Assembly: GCA_037143175.1 (NCBI GenBank)
Contig: JBAWZF010000006.1
Span: 67,414 to 102,615 of the forward strand
Direction of reading: 5' to 3'
DNA from: a bacterium
Lineage (GTDB): Bacteria > Verrucomicrobiota > Kiritimatiellia > CAIKKV01 > CAITUY01
Length of the DNA: 35,202 nucleotides
In this document: piece by piece, positions 1 through 35,202 of the stretch
Numbering within the stretch: position 1 is the stretch's first letter
Layout: every line of letters starts with the position of its first letter
Position numbers and translations under genes: made by a program
Notes under the pieces: generated by a model
What the model saw: the letters and a program-made list of their open reading frames with translations, nothing else
What the model was told of the DNA's origin: nothing
Database searches by the model: none

Positions 1-1359
1 GAGAAAGCGGCAGGCTTGGTGACGGATCCGGCCCTGTGTGAGCCCCTCCTGATCAAGGCGGCGGATGCGTTGTTTGCCAATGCCCAATATACATTGGCGG
101 AGGCCGCTTACGAAAATGTTTTAACCCGATACCCTGCCTCGGCATTGAACCCGCAAGTTCTCTATCAGTTGGGTGAATGTCTTGCCCGGCAACTCCTGCG
201 GCGGGAGGCGGAGGGGCGTTTCCGTGAATTGGTGCGCAAAATGCCCTCCAGTCCACTGGCCGAGCGGGCGTTAATGAGAATTGCCGAGATGAAAGAGGAA
301 CAGGGGCCGGCGTTTGTGCGGGAGGCCTTGGCCGCCTATCTTGAAGTGATGTCCGTTTATCCGGCAGGGGCGCTCTTTGCAGAGGCGCTTCATCGGCATG
401 GTTTGGCGGCCTATCAGATGGGGGATATTGATGTTGCCCTCAGCGATTTTTCAAGGGTCGTCAAGGAGTTTCCCGGCAGTCGGGTCGCACCCCAGGCTTA
501 CTTCATGCGGGGCTGGGCACTCTATATGCGCGGGCAGGAAGAGGAGTCGCTCAAGGTCTGTAAGGCCTTTGTCGAACGTTATCCGGACAGTGAATGGACG
601 CCGGGTGTCATCTTCTGGATCGGCGAGTATGCGTTCAATCATGGGCGTTATGCCGATGCCGAAGCCCGGTTTATCAAGTTGGCCGACAAATCGCCGCAGG
701 ATGCCCTGGCAGATCAGTCACTGATTTGGGCCGGTCGGTCAGCCATGATGCAGAAAGAGTACTTGCGGGCAGTGGAGTCGTTATCCCGGATGACACGGAC
801 CTATCCGACTAGTTTGCACATGGCAGAGGCGCGGTTTTTGCAGGCGGATGCCTTGAGTGAGCTGGGGGAATTTTCACGGGCGATTCTGGTGTTTGATGAA
901 CTGATTGAAAAGTTCCCAAACTCGCCGTTGGTCAGCGCCGCCTGGGGACGTCGTGGTGACTGTCATTTCACGCTGGGGGCAACGGATCCAAAACGCTATG
1001 CCGAGGCTATCACTTCGTATCGGGCGGTCAGTCGTTCCCCGGGAACACCGTTTGATCTCGAGCTTCAGGCGGAATACAAAATCGGCCGGTGTTACGATAA
1101 GATGGGAAAATTGAGCGAAGCCTTTGAGCAATACTATACACGGGTGGTTTGCCGATATCTGGCGGACAAGCAGAAGGACAGCGCGGCCGCTGTCTGGTTT
1201 ACCAAGGCGGCTTTTTCTGCTGCAGATATTCTGGAATTGGAAAAAAATTGGAAACGAGCCATGAAGGTGCTGGAGCGGGTTGAGGGGGCTCAGATACCGG
1301 CCAGTGCTGATGCCCGTAAGCGAATTGAACAGATCCGTTCAGAACACTGGGTTTGGTAA
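1..1359 (+). CDS. TPR-repeat envelope protein (5' end outside window)
   Basis: The reading frame is open to the left edge, so the N-terminus is missing; the first in-window start (TTG at 16) is probably not the true one. The product is a chain of tetratricopeptide-like helical repeats from start to finish, with recurrent pieces such as A..AY..vL..YP, ..AL..FS.vv.eFP and 'YPDSEW'. This resembles BamD, YbgF/CpoB and other outer-membrane-associated TPR proteins. Such repeats act as protein-protein scaffolds. It lies 10 bp before an ExbB/TolQ gene, whose ribosome site (AAGGAG) overlaps its stop region, so it likely belongs to a Tol-Pal or TonB-type envelope complex. The exact partner cannot be read from the sequence. 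Confidence 0.8.
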   Translation, partial: EKAAGLVTDPALCEPLLIKAADALFANAQYTLAEAAYENVLTRYPASALNPQVLYQLGECLARQLLRREAEGRFRELVRKMPSSPLAERALMRIAEMKEEQGPAFVREALAAYLEVMSVYPAGALFAEALHRHGLAAYQMGDIDVALSDFSRVVKEFPGSRVAPQAYFMRGWALYMRGQEEESLKVCKAFVERYPDSEWTPGVIFWIGEYAFNHGRYADAEARFIKLADKSPQDALADQSLIWAGRSAMMQKEYLRAVESLSRMTRTYPTSLHMAEARFLQADALSELGEFSRAILVFDELIEKFPNSPLVSAAWGRRGDCHFTLGATDPKRYAEAITSYRAVSRSPGTPFDLELQAEYKIGRCYDKMGKLSEAFEQYYTRVVCRYLADKQKDSAAAVWFTKAAFSAADILELEKNWKRAMKVLERVEGAQIPASADARKRIEQIRSEHWVW

Positions 1360-1369
1360 GGAGTGAATT

Positions 1370-2014
1370 ATGTTCGATCTTTTGAATGAAGGTGGATTGA
1401 TTGCCTGGATCATTTCAGGTGCCGGTGTTTTTGCTTTCATGCTTTTCATGGAGCGTCTTTTGATGTTACATCGGGCCCGTATCAAATCCGAGGATTTCAT
1501 TGCCGGGATTTGTAACAATCTGGGACGGGGGAACGTTGATGAAGCCCTCGCCATTTGTGATGATACCCCGGGACCGGTAGCGGTCATTGTGCGGGCGGCC
1601 ATTCTCAATCGGCGGGCCGAAAAGGATGCCATCCGGACGGCGATGGAAAATGCCGGGCGCACGGAAATTTCCCGTATGGAACGGCGGTTGACGAATTTTG
1701 TAACGATCGCCCAGGTCGCTCCGATTTTCGGACTGCTTGGGACGGTGGTCGGAATGATTAAATCCCTCCAGATCATGCAGGCGGCGGCCCCCCTGGTTCA
1801 GCCTGGTGACGTGATGGGAGGCTTGATGCAGGCCTTGGTCACCACCGCAGTGGGTCTCGCCGTGGCGGCCCCCTGTTATGTGGCCTTTAATTTTCTCACG
1901 GGTAAGGTGGAGAAAATTGTTATCGATATGGAACGCGCTGCCGCGGATATGATTGCCTTCCTGTCTGGCATGCCTATCGTTCATGATGATCCTGGAATGG
2001 AGAAGGACGAATGA
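1370..2014 (+). CDS. ExbB/TolQ/MotA-family proton channel protein
   Basis: Inner-membrane proton-channel subunit of 214 residues, the usual size for ExbB/TolQ. Three hydrophobic segments are visible: near residues 10-30, around 110-130 (including 'APIFGLLGTVVGMI', the family signature) and about 150-175 ('TTAVGLAVAAPCYVAFNFL'). A cytoplasmic loop with charged helices separates the first two, as expected. It starts with ATG eight bases after AAGGAG and overlaps the next gene by 4 bp (ATGA), indicating translational coupling. With the downstream ExbD/TolR-like and TonB-like genes it should energise an outer-membrane process using the proton gradient. Whether it belongs to a TonB-type or a Tol-type system is not decided. 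Confidence 0.9.
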   Translation: MFDLLNEGGLIAWIISGAGVFAFMLFMERLLMLHRARIKSEDFIAGICNNLGRGNVDEALAICDDTPGPVAVIVRAAILNRRAEKDAIRTAMENAGRTEISRMERRLTNFVTIAQVAPIFGLLGTVVGMIKSLQIMQAAAPLVQPGDVMGGLMQALVTTAVGLAVAAPCYVAFNFLTGKVEKIVIDMERAAADMIAFLSGMPIVHDDPGMEKDE

Positions 2015-2511
2015 TCAAACGAGAGGAACCCAAGGCGATTGGCTGGACGGTACATGGATTCCGGCATTACCACCCTCAAAACCGTTTAAATAAGGGGTTG
2101 GTCGCAACGGCACCCTGGATGAGTGTCACGTTGTTAATTGCATTATATCTCTATCTGCTAGCTCCGAATGTTCTGCAACCGGGCATGGTTTTGCAACTTC
2201 CGGTGGCACCCTTTTCGGATGGGCGTCATTATGGACATAATGTGGCGGTGCTTTCCCTGCCTATGGCGGGGCGGACGGAACGGGACGAAATTTTCTTTTT
2301 TGACGATCAGCGATATTTGGGGCGTGAACCGGCGGAGATGGATGCATTGCGCGGAGCCCTCGCCACGGCCTGGACACAGAAACCAAATCTACCGATGGTC
2401 ATTGAGGCCGATCGGATGGTACGGCATGACACCGTTGTGAAACTTTTTGAGATGGCGGCGGAGGCCGGGTTTCGTGAAGTTAACCTGGCGACAAGGCCAT
2501 CCCAGAGGTAA
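2011..2511 (+). CDS. ExbD/TolR-family protein
   Basis: Protein of 166 residues with a cytoplasmic N-terminus of about 30 residues, one membrane segment (about 35-52, 'MSVTLLIALYLYLLAP') and a periplasmic domain. The end of the domain ('PMVIEADRMVRHDTVVKLFEMAAEAGFREVNLAT') matches the ExbD/TolR pattern of a strand followed by 'v..l...a..aGf..v.lat'. The usual membrane Asp used for proton transfer is not clear in the segment, which is unusual and could mean altered proton coupling. It is coupled to the ExbB-like gene by a 4-bp overlap and precedes a TonB-like gene. Confidence 0.8.
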   Translation: MIKREEPKAIGWTVHGFRHYHPQNRLNKGLVATAPWMSVTLLIALYLYLLAPNVLQPGMVLQLPVAPFSDGRHYGHNVAVLSLPMAGRTERDEIFFFDDQRYLGREPAEMDALRGALATAWTQKPNLPMVIEADRMVRHDTVVKLFEMAAEAGFREVNLATRPSQR

Positions 2512-2516
2512 CGGGC

Positions 2517-3254
2517 GTGAGCAATCAATACGTCATCCCATTATCCTGGCGCAATGTTACGCTGGTGTTTGCTGCAGGCGTTACTCTGTGGCTGGTGCCC
2601 TGGCTGGTTTTTCCCTCGTCATACCGGACGGTGGCAAAAACGGAGCGGCATTCACCTCCGATATTCAGGTACATCCGGGCCGCTCAGGGGTTGGATGGTT
2701 CGACATGGTCTCCAGTATTAATGCCGCTGCCCACTCCTGATGGCTTCAGTAAAAAGGCGGCATTAAAAGAATTGCCCAATAAAAGCCTTGTTTCAGTGTT
2801 GAAACCCAAGATATCGGGGCCAGTCTATATGACTCTGGAACCCGGAAACGGGGTGATATCAGCCTCGCCCCGGATTTCTTTCCTGCAGCCGGTGGAGTTT
2901 GATCCGGAGGTATCGCAAAAATCGATTACCCCGGATGCGGGGTCCCGGGCCGCCAATGTATTCCGGTTTGAGATTCAGGAGCCGTTACGCTATCGTCTGT
3001 ATGAGTTCCCTGATTTGCAGATGGCGTTTTCGAATGGGGATGATAAAGCTTCGATCATGGTGACGGCAGCTGTTGAACTTGATAAACAGGGACTGGTGCA
3101 ACATGTACTGCTGGAACAGCCAGCTGGTATCTCCGGGGTTGATTCGATGATTGTAAGGGGATTGCGTACTGGCCGGGGGCAGCCTGGCACCTCCAACACA
3201 TGGGGGCAGGTAAAGTTTTTTTATTGGAAGAATAGTCCAGTTCAGAAGGAGTAA
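2517..3254 (+). CDS. TonB-like single-pass periplasmic protein
   Basis: Starts with GTG at 2517 after an AGAGG-like site. The protein has one N-terminal membrane segment (about 13-32), a long periplasmic linker with Pro/Ser/Lys, and a C-terminal region ('VTAAVELDKQGLVQHVLLEQPAGISGVDSMIVRGLRTGR') that has the shape of a TonB C-terminal domain: V.v.ld..G.v..v.v....g...lD..v...l. No strong Pro-Lys/Pro-Glu linker of classical TonB is present. Gene order ExbB-ExbD-this protein supports a TonB-type role of transmitting energy to the outer membrane. The assignment rests on context and shape, so a generic energy-transducing partner is the safe reading. Confidence 0.6.
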   Translation: MSNQYVIPLSWRNVTLVFAAGVTLWLVPWLVFPSSYRTVAKTERHSPPIFRYIRAAQGLDGSTWSPVLMPLPTPDGFSKKAALKELPNKSLVSVLKPKISGPVYMTLEPGNGVISASPRISFLQPVEFDPEVSQKSITPDAGSRAANVFRFEIQEPLRYRLYEFPDLQMAFSNGDDKASIMVTAAVELDKQGLVQHVLLEQPAGISGVDSMIVRGLRTGRGQPGTSNTWGQVKFFYWKNSPVQKE

Positions 3255-3257
3255 GGT

Positions 3258-4556
3258 ATGGAAATCAAAATCGCGAAATGGGCGGCGGATAAACCGTCAG
3301 CCATCGTGACCTCTTTTTTAAAACGTCCGGCGTTTGATCCCGGTGCTGAAACCGCTGCCCGTGCCACCCTTGAGGATATCCGATTGAACGGGGATTCTGC
3401 TGTGCTTAAAGCGATCAAGGAATTTGACGGCGTGTCATTGAATGCCGCACGAATGCGGGTAACCATGGCCGAACTGGCGGAGGCTCGCGAAACCGTTGAT
3501 GCCCAATTCCGAAGTGCGGCCCGCGAAACGTATAAACGCGTGACCACTTTTTCACGTGCCGGGATGAAAAAAGACTGGAAGATTTTCAGCCCCAAGGGTG
3601 GTGAACTCGGCGAGCAATTTGTTCCGTTGGATCGGGTAGGGGTGTATATCCCCGGCGGCCAGGCCCCCTTGGTTTCAACTGTATTTATGACCGTTACCCT
3701 GGCCCGGGTAGCGGGTGTACAGGAAATTGTGGTATGTACGCCATCTGATGCCAATGGCAAGGTGAATCCCTATATTCTTTTCGCACTTGAAATGGCCGGG
3801 GCTACGGAAATCTATCGCGTGGGGGGCATCCAGGCCATCGGGTTGATGGCGTATGGCACCAAGACTGTTACACGTGTACAGAAAATTGTGGGGCCGGGCG
3901 GAGCTTATGTGACGGCTGCTAAAAAATTGGTTTACGGGGAGGTCGCACTGGACCTTGTGGCTGGCCCGAGCGAGATCGCTATTCTGGCTGATGACACGGC
4001 ACATCCTGAATGTGTGGCGGCAGACCTCCTTTCCCAGGCTGAACATGGAACGGGCCTGGAAAAGGCCATTTTGGTGACCACTTCAAGTGTGCTCGCCACG
4101 AAGGTGTCGGAGCAACTACTCTCGCAGGCGGAAACATTACCCCGGAAAAATGCCATTCATAAAGTGCTCGATAAAGGCACATTGCTTGTCATTGTCAACA
4201 CGTTGGATGAAGGAATGGATCTATGCAATCAGTTTGCACCTGAACACTTTGAAATCATGGTTCGTGAGCCACGGAGTTGGTTGCGAAAAGTCAGGACTGC
4301 CGGCGCGGTGTTCTTTGGCATGTGGACGCCTGAATCCGTTGGTGATTTCGTGGCCGGGCCCAGTCACGTTCTGCCTACGGGGGGGACCGCGACCATGTTC
4401 TCTGGTCTGACGGTGGATGACTTCCGGCGGCGAACAAGTTTTATGGCATTTACCCGTGCCGATTTGCAGGAAACACTTCCCGTGATTGAGGCTTTTGGAC
4501 GTGTTGAAGGTCTGGAGGCCCATGCCCGGGCCGCTCGGGTAAGATTTGAGGTTTAA
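3258..4556 (+). CDS. hisD: Histidinol dehydrogenase
   Basis: Catalyses the last two steps of histidine synthesis, oxidising L-histidinol to L-histidine with two NAD+. Length of 432 residues is standard. Family features seen: 'GVYIPGG' near 128, 'VGPGGAYVTAAK' near 211, 'AGPSEIAILAD' near 235, zinc-ligand region 'SQAEHG' (Gln260, His263), catalytic 'FAPEH' (Glu329, His330) and 'GDFVAGPSHVLPTGG' (Asp363, His370). The ribosome site AAGGAG is 7 bp before the ATG and the gene lies 3 bp after the TonB-like gene. hisC follows after 2 bp, so the two form a histidine pair at the end of the envelope operon. Confidence 0.97.
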   Translation: MEIKIAKWAADKPSAIVTSFLKRPAFDPGAETAARATLEDIRLNGDSAVLKAIKEFDGVSLNAARMRVTMAELAEARETVDAQFRSAARETYKRVTTFSRAGMKKDWKIFSPKGGELGEQFVPLDRVGVYIPGGQAPLVSTVFMTVTLARVAGVQEIVVCTPSDANGKVNPYILFALEMAGATEIYRVGGIQAIGLMAYGTKTVTRVQKIVGPGGAYVTAAKKLVYGEVALDLVAGPSEIAILADDTAHPECVAADLLSQAEHGTGLEKAILVTTSSVLATKVSEQLLSQAETLPRKNAIHKVLDKGTLLVIVNTLDEGMDLCNQFAPEHFEIMVREPRSWLRKVRTAGAVFFGMWTPESVGDFVAGPSHVLPTGGTATMFSGLTVDDFRRRTSFMAFTRADLQETLPVIEAFGRVEGLEAHARAARVRFEV

Positions 4557-4558
4557 CG

Positions 4559-5605
4559 ATGAATAAATTAATCCGGAAATCTGTTCAGGCATTGGACGCA
4601 TATACCCCGGGTGAGCAGCCGAAACGGCAGGGGCTTACCAAGCTTAACACTAATGAAAATCCGTATCCGCCCTCGCCTCAAGTGGCGGAGGTATTGGCTG
4701 CCATTGCTCCGGAATCGTTAAGGCTTTATCCGGATCCTGTAAGTTCGGTGTTGCGCCAGGCTATCGCCGACTTGCATGGTGTCGCGCTTGACCATGTCTT
4801 CGCCGGGAATGGATCCGATGAAATCCTTGCGCTTTGCACCCGCGCGTTTGTTGAGGATGACGGTACTATCGGGTATTTCCACCCCTCTTACTCTCTTTAC
4901 CCGGTTTTAGCGGCCATCCGGAATGTCCGGGGGGTACCCTGTGAATTGTCGGAATCTTTCGAATGGGCGGAACAGGATCCTGAACCTGCTTCGCTGTTCT
5001 TTTTGGCTAATCCCAATGCTCCCACCAGCATGTTGTTTGCCACCGCACGAGTGCAGCAATTCTGTCAGTCCTTTCCCGGCGTAGTGCTGGTGGATGAAGC
5101 TTATGTGGATTTTGCCCATGAGCATTGTATGGAATTGGCGAAGACACTTCCGAATGTCCTGGTCATGCGAACCCTCTCGAAATCCTATTCCCTGGCTGGT
5201 GTGCGCTGCGGATATGTCGTGGGGTCAAAGCCTTTGATCGCAACGTTATTCAAAATCAAGGACTCCTATAATCTTGACCGGATGACTCAGGTAGCTGCCA
5301 CCGCAGCCATTTCCGACCAAGCCCACATGCGTGCTAATGTGGACCGAATTCTTGCGACTCGAGATCGGTTGACGATCATGCTGAATCAGCTCGGTTTTGC
5401 CGTATGCCCTTCAGATGCCAATTTTCTATGGGTGCGACACGAGAGTCGTGATGCCCGGGAGATATTTGACACCTTAAAGGCGGCCGGAATCCTGATCCGT
5501 TATTTCCCAGGTCCGCGAACGGGCGATTATCTCCGAATAACTGTTGGTACGGATGGGGAGATTGACCGCTTGCTTGTCGCGCTGAAGAAGTTGTTAGGTT
5601 GTTAA
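4559..5605 (+). CDS. hisC: Histidinol-phosphate aminotransferase
   Basis: PLP-dependent class I/II aminotransferase that makes histidinol phosphate from imidazole acetol phosphate and glutamate. It has 348 residues. Visible landmarks are 'LNTNENPYPPSP' near 29, 'GNGSDEIL' near 83, 'NPNAPTS' near 151, 'LVDEAYVDF' near 177 and the PLP-binding Lys208 in 'TLSKSYSLAGVRCGY'. C-terminal 'GILIRYFPGPRTGDYLRITVG' is typical of HisC. It follows hisD directly. No other his gene is in the window, so the pathway is split or continues elsewhere. Confidence 0.95.
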   Translation: MNKLIRKSVQALDAYTPGEQPKRQGLTKLNTNENPYPPSPQVAEVLAAIAPESLRLYPDPVSSVLRQAIADLHGVALDHVFAGNGSDEILALCTRAFVEDDGTIGYFHPSYSLYPVLAAIRNVRGVPCELSESFEWAEQDPEPASLFFLANPNAPTSMLFATARVQQFCQSFPGVVLVDEAYVDFAHEHCMELAKTLPNVLVMRTLSKSYSLAGVRCGYVVGSKPLIATLFKIKDSYNLDRMTQVAATAAISDQAHMRANVDRILATRDRLTIMLNQLGFAVCPSDANFLWVRHESRDAREIFDTLKAAGILIRYFPGPRTGDYLRITVGTDGEIDRLLVALKKLLGC

Positions 5606-5683
5606 GTTGTCGAGTTGTTCCGGAGCTGCCTTTGTGCCTATTTCTTAACAACTCAGCAACCTGACAACTTATCAACTCTGCTC
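5594..5683. terminator. Inverted micro-repeat between convergent hisC and macB-like genes
   Basis: Two blocks of degenerate TTGTTAAGTTGTC-like repeats on the left and their complements (CAACTC..CAACCTGACAACTT..CAACTC) on the right form an imperfect long stem across the 80-bp gap. The two flanking genes converge here, so a bidirectional transcription stop is likely. There is no clean T-run, so termination is inferred from position and fold. Confidence 0.45.
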
Positions 5684-5685
5684 CC

Positions 5686-6909
5686 TTACTCCCGTCGCAG
5701 ACTCTCAATAGGGTTCAATCGGGCGGCCCGCCAGGCGGGATAGAAACCAAAGAAGATCCCGACGCCTGCCGAGAAGGTGAGGGCGAGGAGGACGGCGGCC
5801 GGGGAAATCAGAACTGGCCAATGGTTTGCCGCCCCCAGAATGCTTGCTGCGGTTACCCCAAGCCCGATGCCAATAATGCCACCCACACCTGACAACACCA
5901 CGGCTTCGACCAGAAATTGCATCATGATGTCATGGCGCCGGGCGCCGAGTGCCAGACGCAAGCCGATTTCGCGAGTGCGCTCACTGACGGCTACCAGCAT
6001 GATGTTCATAATCCCAATGCCACCTACCAGAAGCGAAATGGAGGCGATAACCGTCAACAAGATGGTCATGAGGCTTGATACCTGTGTGATCATCTGCGTG
6101 ACTTCCGTCATATCCATGATGGTGAAGTCGTCATCTTCATTTCCGCCGATCCGATGCCGTTGGCGGAGTATCGCGGAAACCTCTGCCTTGACCAGGGGCA
6201 GGTTGTCCATCGATTTGAGGCTAAAAATCAGTTGATTGACATTATTAAACTTGGATCTTTCCAAGACCCTCCGAATGGTGACCCACGGCGCGATAATGGT
6301 GTCATCCTGATCCTGCCCCCAGGCAGCAGAACCTTTGGAGGCCATTACTCCGACCACTCTGAAGGGCATGTTTCTGATACGAATCGTTTTGCCGAGTGGG
6401 TCTTCACCCTGGAACAGTTGATCTGCAACGGTTTTACCCAATACGCAGACTCTGGCTGCACTTTTGATATCAGCTTCTGTGAAGAAATCACCGGAAGCGA
6501 TATCCCAGCTTCGCACCTCGGGAAACTGGATATTGACACCCTGAATCATTGTAGCCCAATCATTTTCACGGTAGATGCATTGGCCGCCTGACCGTATCAG
6601 TGGAGTCATGGCCACGACAAATTGACTCTCACGCAGAATGACTTCCCCATCTTCGGCGGTCAGGGTTTGTTGAGTTCCGGAGCCCCCCCGAAATCCACCT
6701 GCATTCTGGCTTCCCGGGAAAATCATCAGGAGATTATTGCCCATGCTGTTGATTTGGGCGCGCATGTTGGTGGAGGCCCCCTGGCCGACGGCGACTACAG
6801 CAATGACGGCGGCAATGCCGATAATAATTCCCAGTGCCGTCAACAGTGAGCGGCCTTTATTTCGGGCCAGCGCCCGCAGGGCGATTTTGATCGTCATCAG
6901 CCCGTTCAT
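5686..6909 (-). CDS. MacB-type ABC transporter permease (FtsX family)
   Basis: Inner-membrane permease without a fused ATPase, 407 residues. The N-terminal membrane segment ('LLTALGIIIGIAAVIAVVAVGQGA') is followed by a large periplasmic MacB core domain with 'MGNNLLMIFPG' and 'FFTEADIKSAARVCVLGKTVADQLF'. Three C-terminal FtsX membrane segments follow, with 'LLVGGIGIMNIMLVAVSERTREIGLRLALGA' as a clear signature and 'YPAWRAARLNPIESLRRE' at the end. It overlaps the ATPase gene by 4 bp. With the ATPase, adaptor and TolC-like genes upstream it forms a MacAB-TolC-type pump; the substrate (macrolide, peptide, lipoprotein or other) cannot be told. ATG codons at residue 1 or 5 are both possible starts. 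Confidence 0.92.
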   Translation of the reverse strand: MNGLMTIKIALRALARNKGRSLLTALGIIIGIAAVIAVVAVGQGASTNMRAQINSMGNNLLMIFPGSQNAGGFRGGSGTQQTLTAEDGEVILRESQFVVAMTPLIRSGGQCIYRENDWATMIQGVNIQFPEVRSWDIASGDFFTEADIKSAARVCVLGKTVADQLFQGEDPLGKTIRIRNMPFRVVGVMASKGSAAWGQDQDDTIIAPWVTIRRVLERSKFNNVNQLIFSLKSMDNLPLVKAEVSAILRQRHRIGGNEDDDFTIMDMTEVTQMITQVSSLMTILLTVIASISLLVGGIGIMNIMLVAVSERTREIGLRLALGARRHDIMMQFLVEAVVLSGVGGIIGIGLGVTAASILGAANHWPVLISPAAVLLALTFSAGVGIFFGFYPAWRAARLNPIESLRRE

Positions 6910-7571
6910 ACGATTTCTCCATCCCGCATCTGGATGACTCGCTTGGCGAACCGGGCAATATCAGGTTCATGGGTGACCATGACAATGGTGATGCCTTCTT
7001 TATTAAGTTCCTGAAAGAGCGCCATAATGTCATCAGCAGAACGGCTATCGAGATTTCCCGTCGGCTCATCGGCCAGAATCAGAGGAGGCTGATTGACAAG
7101 GGCTCGTGCAATGGCCACACGTTGTTGCTGACCGCCGGAAAGTTGGCCGGGATGGTGTTGCATACGGCCTTCCAGTCCGAGTCTGGTCAGAAGCTCACGG
7201 GCGCGTTTACGGCGCTCCGCGCTCCGCATGTGGACTCCATAGTAGAGGGGGAGTTCCACGTTTTCTTCAGCCGTTGTCCGGGGAAGCAGATTAAAGTTCT
7301 GGAAAACAAACCCGATTTTCTGATTACGGATTTTTGCCAGAGCGTCGCTATCGAGTTTGCTGACCTCTTCGCCATCCAGATGATAACTCCCGCTATCAGG
7401 TGTATCCAAGCAGCCTAGAAGATTCAGGAGCGTGCTTTTCCCTGATCCGGAATGCCCCATGATGGCTACAAATTCACCTGCCGCAATGTCGGTGGAGACA
7501 TTTTTCAAGGCCGGCACATCCACCGACTCCATGTGGTAGACTTTATTAATCTGGCGTAAAGTAATAAGCAT
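6906..7571 (-). CDS. MacB/LolD-type ABC transporter ATPase
   Basis: Cytoplasmic ATPase that powers the adjacent permease. I use the ATG at 7571 ('MLITLRQINKVY'), giving 221 residues, the normal size. The longer frame from 7658 runs back into the adaptor gene. Walker A is GHSGSGKST (39-47), the Q-loop is near 'FVFQNFNLLP', the signature is LSGGQQQR (144-151), Walker B is LILADEP (164-170) and the switch His is 201. The 'LLGCLDTPDSG' and 'EPTGNLDS' phrases are typical of the MacB/LolD group. No strong ribosome site is seen, so translation is probably coupled to the adaptor gene ending 4 bp upstream. Confidence 0.95.
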   Translation of the reverse strand: MLITLRQINKVYHMESVDVPALKNVSTDIAAGEFVAIMGHSGSGKSTLLNLLGCLDTPDSGSYHLDGEEVSKLDSDALAKIRNQKIGFVFQNFNLLPRTTAEENVELPLYYGVHMRSAERRKRARELLTRLGLEGRMQHHPGQLSGGQQQRVAIARALVNQPPLILADEPTGNLDSRSADDIMALFQELNKEGITIVMVTHEPDIARFAKRVIQMRDGEIV

Positions 7572-7575
7572 GGCT

Positions 7576-8811
7576 TTATCGGGTGGCGCTGCGAGCGGAC
7601 CGCCCCGGCATTTGAGGAGCGAACGGGTTGACAGTTTTTTCGCTGGCACTGCTGGCATCTATCCCCGTGATCAGTTCTTGTCCTTCGGTCAAATTACAGG
7701 GTTCCATAATTTCAGTGAAAGCACCGTCGGAAATTCCCAGTGTCACAACGACGGGTTTGAGTTCCGAATTTGCGCTTTCCAGGATCCAAACCTTCGGCTT
7801 CGTTTCCGTCCGGGGTCCTTTTCGTTTCGTTTTTACTTCTGTATTATCCGTGATTTTTTCTACCGGTTTAAATCGCAGGGTGGCGTTGGAAACCTTCAGG
7901 GTATTGGTGCGTTGGGCGACTTCGCAGATAATGATGGCGGTCATTCCCGGGAACAGTTTGTTGTCAGGGTTTTCCGCCGTGACCATGACGGGGTAGGTGA
8001 CCACGTTTTGCATGGTACTTGCAGACATCCGAACCTGAGCGACTTTACCGGTGAACGTCGTGTCATATGCATCAACCGTAAAGGTGACTCTCTGGTCTTC
8101 CCGGATACGTCCGATGTCAGCCTCCGGAATGCTGGCTTCCACCTGAATGGTATGTAAGTCGGTGGCAATTTTAAAAAGCGTCATGGCGTTCAAGCTGGCC
8201 ACAACGGTTTGGCCCTGGCTGACATTCCGGGTAATGACCACGCCATCCACAGGGGAGCGGATGGTGGTATATCCCAGGTTGGCTTGAGAGAGTCGGAGTG
8301 CGGCTTTTGACTGGTCTACAGAGGCCATGGTCACCTTGAGTTGGGCGGCCAGTGAATCGCGGAGGGAAATGGCGGCATCCAGATCGGTCTCAGAGAGCAT
8401 TTTTTGTTCCGCTAATTTTTTAGTGCGAGTCAATTCCTTTTCAGCCTGAACCAGTTTCGCCGTCGTTTGTTCCACGTTGGCCTGGGCCGCCATCAGATTC
8501 GCCTGATCTTGTGCGAGTTTGGCTTCATAGGTGGTGGGGTCAATTTGAGCAACCAGATCCCCGGCCTTAACCTCGGAATTAAAGTCCACATATAACTTAT
8601 TGATGGGGCCGTTAACCTGTGTGCCGACATCCACCAATCGCATGGGGGCGATCAGCCCGCTGGCTCTGACGGTTTGGATGATGTCGCCACGTTCCAACGT
8701 GGTGGTTCGATAATGTGCTTTATTGTTATTATCCTTTACGTGTATCCAATACCATAAACCCCCACCGGTTATCGCCGACAAGACGACTATTACTAGGATC
8801 CATCGTTTCAT
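7576..8811 (-). CDS. MacA-like periplasmic adaptor (membrane fusion protein)
   Basis: Adaptor linking the inner-membrane transporter to the outer-membrane channel, 411 residues. An N-terminal membrane anchor (about 3-22) is followed by a first half-lipoyl strand ('GDIIQTVRASGLIAPMRLVDVGTQVNG'), a long coiled-coil hairpin of Ala/Gln/Lys-rich helices (about 90-170) and the second lipoyl half ('TTIRSPVDGVVITRNVSQGQTVVA'). Beta-barrel and membrane-proximal domains follow. The C-terminal tail is short and Ala/Arg-rich. It begins 2 bp after the TolC-like gene and is followed by the ATPase, in the order expected for a tripartite efflux or type I-like secretion system. Confidence 0.93.
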   Translation of the reverse strand: MKRWILVIVVLSAITGGGLWYWIHVKDNNNKAHYRTTTLERGDIIQTVRASGLIAPMRLVDVGTQVNGPINKLYVDFNSEVKAGDLVAQIDPTTYEAKLAQDQANLMAAQANVEQTTAKLVQAEKELTRTKKLAEQKMLSETDLDAAISLRDSLAAQLKVTMASVDQSKAALRLSQANLGYTTIRSPVDGVVITRNVSQGQTVVASLNAMTLFKIATDLHTIQVEASIPEADIGRIREDQRVTFTVDAYDTTFTGKVAQVRMSASTMQNVVTYPVMVTAENPDNKLFPGMTAIIICEVAQRTNTLKVSNATLRFKPVEKITDNTEVKTKRKGPRTETKPKVWILESANSELKPVVVTLGISDGAFTEIMEPCNLTEGQELITGIDASSASEKTVNPFAPQMPGRSARSATR

Positions 8812-8813
8812 GC

Positions 8814-10184
8814 TTATTCCTCTCCGCAGGCGTGTTTGAGTTGTGCAATTGCCGCCTGATAATCAAATTTGGACTTAACTTGTTCGGCGCGCGCGCTGGT
8901 CAGGGCCACCTGAGCGTCGGTGACCTCCACCAAAGAGGCGGCACCAAGGCGGTAGCGTTCGCTGATCAGTTCCAGGCTCTCCGCAGCTTGCTTGGCAATT
9001 AGATCTGTAAGCGAGAGGAGTTGCCGTGAGCTGTCGAGTTGGCTTAATGCCGTCTGGAGCTCTTCGTAAAGGAGTTGCTCAAATTCAACCGTTTGGGCTC
9101 GTGCGGAACGGAGTTGGGTGACGACTTCATTGATCCGCCACGTCTGCTGCCGTCCCGTAAAGAGCTGGAGTGAGCCCTGCAAGGCGGCGGACCAATTCCA
9201 TACCAGCGGGAACGATGAACCGCTGAGTCCATATTTTGCCTGCAATCCGATGTCAGGATACAGAGCGGCAATGGCCTCATCCACCGCTGCGCTGGTAACA
9301 CGTTCCTTGGCCTGCAAAACCTTTAATCGGGGGTGGAACTGCCGCGCGCGCCCCATGAGTTGATCTGCGGGGCAGGTTGTAAAAATGCCAGACAAGTCCG
9401 GCAGGATTTTATAGCCCGGGTCGGTTGCCAATCCGAGACTCCGGTTCAGCGAACCGCGGGCGGTCACAACCTCATTATGGGCTTTGATTCGGGTCAATTT
9501 CGAATTTCCCAGATCCACTTCGGACTTGGTCAGATCATATCGGGTGCGTCGCCCGACTTCTATGAATGCCTGGACCTGATCCAGATGGACTTGATTCTGG
9601 CGGACGGCCTCAATGGCCACCTGTTCTAATTCGAGGGCTTTCCCAAGGTTTAGAAAAGCGCTTCGGGTCAAGAAGGCGATATCACTTCGTGTTGCCCTCA
9701 GATTCTCTGTAGCCGAGATCAGGTTGGCATAGGCCTGTCTGACTACCGCAGGGGTTTTGCCGAAATCATACACCAGCAGGTCGAGCCCCACCGATCCATT
9801 AAATGAGTTGTGCCTGCTGGAACTCCCCGGCTGGCCTGTCGTGTTTGCTGTGGAACGGGTTTCCCCTATGCCTGTGCTGATTTTAGGCCAATAGGCGGCT
9901 CGGGCTTGATAGACGCGGGCGGTTGCGGCGGCAAGGCTTTGCTCGGCTTGAAAGATCTGGGGGTGGTAGGTGAGGGGAATTTCCAGCGCGCGCACCATGG
10001 TTAAGGTTGTATTGGACGAAAGTCCGACTTCGGCAGGTTGCAGCAGACGTTCTCCAGGAAGCGCTCCTTCCCCTTTTTGAATATTGCGCGCGTGTTTTAC
10101 GGTTGCACAGCCAGTTGTAAAGTACGCATTTCCCACGATCAGGAGGGGCAGAAAGAGAGTTCTCAATGATAAATAATTATTCAT
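8814..10184 (-). CDS. TolC-family outer-membrane efflux lipoprotein
   Basis: First gene of the four-gene efflux operon, 456 residues. The N-terminus is a signal peptide ending in a lipobox-like 'YFTTGC', so the protein is probably lipidated at about Cys26 as in NodT/OprM-type channels. The body has two repeated outer-membrane efflux halves rich in long helices, for example 'AEQSLAAATARVYQARAAYWPKIS' and 'SERYRLGAASLVEVTDAQVALTSAR'; the last is the classic end-of-repeat motif. It should form the trimeric outer-membrane duct for the adjacent adaptor and ABC transporter. An AT-rich 105-bp gap separates it from the divergent dCMP deaminase gene. Confidence 0.9.
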   Translation of the reverse strand: MNNYLSLRTLFLPLLIVGNAYFTTGCATVKHARNIQKGEGALPGERLLQPAEVGLSSNTTLTMVRALEIPLTYHPQIFQAEQSLAAATARVYQARAAYWPKISTGIGETRSTANTTGQPGSSSRHNSFNGSVGLDLLVYDFGKTPAVVRQAYANLISATENLRATRSDIAFLTRSAFLNLGKALELEQVAIEAVRQNQVHLDQVQAFIEVGRRTRYDLTKSEVDLGNSKLTRIKAHNEVVTARGSLNRSLGLATDPGYKILPDLSGIFTTCPADQLMGRARQFHPRLKVLQAKERVTSAAVDEAIAALYPDIGLQAKYGLSGSSFPLVWNWSAALQGSLQLFTGRQQTWRINEVVTQLRSARAQTVEFEQLLYEELQTALSQLDSSRQLLSLTDLIAKQAAESLELISERYRLGAASLVEVTDAQVALTSARAEQVKSKFDYQAAIAQLKHACGEE

Positions 10185-10289
10185 GAATTGGTGATCTATA
10201 TACCTCTAAACGGATAATTGCATTATTTATTGTATTAAATTTTTGGGATTCTATCTGCTTGACCATAGTGGGGTGAGGCAGGCATTTTA

Positions 10290-10757
10290 ATGGACATGAA
10301 AACAGACTCTTTTTCTCGTCCGGATTGGGATCATTATTTCATGAATATCGCCCAGGTGGTTGCCACCCGCGGGAACTGTTGCCGGCGTCAAGTGGCGGCT
10401 GTCATCGTCAAGGATCAGCGCATTATTTCAACTGGGTATAATGGCACGCCCCGGGGGGTAAAGAACTGTTTTGAAGGGGGCTGTGAACGATGTGCCGGGA
10501 CGGCGCCTTCCGGGACTGCTTTGGGGGATTGTATCTGTTGTCACGCCGAGGAGAATGCCATCACCCAGGCGGCTTACCACGGCATTGCATTACGGGGCGC
10601 CACCATTTTTTCGACTTTGAGCCCTTGTCTGACCTGCGCCAAAATGATCATCAATGCTGGCATTCTGGAAGTGGTCTACGAGAATGAGTATGAATTTAGC
10701 ACTCAGACTCGGTCACTGCTGCATGAGGGCGGTGTGCGGTGCAGGAAATTGGGATGA
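10290..10757 (+). CDS. dCMP deaminase / ComEB-type cytidine deaminase
   Basis: Zinc-dependent deaminase of 155 residues that converts dCMP to dUMP for dTMP synthesis. The zinc and catalytic motif HAEEN (His85, Glu87) and the second motif SPCLTCAK (Cys113, Cys116) are present. Extra Cys/His around 'CFEGGCERCAG' and 'CICCH' match the additional metal site of dCMP deaminases. N-terminal 'RPDWDHYFMNIAQVVATRGNCCRRQVAAVIV' is standard. It stands alone on the plus strand between the divergent efflux operon and a convergent secreted protein. Confidence 0.93.
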   Translation: MDMKTDSFSRPDWDHYFMNIAQVVATRGNCCRRQVAAVIVKDQRIISTGYNGTPRGVKNCFEGGCERCAGTAPSGTALGDCICCHAEENAITQAAYHGIALRGATIFSTLSPCLTCAKMIINAGILEVVYENEYEFSTQTRSLLHEGGVRCRKLG

Positions 10758-10760
10758 AAC

Positions 10761-10830
10761 AGGTTATTGGTTAATTGTTATAGGTTATCAGGGAAATCTC
10801 CAATCACCGATAACTGCTGACCAATAACCT
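10761..10830. terminator. Stem-loop between convergent genes
   Basis: AGGTTATTGG at 10761-10770 is perfectly complementary to CCAATAACCT at 10821-10830, and an inner GTTATC/GATAAC pair extends the fold. It lies between the ends of the dCMP deaminase and the convergent secreted protein. Both arms are made of GGTTATTGGTTA-like micro-repeats. It is probably a bidirectional terminator, although T-runs are weak. Confidence 0.55.
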
Positions 10831-10838
10831 TACATTTA

Positions 10839-11687
10839 TTACTTCACGGCCGGTGTCGCGACAGGCGCGGACGGTGCCACTTTGGGCGGCTCTGGGGCAA
10901 CGGGGGCGGCCACGACCGGTGCTTCAGCTTTTGGGGCCTCGACCTTTGCGGGCGCAGGAGTGATGGTCACGGTCACGGGTACCGCTGGCTTTTCGCCCAC
11001 AGGGACATCCACCTTAGGTGGCAAGGGCATTTCGCAATTAACAGGTTCGATTTTCGCTTTGGGTTCCTCGGCCTTGATCATGATGGGGTCTGCGATTGGC
11101 GGGTTAGGGGGAAGCACCACCGATTCGAGCTTGTTGGGTGCCAGATCCTTTTCTTTACCAGGCGCACCCCAGCGACCATAGCGGCGGAGTTCGGTGTTTT
11201 TGTCCTCAATCTTCATCCCGTACGTCTCGGCCAGCCACTTCCATTGATAGGTGCTGAAATGCAACACATTACCAACTTGGTTGATAATGGTGGCGATATC
11301 CAGTGTGGTGATCCGGTTGAGGTCCTTATACCAAGTGGGACCATCCATCATTTTGAGTGGCAATGAGGACGCGTCACCGAGCAGGAAGACGTGTTTGGGA
11401 TCGCCTGACATGAAGCGCCCTTCCACATAATCATCCATGCTGATTTGGATCCATTCCTGACCATTCCACGCATGAAGAAGCGGAGCGGGAAGGGAGGGAC
11501 TGTTATTGTAGGTCACGAGGCCGATCTCTTTACAGCGGGAGATTTCGAAGGCCAACTGGACCATGCGTTTGCGGGCGGGTACCACCATAATGGACTCCGG
11601 GGTTGCGGACCCTGCCCACACGCAATCACTGGTTGCCGCTACGGCCAACAAAATCAAACCCGAACTCAATAATTTATTCATTCTCAT
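10839..11687 (-). CDS. Secreted hypothetical protein with Ala/Pro/Val-rich tail
   Basis: I choose the ATG at 11687 (MRMNKLLSSG), which follows AAGGTG by 9 bp, over the longer frame from 11750. A signal peptide (to about 'VWAGSA') is followed by a globular region of about 170 residues ('RKRMVQLAFEISRCKEIGLVTYN', 'VFLLGDASSLPLKMMDGPTWYKDL', 'QWKWLAETYGMKIEDKNTELRRYGRWG'). Then comes a low-complexity tail of repeated P/A/V/K/E units. I do not recognise the fold. The tail looks like a periplasm-spanning or wall-associated linker. It sits downstream of etfA on the same strand, but the functions appear unrelated. Confidence 0.7.
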   Translation of the reverse strand: MRMNKLLSSGLILLAVAATSDCVWAGSATPESIMVVPARKRMVQLAFEISRCKEIGLVTYNNSPSLPAPLLHAWNGQEWIQISMDDYVEGRFMSGDPKHVFLLGDASSLPLKMMDGPTWYKDLNRITTLDIATIINQVGNVLHFSTYQWKWLAETYGMKIEDKNTELRRYGRWGAPGKEKDLAPNKLESVVLPPNPPIADPIMIKAEEPKAKIEPVNCEMPLPPKVDVPVGEKPAVPVTVTITPAPAKVEAPKAEAPVVAAPVAPEPPKVAPSAPVATPAVK

Positions 11688-11752
11688 TGTTAGGCACCTT
11701 CCATAAATACATATACGATCAAATCTATCTATCCCGCCACGTGAACGCAATC

Positions 11753-12958
11753 CTATTTGCCCAGGATTTTTTTAAACTCTGCCGTGAGCTTGGGAACAAT
11801 CGTGAACAGATCTCCAACGATCCCATAGGTTGCCACCTTGAAAATAGGGGCGTCCGGATCCTTGTTGATAGCGATAATGATATCAGAGGACTGCATTCCT
11901 GCAAGGTGCTGAATCTGGCCGCTGATACCGACCGCAAAATAGATTTTAGGGCACACGGTTTTTCCTGTTTGTCCGACCTGATGTGAGTAGGGTATCCAAT
12001 TGGAATCCACCGCGGCGCGCGAGGCGCCAACCCCTGCGCCCAACACATCAGCCAGGTTCCGCAAGAGTTTGAAGTTCTCCACGCTCTGAAGTCCGCGACC
12101 ACCCGACACGATGATATTGGCTTCCGCGATATTCATTGTCGATTCGACTTCGGGAATGAATTTCAGGCGGTGTGCCTTCGACTGGAGGAGCACCTCGGCG
12201 ATAGCTTCCATTGAGATTTCCCCCTTGTGGGTGGGGTTCGCAACGGATTCCTTCATGACTTTATGCCGCACTGTTGCCATCTGGGGTCGGGACGCCGGCG
12301 TCTCGATGGTCGCCATGATGTTGCCACCAAAGGCAGGCCGGGTCTGAAGCAGATTCAAGGTTTTCGGGTCAATGGCGAGTTCGGTGCAGTCGGCCGTCAG
12401 ACCGGCGTTGACCTTGACCGCCACACGTGACACCAGGCTGCGGCCGATGGTCGAAGCCCCGCACAGGAAGACATTGGGTTTGTGCCGATTCACCAATTCA
12501 ATCAGGACGTTTCCGTAGCATTCATCCTGGAAATAGGCCAGTTCGGGACGATCCACCAGATAAACCTTATCCGCACCGCGAGCAATCAAGTCCTGGGCCT
12601 TGCCCTGGATGTTGCTTCCCAGAAGAACGGCGCAGAGCTTCATGTTCAGCGAGTTAGCCAGTTTACGGCCTTCACCGAGCAATTCGTAGGTGATGGACTG
12701 AATATCGCCATCATGTTGTTCTGCGAAAACCCAGACATCTTTGAAGGCGTTTAAGTCGATGCCGGTGCTGGCTTTTTCCTTCATCCAGATGGCGTCAAAT
12801 TTGCAGGCGACCACGCAGGCTCCGCAGAGGGTACACTTCTGGAGGTCGATGACGGGGGCCGTTTTTCGCTCGGCCTGGGTAATGGCTCCAAACGGGCAGG
12901 CTTTGACGCAGGCACCACAGAAAACGCATTTTTCGGTAATTTTGATGGGATCGCTCAT
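11753..12958 (-). CDS. etfA: Electron-transfer flavoprotein alpha subunit with N-terminal 2x[4Fe-4S] domain
   Basis: The protein of 401 residues begins with two ferredoxin motifs: CxxCxxCxxxC at Cys11/14/17/21 ('CVFCGACVKACPFGAI') and at Cys42/45/48/52 ('CTLCGACVVACKFDAI'). The ETF alpha domain follows, with the C-terminal FAD-binding part ('ASRAAVDSNWIPYSHQVGQTGKTVCPKIYFAVGISGQIQHLAGM', 'INKDPDAPIF') clearly visible. Ferredoxin-fused EtfA occurs in anaerobes alongside acyl-CoA or lactate dehydrogenases, often in electron-bifurcating complexes. No dehydrogenase is in the window, so its partner is unknown. It is co-transcribed after etfB, with an 11-bp gap holding an AAGGA site. Confidence 0.95.
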   Translation of the reverse strand: MSDPIKITEKCVFCGACVKACPFGAITQAERKTAPVIDLQKCTLCGACVVACKFDAIWMKEKASTGIDLNAFKDVWVFAEQHDGDIQSITYELLGEGRKLANSLNMKLCAVLLGSNIQGKAQDLIARGADKVYLVDRPELAYFQDECYGNVLIELVNRHKPNVFLCGASTIGRSLVSRVAVKVNAGLTADCTELAIDPKTLNLLQTRPAFGGNIMATIETPASRPQMATVRHKVMKESVANPTHKGEISMEAIAEVLLQSKAHRLKFIPEVESTMNIAEANIIVSGGRGLQSVENFKLLRNLADVLGAGVGASRAAVDSNWIPYSHQVGQTGKTVCPKIYFAVGISGQIQHLAGMQSSDIIIAINKDPDAPIFKVATYGIVGDLFTIVPKLTAEFKKILGK

Positions 12959-12969
12959 GATGATAGTCC

Positions 12970-13764
12970 TTACTGCGCGGCGCCTAAAACGGCGTCTTTC
13001 ATTTTGGCTACGATTTCCGGAATAAACTCATCCGGGTCTCCTTGAAAAATTTGTCCACCCTTCCTTGGCGCCGGGGTGAAAATTTTTACAACCTTGGTCG
13101 GTGATCCGTCCAGCCCGAGGCACTTTGGGTCGCCATTGATGTCGGCGGCCTTCCAAGTCTGAATCACGGCTTTTTTTGCGGCCATCTTTCCCTTTAGGGA
13201 AGGCAGACGCGGCTCGTTGATTTCTTTGACCACGGTGAGAACGCAAGGCAGTGGGGACTGAATGACTTCATAACCATTTTCCATGAGGCGTTCCGCCACG
13301 ATGGTTTTTTCGTCCAGCGATTCAATTTTACGGACGTAGGTGATCTGAGGGAGATCCAGATGGACGGCGATGCCGGGGCCCACCTGTGCGGTGTCGCCAT
13401 CGGAGGCTTGTTTTCCGCAGATAATCAGGTCATAGGTGCCGATCTTTCGGATGGCCATGGACAGTGTGTAGCTGGTGGCCCAGGTATCGCTACCAGCGAA
13501 GGCGCGATCAGAGACCAGAATACCGTCATCAGCACCCATGGCAATGGCTTCGCGCAAAGCGTTCTCGGCTTGAGGCGGCCCCATGGAAAGTACGGTGACC
13601 GTGCCGCCGTGCAGGGCTTTGAGCCGTAAGCCTTCTTCAATGGCGTACATGTCGAAAGGGTTAATGATGGAAACAACACCATCACGCATCAAGGTGTTTG
13701 TGGCCGGATTGATTTTTACATCCGTCGTTTCCGGCACCTGTTTGATACACACAATGTATCGCAT
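12970..13764 (-). CDS. etfB: Electron-transfer flavoprotein beta subunit
   Basis: EtfB of 264 residues, which binds the second nucleotide and forms the heterodimer with EtfA. Signatures: 'RYIVCIKQVPETTDVKINPATNTLMRD' at the start, 'INPFDMYAIEEGLRLKA', 'SMGPPQAENALREAIAMGADDGILVSD', 'LIICGKQASDGDTAQVGPGIAVHL' and 'PCVLTVVKEINEPRLPSLKGKMAAKK', the recognition-loop region. A strong AAGGAGA site lies just before the ATG. A good sigma-70-like promoter is seen about 50-77 bp upstream and should drive both etf genes. Confidence 0.96.
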   Translation of the reverse strand: MRYIVCIKQVPETTDVKINPATNTLMRDGVVSIINPFDMYAIEEGLRLKALHGGTVTVLSMGPPQAENALREAIAMGADDGILVSDRAFAGSDTWATSYTLSMAIRKIGTYDLIICGKQASDGDTAQVGPGIAVHLDLPQITYVRKIESLDEKTIVAERLMENGYEVIQSPLPCVLTVVKEINEPRLPSLKGKMAAKKAVIQTWKAADINGDPKCLGLDGSPTKVVKIFTPAPRKGGQIFQGDPDEFIPEIVAKMKDAVLGAAQ

Positions 13765-13813
13765 AATATTCTCCTTAGCTTTCAGCCATGATTAGAATCA
13801 AAAACGGTTTATG

Positions 13814-13841
13814 ATTATAGAGATAAGAAAGCGGGATGCAA
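13814..13841 (-). promoter_or_regulatory. Probable sigma-70-type promoter of etfBA
   Basis: On the minus strand TTGCAT (-35) is followed after 16 bp by a perfect TATAAT (-10), about 50 bp before the etfB start and directly upstream of its AAGGAGA ribosome site. Confidence 0.65.
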
Positions 13842-13863
13842 GGGAATAGCGTCAGAAAAATCC

Positions 13864-13931
13864 AAGGTTATCAGTTATGAAGTTATTTGTTATGAGGACA
13901 CCAATAACCATGAACGAATAACCAGTAACTT
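13864..13931. repeat. GTTAT-type micro-repeat cluster between the M48 protease and etfB
   Basis: Left half holds GGTTATCAGTTATGAAGTTATTTG-like units; right half holds complementary CCAATAACC..GAATAACC units, giving an imperfect inverted repeat. It lies just after the M48 protease stop and upstream of the etfB promoter, so it may end protease transcription. It belongs to the same family as the stem-loop at 10761-10830. Confidence 0.5.
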
Positions 13932-13936
13932 TCTTC

Positions 13937-15877
13937 TCAAAGCCTCGGCAGCGGGCAATCCAGGGCATCGGCGACGGCCCGCAGTGCGTCGCGTTCATCG
14001 GTGGTAATGGTCCCGTCGGTGTTGATAGCAGCGGTACAGGCGGCTACCAGTTTCTGTTTCACCGGCGGGATGGTGTCAACCAGTCGGTCCAAAGCCTTGT
14101 CCATATCTTTAAGTGAGGCTGAGTCGGCGGGAAGAAGGCGAAGGTTCATGGCGCCCAGTTCTTGACAGCCTGCCAGAAATGCCTGCGCCGCCATCGCGGG
14201 GGTGGTGGACCCAAACCAGGCGAGGGCGGACAGGACGGTGGTCACCTCGTTGGTTAGGGTATTAAAAGAAGTGATGCGCGCCTTTGACGGTTTGGCCAGG
14301 CCGAATTGTGTGTCCAAGTGACGCAGAACCATGCGAAGTAACATATATTCGAAAAGAGAGACTTCGGAGTCTGTCGCCACAAGTTCCATAATGGTCTCAC
14401 GGAAGAACCGATATTGAGGAAGATCCAGATGCTTAAGACTGCCAACTGCAATTTCCACGAGTGGCTGACGCAACCCGGTCGACAGCGTTCTTAAATCTCC
14501 CTCCATATTTTCGATGTCAAAATTGAGTTCAGTCGGAATCCGTTTAGCCAGATAAACGAGCTGCTGCTGACGTATCTCCGGCTTGGTATCCAGAAGGATG
14601 GCGTATATCACGGCTTGAGCCATCGTGGGCTGATGGGCGGCTGTTCGCAAGGTGGCTGGGATGGCGTCGAGTGCTTGAGTGGAATGAATCAGGCTCATAG
14701 AGGAAAGTGTCCCCGCCTGCTTAACGATCTGAGCGGGCGTCATGGGCGGAAGCGGGGGTGGGGTAGGAAGCGGGGAGTTGAGAGCGGGGAGTGCCGAGTC
14801 AGAAGCGCTGAAGGCGGAGATGGTCTCGTTTTGGGCGTCGCTGGAAGGTCTGGTAAGTTCGCCTGTAAACTGGGGGTCAAGTCGCCGGATACGTTCCGCC
14901 AGGGGCGGGTGGGTTGCAAGCAGGCCAAGAAATGGGGACGCGATGCCATTGGCGAAAAAGAGATGACTGGCGGCTTCCGCTGAGGGGGCGACTAATCGGG
15001 AGCCTGTGGCAAGTCCGCCGATTTTTTTCAGTGCGCCCGATAAACCGGTCGGATTGCGGGTGAATTGAACGGCACTGGCGTCGGCTAAAAATTCCCGTTG
15101 GCGCGACACGGCGCTTTTGATGAGGCGGGCAAAAAAGACGCCAATGTAGCCGATGATCATCATGGCCAGCCCGAGAAGCACTAGAACGACGAGGGGATTC
15201 CCTTTTTTATCACGGGAACTGCCGTGTGAAGTGGTGCTGCCCAGGATCCGGAACATGAAATAGCCTGTTATGGCGATCAGAAGAATACCGTGAAGCACCC
15301 CGATCAGTCGGATGTTCAAGCGCATGTCGCCGTTAAGAATATGACTGAACTCGTGGCCGATGACTCCCTGCAATTCCTCTCGATTGAGTTGCATGAGGGT
15401 ACCCTGGGTCACGGCGATCACGGCATCCTTGGTCGAGAAGCCTGCGGCAAAAGCATTGATTCCCTCTTCTCCGTCCATGACGAATACCCTGGGAATCGGG
15501 GTGCCGGAGGCGATCGCCATTTCCTCGACAACATTCAGCAGGCGCTTTTCCTGGAAATCCGTGGTGTCAGGCGCGATCGGTCGGCCGTTCAGCATTTCGG
15601 CCACGGCCGCACCTCCTGCGGACAGGGAGGCGATTTTATAGAGGCTGCCGGAAAGAATGATGGCCCCGGTGCCCAGAGCCACGATGCCGAACAAGTTGAG
15701 ATCCCAAAGGGCCATCCAATTGAAAGGTTGATCAGGAACGGCGGCTGCGTCATAATGAAATATAAAGGCCGTGATGAAGTAGAGAGAAACAATGATGAGC
15801 ACCACGGCGAGCAAATAAAACGCAATCAAGCGGCTTGTCTGCCGCCGCGCAGCTTCCTGATATTCAAAGAAGTTCAT
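13937..15877 (-). CDS. M48-family (HtpX-like) membrane metalloprotease with long C-terminal extension
   Basis: Protein of 646 residues, about twice the length of HtpX. Two N-terminal membrane segments (about 18-40, 55-85) are followed by the M48 peptidase domain with zinc motif HEFSH in 'LQGVIGHEFSHILNGD'. Further membrane segments ('VLHGILLIAITGYFMFRIL', 'LVVLVLLGLAMMIIGYIGVFFARLI') and 'SRQREFLADASAVQFTRNP', which holds the third zinc ligand (Glu), come next. A Pro/Ser linker leads to about 260 residues of helical C-terminal domain ending in 'NTDGTITTDERDALRAVADALDCPLPRL', with a TerB-like look. Family role: quality control of membrane proteins. The extra domain's role is unknown. A consensus promoter lies so close to the ATG that the mRNA may be leaderless. 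Confidence 0.9.
   Translation of the reverse strand: MNFFEYQEAARRQTSRLIAFYLLAVVLIIVSLYFITAFIFHYDAAAVPDQPFNWMALWDLNLFGIVALGTGAIILSGSLYKIASLSAGGAAVAEMLNGRPIAPDTTDFQEKRLLNVVEEMAIASGTPIPRVFVMDGEEGINAFAAGFSTKDAVIAVTQGTLMQLNREELQGVIGHEFSHILNGDMRLNIRLIGVLHGILLIAITGYFMFRILGSTTSHGSSRDKKGNPLVVLVLLGLAMMIIGYIGVFFARLIKSAVSRQREFLADASAVQFTRNPTGLSGALKKIGGLATGSRLVAPSAEAASHLFFANGIASPFLGLLATHPPLAERIRRLDPQFTGELTRPSSDAQNETISAFSASDSALPALNSPLPTPPPLPPMTPAQIVKQAGTLSSMSLIHSTQALDAIPATLRTAAHQPTMAQAVIYAILLDTKPEIRQQQLVYLAKRIPTELNFDIENMEGDLRTLSTGLRQPLVEIAVGSLKHLDLPQYRFFRETIMELVATDSEVSLFEYMLLRMVLRHLDTQFGLAKPSKARITSFNTLTNEVTTVLSALAWFGSTTPAMAAQAFLAGCQELGAMNLRLLPADSASLKDMDKALDRLVDTIPPVKQKLVAACTAAINTDGTITTDERDALRAVADALDCPLPRL
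14746..14805 (-). repeat. GC-rich micro-repeat coding a Pro/Ser linker in the M48 protease
   Basis: On the plus strand GGAAGCGGGG recurs together with GCGGGGAGT-type units. Read on the minus strand they encode a low-complexity 'PLPTPPPLPPM'-type linker between the peptidase domain and the C-terminal domain. The repeat appears to have expanded in frame. Confidence 0.5.
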
Positions 15878-15883
15878 GGGGTT

Positions 15884-15911
15884 ACTATAGAGACAGAATA
15901 AATTTTGTCAA
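15884..15911 (-). promoter_or_regulatory. Consensus promoter of the M48 protease gene
   Basis: On the minus strand TTGACA and TATAGT are separated by 16 bp. Only six bases separate the -10 box from the ATG at 15877, so transcription should begin at or next to the A of the start codon. No ribosome-binding site is present. Confidence 0.65.
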
Positions 15912-15919
15912 AATTCAGA

Positions 15920-15948
15920 TTGAACAAGGTGAGCCAGTAGTATATAAG
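15920..15948 (+). promoter_or_regulatory. Probable promoter of tRNA-Leu
   Basis: TTGAAC and TATAAG spaced by 17 bp end 16 bp before the mature tRNA 5' end. It is divergent from the M48 protease promoter. Confidence 0.55.
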
Positions 15949-15964
15949 TCCCCCTCTCTTCGAG

Positions 15965-16050
15965 GCCGGAGTGGCGAAATGGCAGACGCAGTAGACTCAA
16001 AATCTACCACCTTCACGGGTATCACGGTTCAAGTCCGTGCTCCGGCACCA
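15965..16050 (+). tRNA. tRNA-Leu (anticodon CAA)
   Basis: Acceptor GCCGGAG pairs with CTCCGGC, followed by A and an encoded CCA. The anticodon stem GTAGA/TCTAC carries the loop CTCAAAA, giving anticodon CAA, which reads UUG leucine codons. A long variable arm (class II) and a GGTTCAAGTCC T-arm are present. The phage-like region starts directly after it, which suggests the element entered at this tRNA, a common attachment site. No second copy of the tRNA 3' end was found in the window. Confidence 0.93.
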
Positions 16051-16220
16051 CCTTAAAAACCCTTCTGAACATGCATTTTGATCAATGAAATCAATAGTTT
16101 CGCGAGATTGAAGGATTTTGGCTTTCGCCGCTTTTCGCTCTTATCCGCTTTTTCCGGGGAGTACGTTTTGAGGTCGACAAAGTAATCATAAAGTAACCAT
16201 AAGAAAAGATCTCGGTTTCA

Positions 16221-16260
16221 ATCTACCATGATCTACTATGATCTACTTTGATCTACTCAT
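16221..16260. repeat. Four tandem 10-bp direct repeats
   Basis: Units ATCTACCATG, ATCTACTATG, ATCTACTTTG and ATCTACTCAT follow each other without gaps. The exact 10-bp period places them on one face of the helix. They lie between tRNA-Leu and the AlpA-like gene. They could be binding sites for a recombination directionality factor, or one more of this genome's degenerate micro-repeats. Confidence 0.7.
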
Positions 16261-16283
16261 TGAGTGCAGGGCTTTGCCCGAAC

Positions 16284-16589
16284 TCAGGCAATCAGTGCCA
16301 CAACATCAGTGTACCGGAACCCCGCGGCCCGTTTGCGGCCGGGCAACTTCACCTTGAAAAGGATCCCTTGCTGGGCAAGTTCGTCCACTGTTCGTGCCGA
16401 GCGCCCCAGAAGTCGGGCGGCTTCAACTCGTCTCAATAACCGATTCTCCGCTGGTGCGGCAGGTGTGGTTTCAACGTTCCCGCCGTTTCGCAAGAAGGCG
16501 AGGAGGTTGGCTCTGTCGGCTGGCGTTGCTTGGGGGTCAGCCTTTACCGTGGCCTTGATGATTTCAATTGTTGATAAGGTGAATTTCAT
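16284..16589 (-). CDS. AlpA/excisionase-like helix-turn-helix protein
   Basis: The start is set at the ATG at 16589 (MKFTLSTIE), preceded by AGGAAAG at 8 bp; the longer frame from 16655 overlaps the upstream gene. Residues about 50-100 ('LLRRVEAARLLGRSARTVDELAQQGIL..VKLPGRKRAAGFRYTDVVALIA') form a winged helix of the MerR/AlpA/Xis type: helix-turn-helix, a wing with a basic tip and a last helix starting 'FRYTDV'. Such proteins act as excisionases or activators in prophages and satellites. Its place next to a tRNA and 10-bp phased repeats fits control of excision. No integrase is in the window to pair with it. Confidence 0.65.
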   Translation of the reverse strand: MKFTLSTIEIIKATVKADPQATPADRANLLAFLRNGGNVETTPAAPAENRLLRRVEAARLLGRSARTVDELAQQGILFKVKLPGRKRAAGFRYTDVVALIA

Positions 16590-16642
16590 TGATTCTTTCT
16601 TTCCTGCGACCTCATTCGATGTTCCGTTCGTCCGGTCTGCTT

Positions 16643-17071
16643 CTATTGCCACCACTTAAACCAGGTGTACCACGAGGCCGTGACGCCAATGAACCGGGTG
16701 CCTGCCTGCAGGGCCGACATCCGGTAGGCGCGCTGAGTTCTGTAGAACCGGGCATTTGCTTCCCAACCGCCGTTGCCGGTTTGCCAGTCGAAGTCATGCC
16801 GCAGGCAGGGCGGAAAGTATTTCGTTGGCCAGTACATTTCGGACACGCAGGTGCAGCCATCGCATTTTTCAAACCAGTCCCACTGCTTTGAATCCAAGGC
16901 TTCCCGGATCAGGACCTGTATGTCATGGGGAACACTCAGAACATCAAAGGATTCGATAATGCGGTGATACTCGGTCGCACGGTTCAACCCGCCATCTTTC
17001 GCCCCGCCAGTGGCATCTTGGCACTGTTTCCTTTTGCCCCCGCATCCACATGATTTGTTTTCATCCCTCAT
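16643..17071 (-). CDS. Phage-region protein with CxxHD motif (phospholipase A2-like?)
   Basis: Protein of 142 residues with a Cys-rich start ('CGCGGKRKQC') and a central 'CDGCTC' pair. The motif 'CLRHDFDWQTGNGGWEANARFYR' resembles the CxxHD catalytic helix of prokaryotic phospholipase A2 and related small phage proteins, in which the His-Asp pair acts with calcium. The calcium loop cannot be confirmed. Its end is hydrophobic and aromatic ('SWYTWFKWWQ'). The position among holin-like and secreted proteins is compatible with a lysis or membrane role. Function is inferred from one motif. Confidence 0.45.
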   Translation of the reverse strand: MRDENKSCGCGGKRKQCQDATGGAKDGGLNRATEYHRIIESFDVLSVPHDIQVLIREALDSKQWDWFEKCDGCTCVSEMYWPTKYFPPCLRHDFDWQTGNGGWEANARFYRTQRAYRMSALQAGTRFIGVTASWYTWFKWWQ

Positions 17072-17092
17072 AACTCATTCTTCATCCTTTCC

Positions 17093-17368
17093 TTAATCGT
17101 TCTCCTTATGCCGGATGCACGGGCGCTCTTTCAGGTTGGCTGCCAGTTTCATGATGGCGTCCGACAATTTATCCAGCCGTTTCCCGAACTGGCAGCCCTG
17201 GCAGTAGATGATCCAGACGCAGAAACAGCACACGGCGCCCAGGATAGCCACCAGCGGCCAGCGACCGATCACGTCGAGGCTTTCGGAATCGGGCAGGGCG
17301 GCCGCCGTGGTCGCCCCCAATGCCGCACCGCCCGCCACTAACGCTTCAATTTTTCCTATCATCTTCAT
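17093..17368 (-). CDS. Small membrane protein, holin-like by position
   Basis: Product of up to 91 residues. An N-terminal Ala/Gly-rich hydrophobic stretch (about 8-25) is followed by a strong membrane segment ('WPLVAILGAVCCFCVWIIYC', about 37-56) and a charged cytoplasmic tail. Two hydrophobic helices and a basic tail in a phage segment suggest a holin or spanin partner, without motif support. The AGGAGG site is too near the first ATG (17368). The second ATG (17362, MIGKIEAL) has better spacing and may be the true start. Confidence 0.5.
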   Translation of the reverse strand: MKMIGKIEALVAGGAALGATTAAALPDSESLDVIGRWPLVAILGAVCCFCVWIIYCQGCQFGKRLDKLSDAIMKLAANLKERPCIRHKEND

Positions 17369-17374
17369 GCCCTC

Positions 17375-18067
17375 CTAAAATCGAGCCTCATACTCGAACC
17401 TCATTCCCCTCACATATCCAATGCCGCCCGCTGTGCCCCCTCCGGGCGCATTGGTGGGAATTACCCAGTATTCCATGTCGATCAGACAATCATCCGGAGC
17501 GGGAACATATGCCGTAAGGGTAGCCGTCGAGAGGTTTGTCAGGCTGGTACTGGCTTGGAATAATCCGCTCGTGACACTTGTCCAGGCTTTCAAACCACCC
17601 GCACGCCACCGGCAGGCCATGGCATAGGTGCCGGGTGAAGTGTGGTATGTGTACCACCGGAAAGTCATGTTCGAGGTATAACCCTGGGGCGTTGGGCTTG
17701 AGATCGGCCCGGCAAAGTCAGTGCGGGTCTTGTCATGTTTTGTGAAAACCGCCTGACCGTTTGGATTGGTCAACGTCTCTTTCGGGCAGGAGTAAAGATA
17801 GTCGGCCGGGATCCAGCAGTAATGGTTCGTTACGCCACTCAGGGTCGCCGCCACTACGGTACCCGTCGGGGTTGATGTCACTCTGATATTCTCGCCGGCC
17901 CGGATTGGAAGGTTGGTGAGCCAGTTAAATGAGATCGAATCGCTCGCCCATTCTGCAGGTGCGCCATCGATCACCCAATGTTCCTGCTTGGGCTTTTTGC
18001 CGGCTTCCGCAAAGCAAAGAATCGAGGCGAGAATCAGTCCGCCAAAAATCAACGCCGCGTATTTCAC
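17375..18067 (-). CDS. Secreted phage-region protein, unknown function
   Basis: Starts with GTG at 18067 after AGGGAAC. A clear signal peptide ('MKYAALIFGGLILASILCFAEA') precedes about 205 residues of beta-rich, Thr/Ser/Asn-rich sequence with many aromatic residues ('NMTFRWYTYHTSPGTYAMACRWRAGG'). This is typical of small beta-sandwich domains. It begins 1 bp after the stop of the upstream secreted protein. A signal peptide on a phage structural protein is unusual and suggests a surface or periplasmic product. I do not recognise the family. Confidence 0.6.
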   Translation of the reverse strand: MKYAALIFGGLILASILCFAEAGKKPKQEHWVIDGAPAEWASDSISFNWLTNLPIRAGENIRVTSTPTGTVVAATLSGVTNHYCWIPADYLYSCPKETLTNPNGQAVFTKHDKTRTDFAGPISSPTPQGYTSNMTFRWYTYHTSPGTYAMACRWRAGGLKAWTSVTSGLFQASTSLTNLSTATLTAYVPAPDDCLIDMEYWVIPTNAPGGGTAGGIGYVRGMRFEYEARF

Positions 18068-18068
18068 G

Positions 18069-18431
18069 TCAGTTCCCTTTCCTGATGATCTGCACCTGGG
18101 CGTTTGTCACCGAACTGGTTAACAGCAGGACATCCCCGAATTCGAAAGGGTATTCAACTTCGGGTACCCAGATGACCGTACTGGCATTCGTTACAGGGAG
18201 ATTTCCAATCAGGTAGGTGTTTCCCTGGCTCACCCGGGAAACCGTCAGGGTTGCGTTCGTGTTCGATGGAAACTTCCATAGAACCGTCACGGGCATCCAT
18301 ACAGTATTAACCTGCTGGTTCGTGAGCATGATGAGAGAGCCGTTCAGGGGATAGGTTTGCGCCCAGGGTGCCGCGTAGGCTGCACCGGTTAAGAACAAAA
18401 AACCCAAGATTGCGATGATGCTGTTTTTCAT
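18069..18431 (-). CDS. Small secreted protein, unknown function
   Basis: Start chosen at the ATG at 18431 (MKNSIIAILG), which follows GGAGG; the longer frame from 18461 has no good site. Signal peptide 'MKNSIIAILGFLFLTGAAYA' is followed by about 100 residues of beta-rich sequence with alternating Thr/Val ('NATLTVSRVSQGNTYLIGNLPV'). Similar composition to the next gene suggests a functional pair. The CGTTGATT..CTAT motif lies about 40 bp before the start. Confidence 0.6.
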   Translation of the reverse strand: MKNSIIAILGFLFLTGAAYAAPWAQTYPLNGSLIMLTNQQVNTVWMPVTVLWKFPSNTNATLTVSRVSQGNTYLIGNLPVTNASTVIWVPEVEYPFEFGDVLLLTSSVTNAQVQIIRKGN

Positions 18432-18450
18432 TTTGCCTCCTGCCGATGAC

Positions 18451-18481
18451 CGGCCTTCCAATAGAAAACAGAAATCAACGC
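18451..18481 (-). promoter_or_regulatory. CGTTGATT..CTAT motif, copy 1
   Basis: On the minus strand GCGTTGATTTC is followed by CTATTGGA. It lies about 40 bp before the small secreted protein start (18431) and belongs to the recurrent set at 22450-22470, 23217-23239, 25583-25602, 26861-26880 and 31599-31621. Confidence 0.5.
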
Positions 18482-18482
18482 C

Positions 18483-19730
18483 TCACGGCCGGCTAACATC
18501 CGGATCCAGCACGTTTGTCACGCTGCCGGCCACGAAAACCAACTGCGTTCCGCCCAAGATTACGAATTTGCCAACCGCTCCCAGGGCATACTCATTCGCG
18601 GTCACGGTCTGGAAACCGGGACTAGTCCCGTTTGTGACGGTGGCCCGGTACCGTGCATCGTTCGTGGAGACAAAACCCTTGATGGCGCCGGGATAGATTC
18701 CGCCGTTGCCGTCGACTACCGGGTGCCCATGGAAATGGAGCCACCCGTTGCTGACGGCCGTTCCCCGGCCCAATTCAACCGTGTCAGTAAAGCCCGCAGG
18801 TATGGCGGCAACCACCCCGCCTTCCTCACCTCCGCCCAGGGCGACATTCCCAAGGCCGTTACCAACGGCATAAGCCCCGATCCCGACCCCGTAGGAATAC
18901 CCACTGGCCGAGACCCCGACGGCCACGCCGTAAGCACTGCCGGCGGAAAAGGAACCAACTGCAGCGCCATATGCCCCCAGGGCGCCATAACCGATCGCCG
19001 CGCCGGCAGTGCCGTCGGCGGAATACCCCACGGCTGCCCCGGAGAAGGCTCCAACGGATTCCTGACCAACCGCTACCCCGTAAGAGGATCCATCGGCAAT
19101 CAGGCCCAGTGCTGTGCCGCTTTCTGACCCGTTAGCCTCACGCCCGAGCGCAGTGGTCTCCTCGGTTACCCCGTATCCAAAGGGCAGGGGAATACCCGTC
19201 AATCCTGACGCATTTCCGAAGAATCCATCACCCATCGCCCAGAACGCGCCAGCCGTTACTGACTTCGTCCCGTGCGACCCAAGATCATCACCCACCACAA
19301 TGGACTGACTATTGCTCACTGTCCCGGCCCCCAGGAGGATTGATGCGTGGGCGACATCCGTGATGACCGCCTTCTGCCCGCCCGATAGGTTCCCCAGGAG
19401 AAGAGAGCCTTTTCCCCGGTTCGTCACGGTCGCCAGCGGCCCGAAGGAACCAAGGATGAAGGCCCCTTCGCCGTTCAGGAATATCTGCCCATCGTTTTTC
19501 CCCCGGAACTGCGAGCCCGGCCCGCCAATCCACATCCAGCCCGCATTGTCCCCGGCAAATTGGTAGGAATTTCCATTCGTGACAATGGTTCCGCTATTGT
19601 TCCCGCTCATAGGCTCATAAGTCGTGAAAGTCTGAATCACAAATCCCTGCTGTGTCGGGTTCAGCCACCCAGCAAGACAACCGCTTACGAACGCAACCAC
19701 CAGGCACAAGGCCAATAATTTGACTTTCAT
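18483..19730 (-). CDS. Lipoprotein with YadA-like head repeats (putative adhesin or fibre)
   Basis: Start chosen at the ATG at 19730 after ACGGAG. 'MKVKLLALCLVVAFVSGC' is a lipoprotein signal (lipobox FVSGC). The central region has strand-type repeats ('SILLGAG', 'SIVVGDD'), then a block of about eight 14-residue repeats of the form A.G..a.g..y(g/s). ('YGVAVGQESVGAFSGAAVG', 'YGAAVGSFSAGSAYGVAVG') like the left-handed YadA head of trimeric autotransporters. A 'FFGNASGLTGI' motif precedes it. The C-terminus has 'FVSTNDARYRATVTNGT'. No membrane anchor barrel is present, so it would be lipid-anchored or part of a virion fibre. It sits at the end of the capsid gene run. Confidence 0.65.
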   Translation of the reverse strand: MKVKLLALCLVVAFVSGCLAGWLNPTQQGFVIQTFTTYEPMSGNNSGTIVTNGNSYQFAGDNAGWMWIGGPGSQFRGKNDGQIFLNGEGAFILGSFGPLATVTNRGKGSLLLGNLSGGQKAVITDVAHASILLGAGTVSNSQSIVVGDDLGSHGTKSVTAGAFWAMGDGFFGNASGLTGIPLPFGYGVTEETTALGREANGSESGTALGLIADGSSYGVAVGQESVGAFSGAAVGYSADGTAGAAIGYGALGAYGAAVGSFSAGSAYGVAVGVSASGYSYGVGIGAYAVGNGLGNVALGGGEEGGVVAAIPAGFTDTVELGRGTAVSNGWLHFHGHPVVDGNGGIYPGAIKGFVSTNDARYRATVTNGTSPGFQTVTANEYALGAVGKFVILGGTQLVFVAGSVTNVLDPDVSRP

Positions 19731-19762
19731 CCAAAACTCCGTTTCCCTCACGTTCATCGCTA

Positions 19763-20182
19763 TTAATCCTCTATCGCTCTCTCCGCCGCCGGCTGAAACC
19801 GCGGCGTTCCTCCATCTCCAATCGTATCCACCGCCCGGATCTTCCCTGTCTGCACCATCCGCAACCAAACATTCGCCTGGGTAATGAGGCTGTAGACCTC
19901 TGGCGCGAACTGGACCCCCATCTCCATCCCCAGATTGAAGATCACCATGTCGAGGGCGTGCCGGAATCCAGACACCGGCACCTTGGTGAGATCCGGATCC
20001 ATCACATACCAGGGGTAGACTTCAATGACCTCGCGGAACATATTGACGGTTTCAGCCACGATCTCGCCGAGACGGTTTGTCTTGGTCGGGTTTGCATCCA
20101 CCCAAGACCGGTACAGGTTGCCCATATCAGTGGGCAACGCATTCAGCACCGTCTCGCTCGTCAATTCTTTCCACCCGCTCAT
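19763..20182 (-). CDS. Putative head-completion/connector protein
   Basis: Protein of 139 residues, strong GGGAGTG site before the ATG. Mostly helical ('ETVLNALPTDMGNLYRSWVDANP', 'RLGEIVAETVNMFREVIEVYPWYVM', 'FRHALDMVIFNLGMEMG'). No family could be named. Size, helix content and position right after the capsid gene match head-tail connectors or gp36/adaptor-type proteins of phages. The name is from position only. Confidence 0.45.
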   Translation of the reverse strand: MSGWKELTSETVLNALPTDMGNLYRSWVDANPTKTNRLGEIVAETVNMFREVIEVYPWYVMDPDLTKVPVSGFRHALDMVIFNLGMEMGVQFAPEVYSLITQANVWLRMVQTGKIRAVDTIGDGGTPRFQPAAERAIED

Positions 20183-20252
20183 TGTTCACTCCCGTAAACA
20201 AAATCGGGGACTCGGCATCACCCGAGCCCCCGCGCTTGCTGTTTTTGCCTTT

Positions 20253-20336
20253 CCCTCTCCCTGGGAGGGGAGAGGGTCAGGGTGAGGGTCGCTTTCCTCT
20301 CCCGGTCTATGGTCTGTAGTCTGAGGTCTGAAGTCT
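20253..20336. repeat. Palindromic CTCTCCC..GGGAGAGG repeat plus GGTCTGAAGTCT micro-repeats
   Basis: CCCTCTCC and GGGGAGAGGG can pair over a short loop, followed by GTCAGGGTGAGGGT. A nearly identical copy lies inside the small-terminase-like gene at 31254-31288, so this is a dispersed element. A second block to about 20336 holds four degenerate GTCTGTAGTCTGAGGTCTGA-like units. It fills the gap between the capsid stop and the connector gene. Confidence 0.7.
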
Positions 20337-20345
20337 CGTTGCCGC

Positions 20346-21290
20346 CTACGCCGCGGCAACGTTCAGGCGCACGCAAGCCGCGCTATTCGTGACCTTCACG
20401 TCTTCAGACCAGTCGAACTTTGCCACCTCGACACGGCCGTCGTCCCGCATGTAGGAGCCCGGCACCATGAACTTGTTCATGAGACGGAACGTCTTCATGA
20501 AACTCGGATCACGGCGACTCGGCGCATCCTTACGGGCGAAGATCAACACTGCGGTGTCCAGCAGGAAGTTGATGTCCTCCGCCTTCCCCGCCGGGTTGGC
20601 ATCATAAATCATGTAGGATGTGCGGACATCCGGCGTTCCGATGAACATCTGACTTGCCGATTGCTCCGTCGGTACCGCCAGACCCAGATCGCTCTTACTG
20701 CGTCCATTTCCCACGACGAATCGTCCCCGCACCTTGGCCTGATTCTTAAAGATCTTCCAGGCAGCCGCCCCAAACAGGATCCCGACCCCCATGAGGCTGC
20801 CGTACTTCGCCGCCTTGATCACCGACAGGATAGCGTCATCCACGTCCATGATCGGGTCCGCAGCGTCGTTCCAAGTCAACCCCGTTCCTGCTCCTACGGC
20901 CGCCAGGGCCGCATCAATGACGGCCTTCTCATGAGAAAGAGCTGCCACTTCAGCAACCGCTGTGGCGCCTTCCCGGAGCATATTCTCAAGCCCTTCGGCC
21001 TCCAATTGCTCCAGATTATCCACCGGATAATCCAAGGCATGCGGCTCGCAGTTATAGGTGGCATCGGTTGCCTCGAACCTCAACTCCGACGCCCGACCAC
21101 CCATTGTCCGCAGGGTATTGGGGAGATGAAACCGATTCTTCTCCGTGTAGGATTTGAACCGGCCCACACTCGTTGCCACTTCGATCGTCGGCGCCAGAAA
21201 ATCCGCCACCGGCATAATCGCACTCTGCGCCGCACCCTGGGCAAACTCCCGCAGGGTAGGGGACGCACTCAAATCACTTAATCTGCTCAT
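20346..21290 (-). CDS. Major capsid protein
   Basis: Protein of 314 residues with AAGGAG before the ATG. Typical phage major-capsid features: N-terminal helix 'SPTLREFAQGAAQSAIMPVADFLAPTIEV', 'YPVDNLEQLEAEGLENMLREGATAVAEVAALSHEKAVIDAAL' as a spine-helix region, 'DDAILSVIKAAKYGSLMGVGILFGAAAWKIFKNQAKVRGRF', and a C-terminal part with 'TSYMIYDANPAGKAEDINFLLDTAVLIFARKDAPSRRDPSF'. Its position after the decoration and protease/scaffold genes fits. HK97 fold is inferred from these patterns. Confidence 0.75.
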   Translation of the reverse strand: MSRLSDLSASPTLREFAQGAAQSAIMPVADFLAPTIEVATSVGRFKSYTEKNRFHLPNTLRTMGGRASELRFEATDATYNCEPHALDYPVDNLEQLEAEGLENMLREGATAVAEVAALSHEKAVIDAALAAVGAGTGLTWNDAADPIMDVDDAILSVIKAAKYGSLMGVGILFGAAAWKIFKNQAKVRGRFVVGNGRSKSDLGLAVPTEQSASQMFIGTPDVRTSYMIYDANPAGKAEDINFLLDTAVLIFARKDAPSRRDPSFMKTFRLMNKFMVPGSYMRDDGRVEVAKFDWSEDVKVTNSAACVRLNVAAA

Positions 21291-21350
21291 CCTTCACTCC
21301 TTCTTTCTTCAATGTGGGAGGGGCACTCCGTGCCGCGACTCCCTCTTTAT

Positions 21351-21375
21351 CTGCCTACTGCCAACTGCCCACTGA
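21351..21375. repeat. CTGCCTACTGCC micro-repeat
   Basis: Tandem units CTGCCTACTG, CCAACTGCCC and ACTG lie just after the decoration protein stop. Related copies occur at 22521-22554, 26418-26464 and 30495-30524, two of them inside coding sequence. Confidence 0.6.
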
Positions 21376-21379
21376 CTCG

Positions 21380-21802
21380 TTACGCTACCGCGATGACGAC
21401 ATTCCCGATCGCTGCCGGCCGGGCCAGCACCAGCTGCCCGTCAACCCCCGCCTCCTCCGCGACCGCCACCCCGAGATACGTCCCAGCCTCCGCCGGCAAC
21501 GCCTGAACCTTGCCGTTGTTCGCTCCTGCACCCACCATGGCAACCAAGGTGTCCCCCGGGTTGCAGGTACCCACCAGAACCAGCCGAACATTTCGGTTCG
21601 GTTCAAGCGGGCGAACAGACGCGAGTTGCGAAGGCGCCACACCTTCAATCACCACGTACAACGGGCGTTCACCCGCAAATTTAACGAGATCAACCGCCGG
21701 TCCAAATACATCCGTCATCTTTGCGAGGAACCCATTCTTCCCCGTCAGATCTCCACCAGCCTTAACCCGAATATCCCCAACCCTCGTATTACTTTGACTC
21801 AT
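21380..21802 (-). CDS. Capsid decoration-like protein (DUF2190-type)
   Basis: Protein of 140 residues, Gly/Val/Ala-rich and beta-stranded: 'VVIEGVAPSQLASVRPLEPNRNVRLVLVGTCNPGDTLVAMVG', 'LPAEAGTYLGVAVAEEAGVDGQLVLARPAA'. This is the typical look of DUF2190/head-decoration proteins, which commonly lie between protease and capsid genes, as here. The ribosome site AGGGAT is 6-7 bp before the ATG. It lacks the exact family motif that would make the call firm. Confidence 0.55.
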   Translation of the reverse strand: MSQSNTRVGDIRVKAGGDLTGKNGFLAKMTDVFGPAVDLVKFAGERPLYVVIEGVAPSQLASVRPLEPNRNVRLVLVGTCNPGDTLVAMVGAGANNGKVQALPAEAGTYLGVAVAEEAGVDGQLVLARPAAIGNVVIAVA

Positions 21803-21818
21803 GTCTTTATCCCTTTCG

Positions 21819-21848
21819 TAATCGTAATCTTAATCGTAATCCTAATCA
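21819..21848. repeat. Five tandem TAATCN hexamers
   Basis: TAATCG, TAATCT, TAATCG, TAATCC and TAATCA follow one another in the gap between the decoration and protease/scaffold genes. Simple expansion; role unknown. Confidence 0.7.
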
Positions 21849-21864
21849 CACCCACTGACCCGGC

Positions 21865-23088
21865 CTACTGGCCAATGATCTCCCGCTCCGCGCGCCTGAA
21901 TGCCACCCCGAACGGAATTTTCTCAGCGGCGACGATCTCATGAGCCCGGTTCCTGATCTTCACGGCCTTGCTGTCGCCATCCGCCCCGGTCTGGCCACCT
22001 TGGTTAGGCGGCACCGGCCGGGCCGTCACCCGGTTGTGCAACGGCTTCCGGGTTTGAGGTGTCTCTTTCCTTTCATCATTCATACTTTTACCTTCATCAT
22101 TCAGCCGGACGAGGTCCCCGAGTACGGCGATGGTCCCCGCCCGGTTCTGAATCAACTGTTCAGTCCAGAACGGCTTTGCCGTTTCGCTGATAACTCCCTC
22201 GAAATCGGCTAGATGCCGGTTCACCAGCTCACCCTCGACCGCTTTCAGGTTCGTCACCAGAGCGTCATGCTTCCCCTGGAGCGCCGTAAGCGAGTTCTGC
22301 AACTCAGTTACTGCGACCGCAGTCAGCAATCCGCCCATCTTCTCCAGAATCAACGCCTCAGTGGCGTCCGCCGCCAACCCCAAATGATTCACCAACTTTT
22401 CAATCACTGCTTTCATGTTTGCTCCCTGATGATTTTTCGCCCGTACATTCATAGTTTGAAAATCAACGGAATTGAAATTGCTCCCCTCCTTGGAGGGGGT
22501 GGGGGTGGGTTCTTCGATTTTCTGCTTACTGCCCACTGCCGACTGCCCACTGTTCGACAAGGGCACCATCCCCTTGAGATTCGGATCATTTGTCACCGCC
22601 GCGTTCAGGATCCGGACCGGCCTTACACGGCCGTCACCCAGGTCAACGCAGTCCGACCGTGCCCAAACCGGTGACAGAAACCGATACCGCCCGCCCTTTA
22701 CGGCCTCTTCGCCCAAATCCGACCAGCGAATCTGTGCCCACAATCCGGCAGCAGCCGGATTGTGCCGCGGCGTAGCCCCTTCAACGGGCGTAGCCGGGCC
22801 ACCTTCTTGGTCAATGAATTGGCCCCGGCTTTCAAGGCCCAGAATCCATCCCGCAGCCTCTGACCGTTTCTCCCCATCGAGGGAGAAATGGTCAAAATCA
22901 ATCAACAGTCCAGGGAAGTTGGGGGTATTGGCATCTGCGGCAAACCGGGCGGCCATGGCAATACAGGCCTCTTGGTCAATTACTTGAGTTATGCCGGCCC
23001 CGGCATGGGGGAATTCGCCAAGTGGCGCAATTTGGTACCAACCATCTTCAGGCAATGCATAGGCCCGATTGAGGATCAGTGTATTCAT
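21865..23088 (-). CDS. Mu gpI-type prohead protease fused to scaffold
   Basis: Start at the ATG at 23088 (MNTLILNRAYALPEDGW), overlapping the upstream small ORF by 4 bp (ATGA); the longer frame from 23160 only adds repeat sequence. The 407-residue product has an N-terminal protease domain ('FPGLLIDFDHFSLDGEKRSEAAGWILGLESRG', 'GLWAQIRWSDLGEEAVKGGRYRFLSPVW') as in Mu gpI. From residue 225 (MKAVIEKLVNHLGL) a helical scaffold begins, with its own GGGAGC ribosome site and an ATG at 22416. This resembles Mu, where the scaffold gpZ is made from an internal start of gene I. Between the halves (residues about 180-212), and again at about 94-114, several dispersed micro-repeats are embedded in frame. 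Confidence 0.8.
   Translation of the reverse strand: MNTLILNRAYALPEDGWYQIAPLGEFPHAGAGITQVIDQEACIAMAARFAADANTPNFPGLLIDFDHFSLDGEKRSEAAGWILGLESRGQFIDQEGGPATPVEGATPRHNPAAAGLWAQIRWSDLGEEAVKGGRYRFLSPVWARSDCVDLGDGRVRPVRILNAAVTNDPNLKGMVPLSNSGQSAVGSKQKIEEPTPTPSKEGSNFNSVDFQTMNVRAKNHQGANMKAVIEKLVNHLGLAADATEALILEKMGGLLTAVAVTELQNSLTALQGKHDALVTNLKAVEGELVNRHLADFEGVISETAKPFWTEQLIQNRAGTIAVLGDLVRLNDEGKSMNDERKETPQTRKPLHNRVTARPVPPNQGGQTGADGDSKAVKIRNRAHEIVAAEKIPFGVAFRRAEREIIGQ
22414..22470 (-). promoter_or_regulatory. Internal start for scaffold, with CGTTGATT..CTAT motif copy 2
   Basis: On the minus strand the CGTTGATTTTC..CTAT motif (22450-22469) lies about 42 bp before an in-frame ATG (22416) that has GGGAGC 5 bp upstream. 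The layout is the same as at separate gene starts in this element and suggests separate production of the scaffold half. Confidence 0.5.
22481..22554. repeat. Micro-repeat cluster embedded in protease/scaffold gene
   Basis: CTCCCCTCCTTGGAGGGG is an inverted repeat (coding 'PTPSKEG'), followed by G-rich units and then TTACTGCCCACTGCCGACTG units (coding 'SGQSAVGSK'). Copies of both kinds occur outside genes elsewhere in the window. Reading frame is kept throughout. Confidence 0.7.
22741..22762. repeat. Perfect 9-bp palindrome in the protease coding region
   Basis: CAATCCGGC and GCCGGATTG flank a 4-base loop. With the adjacent GGGCGTAGCC-type units it codes for an insertion ('GPATPVEGATPRHNPAAAG') between two conserved protease blocks. 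Confidence 0.7.
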
Positions 23089-23207
23089 GAAACCACCCGC
23101 CTGCCCTGCGTCCTGTCCGCCATAGCCTTGGCGACGGCGGAAGCCCTCTGAGCGTAGCATGGGTCATCGGGCAGTCGATAATCTCGATTCAAAATTAAAT
23201 AATTCAT
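23085..23207 (-). CDS. 40-residue ORF resembling the start of the protease gene
   Basis: ATG at 23207 follows TTGGAGGCCC and is preceded by the CGTTGATT..CTAT motif. The first 15 residues (MNYLILNRDYRLPDD) match the start of the following protease (MNTLILNRAYALPED), so it is either a partial tandem copy or a small related gene. Its second half is coded by the RQGYGG-type repeat (here in another frame). The stop TGA overlaps the protease ATG, so it may serve as a coupled leader. Confidence 0.55.
   Translation of the reverse strand: MNYLILNRDYRLPDDPCYAQRASAVAKAMADRTQGRRVVS
23097..23146. repeat. CCGCC..GGCGG dispersed repeat (codes RQGYGGQ-type peptide)
   Basis: The core is CCGCCATAGCC..GGCGACGGCGG, an imperfect inverted repeat, preceded by CCGCCTGCCCTGCG. 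Read on the minus strand in one frame it gives 'RRQGYGGQDAGQAGG'. I have seen such peptides in predicted proteins of uncultured bacteria; this comes from memory, not a search. Confidence 0.6.
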
Positions 23208-23216
23208 GGGCCTCCA

Positions 23217-23239
23217 ATAGATGGGCGGAAATCAACGGC
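23217..23239 (-). promoter_or_regulatory. CGTTGATT..CTAT motif, copy 3
   Basis: On the minus strand CCGTTGATTTCC, GCCCAT, CTAT: 20 of 22 bases match the copy before the small-terminase-like gene (31599-31620). It is about 10-20 bp upstream of the 40-residue ORF start. Confidence 0.6.
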
Positions 23240-23374
23240 TTGCCGGTCAAAAGTAGTTGCGCTTCCGCTTGTCGACCTTGAAAAGCTTTGCAATACTCGG
23301 CGCGAATTATTGCCCGCGCCTTCTCGAACTGTAGGGTTCAAGGCGAAACATGACGGGGATTGGGCAGCAGAGTT

Positions 23375-23392
23375 CCACGATCCATATCGTGG
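23375..23392. promoter_or_regulatory. Short palindrome upstream of DUF3800 gene
   Basis: CCACGAT and ATCGTGG flank CCAT, 21 bp before the start at 23414. It could be an operator. No clear promoter boxes were found. Confidence 0.35.
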
Positions 23393-23413
23393 GTATTTTC
23401 AGGAAAGAGGAAC

Positions 23414-24112
23414 ATGACTGATAGTGTTACATTGCCGGACAATGGTGACTTGTTGCCGACAAGGCGACCGTGCCTGTATGTATTTCTTGATGAGGGGGGC
23501 AATCTTGATTTTTCCCCTAGTGGAACTCAATATCTATCCCTCAGTTCCATTTCTACCGTCCGCCCTTTTTTCTTTGATCCGCCATTGATTGAACTGCGGT
23601 ACGACCTAATTGAGTCTGGGCTCGATATGCCCCGGTTTCATGCCGCCGAGGATCGGCAAGTTGTCCGCGATCAGGTGTTTCAGTCAATTCTTGCCCACAA
23701 TGGTCAGATTCATGTGGATTCCATAATTGTGGACAAGACACAACTCCCCGACGGCATGAAAAAGGTAGAACATTTATATCCGGTCGCGCTTACCCAGTTA
23801 TTGAAAGAACTGGTATTGCCCAACTATAACCTTGGGCTTTATGCAGAGGTGATAGTGATCACGGATACACTGCCGGTGGATAGACGCCGCAAAGCGGTTG
23901 AAAAGGGCATCAAGCAGACACTCGCAGCAGCATTATCAGCGGGAACACGTTACCGCATTTATCATCACTCTTCGGCATCCTGTATGGGACTACAGGTCGC
24001 CGACTACTGCAACTGGGCGATCTATCGAAAATGGCAGTCTGGCGACGCCAGAAGTCATAATACGATTCAGCGGCTTATTCGCCATGAGCGGCAATTTGCG
24101 TCAGAGGGGTAA
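23414..24112 (+). CDS. DUF3800-family protein
   Basis: Start at the ATG at 23414 after AGAGGAAC. It has 232 residues. Family hallmarks: 'YVFLDEGGNLDF..SGTQYLSLSSIS' at the beginning (Asp/Glu pair of an RNase H-like fold), 'RFHAAEDRQVVRDQVFQSIL' in the middle, 'IVITDTLPVDRRRKAVEKGIKQTL' and the closing 'MGLQVADYCNWAIYRKWQSGD' with a conserved Asp. DUF3800 proteins are common in phages and mobile elements; their biochemical role is unsettled. It runs opposite to the head genes and ends at a strong terminator, so it is an independent cargo gene. Confidence 0.85.
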   Translation: MTDSVTLPDNGDLLPTRRPCLYVFLDEGGNLDFSPSGTQYLSLSSISTVRPFFFDPPLIELRYDLIESGLDMPRFHAAEDRQVVRDQVFQSILAHNGQIHVDSIIVDKTQLPDGMKKVEHLYPVALTQLLKELVLPNYNLGLYAEVIVITDTLPVDRRRKAVEKGIKQTLAAALSAGTRYRIYHHSSASCMGLQVADYCNWAIYRKWQSGDARSHNTIQRLIRHERQFASEG

Positions 24113-24125
24113 ATGCTGGATCCTG

Positions 24126-24204
24126 AAAAAACGACCGCCTTGACTACCCTCGCGGGAGAACCCCATGGGTTCTTGTCATCAAGGCGGGACCTTTTTTAAT
24201 TTTT
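24126..24204. terminator. Bidirectional double-hairpin terminator
   Basis: Outer stem CCGCCTTGA (24135-24143) pairs with TCAAGGCGG (24179-24187); inside it AGAACCC/GGGTTCT forms a second hairpin. TTTTTT follows on the plus strand, and AAAAAA precedes on the left, giving a T-run on the minus strand too. It lies between DUF3800 (+) and the convergent portal gene (-). Confidence 0.85.
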
Positions 24205-24280
24205 GTCAGGCTTGGCTCACCACATCAAACTCAATGTTTCACCCGACGGAAAGTATGATGCGTTACTCGGCAGAAATGCG

Positions 24281-24420
24281 CAACCAAATTCTGATTTCAA
24301 ATTCTGATTTCATTGCGCAGATTGAGAAGATTGAGAAACGCCTAATAAATGACTCTTTTGACTCACATAATCGTTCCATAATCGTTTCATGTTGGGGTGG
24401 GAATCGTTTCATTTTTCGGG
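24281..24420. repeat. Micro-repeats between terminator and portal stop
   Basis: AAATTCTGATTTC occurs twice in tandem (about 24288-24313), GATTGAGAA twice, and CATAATCGTTCC/CATAATCGTTTC followed by GAATCGTTTCAT. The last copy runs into the 3' end of the portal gene, where it codes part of the tail 'PKNETIPTPT'. Confidence 0.5.
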
Positions 24421-25571
24421 AAATAATCTGCCGTATGTGCGAGTCGATAACCCGTCTTTTCGGACAGTTCCTCCACATCCATCCTCACCCCCGCCTTCGC
24501 CAACTCCACAGCATCCTTGACCACCCGTGACACCTCATCTGCAGCCGGCGGGGCAAACTCGAAATAGGCCAGGATCGGCTGGTCGGGGAAATACTCTCTC
24601 AGCAACGGAGTATCGAATTGCTCCTGGAATAACCCGCTCAGCAGCGCCGCATCGCTCCGGGCGATCTGGAGGAAGGTATCCGAGTGAGCATTGCCGGCCA
24701 GGGTGCCGGATCCCGACTCCGCCAACATCGTTAACAGGCCACCTGTGGCGGCCAGGGTAATCTGACGGTCGATATAATCAATGTGCTCCAGGAACGGAGG
24801 CTTATTCCCACCACCATTCACAAATTTCACATCACTGCCGTGGGGCAGGTACCCCCGGCCATTCGACATGATCTCTTGGGCGACGGCGTGGTACTCCGCC
24901 TCCTTCGTCTCCGGTGTATTCGGCGGCCCGACCAGAAATATGGACGGGATCCCATAAACCTCCAGGAAGGAATCCCAGTCCTTTTGACTCAAATTCTTCC
25001 GTAAATACAGCACCGCCAGCATCCTATTCAAGGGCACGGATTCAAAAATCAGAAAGTTCTGAAAATCAACGGACTCACCCCGGCCAACCCCACTTTTCGC
25101 ATCCTGGTTGTACTCCCAAGCCCCAAATAACCCATCACGAACCCAGAACCATTGCTCCACCGGCTCCAGCCGTGTCACCATGCCCGACGGCGCAATATGC
25201 TTTTCCAGATGAGCATACCCCCTGAATAACCCGGAAAATATAAAAGACACCGCGTCCCGGAAATTGTCGATCCGGTCATAGGCCTCGCGCAGGAAAGCGG
25301 CCTGTTCCTTCGCGAGGCTCTTGTCAATCCACTCATCCGCGTTGACGCGGATATCCCAGTCACATGCCAGCAACGCTGCCCGCCGGCGCTGAATAACCGC
25401 GTGGATCATGGCATCCGACCGCTCCATGTAATGGTAAAACCATTGCAGATCGGCGTAGGCGCCACGTTCGCCGGCCTCCAGTAGAGAAATCAACTTTGGC
25501 AGGCTCAATCCCCGCAGGGGATTGTATTGATCCCGCCAAGTATGGTTTTTGATGTTGTAAGCCGTGATCAT
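24387..25571 (-). CDS. Portal protein (DUF935, Mu gp29-like)
   Basis: Forms the dodecameric gate at a capsid vertex. Protein of 394 residues, AAGGA before the ATG. DUF935 features: 'LISLLEAGERGAYADLQWFYHYMERSDAMIHAVIQRRRAALLACDWDI' at the start, 'GYAHLEKHIAPSGMVTRLEPVEQWFWVRDG', 'YLRKNLSQKDWDSFLEVYGIPSIFLVGPP', 'IDYIDRQITLAATGGLLTMLAESGSGTLAGNAHSDTF', 'LLREYFPDQPILAYFEF'. It is shorter than Mu gp29 (about 510), with a truncated C-terminus that ends in repeat-coded residues. The next expected gene, the gp30/F-like head protein, is absent. Confidence 0.85.
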   Translation of the reverse strand: MITAYNIKNHTWRDQYNPLRGLSLPKLISLLEAGERGAYADLQWFYHYMERSDAMIHAVIQRRRAALLACDWDIRVNADEWIDKSLAKEQAAFLREAYDRIDNFRDAVSFIFSGLFRGYAHLEKHIAPSGMVTRLEPVEQWFWVRDGLFGAWEYNQDAKSGVGRGESVDFQNFLIFESVPLNRMLAVLYLRKNLSQKDWDSFLEVYGIPSIFLVGPPNTPETKEAEYHAVAQEIMSNGRGYLPHGSDVKFVNGGGNKPPFLEHIDYIDRQITLAATGGLLTMLAESGSGTLAGNAHSDTFLQIARSDAALLSGLFQEQFDTPLLREYFPDQPILAYFEFAPPAADEVSRVVKDAVELAKAGVRMDVEELSEKTGYRLAHTADYFPKNETIPTPT

Positions 25572-25582
25572 AATTCCTTTGA

Positions 25583-25602
25583 GATAGTTGAAAAATCAAC
25601 GC
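25583..25602 (-). promoter_or_regulatory. CGTTGATT..CTAT motif, copy 4
   Basis: On the minus strand GCGTTGATTTTTC, AA, CTAT precedes the portal ribosome site (AAGGA) and the start at 25571 by about 20 bp. Confidence 0.5.
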
Positions 25603-25647
25603 TTTGAGTTAGTGAGCAGGGGCAGTGTGACAGCCTCTGTATTTTTC

Positions 25648-25676
25648 TTGCGAGTTTGTAGCGTATAAGCTACATT
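25648..25676 (+). promoter_or_regulatory. Promoter and operator of the toxin-antitoxin pair
   Basis: TTGCGA (25648-25653) and TACATT (25671-25676) are 17 bp apart. A perfect 6-bp inverted repeat TGTAGC/GCTACA (25657-25674) overlaps the spacer and -10 box, as expected for autoregulation by the antitoxin. The -10 lies 7 bp before the ATG, so the mRNA may be leaderless. Confidence 0.5.
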
Positions 25677-25683
25677 TAAACCA

Positions 25684-26013
25684 ATGAAAGAGCGGGAACT
25701 CCGAGAATATCTGACAGAGGCGGGGCATAACCCCTTCCGGGAATGGCTTCACTCCCTGCGGGATGTGCAGGGCCGTGCGCGGATTCGCGTCAGGCTTAAT
25801 CGGGTGCGTCTCGGTAACCTCGGCGATTGCAAGGCAGTGGGCGAGGGTGTCATGGAGTTTCGTCTGGATTTCGGGCCAGGATACCGGGTGTATTTTGGGC
25901 AGGCAGGTGACACACTGGTCATTCTGCTCTGTGGCGGTGACAAGCGAACCCAATCGCGGGACATCGCGACCGCGAAACAGTATTGGCAATCTTATAAACG
26001 GAGGACATCATGA
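25684..26013 (+). CDS. HigB/RelE-type toxin (phage Gp49-like)
   Basis: Protein of 109 residues in the Gp49/HigB addiction-module killer family: 'REYLTEAGHNPFREWLHSLRDVQGRARIRVRLNRVRLGNLGDCKAVGEGVMEFRLDFGPGYRVYFGQAGDTLVILLCGGDKRTQSRDIATAKQYWQSYK'. Typical features are 'NPF.eWl..L', 'G..ElR...gpGyRvYf' and 'LL.gGdK.tQ..DI..A...w'. Members cleave mRNA at the ribosome. It overlaps the antitoxin by 4 bp with toxin first, the HigBA order. It is a plus-strand cargo module between portal and lipoprotein genes. Confidence 0.92.
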   Translation: MKERELREYLTEAGHNPFREWLHSLRDVQGRARIRVRLNRVRLGNLGDCKAVGEGVMEFRLDFGPGYRVYFGQAGDTLVILLCGGDKRTQSRDIATAKQYWQSYKRRTS

Positions 26014-26315
26014 GCAAAATAACCACCAGTTATCACGAGGGGCTGATGAAGGACCTTGCCGACCCTGAAGAAGCGGCAGCCTATCTCAATGCTGCGCTCG
26101 AAGAGGGGTCTCAAGAGGTCTTTCTGATGGCCCTTCGGGATATCGCAGACGCCAAGGGCATGGCACGGCTTTCCAAGAAGGCTCACCTGAATCGGGTGAG
26201 CCTGTATCGCATGCTTTCCGGAAAGGGCAATCCCCAACTGTCCAGCCTCGCAATTATCCTGAAAAATATCGGACTTCGACTTGCCGTTGAGGTGCGAGAA
26301 CCTAAAGTAGCATGA
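26010..26315 (+). CDS. HigA-type antitoxin (helix-turn-helix)
   Basis: Protein of 101 residues of the addiction-module antidote family: 'LADPEEAAAYLNAALEEGSQEVFLMALRDIADAKG' followed by the HTH 'MARLSKKAHLNRVSLYRMLSGKGNPQLSSLAIILKNIGLRLAVEV'. It neutralises the toxin just upstream and should repress the palindromic operator at 25657-25674. A GGAGGAC site lies at the toxin 3' end, and the ATGA overlap indicates coupled translation. Confidence 0.93.
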   Translation: MSKITTSYHEGLMKDLADPEEAAAYLNAALEEGSQEVFLMALRDIADAKGMARLSKKAHLNRVSLYRMLSGKGNPQLSSLAIILKNIGLRLAVEVREPKVA

Positions 26316-26395
26316 TCATTACTTACGGACGCGGACGCCGAAAATACCGAAACTCAACACTGGCTCAATGATCAGTGCTGCTCCACGCTGGTGTA

Positions 26396-26432
26396 GCCAG
26401 TAGGCCGTGATCACTGTTGACTGCCTACTGGC
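26396..26432. terminator. 10-bp perfect stem-loop between convergent genes
   Basis: GCCAGTAGGC (26396-26405) pairs perfectly with GCCTACTGGC (26423-26432), followed by TTTCTTGC. It sits between higA (+) and the lipoprotein gene (-). The right arm belongs to the CTGCCTACTGG micro-repeat family. Confidence 0.6.
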
Positions 26433-26450
26433 TTTCTTGCTGCAAACTGC

Positions 26451-26843
26451 TTACTGCCCACTGGCTTGAATCACTTCCGGCCTTACAATCTCCGGGCTTA
26501 CCGTCCGGGGCTGTTCCAGCGCCTTGCCCAGCATCTGGTTCCCGTAGTAGAACCCGAGTCCGAACTTGGCGACATCCGTCGCTCCGCCAATTGCTTTCTC
26601 CAGCACCCCCGGCTCCCTGGGGATCGCATTCAGCGGCGGCAGGATAGACGATACCTTCATCTCATTGACCCCAGTCGCAGAAATGGTCATGTTCGATCCT
26701 TTGATCGTGACCAAGTCAACCGTCCGGGGTTGACTGTAATAACTGTCCAGCCCCTTATTGACGTCCACCTTCTTGAAGGCTGACGCGCACCCACCACAAA
26801 CCAAGAACCCGGAACATAGACCGACGAATAGATAAGTTTTCAT
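26451..26843 (-). CDS. Phage-region lipoprotein, unknown function
   Basis: Start at the ATG at 26843 (MKTYLFVGLCSG) after GGAGGA; the longer frame from 26912 lacks a site. Signal peptide with lipobox 'LVCGGC', then about 110 residues ('KGLDSYYSQPRTVDLVTIKGSNMTISATGVNEMKVSSILPPLN', 'GATDVAKFGLGFYYGNQMLGKALEQPRTV'). The last codons ('ASGQ') and the stop are supplied by a micro-repeat. A small outer-membrane lipoprotein in a phage region could act in lysis (Rz1-like) or superinfection exclusion; nothing specific supports either. Confidence 0.6.
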   Translation of the reverse strand: MKTYLFVGLCSGFLVCGGCASAFKKVDVNKGLDSYYSQPRTVDLVTIKGSNMTISATGVNEMKVSSILPPLNAIPREPGVLEKAIGGATDVAKFGLGFYYGNQMLGKALEQPRTVSPEIVRPEVIQASGQ

Positions 26844-26860
26844 GTTGATGTCCTCCAAGA

Positions 26861-26880
26861 AAGGGTGGGAATCAACGGGG
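26861..26880 (-). promoter_or_regulatory. CGTTGATT motif, copy 5
   Basis: On the minus strand CCCCGTTGATTCCCACCC precedes TTTCTTGGAGGACATC and the lipoprotein ATG (26843) by about 26 bp. It shares 'CCACCC' spacing with copies 3 and 6, but the CTAT box reads TCTT. Confidence 0.45.
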
Positions 26881-26952
26881 GGAAGTAAATCGAAGGCAAG
26901 AAGAAAGCCCAATAAACCATCTATCGTTAATCACAGACGAGATCAAGTCGGA

Positions 26953-26981
26953 TTGACCTTGTGTAATCGGTCTGCTATCTC
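26953..26981 (+). promoter_or_regulatory. Possible promoter of the repeat-bearing membrane protein
   Basis: TTGACC and TATCTC are 17 bp apart, about 50 bp before the AGGAAAC site. The -35 is good, the -10 is poor. Confidence 0.3.
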
Positions 26982-27029
26982 TCTCCTGAGTTAGTCATTC
27001 CGGGTGCAGGTGCTAAATAGGAAACCAAA

Positions 27030-27053
27030 ATGAAGTATTTGGGCCAAATATGA
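27030..27053 (+). CDS. 7-residue leader ORF coupled to the membrane protein
   Basis: ATG at 27030 has AGGAAAC 5 bp upstream; the frame reads MKYLGQI and stops at a TGA that overlaps the next ATG (27050) by 4 bp. The main gene has no ribosome site of its own, so translation may pass through this minicistron. Confidence 0.35.
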   Translation: MKYLGQI

Positions 27054-28186
27054 TAATATACTGGGTAGCTATCATTGCATCCGCCGCTTTGACGTCCTTT
27101 GTGGCAAGTTGGATCAATCGCCGAAAGGCCGACTTCATAATCGGCAGCACACGAATCCGATGGGAAACAGCGGCAGCAACAGTCATCTTTGCCGGAGTCA
27201 TACTTGGCTCAATGGCGTCTCAGTGGAATTCCTCGCAAAATTCACGTTTTATAAAAGCACAACTGAGCCGAATGATGGAAATGCTTTCCGATATCCGGCT
27301 TCTTCCATCCACCGAGATTAGCTCCGGAATAGGGGCATTACAACACGGCATTATTGCCGAAATAGCACCTCGCGATCCGAGCTACGCCCGCCAACTCGCA
27401 GCCACCGTTGATGGTTATAAAGAACCTCAAACGACACCTCCAAGAGGTGACTTACCCCCCATGAAAACAAGAAAGGAAACTAGTACAACGGCAATGCGAA
27501 ATTCACGGCCTACGGGTTCAGTAGGCAAAATCCAAAAGGGGGAAAGTGACGGAGACCCTCTTGTAGAAGTCGGTGGTCATGCCAGTCAAACGAAACAGGA
27601 GATTATCGACAGTCTGCGTCAGGGCGGAATCGTGATTAGAAGTAATGGAAGGCCGTATGTCGTGCCTCCCGCAACCACCCAAACTGCCAAGGAAACAAGC
27701 CAGGCGGCAGTGCCAGATGCAAGTAATGGTCGACCGTATGTCGCACCTCCGGCAACCACCCCGGAAACCCAAACTGCGGTGAAAACGAGTCTATCGTCAG
27801 TGCCAGATGCTCGCACCGATGAGATCAGACGTTACATAGCGGGGTCGTGGTCGCAGACAATTATGTTCAACGAATCGCCGTTCACGGCGCCTCGTAGGCC
27901 CCCGCCAAAAATTTTGCGGTTTGAGACGAATGGAATCGTGACAGCCCTATACTCCGACGACTCGGGTTTCGCTACCAACATCGTGTCCCGTTACTTCGCT
28001 GAGTACAACGGTATGCCCTCTAACCATCAGTTCTCTGTGAGCATTCCACCGTCGAGGTTCGCTCCCTATCCCGTTTTCTTGTATGTCGATCTCGCTGACA
28101 AAGCGGCGAATGAAAAGGCCGTCGCAGGGCAGTTACGTGGTAATCTGGGCGACGGTAGGCCTCTCCGGTATGTCCCTGTTGAGTGA
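27050..28186 (+). CDS. Membrane-anchored protein with internal tandem repeats, unknown function
   Basis: Protein of 378 residues. Two N-terminal membrane segments (about 1-20 and 43-60) bracket a short basic loop; the rest is extracytoplasmic or cytoplasmic. Residues about 198-254 hold two tandem repeats of about 27-31 residues starting 'SNGRPYV.PPATT' and ending 'VPDA'. The C-terminal 120 residues form a compact domain ('DEIRRYIAGSWSQTIMFNESPF', 'LRFETNGIVTALYSDDSGFATNIVSRYFAEYNG') like lipocalin-type 'W......' domains. The family is unknown. It stands alone on the plus strand between the lipoprotein and a terminase remnant, as accessory cargo. Confidence 0.65.
   Translation: MIIYWVAIIASAALTSFVASWINRRKADFIIGSTRIRWETAAATVIFAGVILGSMASQWNSSQNSRFIKAQLSRMMEMLSDIRLLPSTEISSGIGALQHGIIAEIAPRDPSYARQLAATVDGYKEPQTTPPRGDLPPMKTRKETSTTAMRNSRPTGSVGKIQKGESDGDPLVEVGGHASQTKQEIIDSLRQGGIVIRSNGRPYVVPPATTQTAKETSQAAVPDASNGRPYVAPPATTPETQTAVKTSLSSVPDARTDEIRRYIAGSWSQTIMFNESPFTAPRRPPPKILRFETNGIVTALYSDDSGFATNIVSRYFAEYNGMPSNHQFSVSIPPSRFAPYPVFLYVDLADKAANEKAVAGQLRGNLGDGRPLRYVPVE
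27641..27813. repeat. Tandem coding repeat of about 81-93 bp
   Basis: AGTAATGG(A/T)(A/C)G.CCGTATGTCG(T/C) recurs at about 27641 and 27722, each followed by CCTCC.GCAACCACC and ending in AGTGCCAGATGC. It lies wholly within the membrane protein gene and keeps its frame. Confidence 0.7.
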
Positions 28187-28239
28187 ATATCAGAACTGCC
28201 CAAACGGTCTGCCACGAAACGCAACTGCGCATTTTTAGC

Positions 28240-28420
28240 GTATCGATCGCCCCACTAACATCCTCTCTCTTTGCCCCACCCGTACCCTTGTCGCCTCACA
28301 CCTCCCACTAAACGCCACCATCCTCCCGCTACTCGCCACCTCCCACCGACCATGGTTGGCGAGCGCCAAGGCCATCACACAGTCATCATGCTACCCCGAC
28401 AAGGCCGTAACCACTCTGAC
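28240..28420 (-). pseudogene. Decayed 3' end of a second large terminase gene
   Basis: The minus strand reads 'ALSG(stop)HDDCVMALALANHGRWEV.SSGRMVAFSG', then 'GQRERMLVG'. It aligns with the intact terminase end 'APSGYHDDCVMALALANHGRWEAESSGKMMAIGG..RQRERVLVG'. Tyr has become a TAG stop, and the 5' part is missing. DNA similarity is strongest at 28317-28411 against 29950-30043, but many third-base differences show it is an older or foreign copy, not a recent duplicate. The rest of the 412-bp gap from 28187 holds nothing else apart from a promoter. Confidence 0.8.
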
Positions 28421-28458
28421 TTCATCAACACAGTCACATGATAGTTAAAGGGAAAGCA

Positions 28459-28487
28459 TTGACGGCAACGAAGACGATTTCTAGACT
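28459..28487 (+). promoter_or_regulatory. Probable promoter of the DUF4145-like gene
   Basis: TTGACG and TAGACT are separated by exactly 17 bp, about 110 bp before the chosen start at 28599. Confidence 0.45.
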
Positions 28488-28598
28488 ACATTCAGTCAGG
28501 CAGATGTCTGATGAAAACAAGAGCCGGACGGTCTTTTGGTTTATGATTCCGGAAATCCCGTCATGGCGCTCAATATATGCTCGGATATGGGAGATGAT

Positions 28599-29564
28599 AT
28601 GAACGACGTAAGAGAGGCACTAGCGCGATTCGAGTCAGCCGTAGTGCCGCTAATCGAGAAGGCGTTCCAGACGTTACTTGAGGAGAAGCACCTGTATCAG
28701 TCGGTCGATCTCGCCGTTGCGGATATGTCCGACTTCATCGAACAATTGGCACAGAAGCGACGGAAAATGGAAGCCCAAGTTATGCCTTCGCTAGGGGGCG
28801 GAGGAAGAACTTCGCGACCGCAGTCCAAGGAAGAGATCATCCGTGAGTTCACGCATCAAGCGGAAGGGTGTCTGCGTCGGCTTCCTTACCTGATGATGCA
28901 GGAAAAAACCAATCCGCTCGGCAAGCCAGATACCAATCGAGTGGCGAATATCGTAGTTTCCGTGCAGACTGTCAGGACGTTCTGCTCTCACCAAGGGTGC
29001 GGTGGCTTATGGCCTCACAATCCTTGTCATGATCCATCCGTCCTCATTCCTGCGTCCCTGTCGGGGACGGACTTGCATCAGGTGTTTCTTCTTCGCTATC
29101 AGTGTCAGAACTGCAAGAAAGACCCCGTCACCTTCCTCGTTAAGAGAGAGGGCTTGAAACTTTCCCTAACCGGTCGATCTCCCATCGAGGAGATCGAAGT
29201 ACCACGATTCGTTCCAAAGGAGTGCCGCAAGTTCTACAGGGGTGCCGTGCTCGCCTTCAACTGCGGAGCACACCTGCCCGCGATCTTTATGCTTCGCACG
29301 ACCATTGAGCAACAAATGCGCAGTGCAGTCGACGCCAGAGATAAAAAGATGACTGGCGACGAATTGACGGACGCCTACGCAAAGACGATCCATGCGGACT
29401 TCAATGCGCGCTACCAATCTCTGAAGCCGGTCTACTGTGCATTGAGCGATGCAATTCACTCAGCAAAGGACGATGATCCGGAGTTGTTCAAGACTCAGTT
29501 GAAAAAGGTGCTTGCGCATTTCGAGGCAAAGGAAGTTTTCGCGCGGCTCGCAGCGCCAGAATGA
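28599..29564 (+). CDS. DUF4145-like protein with zinc ribbon
   Basis: Start at the ATG at 28599 (MNDVREAL) after GGGAG; upstream in-frame ATGs (28536, 28563, 28587) have weaker sites. An N-terminal helical region of 120 residues is followed by a Cys/His-rich part ('CSHQGCGGLWPHNPCHD', then 'YQCQNCKKDPVTFLVKREG'), likely a zinc ribbon. A C-terminal helical domain follows ('FYRGAVLAFNCGAHLPAIFMLRTTIEQQMRS..', 'LKPVYCALSDAIHSAKDDDPEL'), in the pattern of DUF4145, with Arg-x3-Glu and a late His. DUF4145 domains occur in restriction and other defence proteins. It is plus-strand cargo flanked by terminase sequences. Confidence 0.65.
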   Translation: MNDVREALARFESAVVPLIEKAFQTLLEEKHLYQSVDLAVADMSDFIEQLAQKRRKMEAQVMPSLGGGGRTSRPQSKEEIIREFTHQAEGCLRRLPYLMMQEKTNPLGKPDTNRVANIVVSVQTVRTFCSHQGCGGLWPHNPCHDPSVLIPASLSGTDLHQVFLLRYQCQNCKKDPVTFLVKREGLKLSLTGRSPIEEIEVPRFVPKECRKFYRGAVLAFNCGAHLPAIFMLRTTIEQQMRSAVDARDKKMTGDELTDAYAKTIHADFNARYQSLKPVYCALSDAIHSAKDDDPELFKTQLKKVLAHFEAKEVFARLAAPE

Positions 29565-29623
29565 AGACAGGTGCGAACAAGTGTGTGATGTCTACTTGCC
29601 TCCCGTGGCTGGTGGATCTCGGC

Positions 29624-29875
29624 TCACGCAGGACGACAGACTTCCTCAGCAAGGTTCTCATACGCCTCGCGCCAGAAGTCGCGCTGTTGTCGTATAGTCG
29701 CCTTGTTCAACTCGCCGTCGCACAGCGCGGCAGAATTACTTCCGTCGGTGTGCCAGTACATGACGTTCACCCCGGACGGCGATCCATGCGTTTTGCGCGG
29801 TGCAGCGACACGGACTGACCGTCCGCTTTTTGCGTGGATCATGACTTCTCCGCCAATGCAGTCCCTCAGTTTCAT
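29624..29875 (-). CDS. Small phage-region protein, unknown
   Basis: Start at the ATG at 29875 (MKLRDCIGGEV), which follows AAGGAG and lies 13 bp after the large terminase stop, so it is the next gene of that operon; the longer frame from 29947 overlaps the terminase. The 83-residue product begins with a small beta motif ('GGEVMIHAKSGRSVRVAAPRKTHGSPSGVNVMYWHTD') and ends in a helix ('KATIRQQRDFWREAYENLAEEV'). No family recognised. Confidence 0.55.
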   Translation of the reverse strand: MKLRDCIGGEVMIHAKSGRSVRVAAPRKTHGSPSGVNVMYWHTDGSNSAALCDGELNKATIRQQRDFWREAYENLAEEVCRPA

Positions 29876-29888
29876 TGAATCTTCTCCT

Positions 29889-31202
29889 TCACCCAACCAA
29901 CACCCGCTCCCGCTGTCTTCCCTTTGCCCTAATCCGCCCACCGCCAATCGCCATCATCTTCCCACTACTTTCCGCCTCCCACCGGCCATGGTTAGCCAGG
30001 GCCAAGGCCATCACGCAGTCATCATGATACCCCGACGGGGCATTATATGTGATCCCGCCTGACGGTGAGATTTCATACTCATACCGCTTCATTTCGGCTG
30101 TAAGAATATCCCAATCCTTCGCGTTTTCTCGTGCAAACTCTTTTCTCGGTCCCGACCAGGAAACTTTTCTTTGTTCAACTGCGACAATCAATCGCTGAAT
30201 TATCGCCGTCTTACTTGCCGATGTTAACTTGAACCCCTCAATATCAGCATACTTCTGTTTCAGGTCGTCATATATCGGATCCCCGACGCCTGTGGCGTCT
30301 AAAATCAACCGGCCCCGGTATTTACGAGCGAAGCCTAGTATCCGTTCTTTCTGGATAGGCCAGTCCAGTTGATTAAACCGCTCCATCGCGAAACATAGGC
30401 CCGTCTCTGCATCCATGGCAATAAGGACAGTCCAATCCGTATGCTTGGCCACGTCGCAGCCAATCACCACATGCCGGTGATACGCCTTGCTGTCCAGTGC
30501 CCACTGTTCACTGCCCACTGTGCAGGCGTCGACGTTCCGGAAGACGCCTGCTGAGTCTTCCATAAATTCAGCCATGTATTCTTGTCGGAATACATCTTCT
30601 GGCAGGGTCCGGCGTGCCTCATCCCATTCCTTTGCCGGAAAATATGGTGATTCCTTACTCGGGAACGTGAAACTCGCGTAATCCTCTTCATGGGGATCCA
30701 TGCCCCGGGTGTATAGGTCATAAAACCAGTTACGGCCTTTCGGCGTGCTGACAAATACCGCCCAGCCTAAGGTCTGGGCAATGGTTGGACGAAGCACATA
30801 ATTCCACACATCCGGCGAAATCATAGCCGCCTCATCAATTACAATACCCTGGAATCCGAACCCACGGATATTATCCGGGTTATCGGCGGACAGAAACCAG
30901 ATCCGGACCGGCCCTGCATGCCCGGTAAACTCAACCCGTGTCGGGGCACGACCGGATATCTGGATAAATCCATCGGCAATGGTACGAAACGCCTCAATCC
31001 CACGGTCGGCGACATTATAGGTTGGTGCGATCCAACCATAATCACCGGCTTTTTCACACCCGCCACGATCCAATAACTCTGCCGCCAGACATAATGTCTT
31101 CCCAAACCGCCGCCCGGTACACACCGTCCGGAACCTTTTCTTACGCGCCCTATGAATCGCCTGCTGTGCAGGGTGGGGGAGATAATTGAACACGAAGGCC
31201 AT
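29889..31202 (-). CDS. Large terminase subunit
   Basis: DNA-packaging motor with ATPase and nuclease, 437 residues. Walker A-like GRRFGKT (30-36), Walker B IVIDEAA (120-126) and a coupling motif 'VFVSTPKG' (149-156). The nuclease domain has 'VIGCDVAKHTDWTV' (Asp250), 'RLILDATGVGDPI' (Asp302) and 'YHDDCVMALALAN' (Asp394/395). At 227-240 the piece 'CTVGSEQWALDSKA' is coded by a CAGTGGGCAGTGAA-type micro-repeat and sits between the ATPase and nuclease domains. It starts 3 bp after the small-terminase-like gene, with an AAAGGTG site inside that gene's end. Confidence 0.93.
   Translation of the reverse strand: MAFVFNYLPHPAQQAIHRARKKRFRTVCTGRRFGKTLCLAAELLDRGGCEKAGDYGWIAPTYNVADRGIEAFRTIADGFIQISGRAPTRVEFTGHAGPVRIWFLSADNPDNIRGFGFQGIVIDEAAMISPDVWNYVLRPTIAQTLGWAVFVSTPKGRNWFYDLYTRGMDPHEEDYASFTFPSKESPYFPAKEWDEARRTLPEDVFRQEYMAEFMEDSAGVFRNVDACTVGSEQWALDSKAYHRHVVIGCDVAKHTDWTVLIAMDAETGLCFAMERFNQLDWPIQKERILGFARKYRGRLILDATGVGDPIYDDLKQKYADIEGFKLTSASKTAIIQRLIVAVEQRKVSWSGPRKEFARENAKDWDILTAEMKRYEYEISPSGGITYNAPSGYHDDCVMALALANHGRWEAESSGKMMAIGGGRIRAKGRQRERVLVG
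30495..30524. repeat. CACTGCCCACTG micro-repeat inside the large terminase gene
   Basis: Units CAGTGCCCACTGTT, CACTGCCCACTG and TGCA are in frame and encode the inter-domain segment 'TVGSEQWALDS'. The unit matches those at 21351, 22521 and 26418. Confidence 0.65.
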
Positions 31203-31205
31203 AGG

Positions 31206-31562
31206 TTATGTCACCTTTGTGGATTCAACGGCCTTGGCGTCAATGATTGCACACTCTCCCTGGGAGGGGAGAGGGCTGGGGTGAGGGTTGACCGGCAACA
31301 CGCCGAGCAGACTCTTCCACTGGATCACCCCTTCACGGTCAAGCGACAGCTTCGCCTCCCTGGGGAGCAGCGGCATCACCACCGTCTTGAAGAAATACAC
31401 CGGATCCTTCAGCAGATCTTTCTCCAGCGCGTCCATCAGCGCCTTCTGGTTCTTTTTCTTGGCCAGCAACTTATCCAGGCTCGCCAGAGCCATAATACGT
31501 CCGCCATACGACCCTTTGGGTCGCCCTACGGGGTTGCCTGATTGTCCTGATTCGAAAATCAT
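31206..31562 (-). CDS. Small-terminase-like protein (DUF5681-type start) with repeat-coded tail
   Basis: Protein of 118 residues. 'SGQSGNPVGRPKGS' at the start is the DUF5681-type motif found in proteins next to large terminases, followed by helices ('LASLDKLLAKKKNQKALMDALEKDLLKDPVYFFKTVVMPLLP'). Near the end 'VNPHPSPLPSQGECA' is coded by the dispersed CTCTCCC..GGGTGAGGGT repeat (31254-31288). After it come only 'IIDAKAVESTKVT' and the stop. Position directly upstream of the large terminase supports the packaging-recognition role; an AAGGGTGG site precedes the ATG. Confidence 0.65.
   Translation of the reverse strand: MIFESGQSGNPVGRPKGSYGGRIMALASLDKLLAKKKNQKALMDALEKDLLKDPVYFFKTVVMPLLPREAKLSLDREGVIQWKSLLGVLPVNPHPSPLPSQGECAIIDAKAVESTKVT
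31254..31288. repeat. CTCTCCC..GGGTGAGGGT repeat, second copy
   Basis: Nearly identical over about 35 bp to the intergenic copy at 20253-20289. Here it lies inside the small-terminase-like coding region and encodes 'NPHPSPLPSQGE'. Confidence 0.75.
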
Positions 31563-31598
31563 TATCCACCCTTGTTGTATATTTCATCACGCCATCTG

Positions 31599-31621
31599 AT
31601 AGATGGGTGAAAATCAACGGG
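31599..31621 (-). promoter_or_regulatory. CGTTGATT..CTAT motif, copy 6
   Basis: On the minus strand CCGTTGATTTTC, ACCCAT, CTAT, about 37-48 bp upstream of the small-terminase-like start (31562). It matches copy 3 at 20 of 22 positions and would drive the first head gene. Confidence 0.6.
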
Positions 31622-31790
31622 AGGGCGAACAGGTTGTTGGCTATTCTTTGGGGCACCTTTGCAATTGAAATGGGCGGTTCGCCTACCAATTTGCGGGTGG
31701 ATGCATGCAGATGACCAACACTGAGGAACTAATACGGGCGCTGAGTAACCTGCGCGGGCGGTAAGGGTCGCGAGTTTACGATCATTCCTC

Positions 31791-32237
31791 TCATCCCCCT
31801 TGGTGTGCCCTTTTTTCTTTTTCTTCCTCGATTTTCTTCAAACAAAACTCGCCGAGCGCCAGATTCAGATTATGGACCCACTGCGCAGTGTCCTGTGAAT
31901 CCCTCCAGAAATCAACGAAACGGTTGTCGTAGTAATTATTCTGGAAATGGAAAGTTCCATTACGAAAACGACGTAGCAACTCAACGTTCTCTGACTTAAG
32001 CAGATTATCGACCTTGATATCATGGAGCCCAAGCTCCCGGTAACCTTCGACGACGACAAAGAGTGCTCCATACCAATGGGACATGAAGAGCCCCAGATCG
32101 CTCGCCCAAGTGATCTCGTCCGTCACTTGGTTTTTATTGATTGCCTCCGTGAACAACCCTTTCAGTCGGGTTGCCCAAATATAGTACCTATGAAGGCTTA
32201 GAAAATATCCATAGTTTTCCATTACTTTTTTACCCAA
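31791..32237 (-). CDS. Candidate HEPN-like protein (last gene of four-gene cassette)
   Basis: Protein of 148 residues, all helical. 'NVELLRRFRNGTFHFQNNYYD' (about 84-104) contains R-x4-H (RNGTFH), the arrangement used by HEPN ribonucleases, at the start of a helix after a charged stretch. 'WASDLGLFMSHWYGALFVVVEGYRELGL' forms the earlier helix pair typical of such bundles. The C-terminus is Lys/Glu-rich. It overlaps the upstream gene by 8 bp. The HEPN reading is motif-based. Confidence 0.5.
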   Translation of the reverse strand: MGKKVMENYGYFLSLHRYYIWATRLKGLFTEAINKNQVTDEITWASDLGLFMSHWYGALFVVVEGYRELGLHDIKVDNLLKSENVELLRRFRNGTFHFQNNYYDNRFVDFWRDSQDTAQWVHNLNLALGEFCLKKIEEEKEKRAHQGG

Positions 32238-32871
32238 CGCCCACCGTGAACTTCCCCGTGTGTTGTGTTGCGATCGTCTCAGGCATGTTGATGGTTGACA
32301 AGAGCGCCGTCTTCAATGCCTCATGAAGGGCATGTTCAGCGGACCACATTTCCGAGAAGTCTGTCGGGGCGTGAGGTTGTGACGCATCCGCGAACTTCTT
32401 GATCAAAGCAATCGCTTTGCTCTGGAATTCACGGGCTCGGTCGACCACGGATTCCGGTAGATGCGGTATGCTGCAAGCGATGATATGAGAAAAGGAATCA
32501 TAGGCTGCGTTAGATGCCAGAATGGCTTCGTTGTACTGCTTCTCGCCTGGTGGGCCGAATTTGTCTGCAACTCCTCGAGATGAGTGCAGCGATGTCGCGG
32601 ATTCGCTCAGTAACGATGCGCGTTCCGCCATTTTCTCGATTGCTTTGAGACGAGCATCCACCAGCTTTTCCACGACTGCTCCGCGCGTGTGCGCGATTAC
32701 CTCTGACAGAAGAAAGGCATCTTCCCGTGCATGGCGACGCTTCTCGATCCGTTTGGCAAACACGTCTGTAACCCGCGCCTTGATATACTCACGGAAGATG
32801 AACCCCAGCGTGGCTGCCATGAACGCCAGAATTCCCCCGACTTTCCCGATGATGTCAATGAATGTATCCAT
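32230..32871 (-). CDS. Membrane-anchored helical protein of the cassette
   Basis: Protein of 213 residues with one N-terminal membrane segment (about 10-27, 'KVGGILAFMAATLGFIF') followed by a basic helix ('KRIEKRRHAREDAF') and a helical cytoplasmic domain ('LVDARLKAIEKMAERASLLSESATSL', 'VVDRAREFQSKAIALIKKFADAS'). I know no family. Its end overlaps the HEPN-like gene by 8 bp, which suggests coupled translation and possibly a membrane-tethered partner or sensor. Confidence 0.55.
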   Translation of the reverse strand: MDTFIDIIGKVGGILAFMAATLGFIFREYIKARVTDVFAKRIEKRRHAREDAFLLSEVIAHTRGAVVEKLVDARLKAIEKMAERASLLSESATSLHSSRGVADKFGPPGEKQYNEAILASNAAYDSFSHIIACSIPHLPESVVDRAREFQSKAIALIKKFADASQPHAPTDFSEMWSAEHALHEALKTALLSTINMPETIATQHTGKFTVGVG

Positions 32872-32969
32872 TTATGTCTCTATCTTTCAATGTGCCCAAC
32901 GTTGGCGTTCTTCCTTGAGCAGCCGGTTCCGAACTGCAAATTGGGATCGACGCGTTTTTGTGCCGAAGT

Positions 32970-33749
32970 TCATTTCGTCTGTTGTCTCTTCATCCTTCGG
33001 ATCAGATCCACGAAGAAAACATGTTTGCCCCGGAACCCAACGGTCCATTCTGAAACCTGACATTGGTTCAGATTCTGCTGTTCGAGGAACTGCAGGCCTT
33101 GCCAGACCGTGTCCAAAACCTTGAGAACATCAGTTCGATCGACTCGAATCGGCACGACGTGAAGTTTTAAGTTTATTGTTCTGCGCGTTCTTCCATCGAC
33201 ACACTGCGGGTATCTCTTTTTGTCGCCACTGAATGGTGCCTTCTTTGCACTCGTCAGAGCCATTGGTGTGAGGTCATTCCAGTAATAGTCAATTTCCCAA
33301 AGATGGTTGTGTATGATACAATCCCTAAGTACATAAACCTCGGTTAGGGCTGTAAAGCATCTGAAAGTGGGGTACAAAGCATGCAGGAACTTCAATGCAT
33401 GTCGATTTGCCGGATCATTAGCGATTGGGGTGTTGCGGTTGAGATACCTAGCACGCATCGAATACGACTCGAAACAGGCGACCATGAGAAGGCAGATAGC
33501 CGTCGAGTATCCGTTTTCGGACTCGCTGGTCTGAACTTGGTTGATGGATTTTCTGCTCGGCTTTGAAAAAAGTGTGTCCAAAAGTTCTGCAATGGGTTGG
33601 AGGTATGCTGCACCGATGATTGAGACCAGATTGCTGTGGTGTGTTGCTTTCATCGGATTCATTTTTTTGCACAACTTTGATGTTGACCGGTACGCTTTAG
33701 CGTGTGCGGTCAGACGGCCGGAACATTGTTCATTTGAGCATTTTGCCAA
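32970..33749 (-). CDS. Hypothetical helical protein with R-x4-H motif
   Basis: Up to 259 residues. Start at 33749 overlaps the upstream gene by 20 bp and has a poor ribosome site; later ATGs (33662, 33653; MNPMKATHH) are possible. Its core begins 'NLVSIIGAAYLQPIAELLDTLF' and continues with 'YSTAICLLMVACFESYSMRARYL' and 'LTEVYVLRDCIIHNHLWEID'. The last holds R-x4-H (RDCIIH) at the expected place for a HEPN helix, with the earlier helix carrying an 'ES' pair. The C-terminal part is beta-rich ('INLKLHVVPIRVDRTDVLKVLDTVWQGLQFLE'). A 98-bp gap separates it from the next gene. Confidence 0.5.
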   Translation of the reverse strand: MAKCSNEQCSGRLTAHAKAYRSTSKLCKKMNPMKATHHSNLVSIIGAAYLQPIAELLDTLFSKPSRKSINQVQTSESENGYSTAICLLMVACFESYSMRARYLNRNTPIANDPANRHALKFLHALYPTFRCFTALTEVYVLRDCIIHNHLWEIDYYWNDLTPMALTSAKKAPFSGDKKRYPQCVDGRTRRTINLKLHVVPIRVDRTDVLKVLDTVWQGLQFLEQQNLNQCQVSEWTVGFRGKHVFFVDLIRRMKRQQTK

Positions 33750-34086
33750 TGGTGTCGGACAGGAACCCCTTTACCGAGTCCAAGTTCAAGATGTAACCTA
33801 ACGCCACGAGCAAGATCGAGTATAGAAGGAAAAAAATCTTCTTGCTGATTGCGAGAACTCTTTTGTGCGGTTTTTGGCTATCAATATACTCACGGCCTGC
33901 GTCGCGAATGCCAGTAATGCATGCCGTGCCGTACTCGGAAACTGAGCCCATCACCAGGCCTTTCGCAAGCAACTCAACAGCAAGTTCATTCGCCAAGCGG
34001 TCTTCATGATAACCGAGGGCGGTGCCTTCAGCTATTTTGCATGCCTCCCGCAGAATTTGCCGTCTAATTTCTTCTTCCTTTTTCAT
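33730..34086 (-). CDS. Winged-helix-like membrane protein (first gene of the cassette)
   Basis: Protein of 118 residues. N-terminal charged helices are followed by 'LANELAVELLAKGLVMGSVSEYGTACITGIRDAGREYID', a pattern of a helix, a short strand pair and 'IT..G..yl' that resembles winged-helix DUF2513/YjcQ-like domains. A membrane segment near residues 83-101 ('IFFLLYSILLVALGYIL') and a short tail follow. It starts the minus-strand cassette and overlaps the next gene by 20 bp. It could be a membrane-tethered regulator or sensor. Confidence 0.5.
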   Translation of the reverse strand: MKKEEEIRRQILREACKIAEGTALGYHEDRLANELAVELLAKGLVMGSVSEYGTACITGIRDAGREYIDSQKPHKRVLAISKKIFFLLYSILLVALGYILNLDSVKGFLSDTIGKMLK

Positions 34087-34202
34087 AATTCAAAACAACA
34101 TTGAGACACAATGCCTTGGGTTTGTCGGCACTATAATGCCAAGATAAAGTGTCGGTCTACTGTTTTTCTGTGGATGATAAATCCGAATTGAATACCGCTA
34201 CG

Positions 34203-34247
34203 CCCTGACACGGAACCTGCTTTGAAAGGCCAGGTTCCGCGCCAGGG
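34203..34247. repeat. Hairpin A of the covarying pair
   Basis: GGAACCTG (34212-34219) pairs with CAGGTTCC (34231-34238) over an 11-base loop CTTTGAAAGGC; an outer CCCTG/CAGGG pair extends it. Its counterpart is at 35049-35075. Confidence 0.75.
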
Positions 34248-34311
34248 CTCCGCTCAACCGGAAGCGCTACGCTTCCTTACATAAACCGCTCCCCCCGTAA
34301 AGGGGGTCGCT

Positions 34312-34362
34312 GTGGTCCAACACGGATCCGGCAACGCGGACACCGGCTATGCCGGCGACCAC
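34312..34362. repeat. Nested stem-loop GTGGTC..GACCAC
   Basis: GTGGTC and GACCAC form the outer stem; CCGGC-TAT-GCCGG forms an inner hairpin next to the right arm. Neighbouring small hairpins are GAAGCG-CTA-CGCTTC (34261-34275) and CCCCC-GTAAA-GGGGG (34292-34306). Confidence 0.65.
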
Positions 34363-34636
34363 GTTACCTCCGCCGTGAATACGACCTGCCGGACCCGCTT
34401 CGGACGGCCAGCGACGGCCTCTACGCGGCCGGCGCAGACCGCCCTCAGCACATGACTCCCTATTGACCATAGATCTTCGATCCAGGTTGGACTCTCTATT
34501 GACCGCTACGCGCATCGAGTGTCACTTGCGCCTCCGCGCGCCGGTCGTACAACCTTCCTTCGTCAGGTTGGCCGCCCGTCTCGCTCCAGCCCAAGCACCA
34601 CTCCATTGCGCTCCGCCATACAATACAAACCGGAGT

Positions 34637-34710
34637 GCTGCCTTCGTGTGCCCGTTCCGGGTCTCCGCTCGTTCCTCGCTCCCCACCCGGACCGGTCACA
34701 CCAAGGCAGC
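34637..34710. repeat. Long mismatch-containing hairpin 1
   Basis: GCTGCCTTCGTGTG pairs with CACACCAAGGCAGC leaving one C-C mismatch; inside, CCGTTCCGGGT pairs with ACCCGGACCGG with one mismatch. The stem totals about 24 bp. Confidence 0.7.
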
Positions 34711-34882
34711 CCCATCACACCGCGCCGGACAGCCGGTGCGGAAAGCTACGCGCAAGGAGTGCTGTCTGTTCCGCCGTTCGGACGTCATTCCCGGATCCTC
34801 CTATCGTCGGAACCGAAAATGCCGTCCTCACTCCCCCACAGCCATCTCTCCATGCGCTCCGCCATACAAACCGGTGTGCGGG

Positions 34883-34941
34883 GTTCAATCCGTCCGGGTC
34901 GAGGCGCGTACCGCGCTGATCTCGCCCCGGTCGGATTCAAC
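34883..34941. repeat. Long mismatch-containing hairpin 2
   Basis: GTTCAATCCGTCCGGG pairs with CCCGGTCGGATTCAAC leaving C-C and T-T mismatches. It has the same architecture as hairpin 1, at the same distance after the second TGCGCTCCGCCATACAA word. Confidence 0.65.
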
Positions 34942-35048
34942 ACCGCTCCATCTCAGCGCGCCGGGAACCGGCGCTCAAACCGCTACGCGGCCTTCGGTCA
35001 CTCTATTGTCTTTTCAATGACCATACCGCTACGCTACGCCTCCGTCAC

Positions 35049-35075
35049 GGCACCTGCTTCAAAAGGCCAGGTGCC
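35049..35075. repeat. Hairpin B of the covarying pair
   Basis: GGCACCTG (35049-35056) pairs with CAGGTGCC (35068-35075) over CTTCAAAAGGC. Compared with hairpin A, one A-T pair has become C-G, so both arms changed together. Confidence 0.75.
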
Positions 35076-35202
35076 GCGCCGTCAGCTACGCTACGCGGCC
35101 TCCGGACTCTCTATTGACACCCTATGGACCCAAGGCGCTTCAAAGGGCCGTTCGGATCGCCGCTTATTGTTCCAACTTTCACCCATGAAGCGTCCGCTTC
35201 GC

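Follow-up and report, generated by a model that had tools for sequence, protein, structure and literature searches.

The predicted catalytic site of HEPN RNases consists of an R-x4-6-H motif in which N, D or H follows the Arg, together with an acidic residue further upstream (PMC3710099). The upstream acidic motif is typically Ex3[KR] and is found in many, though not all, HEPN families; some HEPN domains are non-catalytic (PMC3710099). Here, a cassette of four genes, from now on referred to as A, B, C and D, is analyzed, of which D encodes a protein with a putative site of this kind. The Cthe_2314-like HEPN family (PF18730) shares with D an R-N-x3-H segment and is all-helical, as is the model of D. 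However, the only D family member to match its model, HEPN_Cthe2314, is the one from locus L014 (E=0.0099, 16.3 bits, profile positions 100-157, the motif part), which stays under the curated cut-off of 27.1 bits, while seven of eight members have no match at all. Comparison of the D profile with three PF18730-type proteins superposed the R-x4-H segments at a probability of 0.3%, which is not significant. An integron cassette HEPN protein (PDB 3jrt; PMC3710099) is alike in motif type, and one relative of D is likewise a single-gene integron cassette; however, when PDB sequences were searched with profiles of the D family, 3jrt was absent from the matches at E up to 10, and all matches were of the chance kind. 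Membrane-associated HEPN proteins (PMC3710099) provide the idea of membrane-sited RNA cutting, yet carry helix and HEPN domain in one polypeptide, whereas the helices of the present locus reside in the separate proteins A and C. Abi-type and PrrC/RloC-type defense systems have in common with this locus a predicted HEPN effector, and several D relatives have OLD, SMC-like ATPase or restriction genes as neighbors. In contrast, the A-D cassette itself has no PADLOC match, ATPase or restriction gene. The A-D gene arrangement was not described in any of the papers searched.

Organization of the four-gene locus

The window, that is, the whole stretch of 35,202 nucleotides that was analyzed (G000:C6:67414-102615), ends on its right side at the contig end. 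The four genes are arranged as follows:

31791-32222, minus strand: gene D, from the ATG at 32222 (ORF to 32237), 143 aa, with E59 and R87-N88-x3-H92
32230-32871, minus strand: gene C (ORF), 213 aa, based on codon score and hydropathy
32970-33662, minus strand: gene B, from the ATG at 33662 (ORF to 33749), 230 aa, or 259 aa with a TTG start at 33749
33730-34086, minus strand: gene A (ORF), 118 aa, based on the best codon score in its own frame and hydropathy

The four consecutive minus-strand ORFs of the original prediction are present. With a codon-usage score trained on other long genes within the window, all four ORFs scored highest in their own frame out of the six, and they are therefore probably real genes. 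Both of the R-x4-H motifs that had been pointed out, the RDCIIH of B and the RNGTFH of D, were also found. The 8- and 20-bp overlaps reported for two of the junctions arise from choosing TTG as start codon and are probably not real. The sixth codon of the D ORF, the ATG at 32222, lies approximately where the relatives of D start, and with this start the gap between D and C is 7 nt. For B, the first ATG at 33662 is 67 nt from A, and in the TTG extension (33663-33749) four of the five other frames outscore the frame of B. The gap between B and C is 98 nt. A promoter scan gave results at chance level.

An exchangeable slot in a Mu-like prophage module

A Mu-like head module occupies the minus strand of the window between about 20 and 31.6 kb. 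It encodes a terminase large subunit (PF03237, phrog_2), a Mu-type portal (PF06074, E=1.6e-51), a Mu-like protease (PF10123, E=1.8e-22) and a major head protein (phrog_1005). A-D adjoin its terminase genes on the upstream side and on the same strand. The surrounding features are:

29889-31562, minus strand: terminase small-subunit-like (DUF5681-like) and large subunit genes, the backbone next to the slot
31619-34193: variable cargo slot, from the terminase genes to the dispersed repeat, with content that differs in three copies
34194-35202: genus-wide dispersed repeat bounding the slot, with the contig ending inside it

In the sibling genome G005, two copies of the repeat (L031 and L032) adjoin the same Mu-like head module. 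DNA identity with both picks up again at 31618, close to the terminase genes on their upstream side, and at 34194. The segment enclosed by these positions comprises A-D (2.57 kb) in the window, a gene for a metallo-beta-lactamase-fold hydrolase (1.0 kb; PF12706, E=2.4e-9) in L031 and a gene for a 167-aa lipoprotein-like protein (about 0.7 kb) in L032. As the slot holds other genes in L031 and L032, A-D are exchangeable cargo rather than phage backbone, and represent a cargo cassette in a swappable slot of a Mu-like prophage module.

That A-D immediately precede the terminase genes, in the same orientation, is also what one would expect if D were an RNA-binding or regulatory helical protein without RNase activity, perhaps a phage regulator. 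The non-catalytic HEPN domains mentioned above (PMC3710099) and the absence of any enzyme family match above cut-off for D are in line with this idea. However, the slot is exchanged in the sibling copies while the terminase genes stay, so that A-D are not needed for terminase expression, and the Arg, His and acidic positions of D are kept in all eight divergent family members, as for a catalytic site. We consider such a regulatory function quite unlikely. An integron origin of the cassette was rejected, as 31400-35202 contains no attC-like repeats.

The repeat at 34194-35202 is a mosaic with 15 matches in G005, five in G007 and one more in G000:C89; it contains a hairpin at 34202-34248, and the assembly breaks in the repeat. 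About 91 bp of the 3' end of the terminase large subunit gene are duplicated (86%) at 28310-28400 and 29946-30036, flanking a plus-strand gene (28536-29564). This insertion is missing from L031 and L032 and thus looks like a second cargo slot, via recombination with another terL copy. The inserted gene encodes a 342-aa protein with a Cys-containing middle and the C-terminal segment MLRTTIEQQMR ... LSDAIH, which has no Pfam match and, judged by eye, reads like a DUF4145/HEPN-type protein without the Arg. Between the portal and protease genes, the window carries a DUF3800 gene (23360-24112, plus strand), while L031 encodes a DUF4062 and HATPase_c_4 protein there; judged by this gene content, the portal-protease interval is a third variable slot of the element.

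Gene D belongs to a small family with a conserved HEPN signature

A tblastn match to D on a Gemmatirosa plasmid served as the seed for a profile, and a profile scan of genomes with it identified relatives in Marinobacter aromaticivorans (L008) and a Planctomycetota metagenome-assembled genome (L009). Whole-genome searches added G545 and G695 (Marinobacter phylum) as well as G1027 and G1049 (Planctomycetota draw). The resulting seven relatives, with Marinobacter, Planctomycetota and Gemmatimonadota among their taxa, are 27-43% identical to the D of the window. The family is sparse, being found in 3 of 398 and 3 of 199 genomes with the seed genome counted in each, and within the window's own taxonomic family D is present in one of nine genomes, namely that of the window. 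A weak match from the first phylum scan (L005; 24% identity, E=8.4e-4) was excluded. Searches by tblastn of phages (with B, D and the L014 relative) and plasmids (with A-D) yielded the Gemmatirosa relative and one weak phage match (E=0.06), and viral contigs scanned with A, B, C and D as queries contained no relatives. The D family has no model in Pfam, NCBIfam or PADLOC.

The alignment of all eight sequences (window D and the seven relatives; median pairwise identity 31%) contains five invariant columns, two of which are R87 and H92, and the R-x4-H motif is thus kept in every member. The residue directly after the Arg is N in seven sequences and H in one, and position 59 is acidic in all eight (E in seven, D in one). 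Where a basic residue follows, the acidic motif of the family reads Ex2[KR], with this residue at +3 compared with +4 in the typical Ex3[KR]. It should be noted that R-x4-H arises in 32% of shuffled D sequences and that a second such motif in D, RELGLH, is not conserved. RNGTFH is therefore meaningful only through its conservation across relatives, the motif alone not going beyond chance. The HEPN assignment originally made from motif spacing holds for D because its Arg and His do not vary among the eight divergent homologs, whereas motif presence as such, being at chance level in shuffles, does not carry it.

The AlphaFold2 model of D, built from three sequences, is an all-helical bundle of moderate confidence (pLDDT 69, pTM 0.67), but Foldseek searches with it gave no significant match (best E=0.46; the HepT structure 6m6u ranked 27th, E=2.2). 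None of the D family members passed the cut-off of any HEPN model. Taken together, gene D is likely a member of the HEPN superfamily, and given the signature kept in eight sequences and the defense-type neighbors of its relatives, it probably encodes a HEPN endoRNase.

Genomic neighborhoods of D relatives

Several relatives of D are found next to genes of defense or conflict systems. In L008, an OLD gene (PADLOC Old, E=3e-240) precedes the D relative by 77 bp, and a VRR_NUC protein is encoded downstream. The L009 relative is the next gene behind a Ymh HEPN gene (PF09509, E=6.8e-13), at a distance of 16 bp, or overlaps it if an upstream start is taken, in surroundings with Gp49/HI1420-type toxin-antitoxin (TA) and Fic genes. 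In L014, the gene that ends 17 bp before the D relative is RiboL-PSP-HEPN-like (E=1.8e-4, below cut-off) and carries RNEIIH; the island around them also encodes Eco47II-type and AspBHI/Mrr endonucleases as well as a C5 methylase. The L021 relative is convergent with an SMC-like ATPase gene and has an RHGEAH protein beside it. At L015, a D-type domain follows DUF6896 in a fusion protein, which is encoded by a prophage that also has RusA and DnaT-domain genes. L020 is situated near a contig end, and the gene upstream of its D relative weakly matches a fiber protein. In L007, on the Gemmatirosa plasmid, the D relative is the only gene between two attC-like sites that belong to a long series of such repeats, and is thus an integron cassette. 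A second HEPN or R-x4-H protein beside the D relative is firm in L009 and probable in L014; in L021 and the window it is recognizable by motif only. Overall, these neighborhoods favor roles in defense or conflict, and D is probably a phage-defense or growth-arrest gene.

Some of these loci contain further features of note. The L021 region 484-3458 encodes an SMC/AAA-type ATPase (715 aa) followed by the 234-aa RHGEAH protein, possibly a split PrrC/RloC-like ATPase-HEPN pair. The L015 fusion (6378-7379) combines DUF6896 and the D-type HEPN-like domain (RNNVFH) in one protein. Positions 1-10330 of L007 (Gemmatirosa kalamazoonensis plasmid 1) contain attC-like repeats (GCCTAACGAATCGTTGCAGCTGACG ... 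CGCAGCTGAACTCCAGCGTTAGGC) that occur at least 16 times, at intervals of about 0.5-1.0 kb, and represent an extended integron cassette array on a 1.1-Mb plasmid without annotation in the collection.

Across the seven loci, the D relatives have no constant partner and no neighbor resembling A, B or C. The same four-gene order, which had been suggested as something to look for in other genomes, was accordingly not encountered in the genomes examined: wherever else D was found, A-C are missing, and the comparison does not support a four-gene membrane-linked system. D may thus act alone, as a solo HEPN toxin or defense gene, with A, B and C being unrelated cargo with other roles. Consistent with this, neighbors differ at every other locus, one relative forms a single-gene integron cassette, and the gaps of 98 nt between B and C and of 67 nt between A and B (with its ATG start) do not demand a single transcript. 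On the other hand, A-D lie on the same strand, are tightly spaced and are bounded together in a single slot. We regard independent action of D as a serious alternative that falls a little short of an even chance.

HEPN proteins are the toxins of many TA pairs (PMC3710099, PMC7641770), and the relative in L007 is, like that in L009, found near TA or Fic genes. Thus, the cassette could also be a TA-type addiction or dormancy module with D as RNase toxin and B or C as antitoxin, mainly serving element upkeep or dormancy, phage defense being secondary. However, A-C contain no MNT or other known antitoxin domain, and the L007 relative has no partner within its integron cassette. We judge this arrangement unlikely, while giving it some weight.

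Genes A, B and C

Comparison of A-D with Pfam, NCBIfam, PADLOC, PHROGs and PDB sequences gave nothing useful, and none of the families in PADLOC-DB 2.0.0 matched at E up to 10. Protein A has one hydrophobic, predicted membrane helix near its C-terminus (residues ~84-102), in agreement with its description as a winged-helix-like membrane protein as far as the membrane is concerned; the winged helix is not borne out, as A matches no family. Protein C has one N-terminal hydrophobic helix (residues ~7-25), also predicted to be membrane-located, in keeping with the suggestion that it is membrane-anchored. B is a possible HEPN protein, a candidate by virtue of its RDCIIH motif. R-x4-H arises in 46% of shuffled B sequences, a single-sequence model of B was unusable (pLDDT 36), and B showed no similarity to D, to the partners of the D relatives in L014 and L021 or to PF18730 proteins.

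No relative of A was found in family genomes, plasmids or viral contigs, none of B by plasmid and phage tblastn or viral contig scans, and none of C in its own or family genomes, plasmids or viral contigs. Since A, B and C have no relatives in the collections searched, co-operation of A-D cannot be demonstrated by co-occurrence. That all four genes act together appears doubtful, and both their joint action and the individual roles of A, B and C are speculative.

Proposed mechanism and implications

We lean towards a reading of A-D as exchangeable prophage cargo whose recognizable working part is D, a predicted HEPN-type metal-independent endoRNase. D would be held quiet in the uninfected cell and freed by a cue from an invading phage or another stress. 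Two HEPN subunits would then join two R-x4-H motifs to cut RNA, whereupon growth would stop and the competing phage would not be made. B might serve either as another HEPN subunit or as the inhibitor, and A and C, with one membrane helix each, might position the complex at the membrane or detect membrane damage, which is speculative. We infer RNase activity and growth arrest by D from published HEPN work (PMC3710099), and its defense role from neighborhoods only. A more elaborate version, in which B and D would be unlike halves of a composite HEPN site held at the inner membrane by infection-sensing A and C, making up a heteromeric tethered defense system, seems to us very improbable.

The cassette itself is real and D probably belongs to a known kind of protein, HEPN, in a family without a model; the four-gene membrane-linked defense system is a guess. 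D anchors a small HEPN-like family that is missed by current Pfam, NCBIfam and PADLOC models, and the D family alignment could serve as a model flagging new defense neighborhoods. The three copies of one Mu-like head module expose concrete slots for the exchange of such genes, and the L015 fusion may link DUF6896 to conflict systems. D relatives often lie beside a second HEPN-like protein, which makes unlike HEPN pairs a testable idea. If B and D did form such a pair, this recurrence would make unlike HEPN pairs a general theme of the D family.
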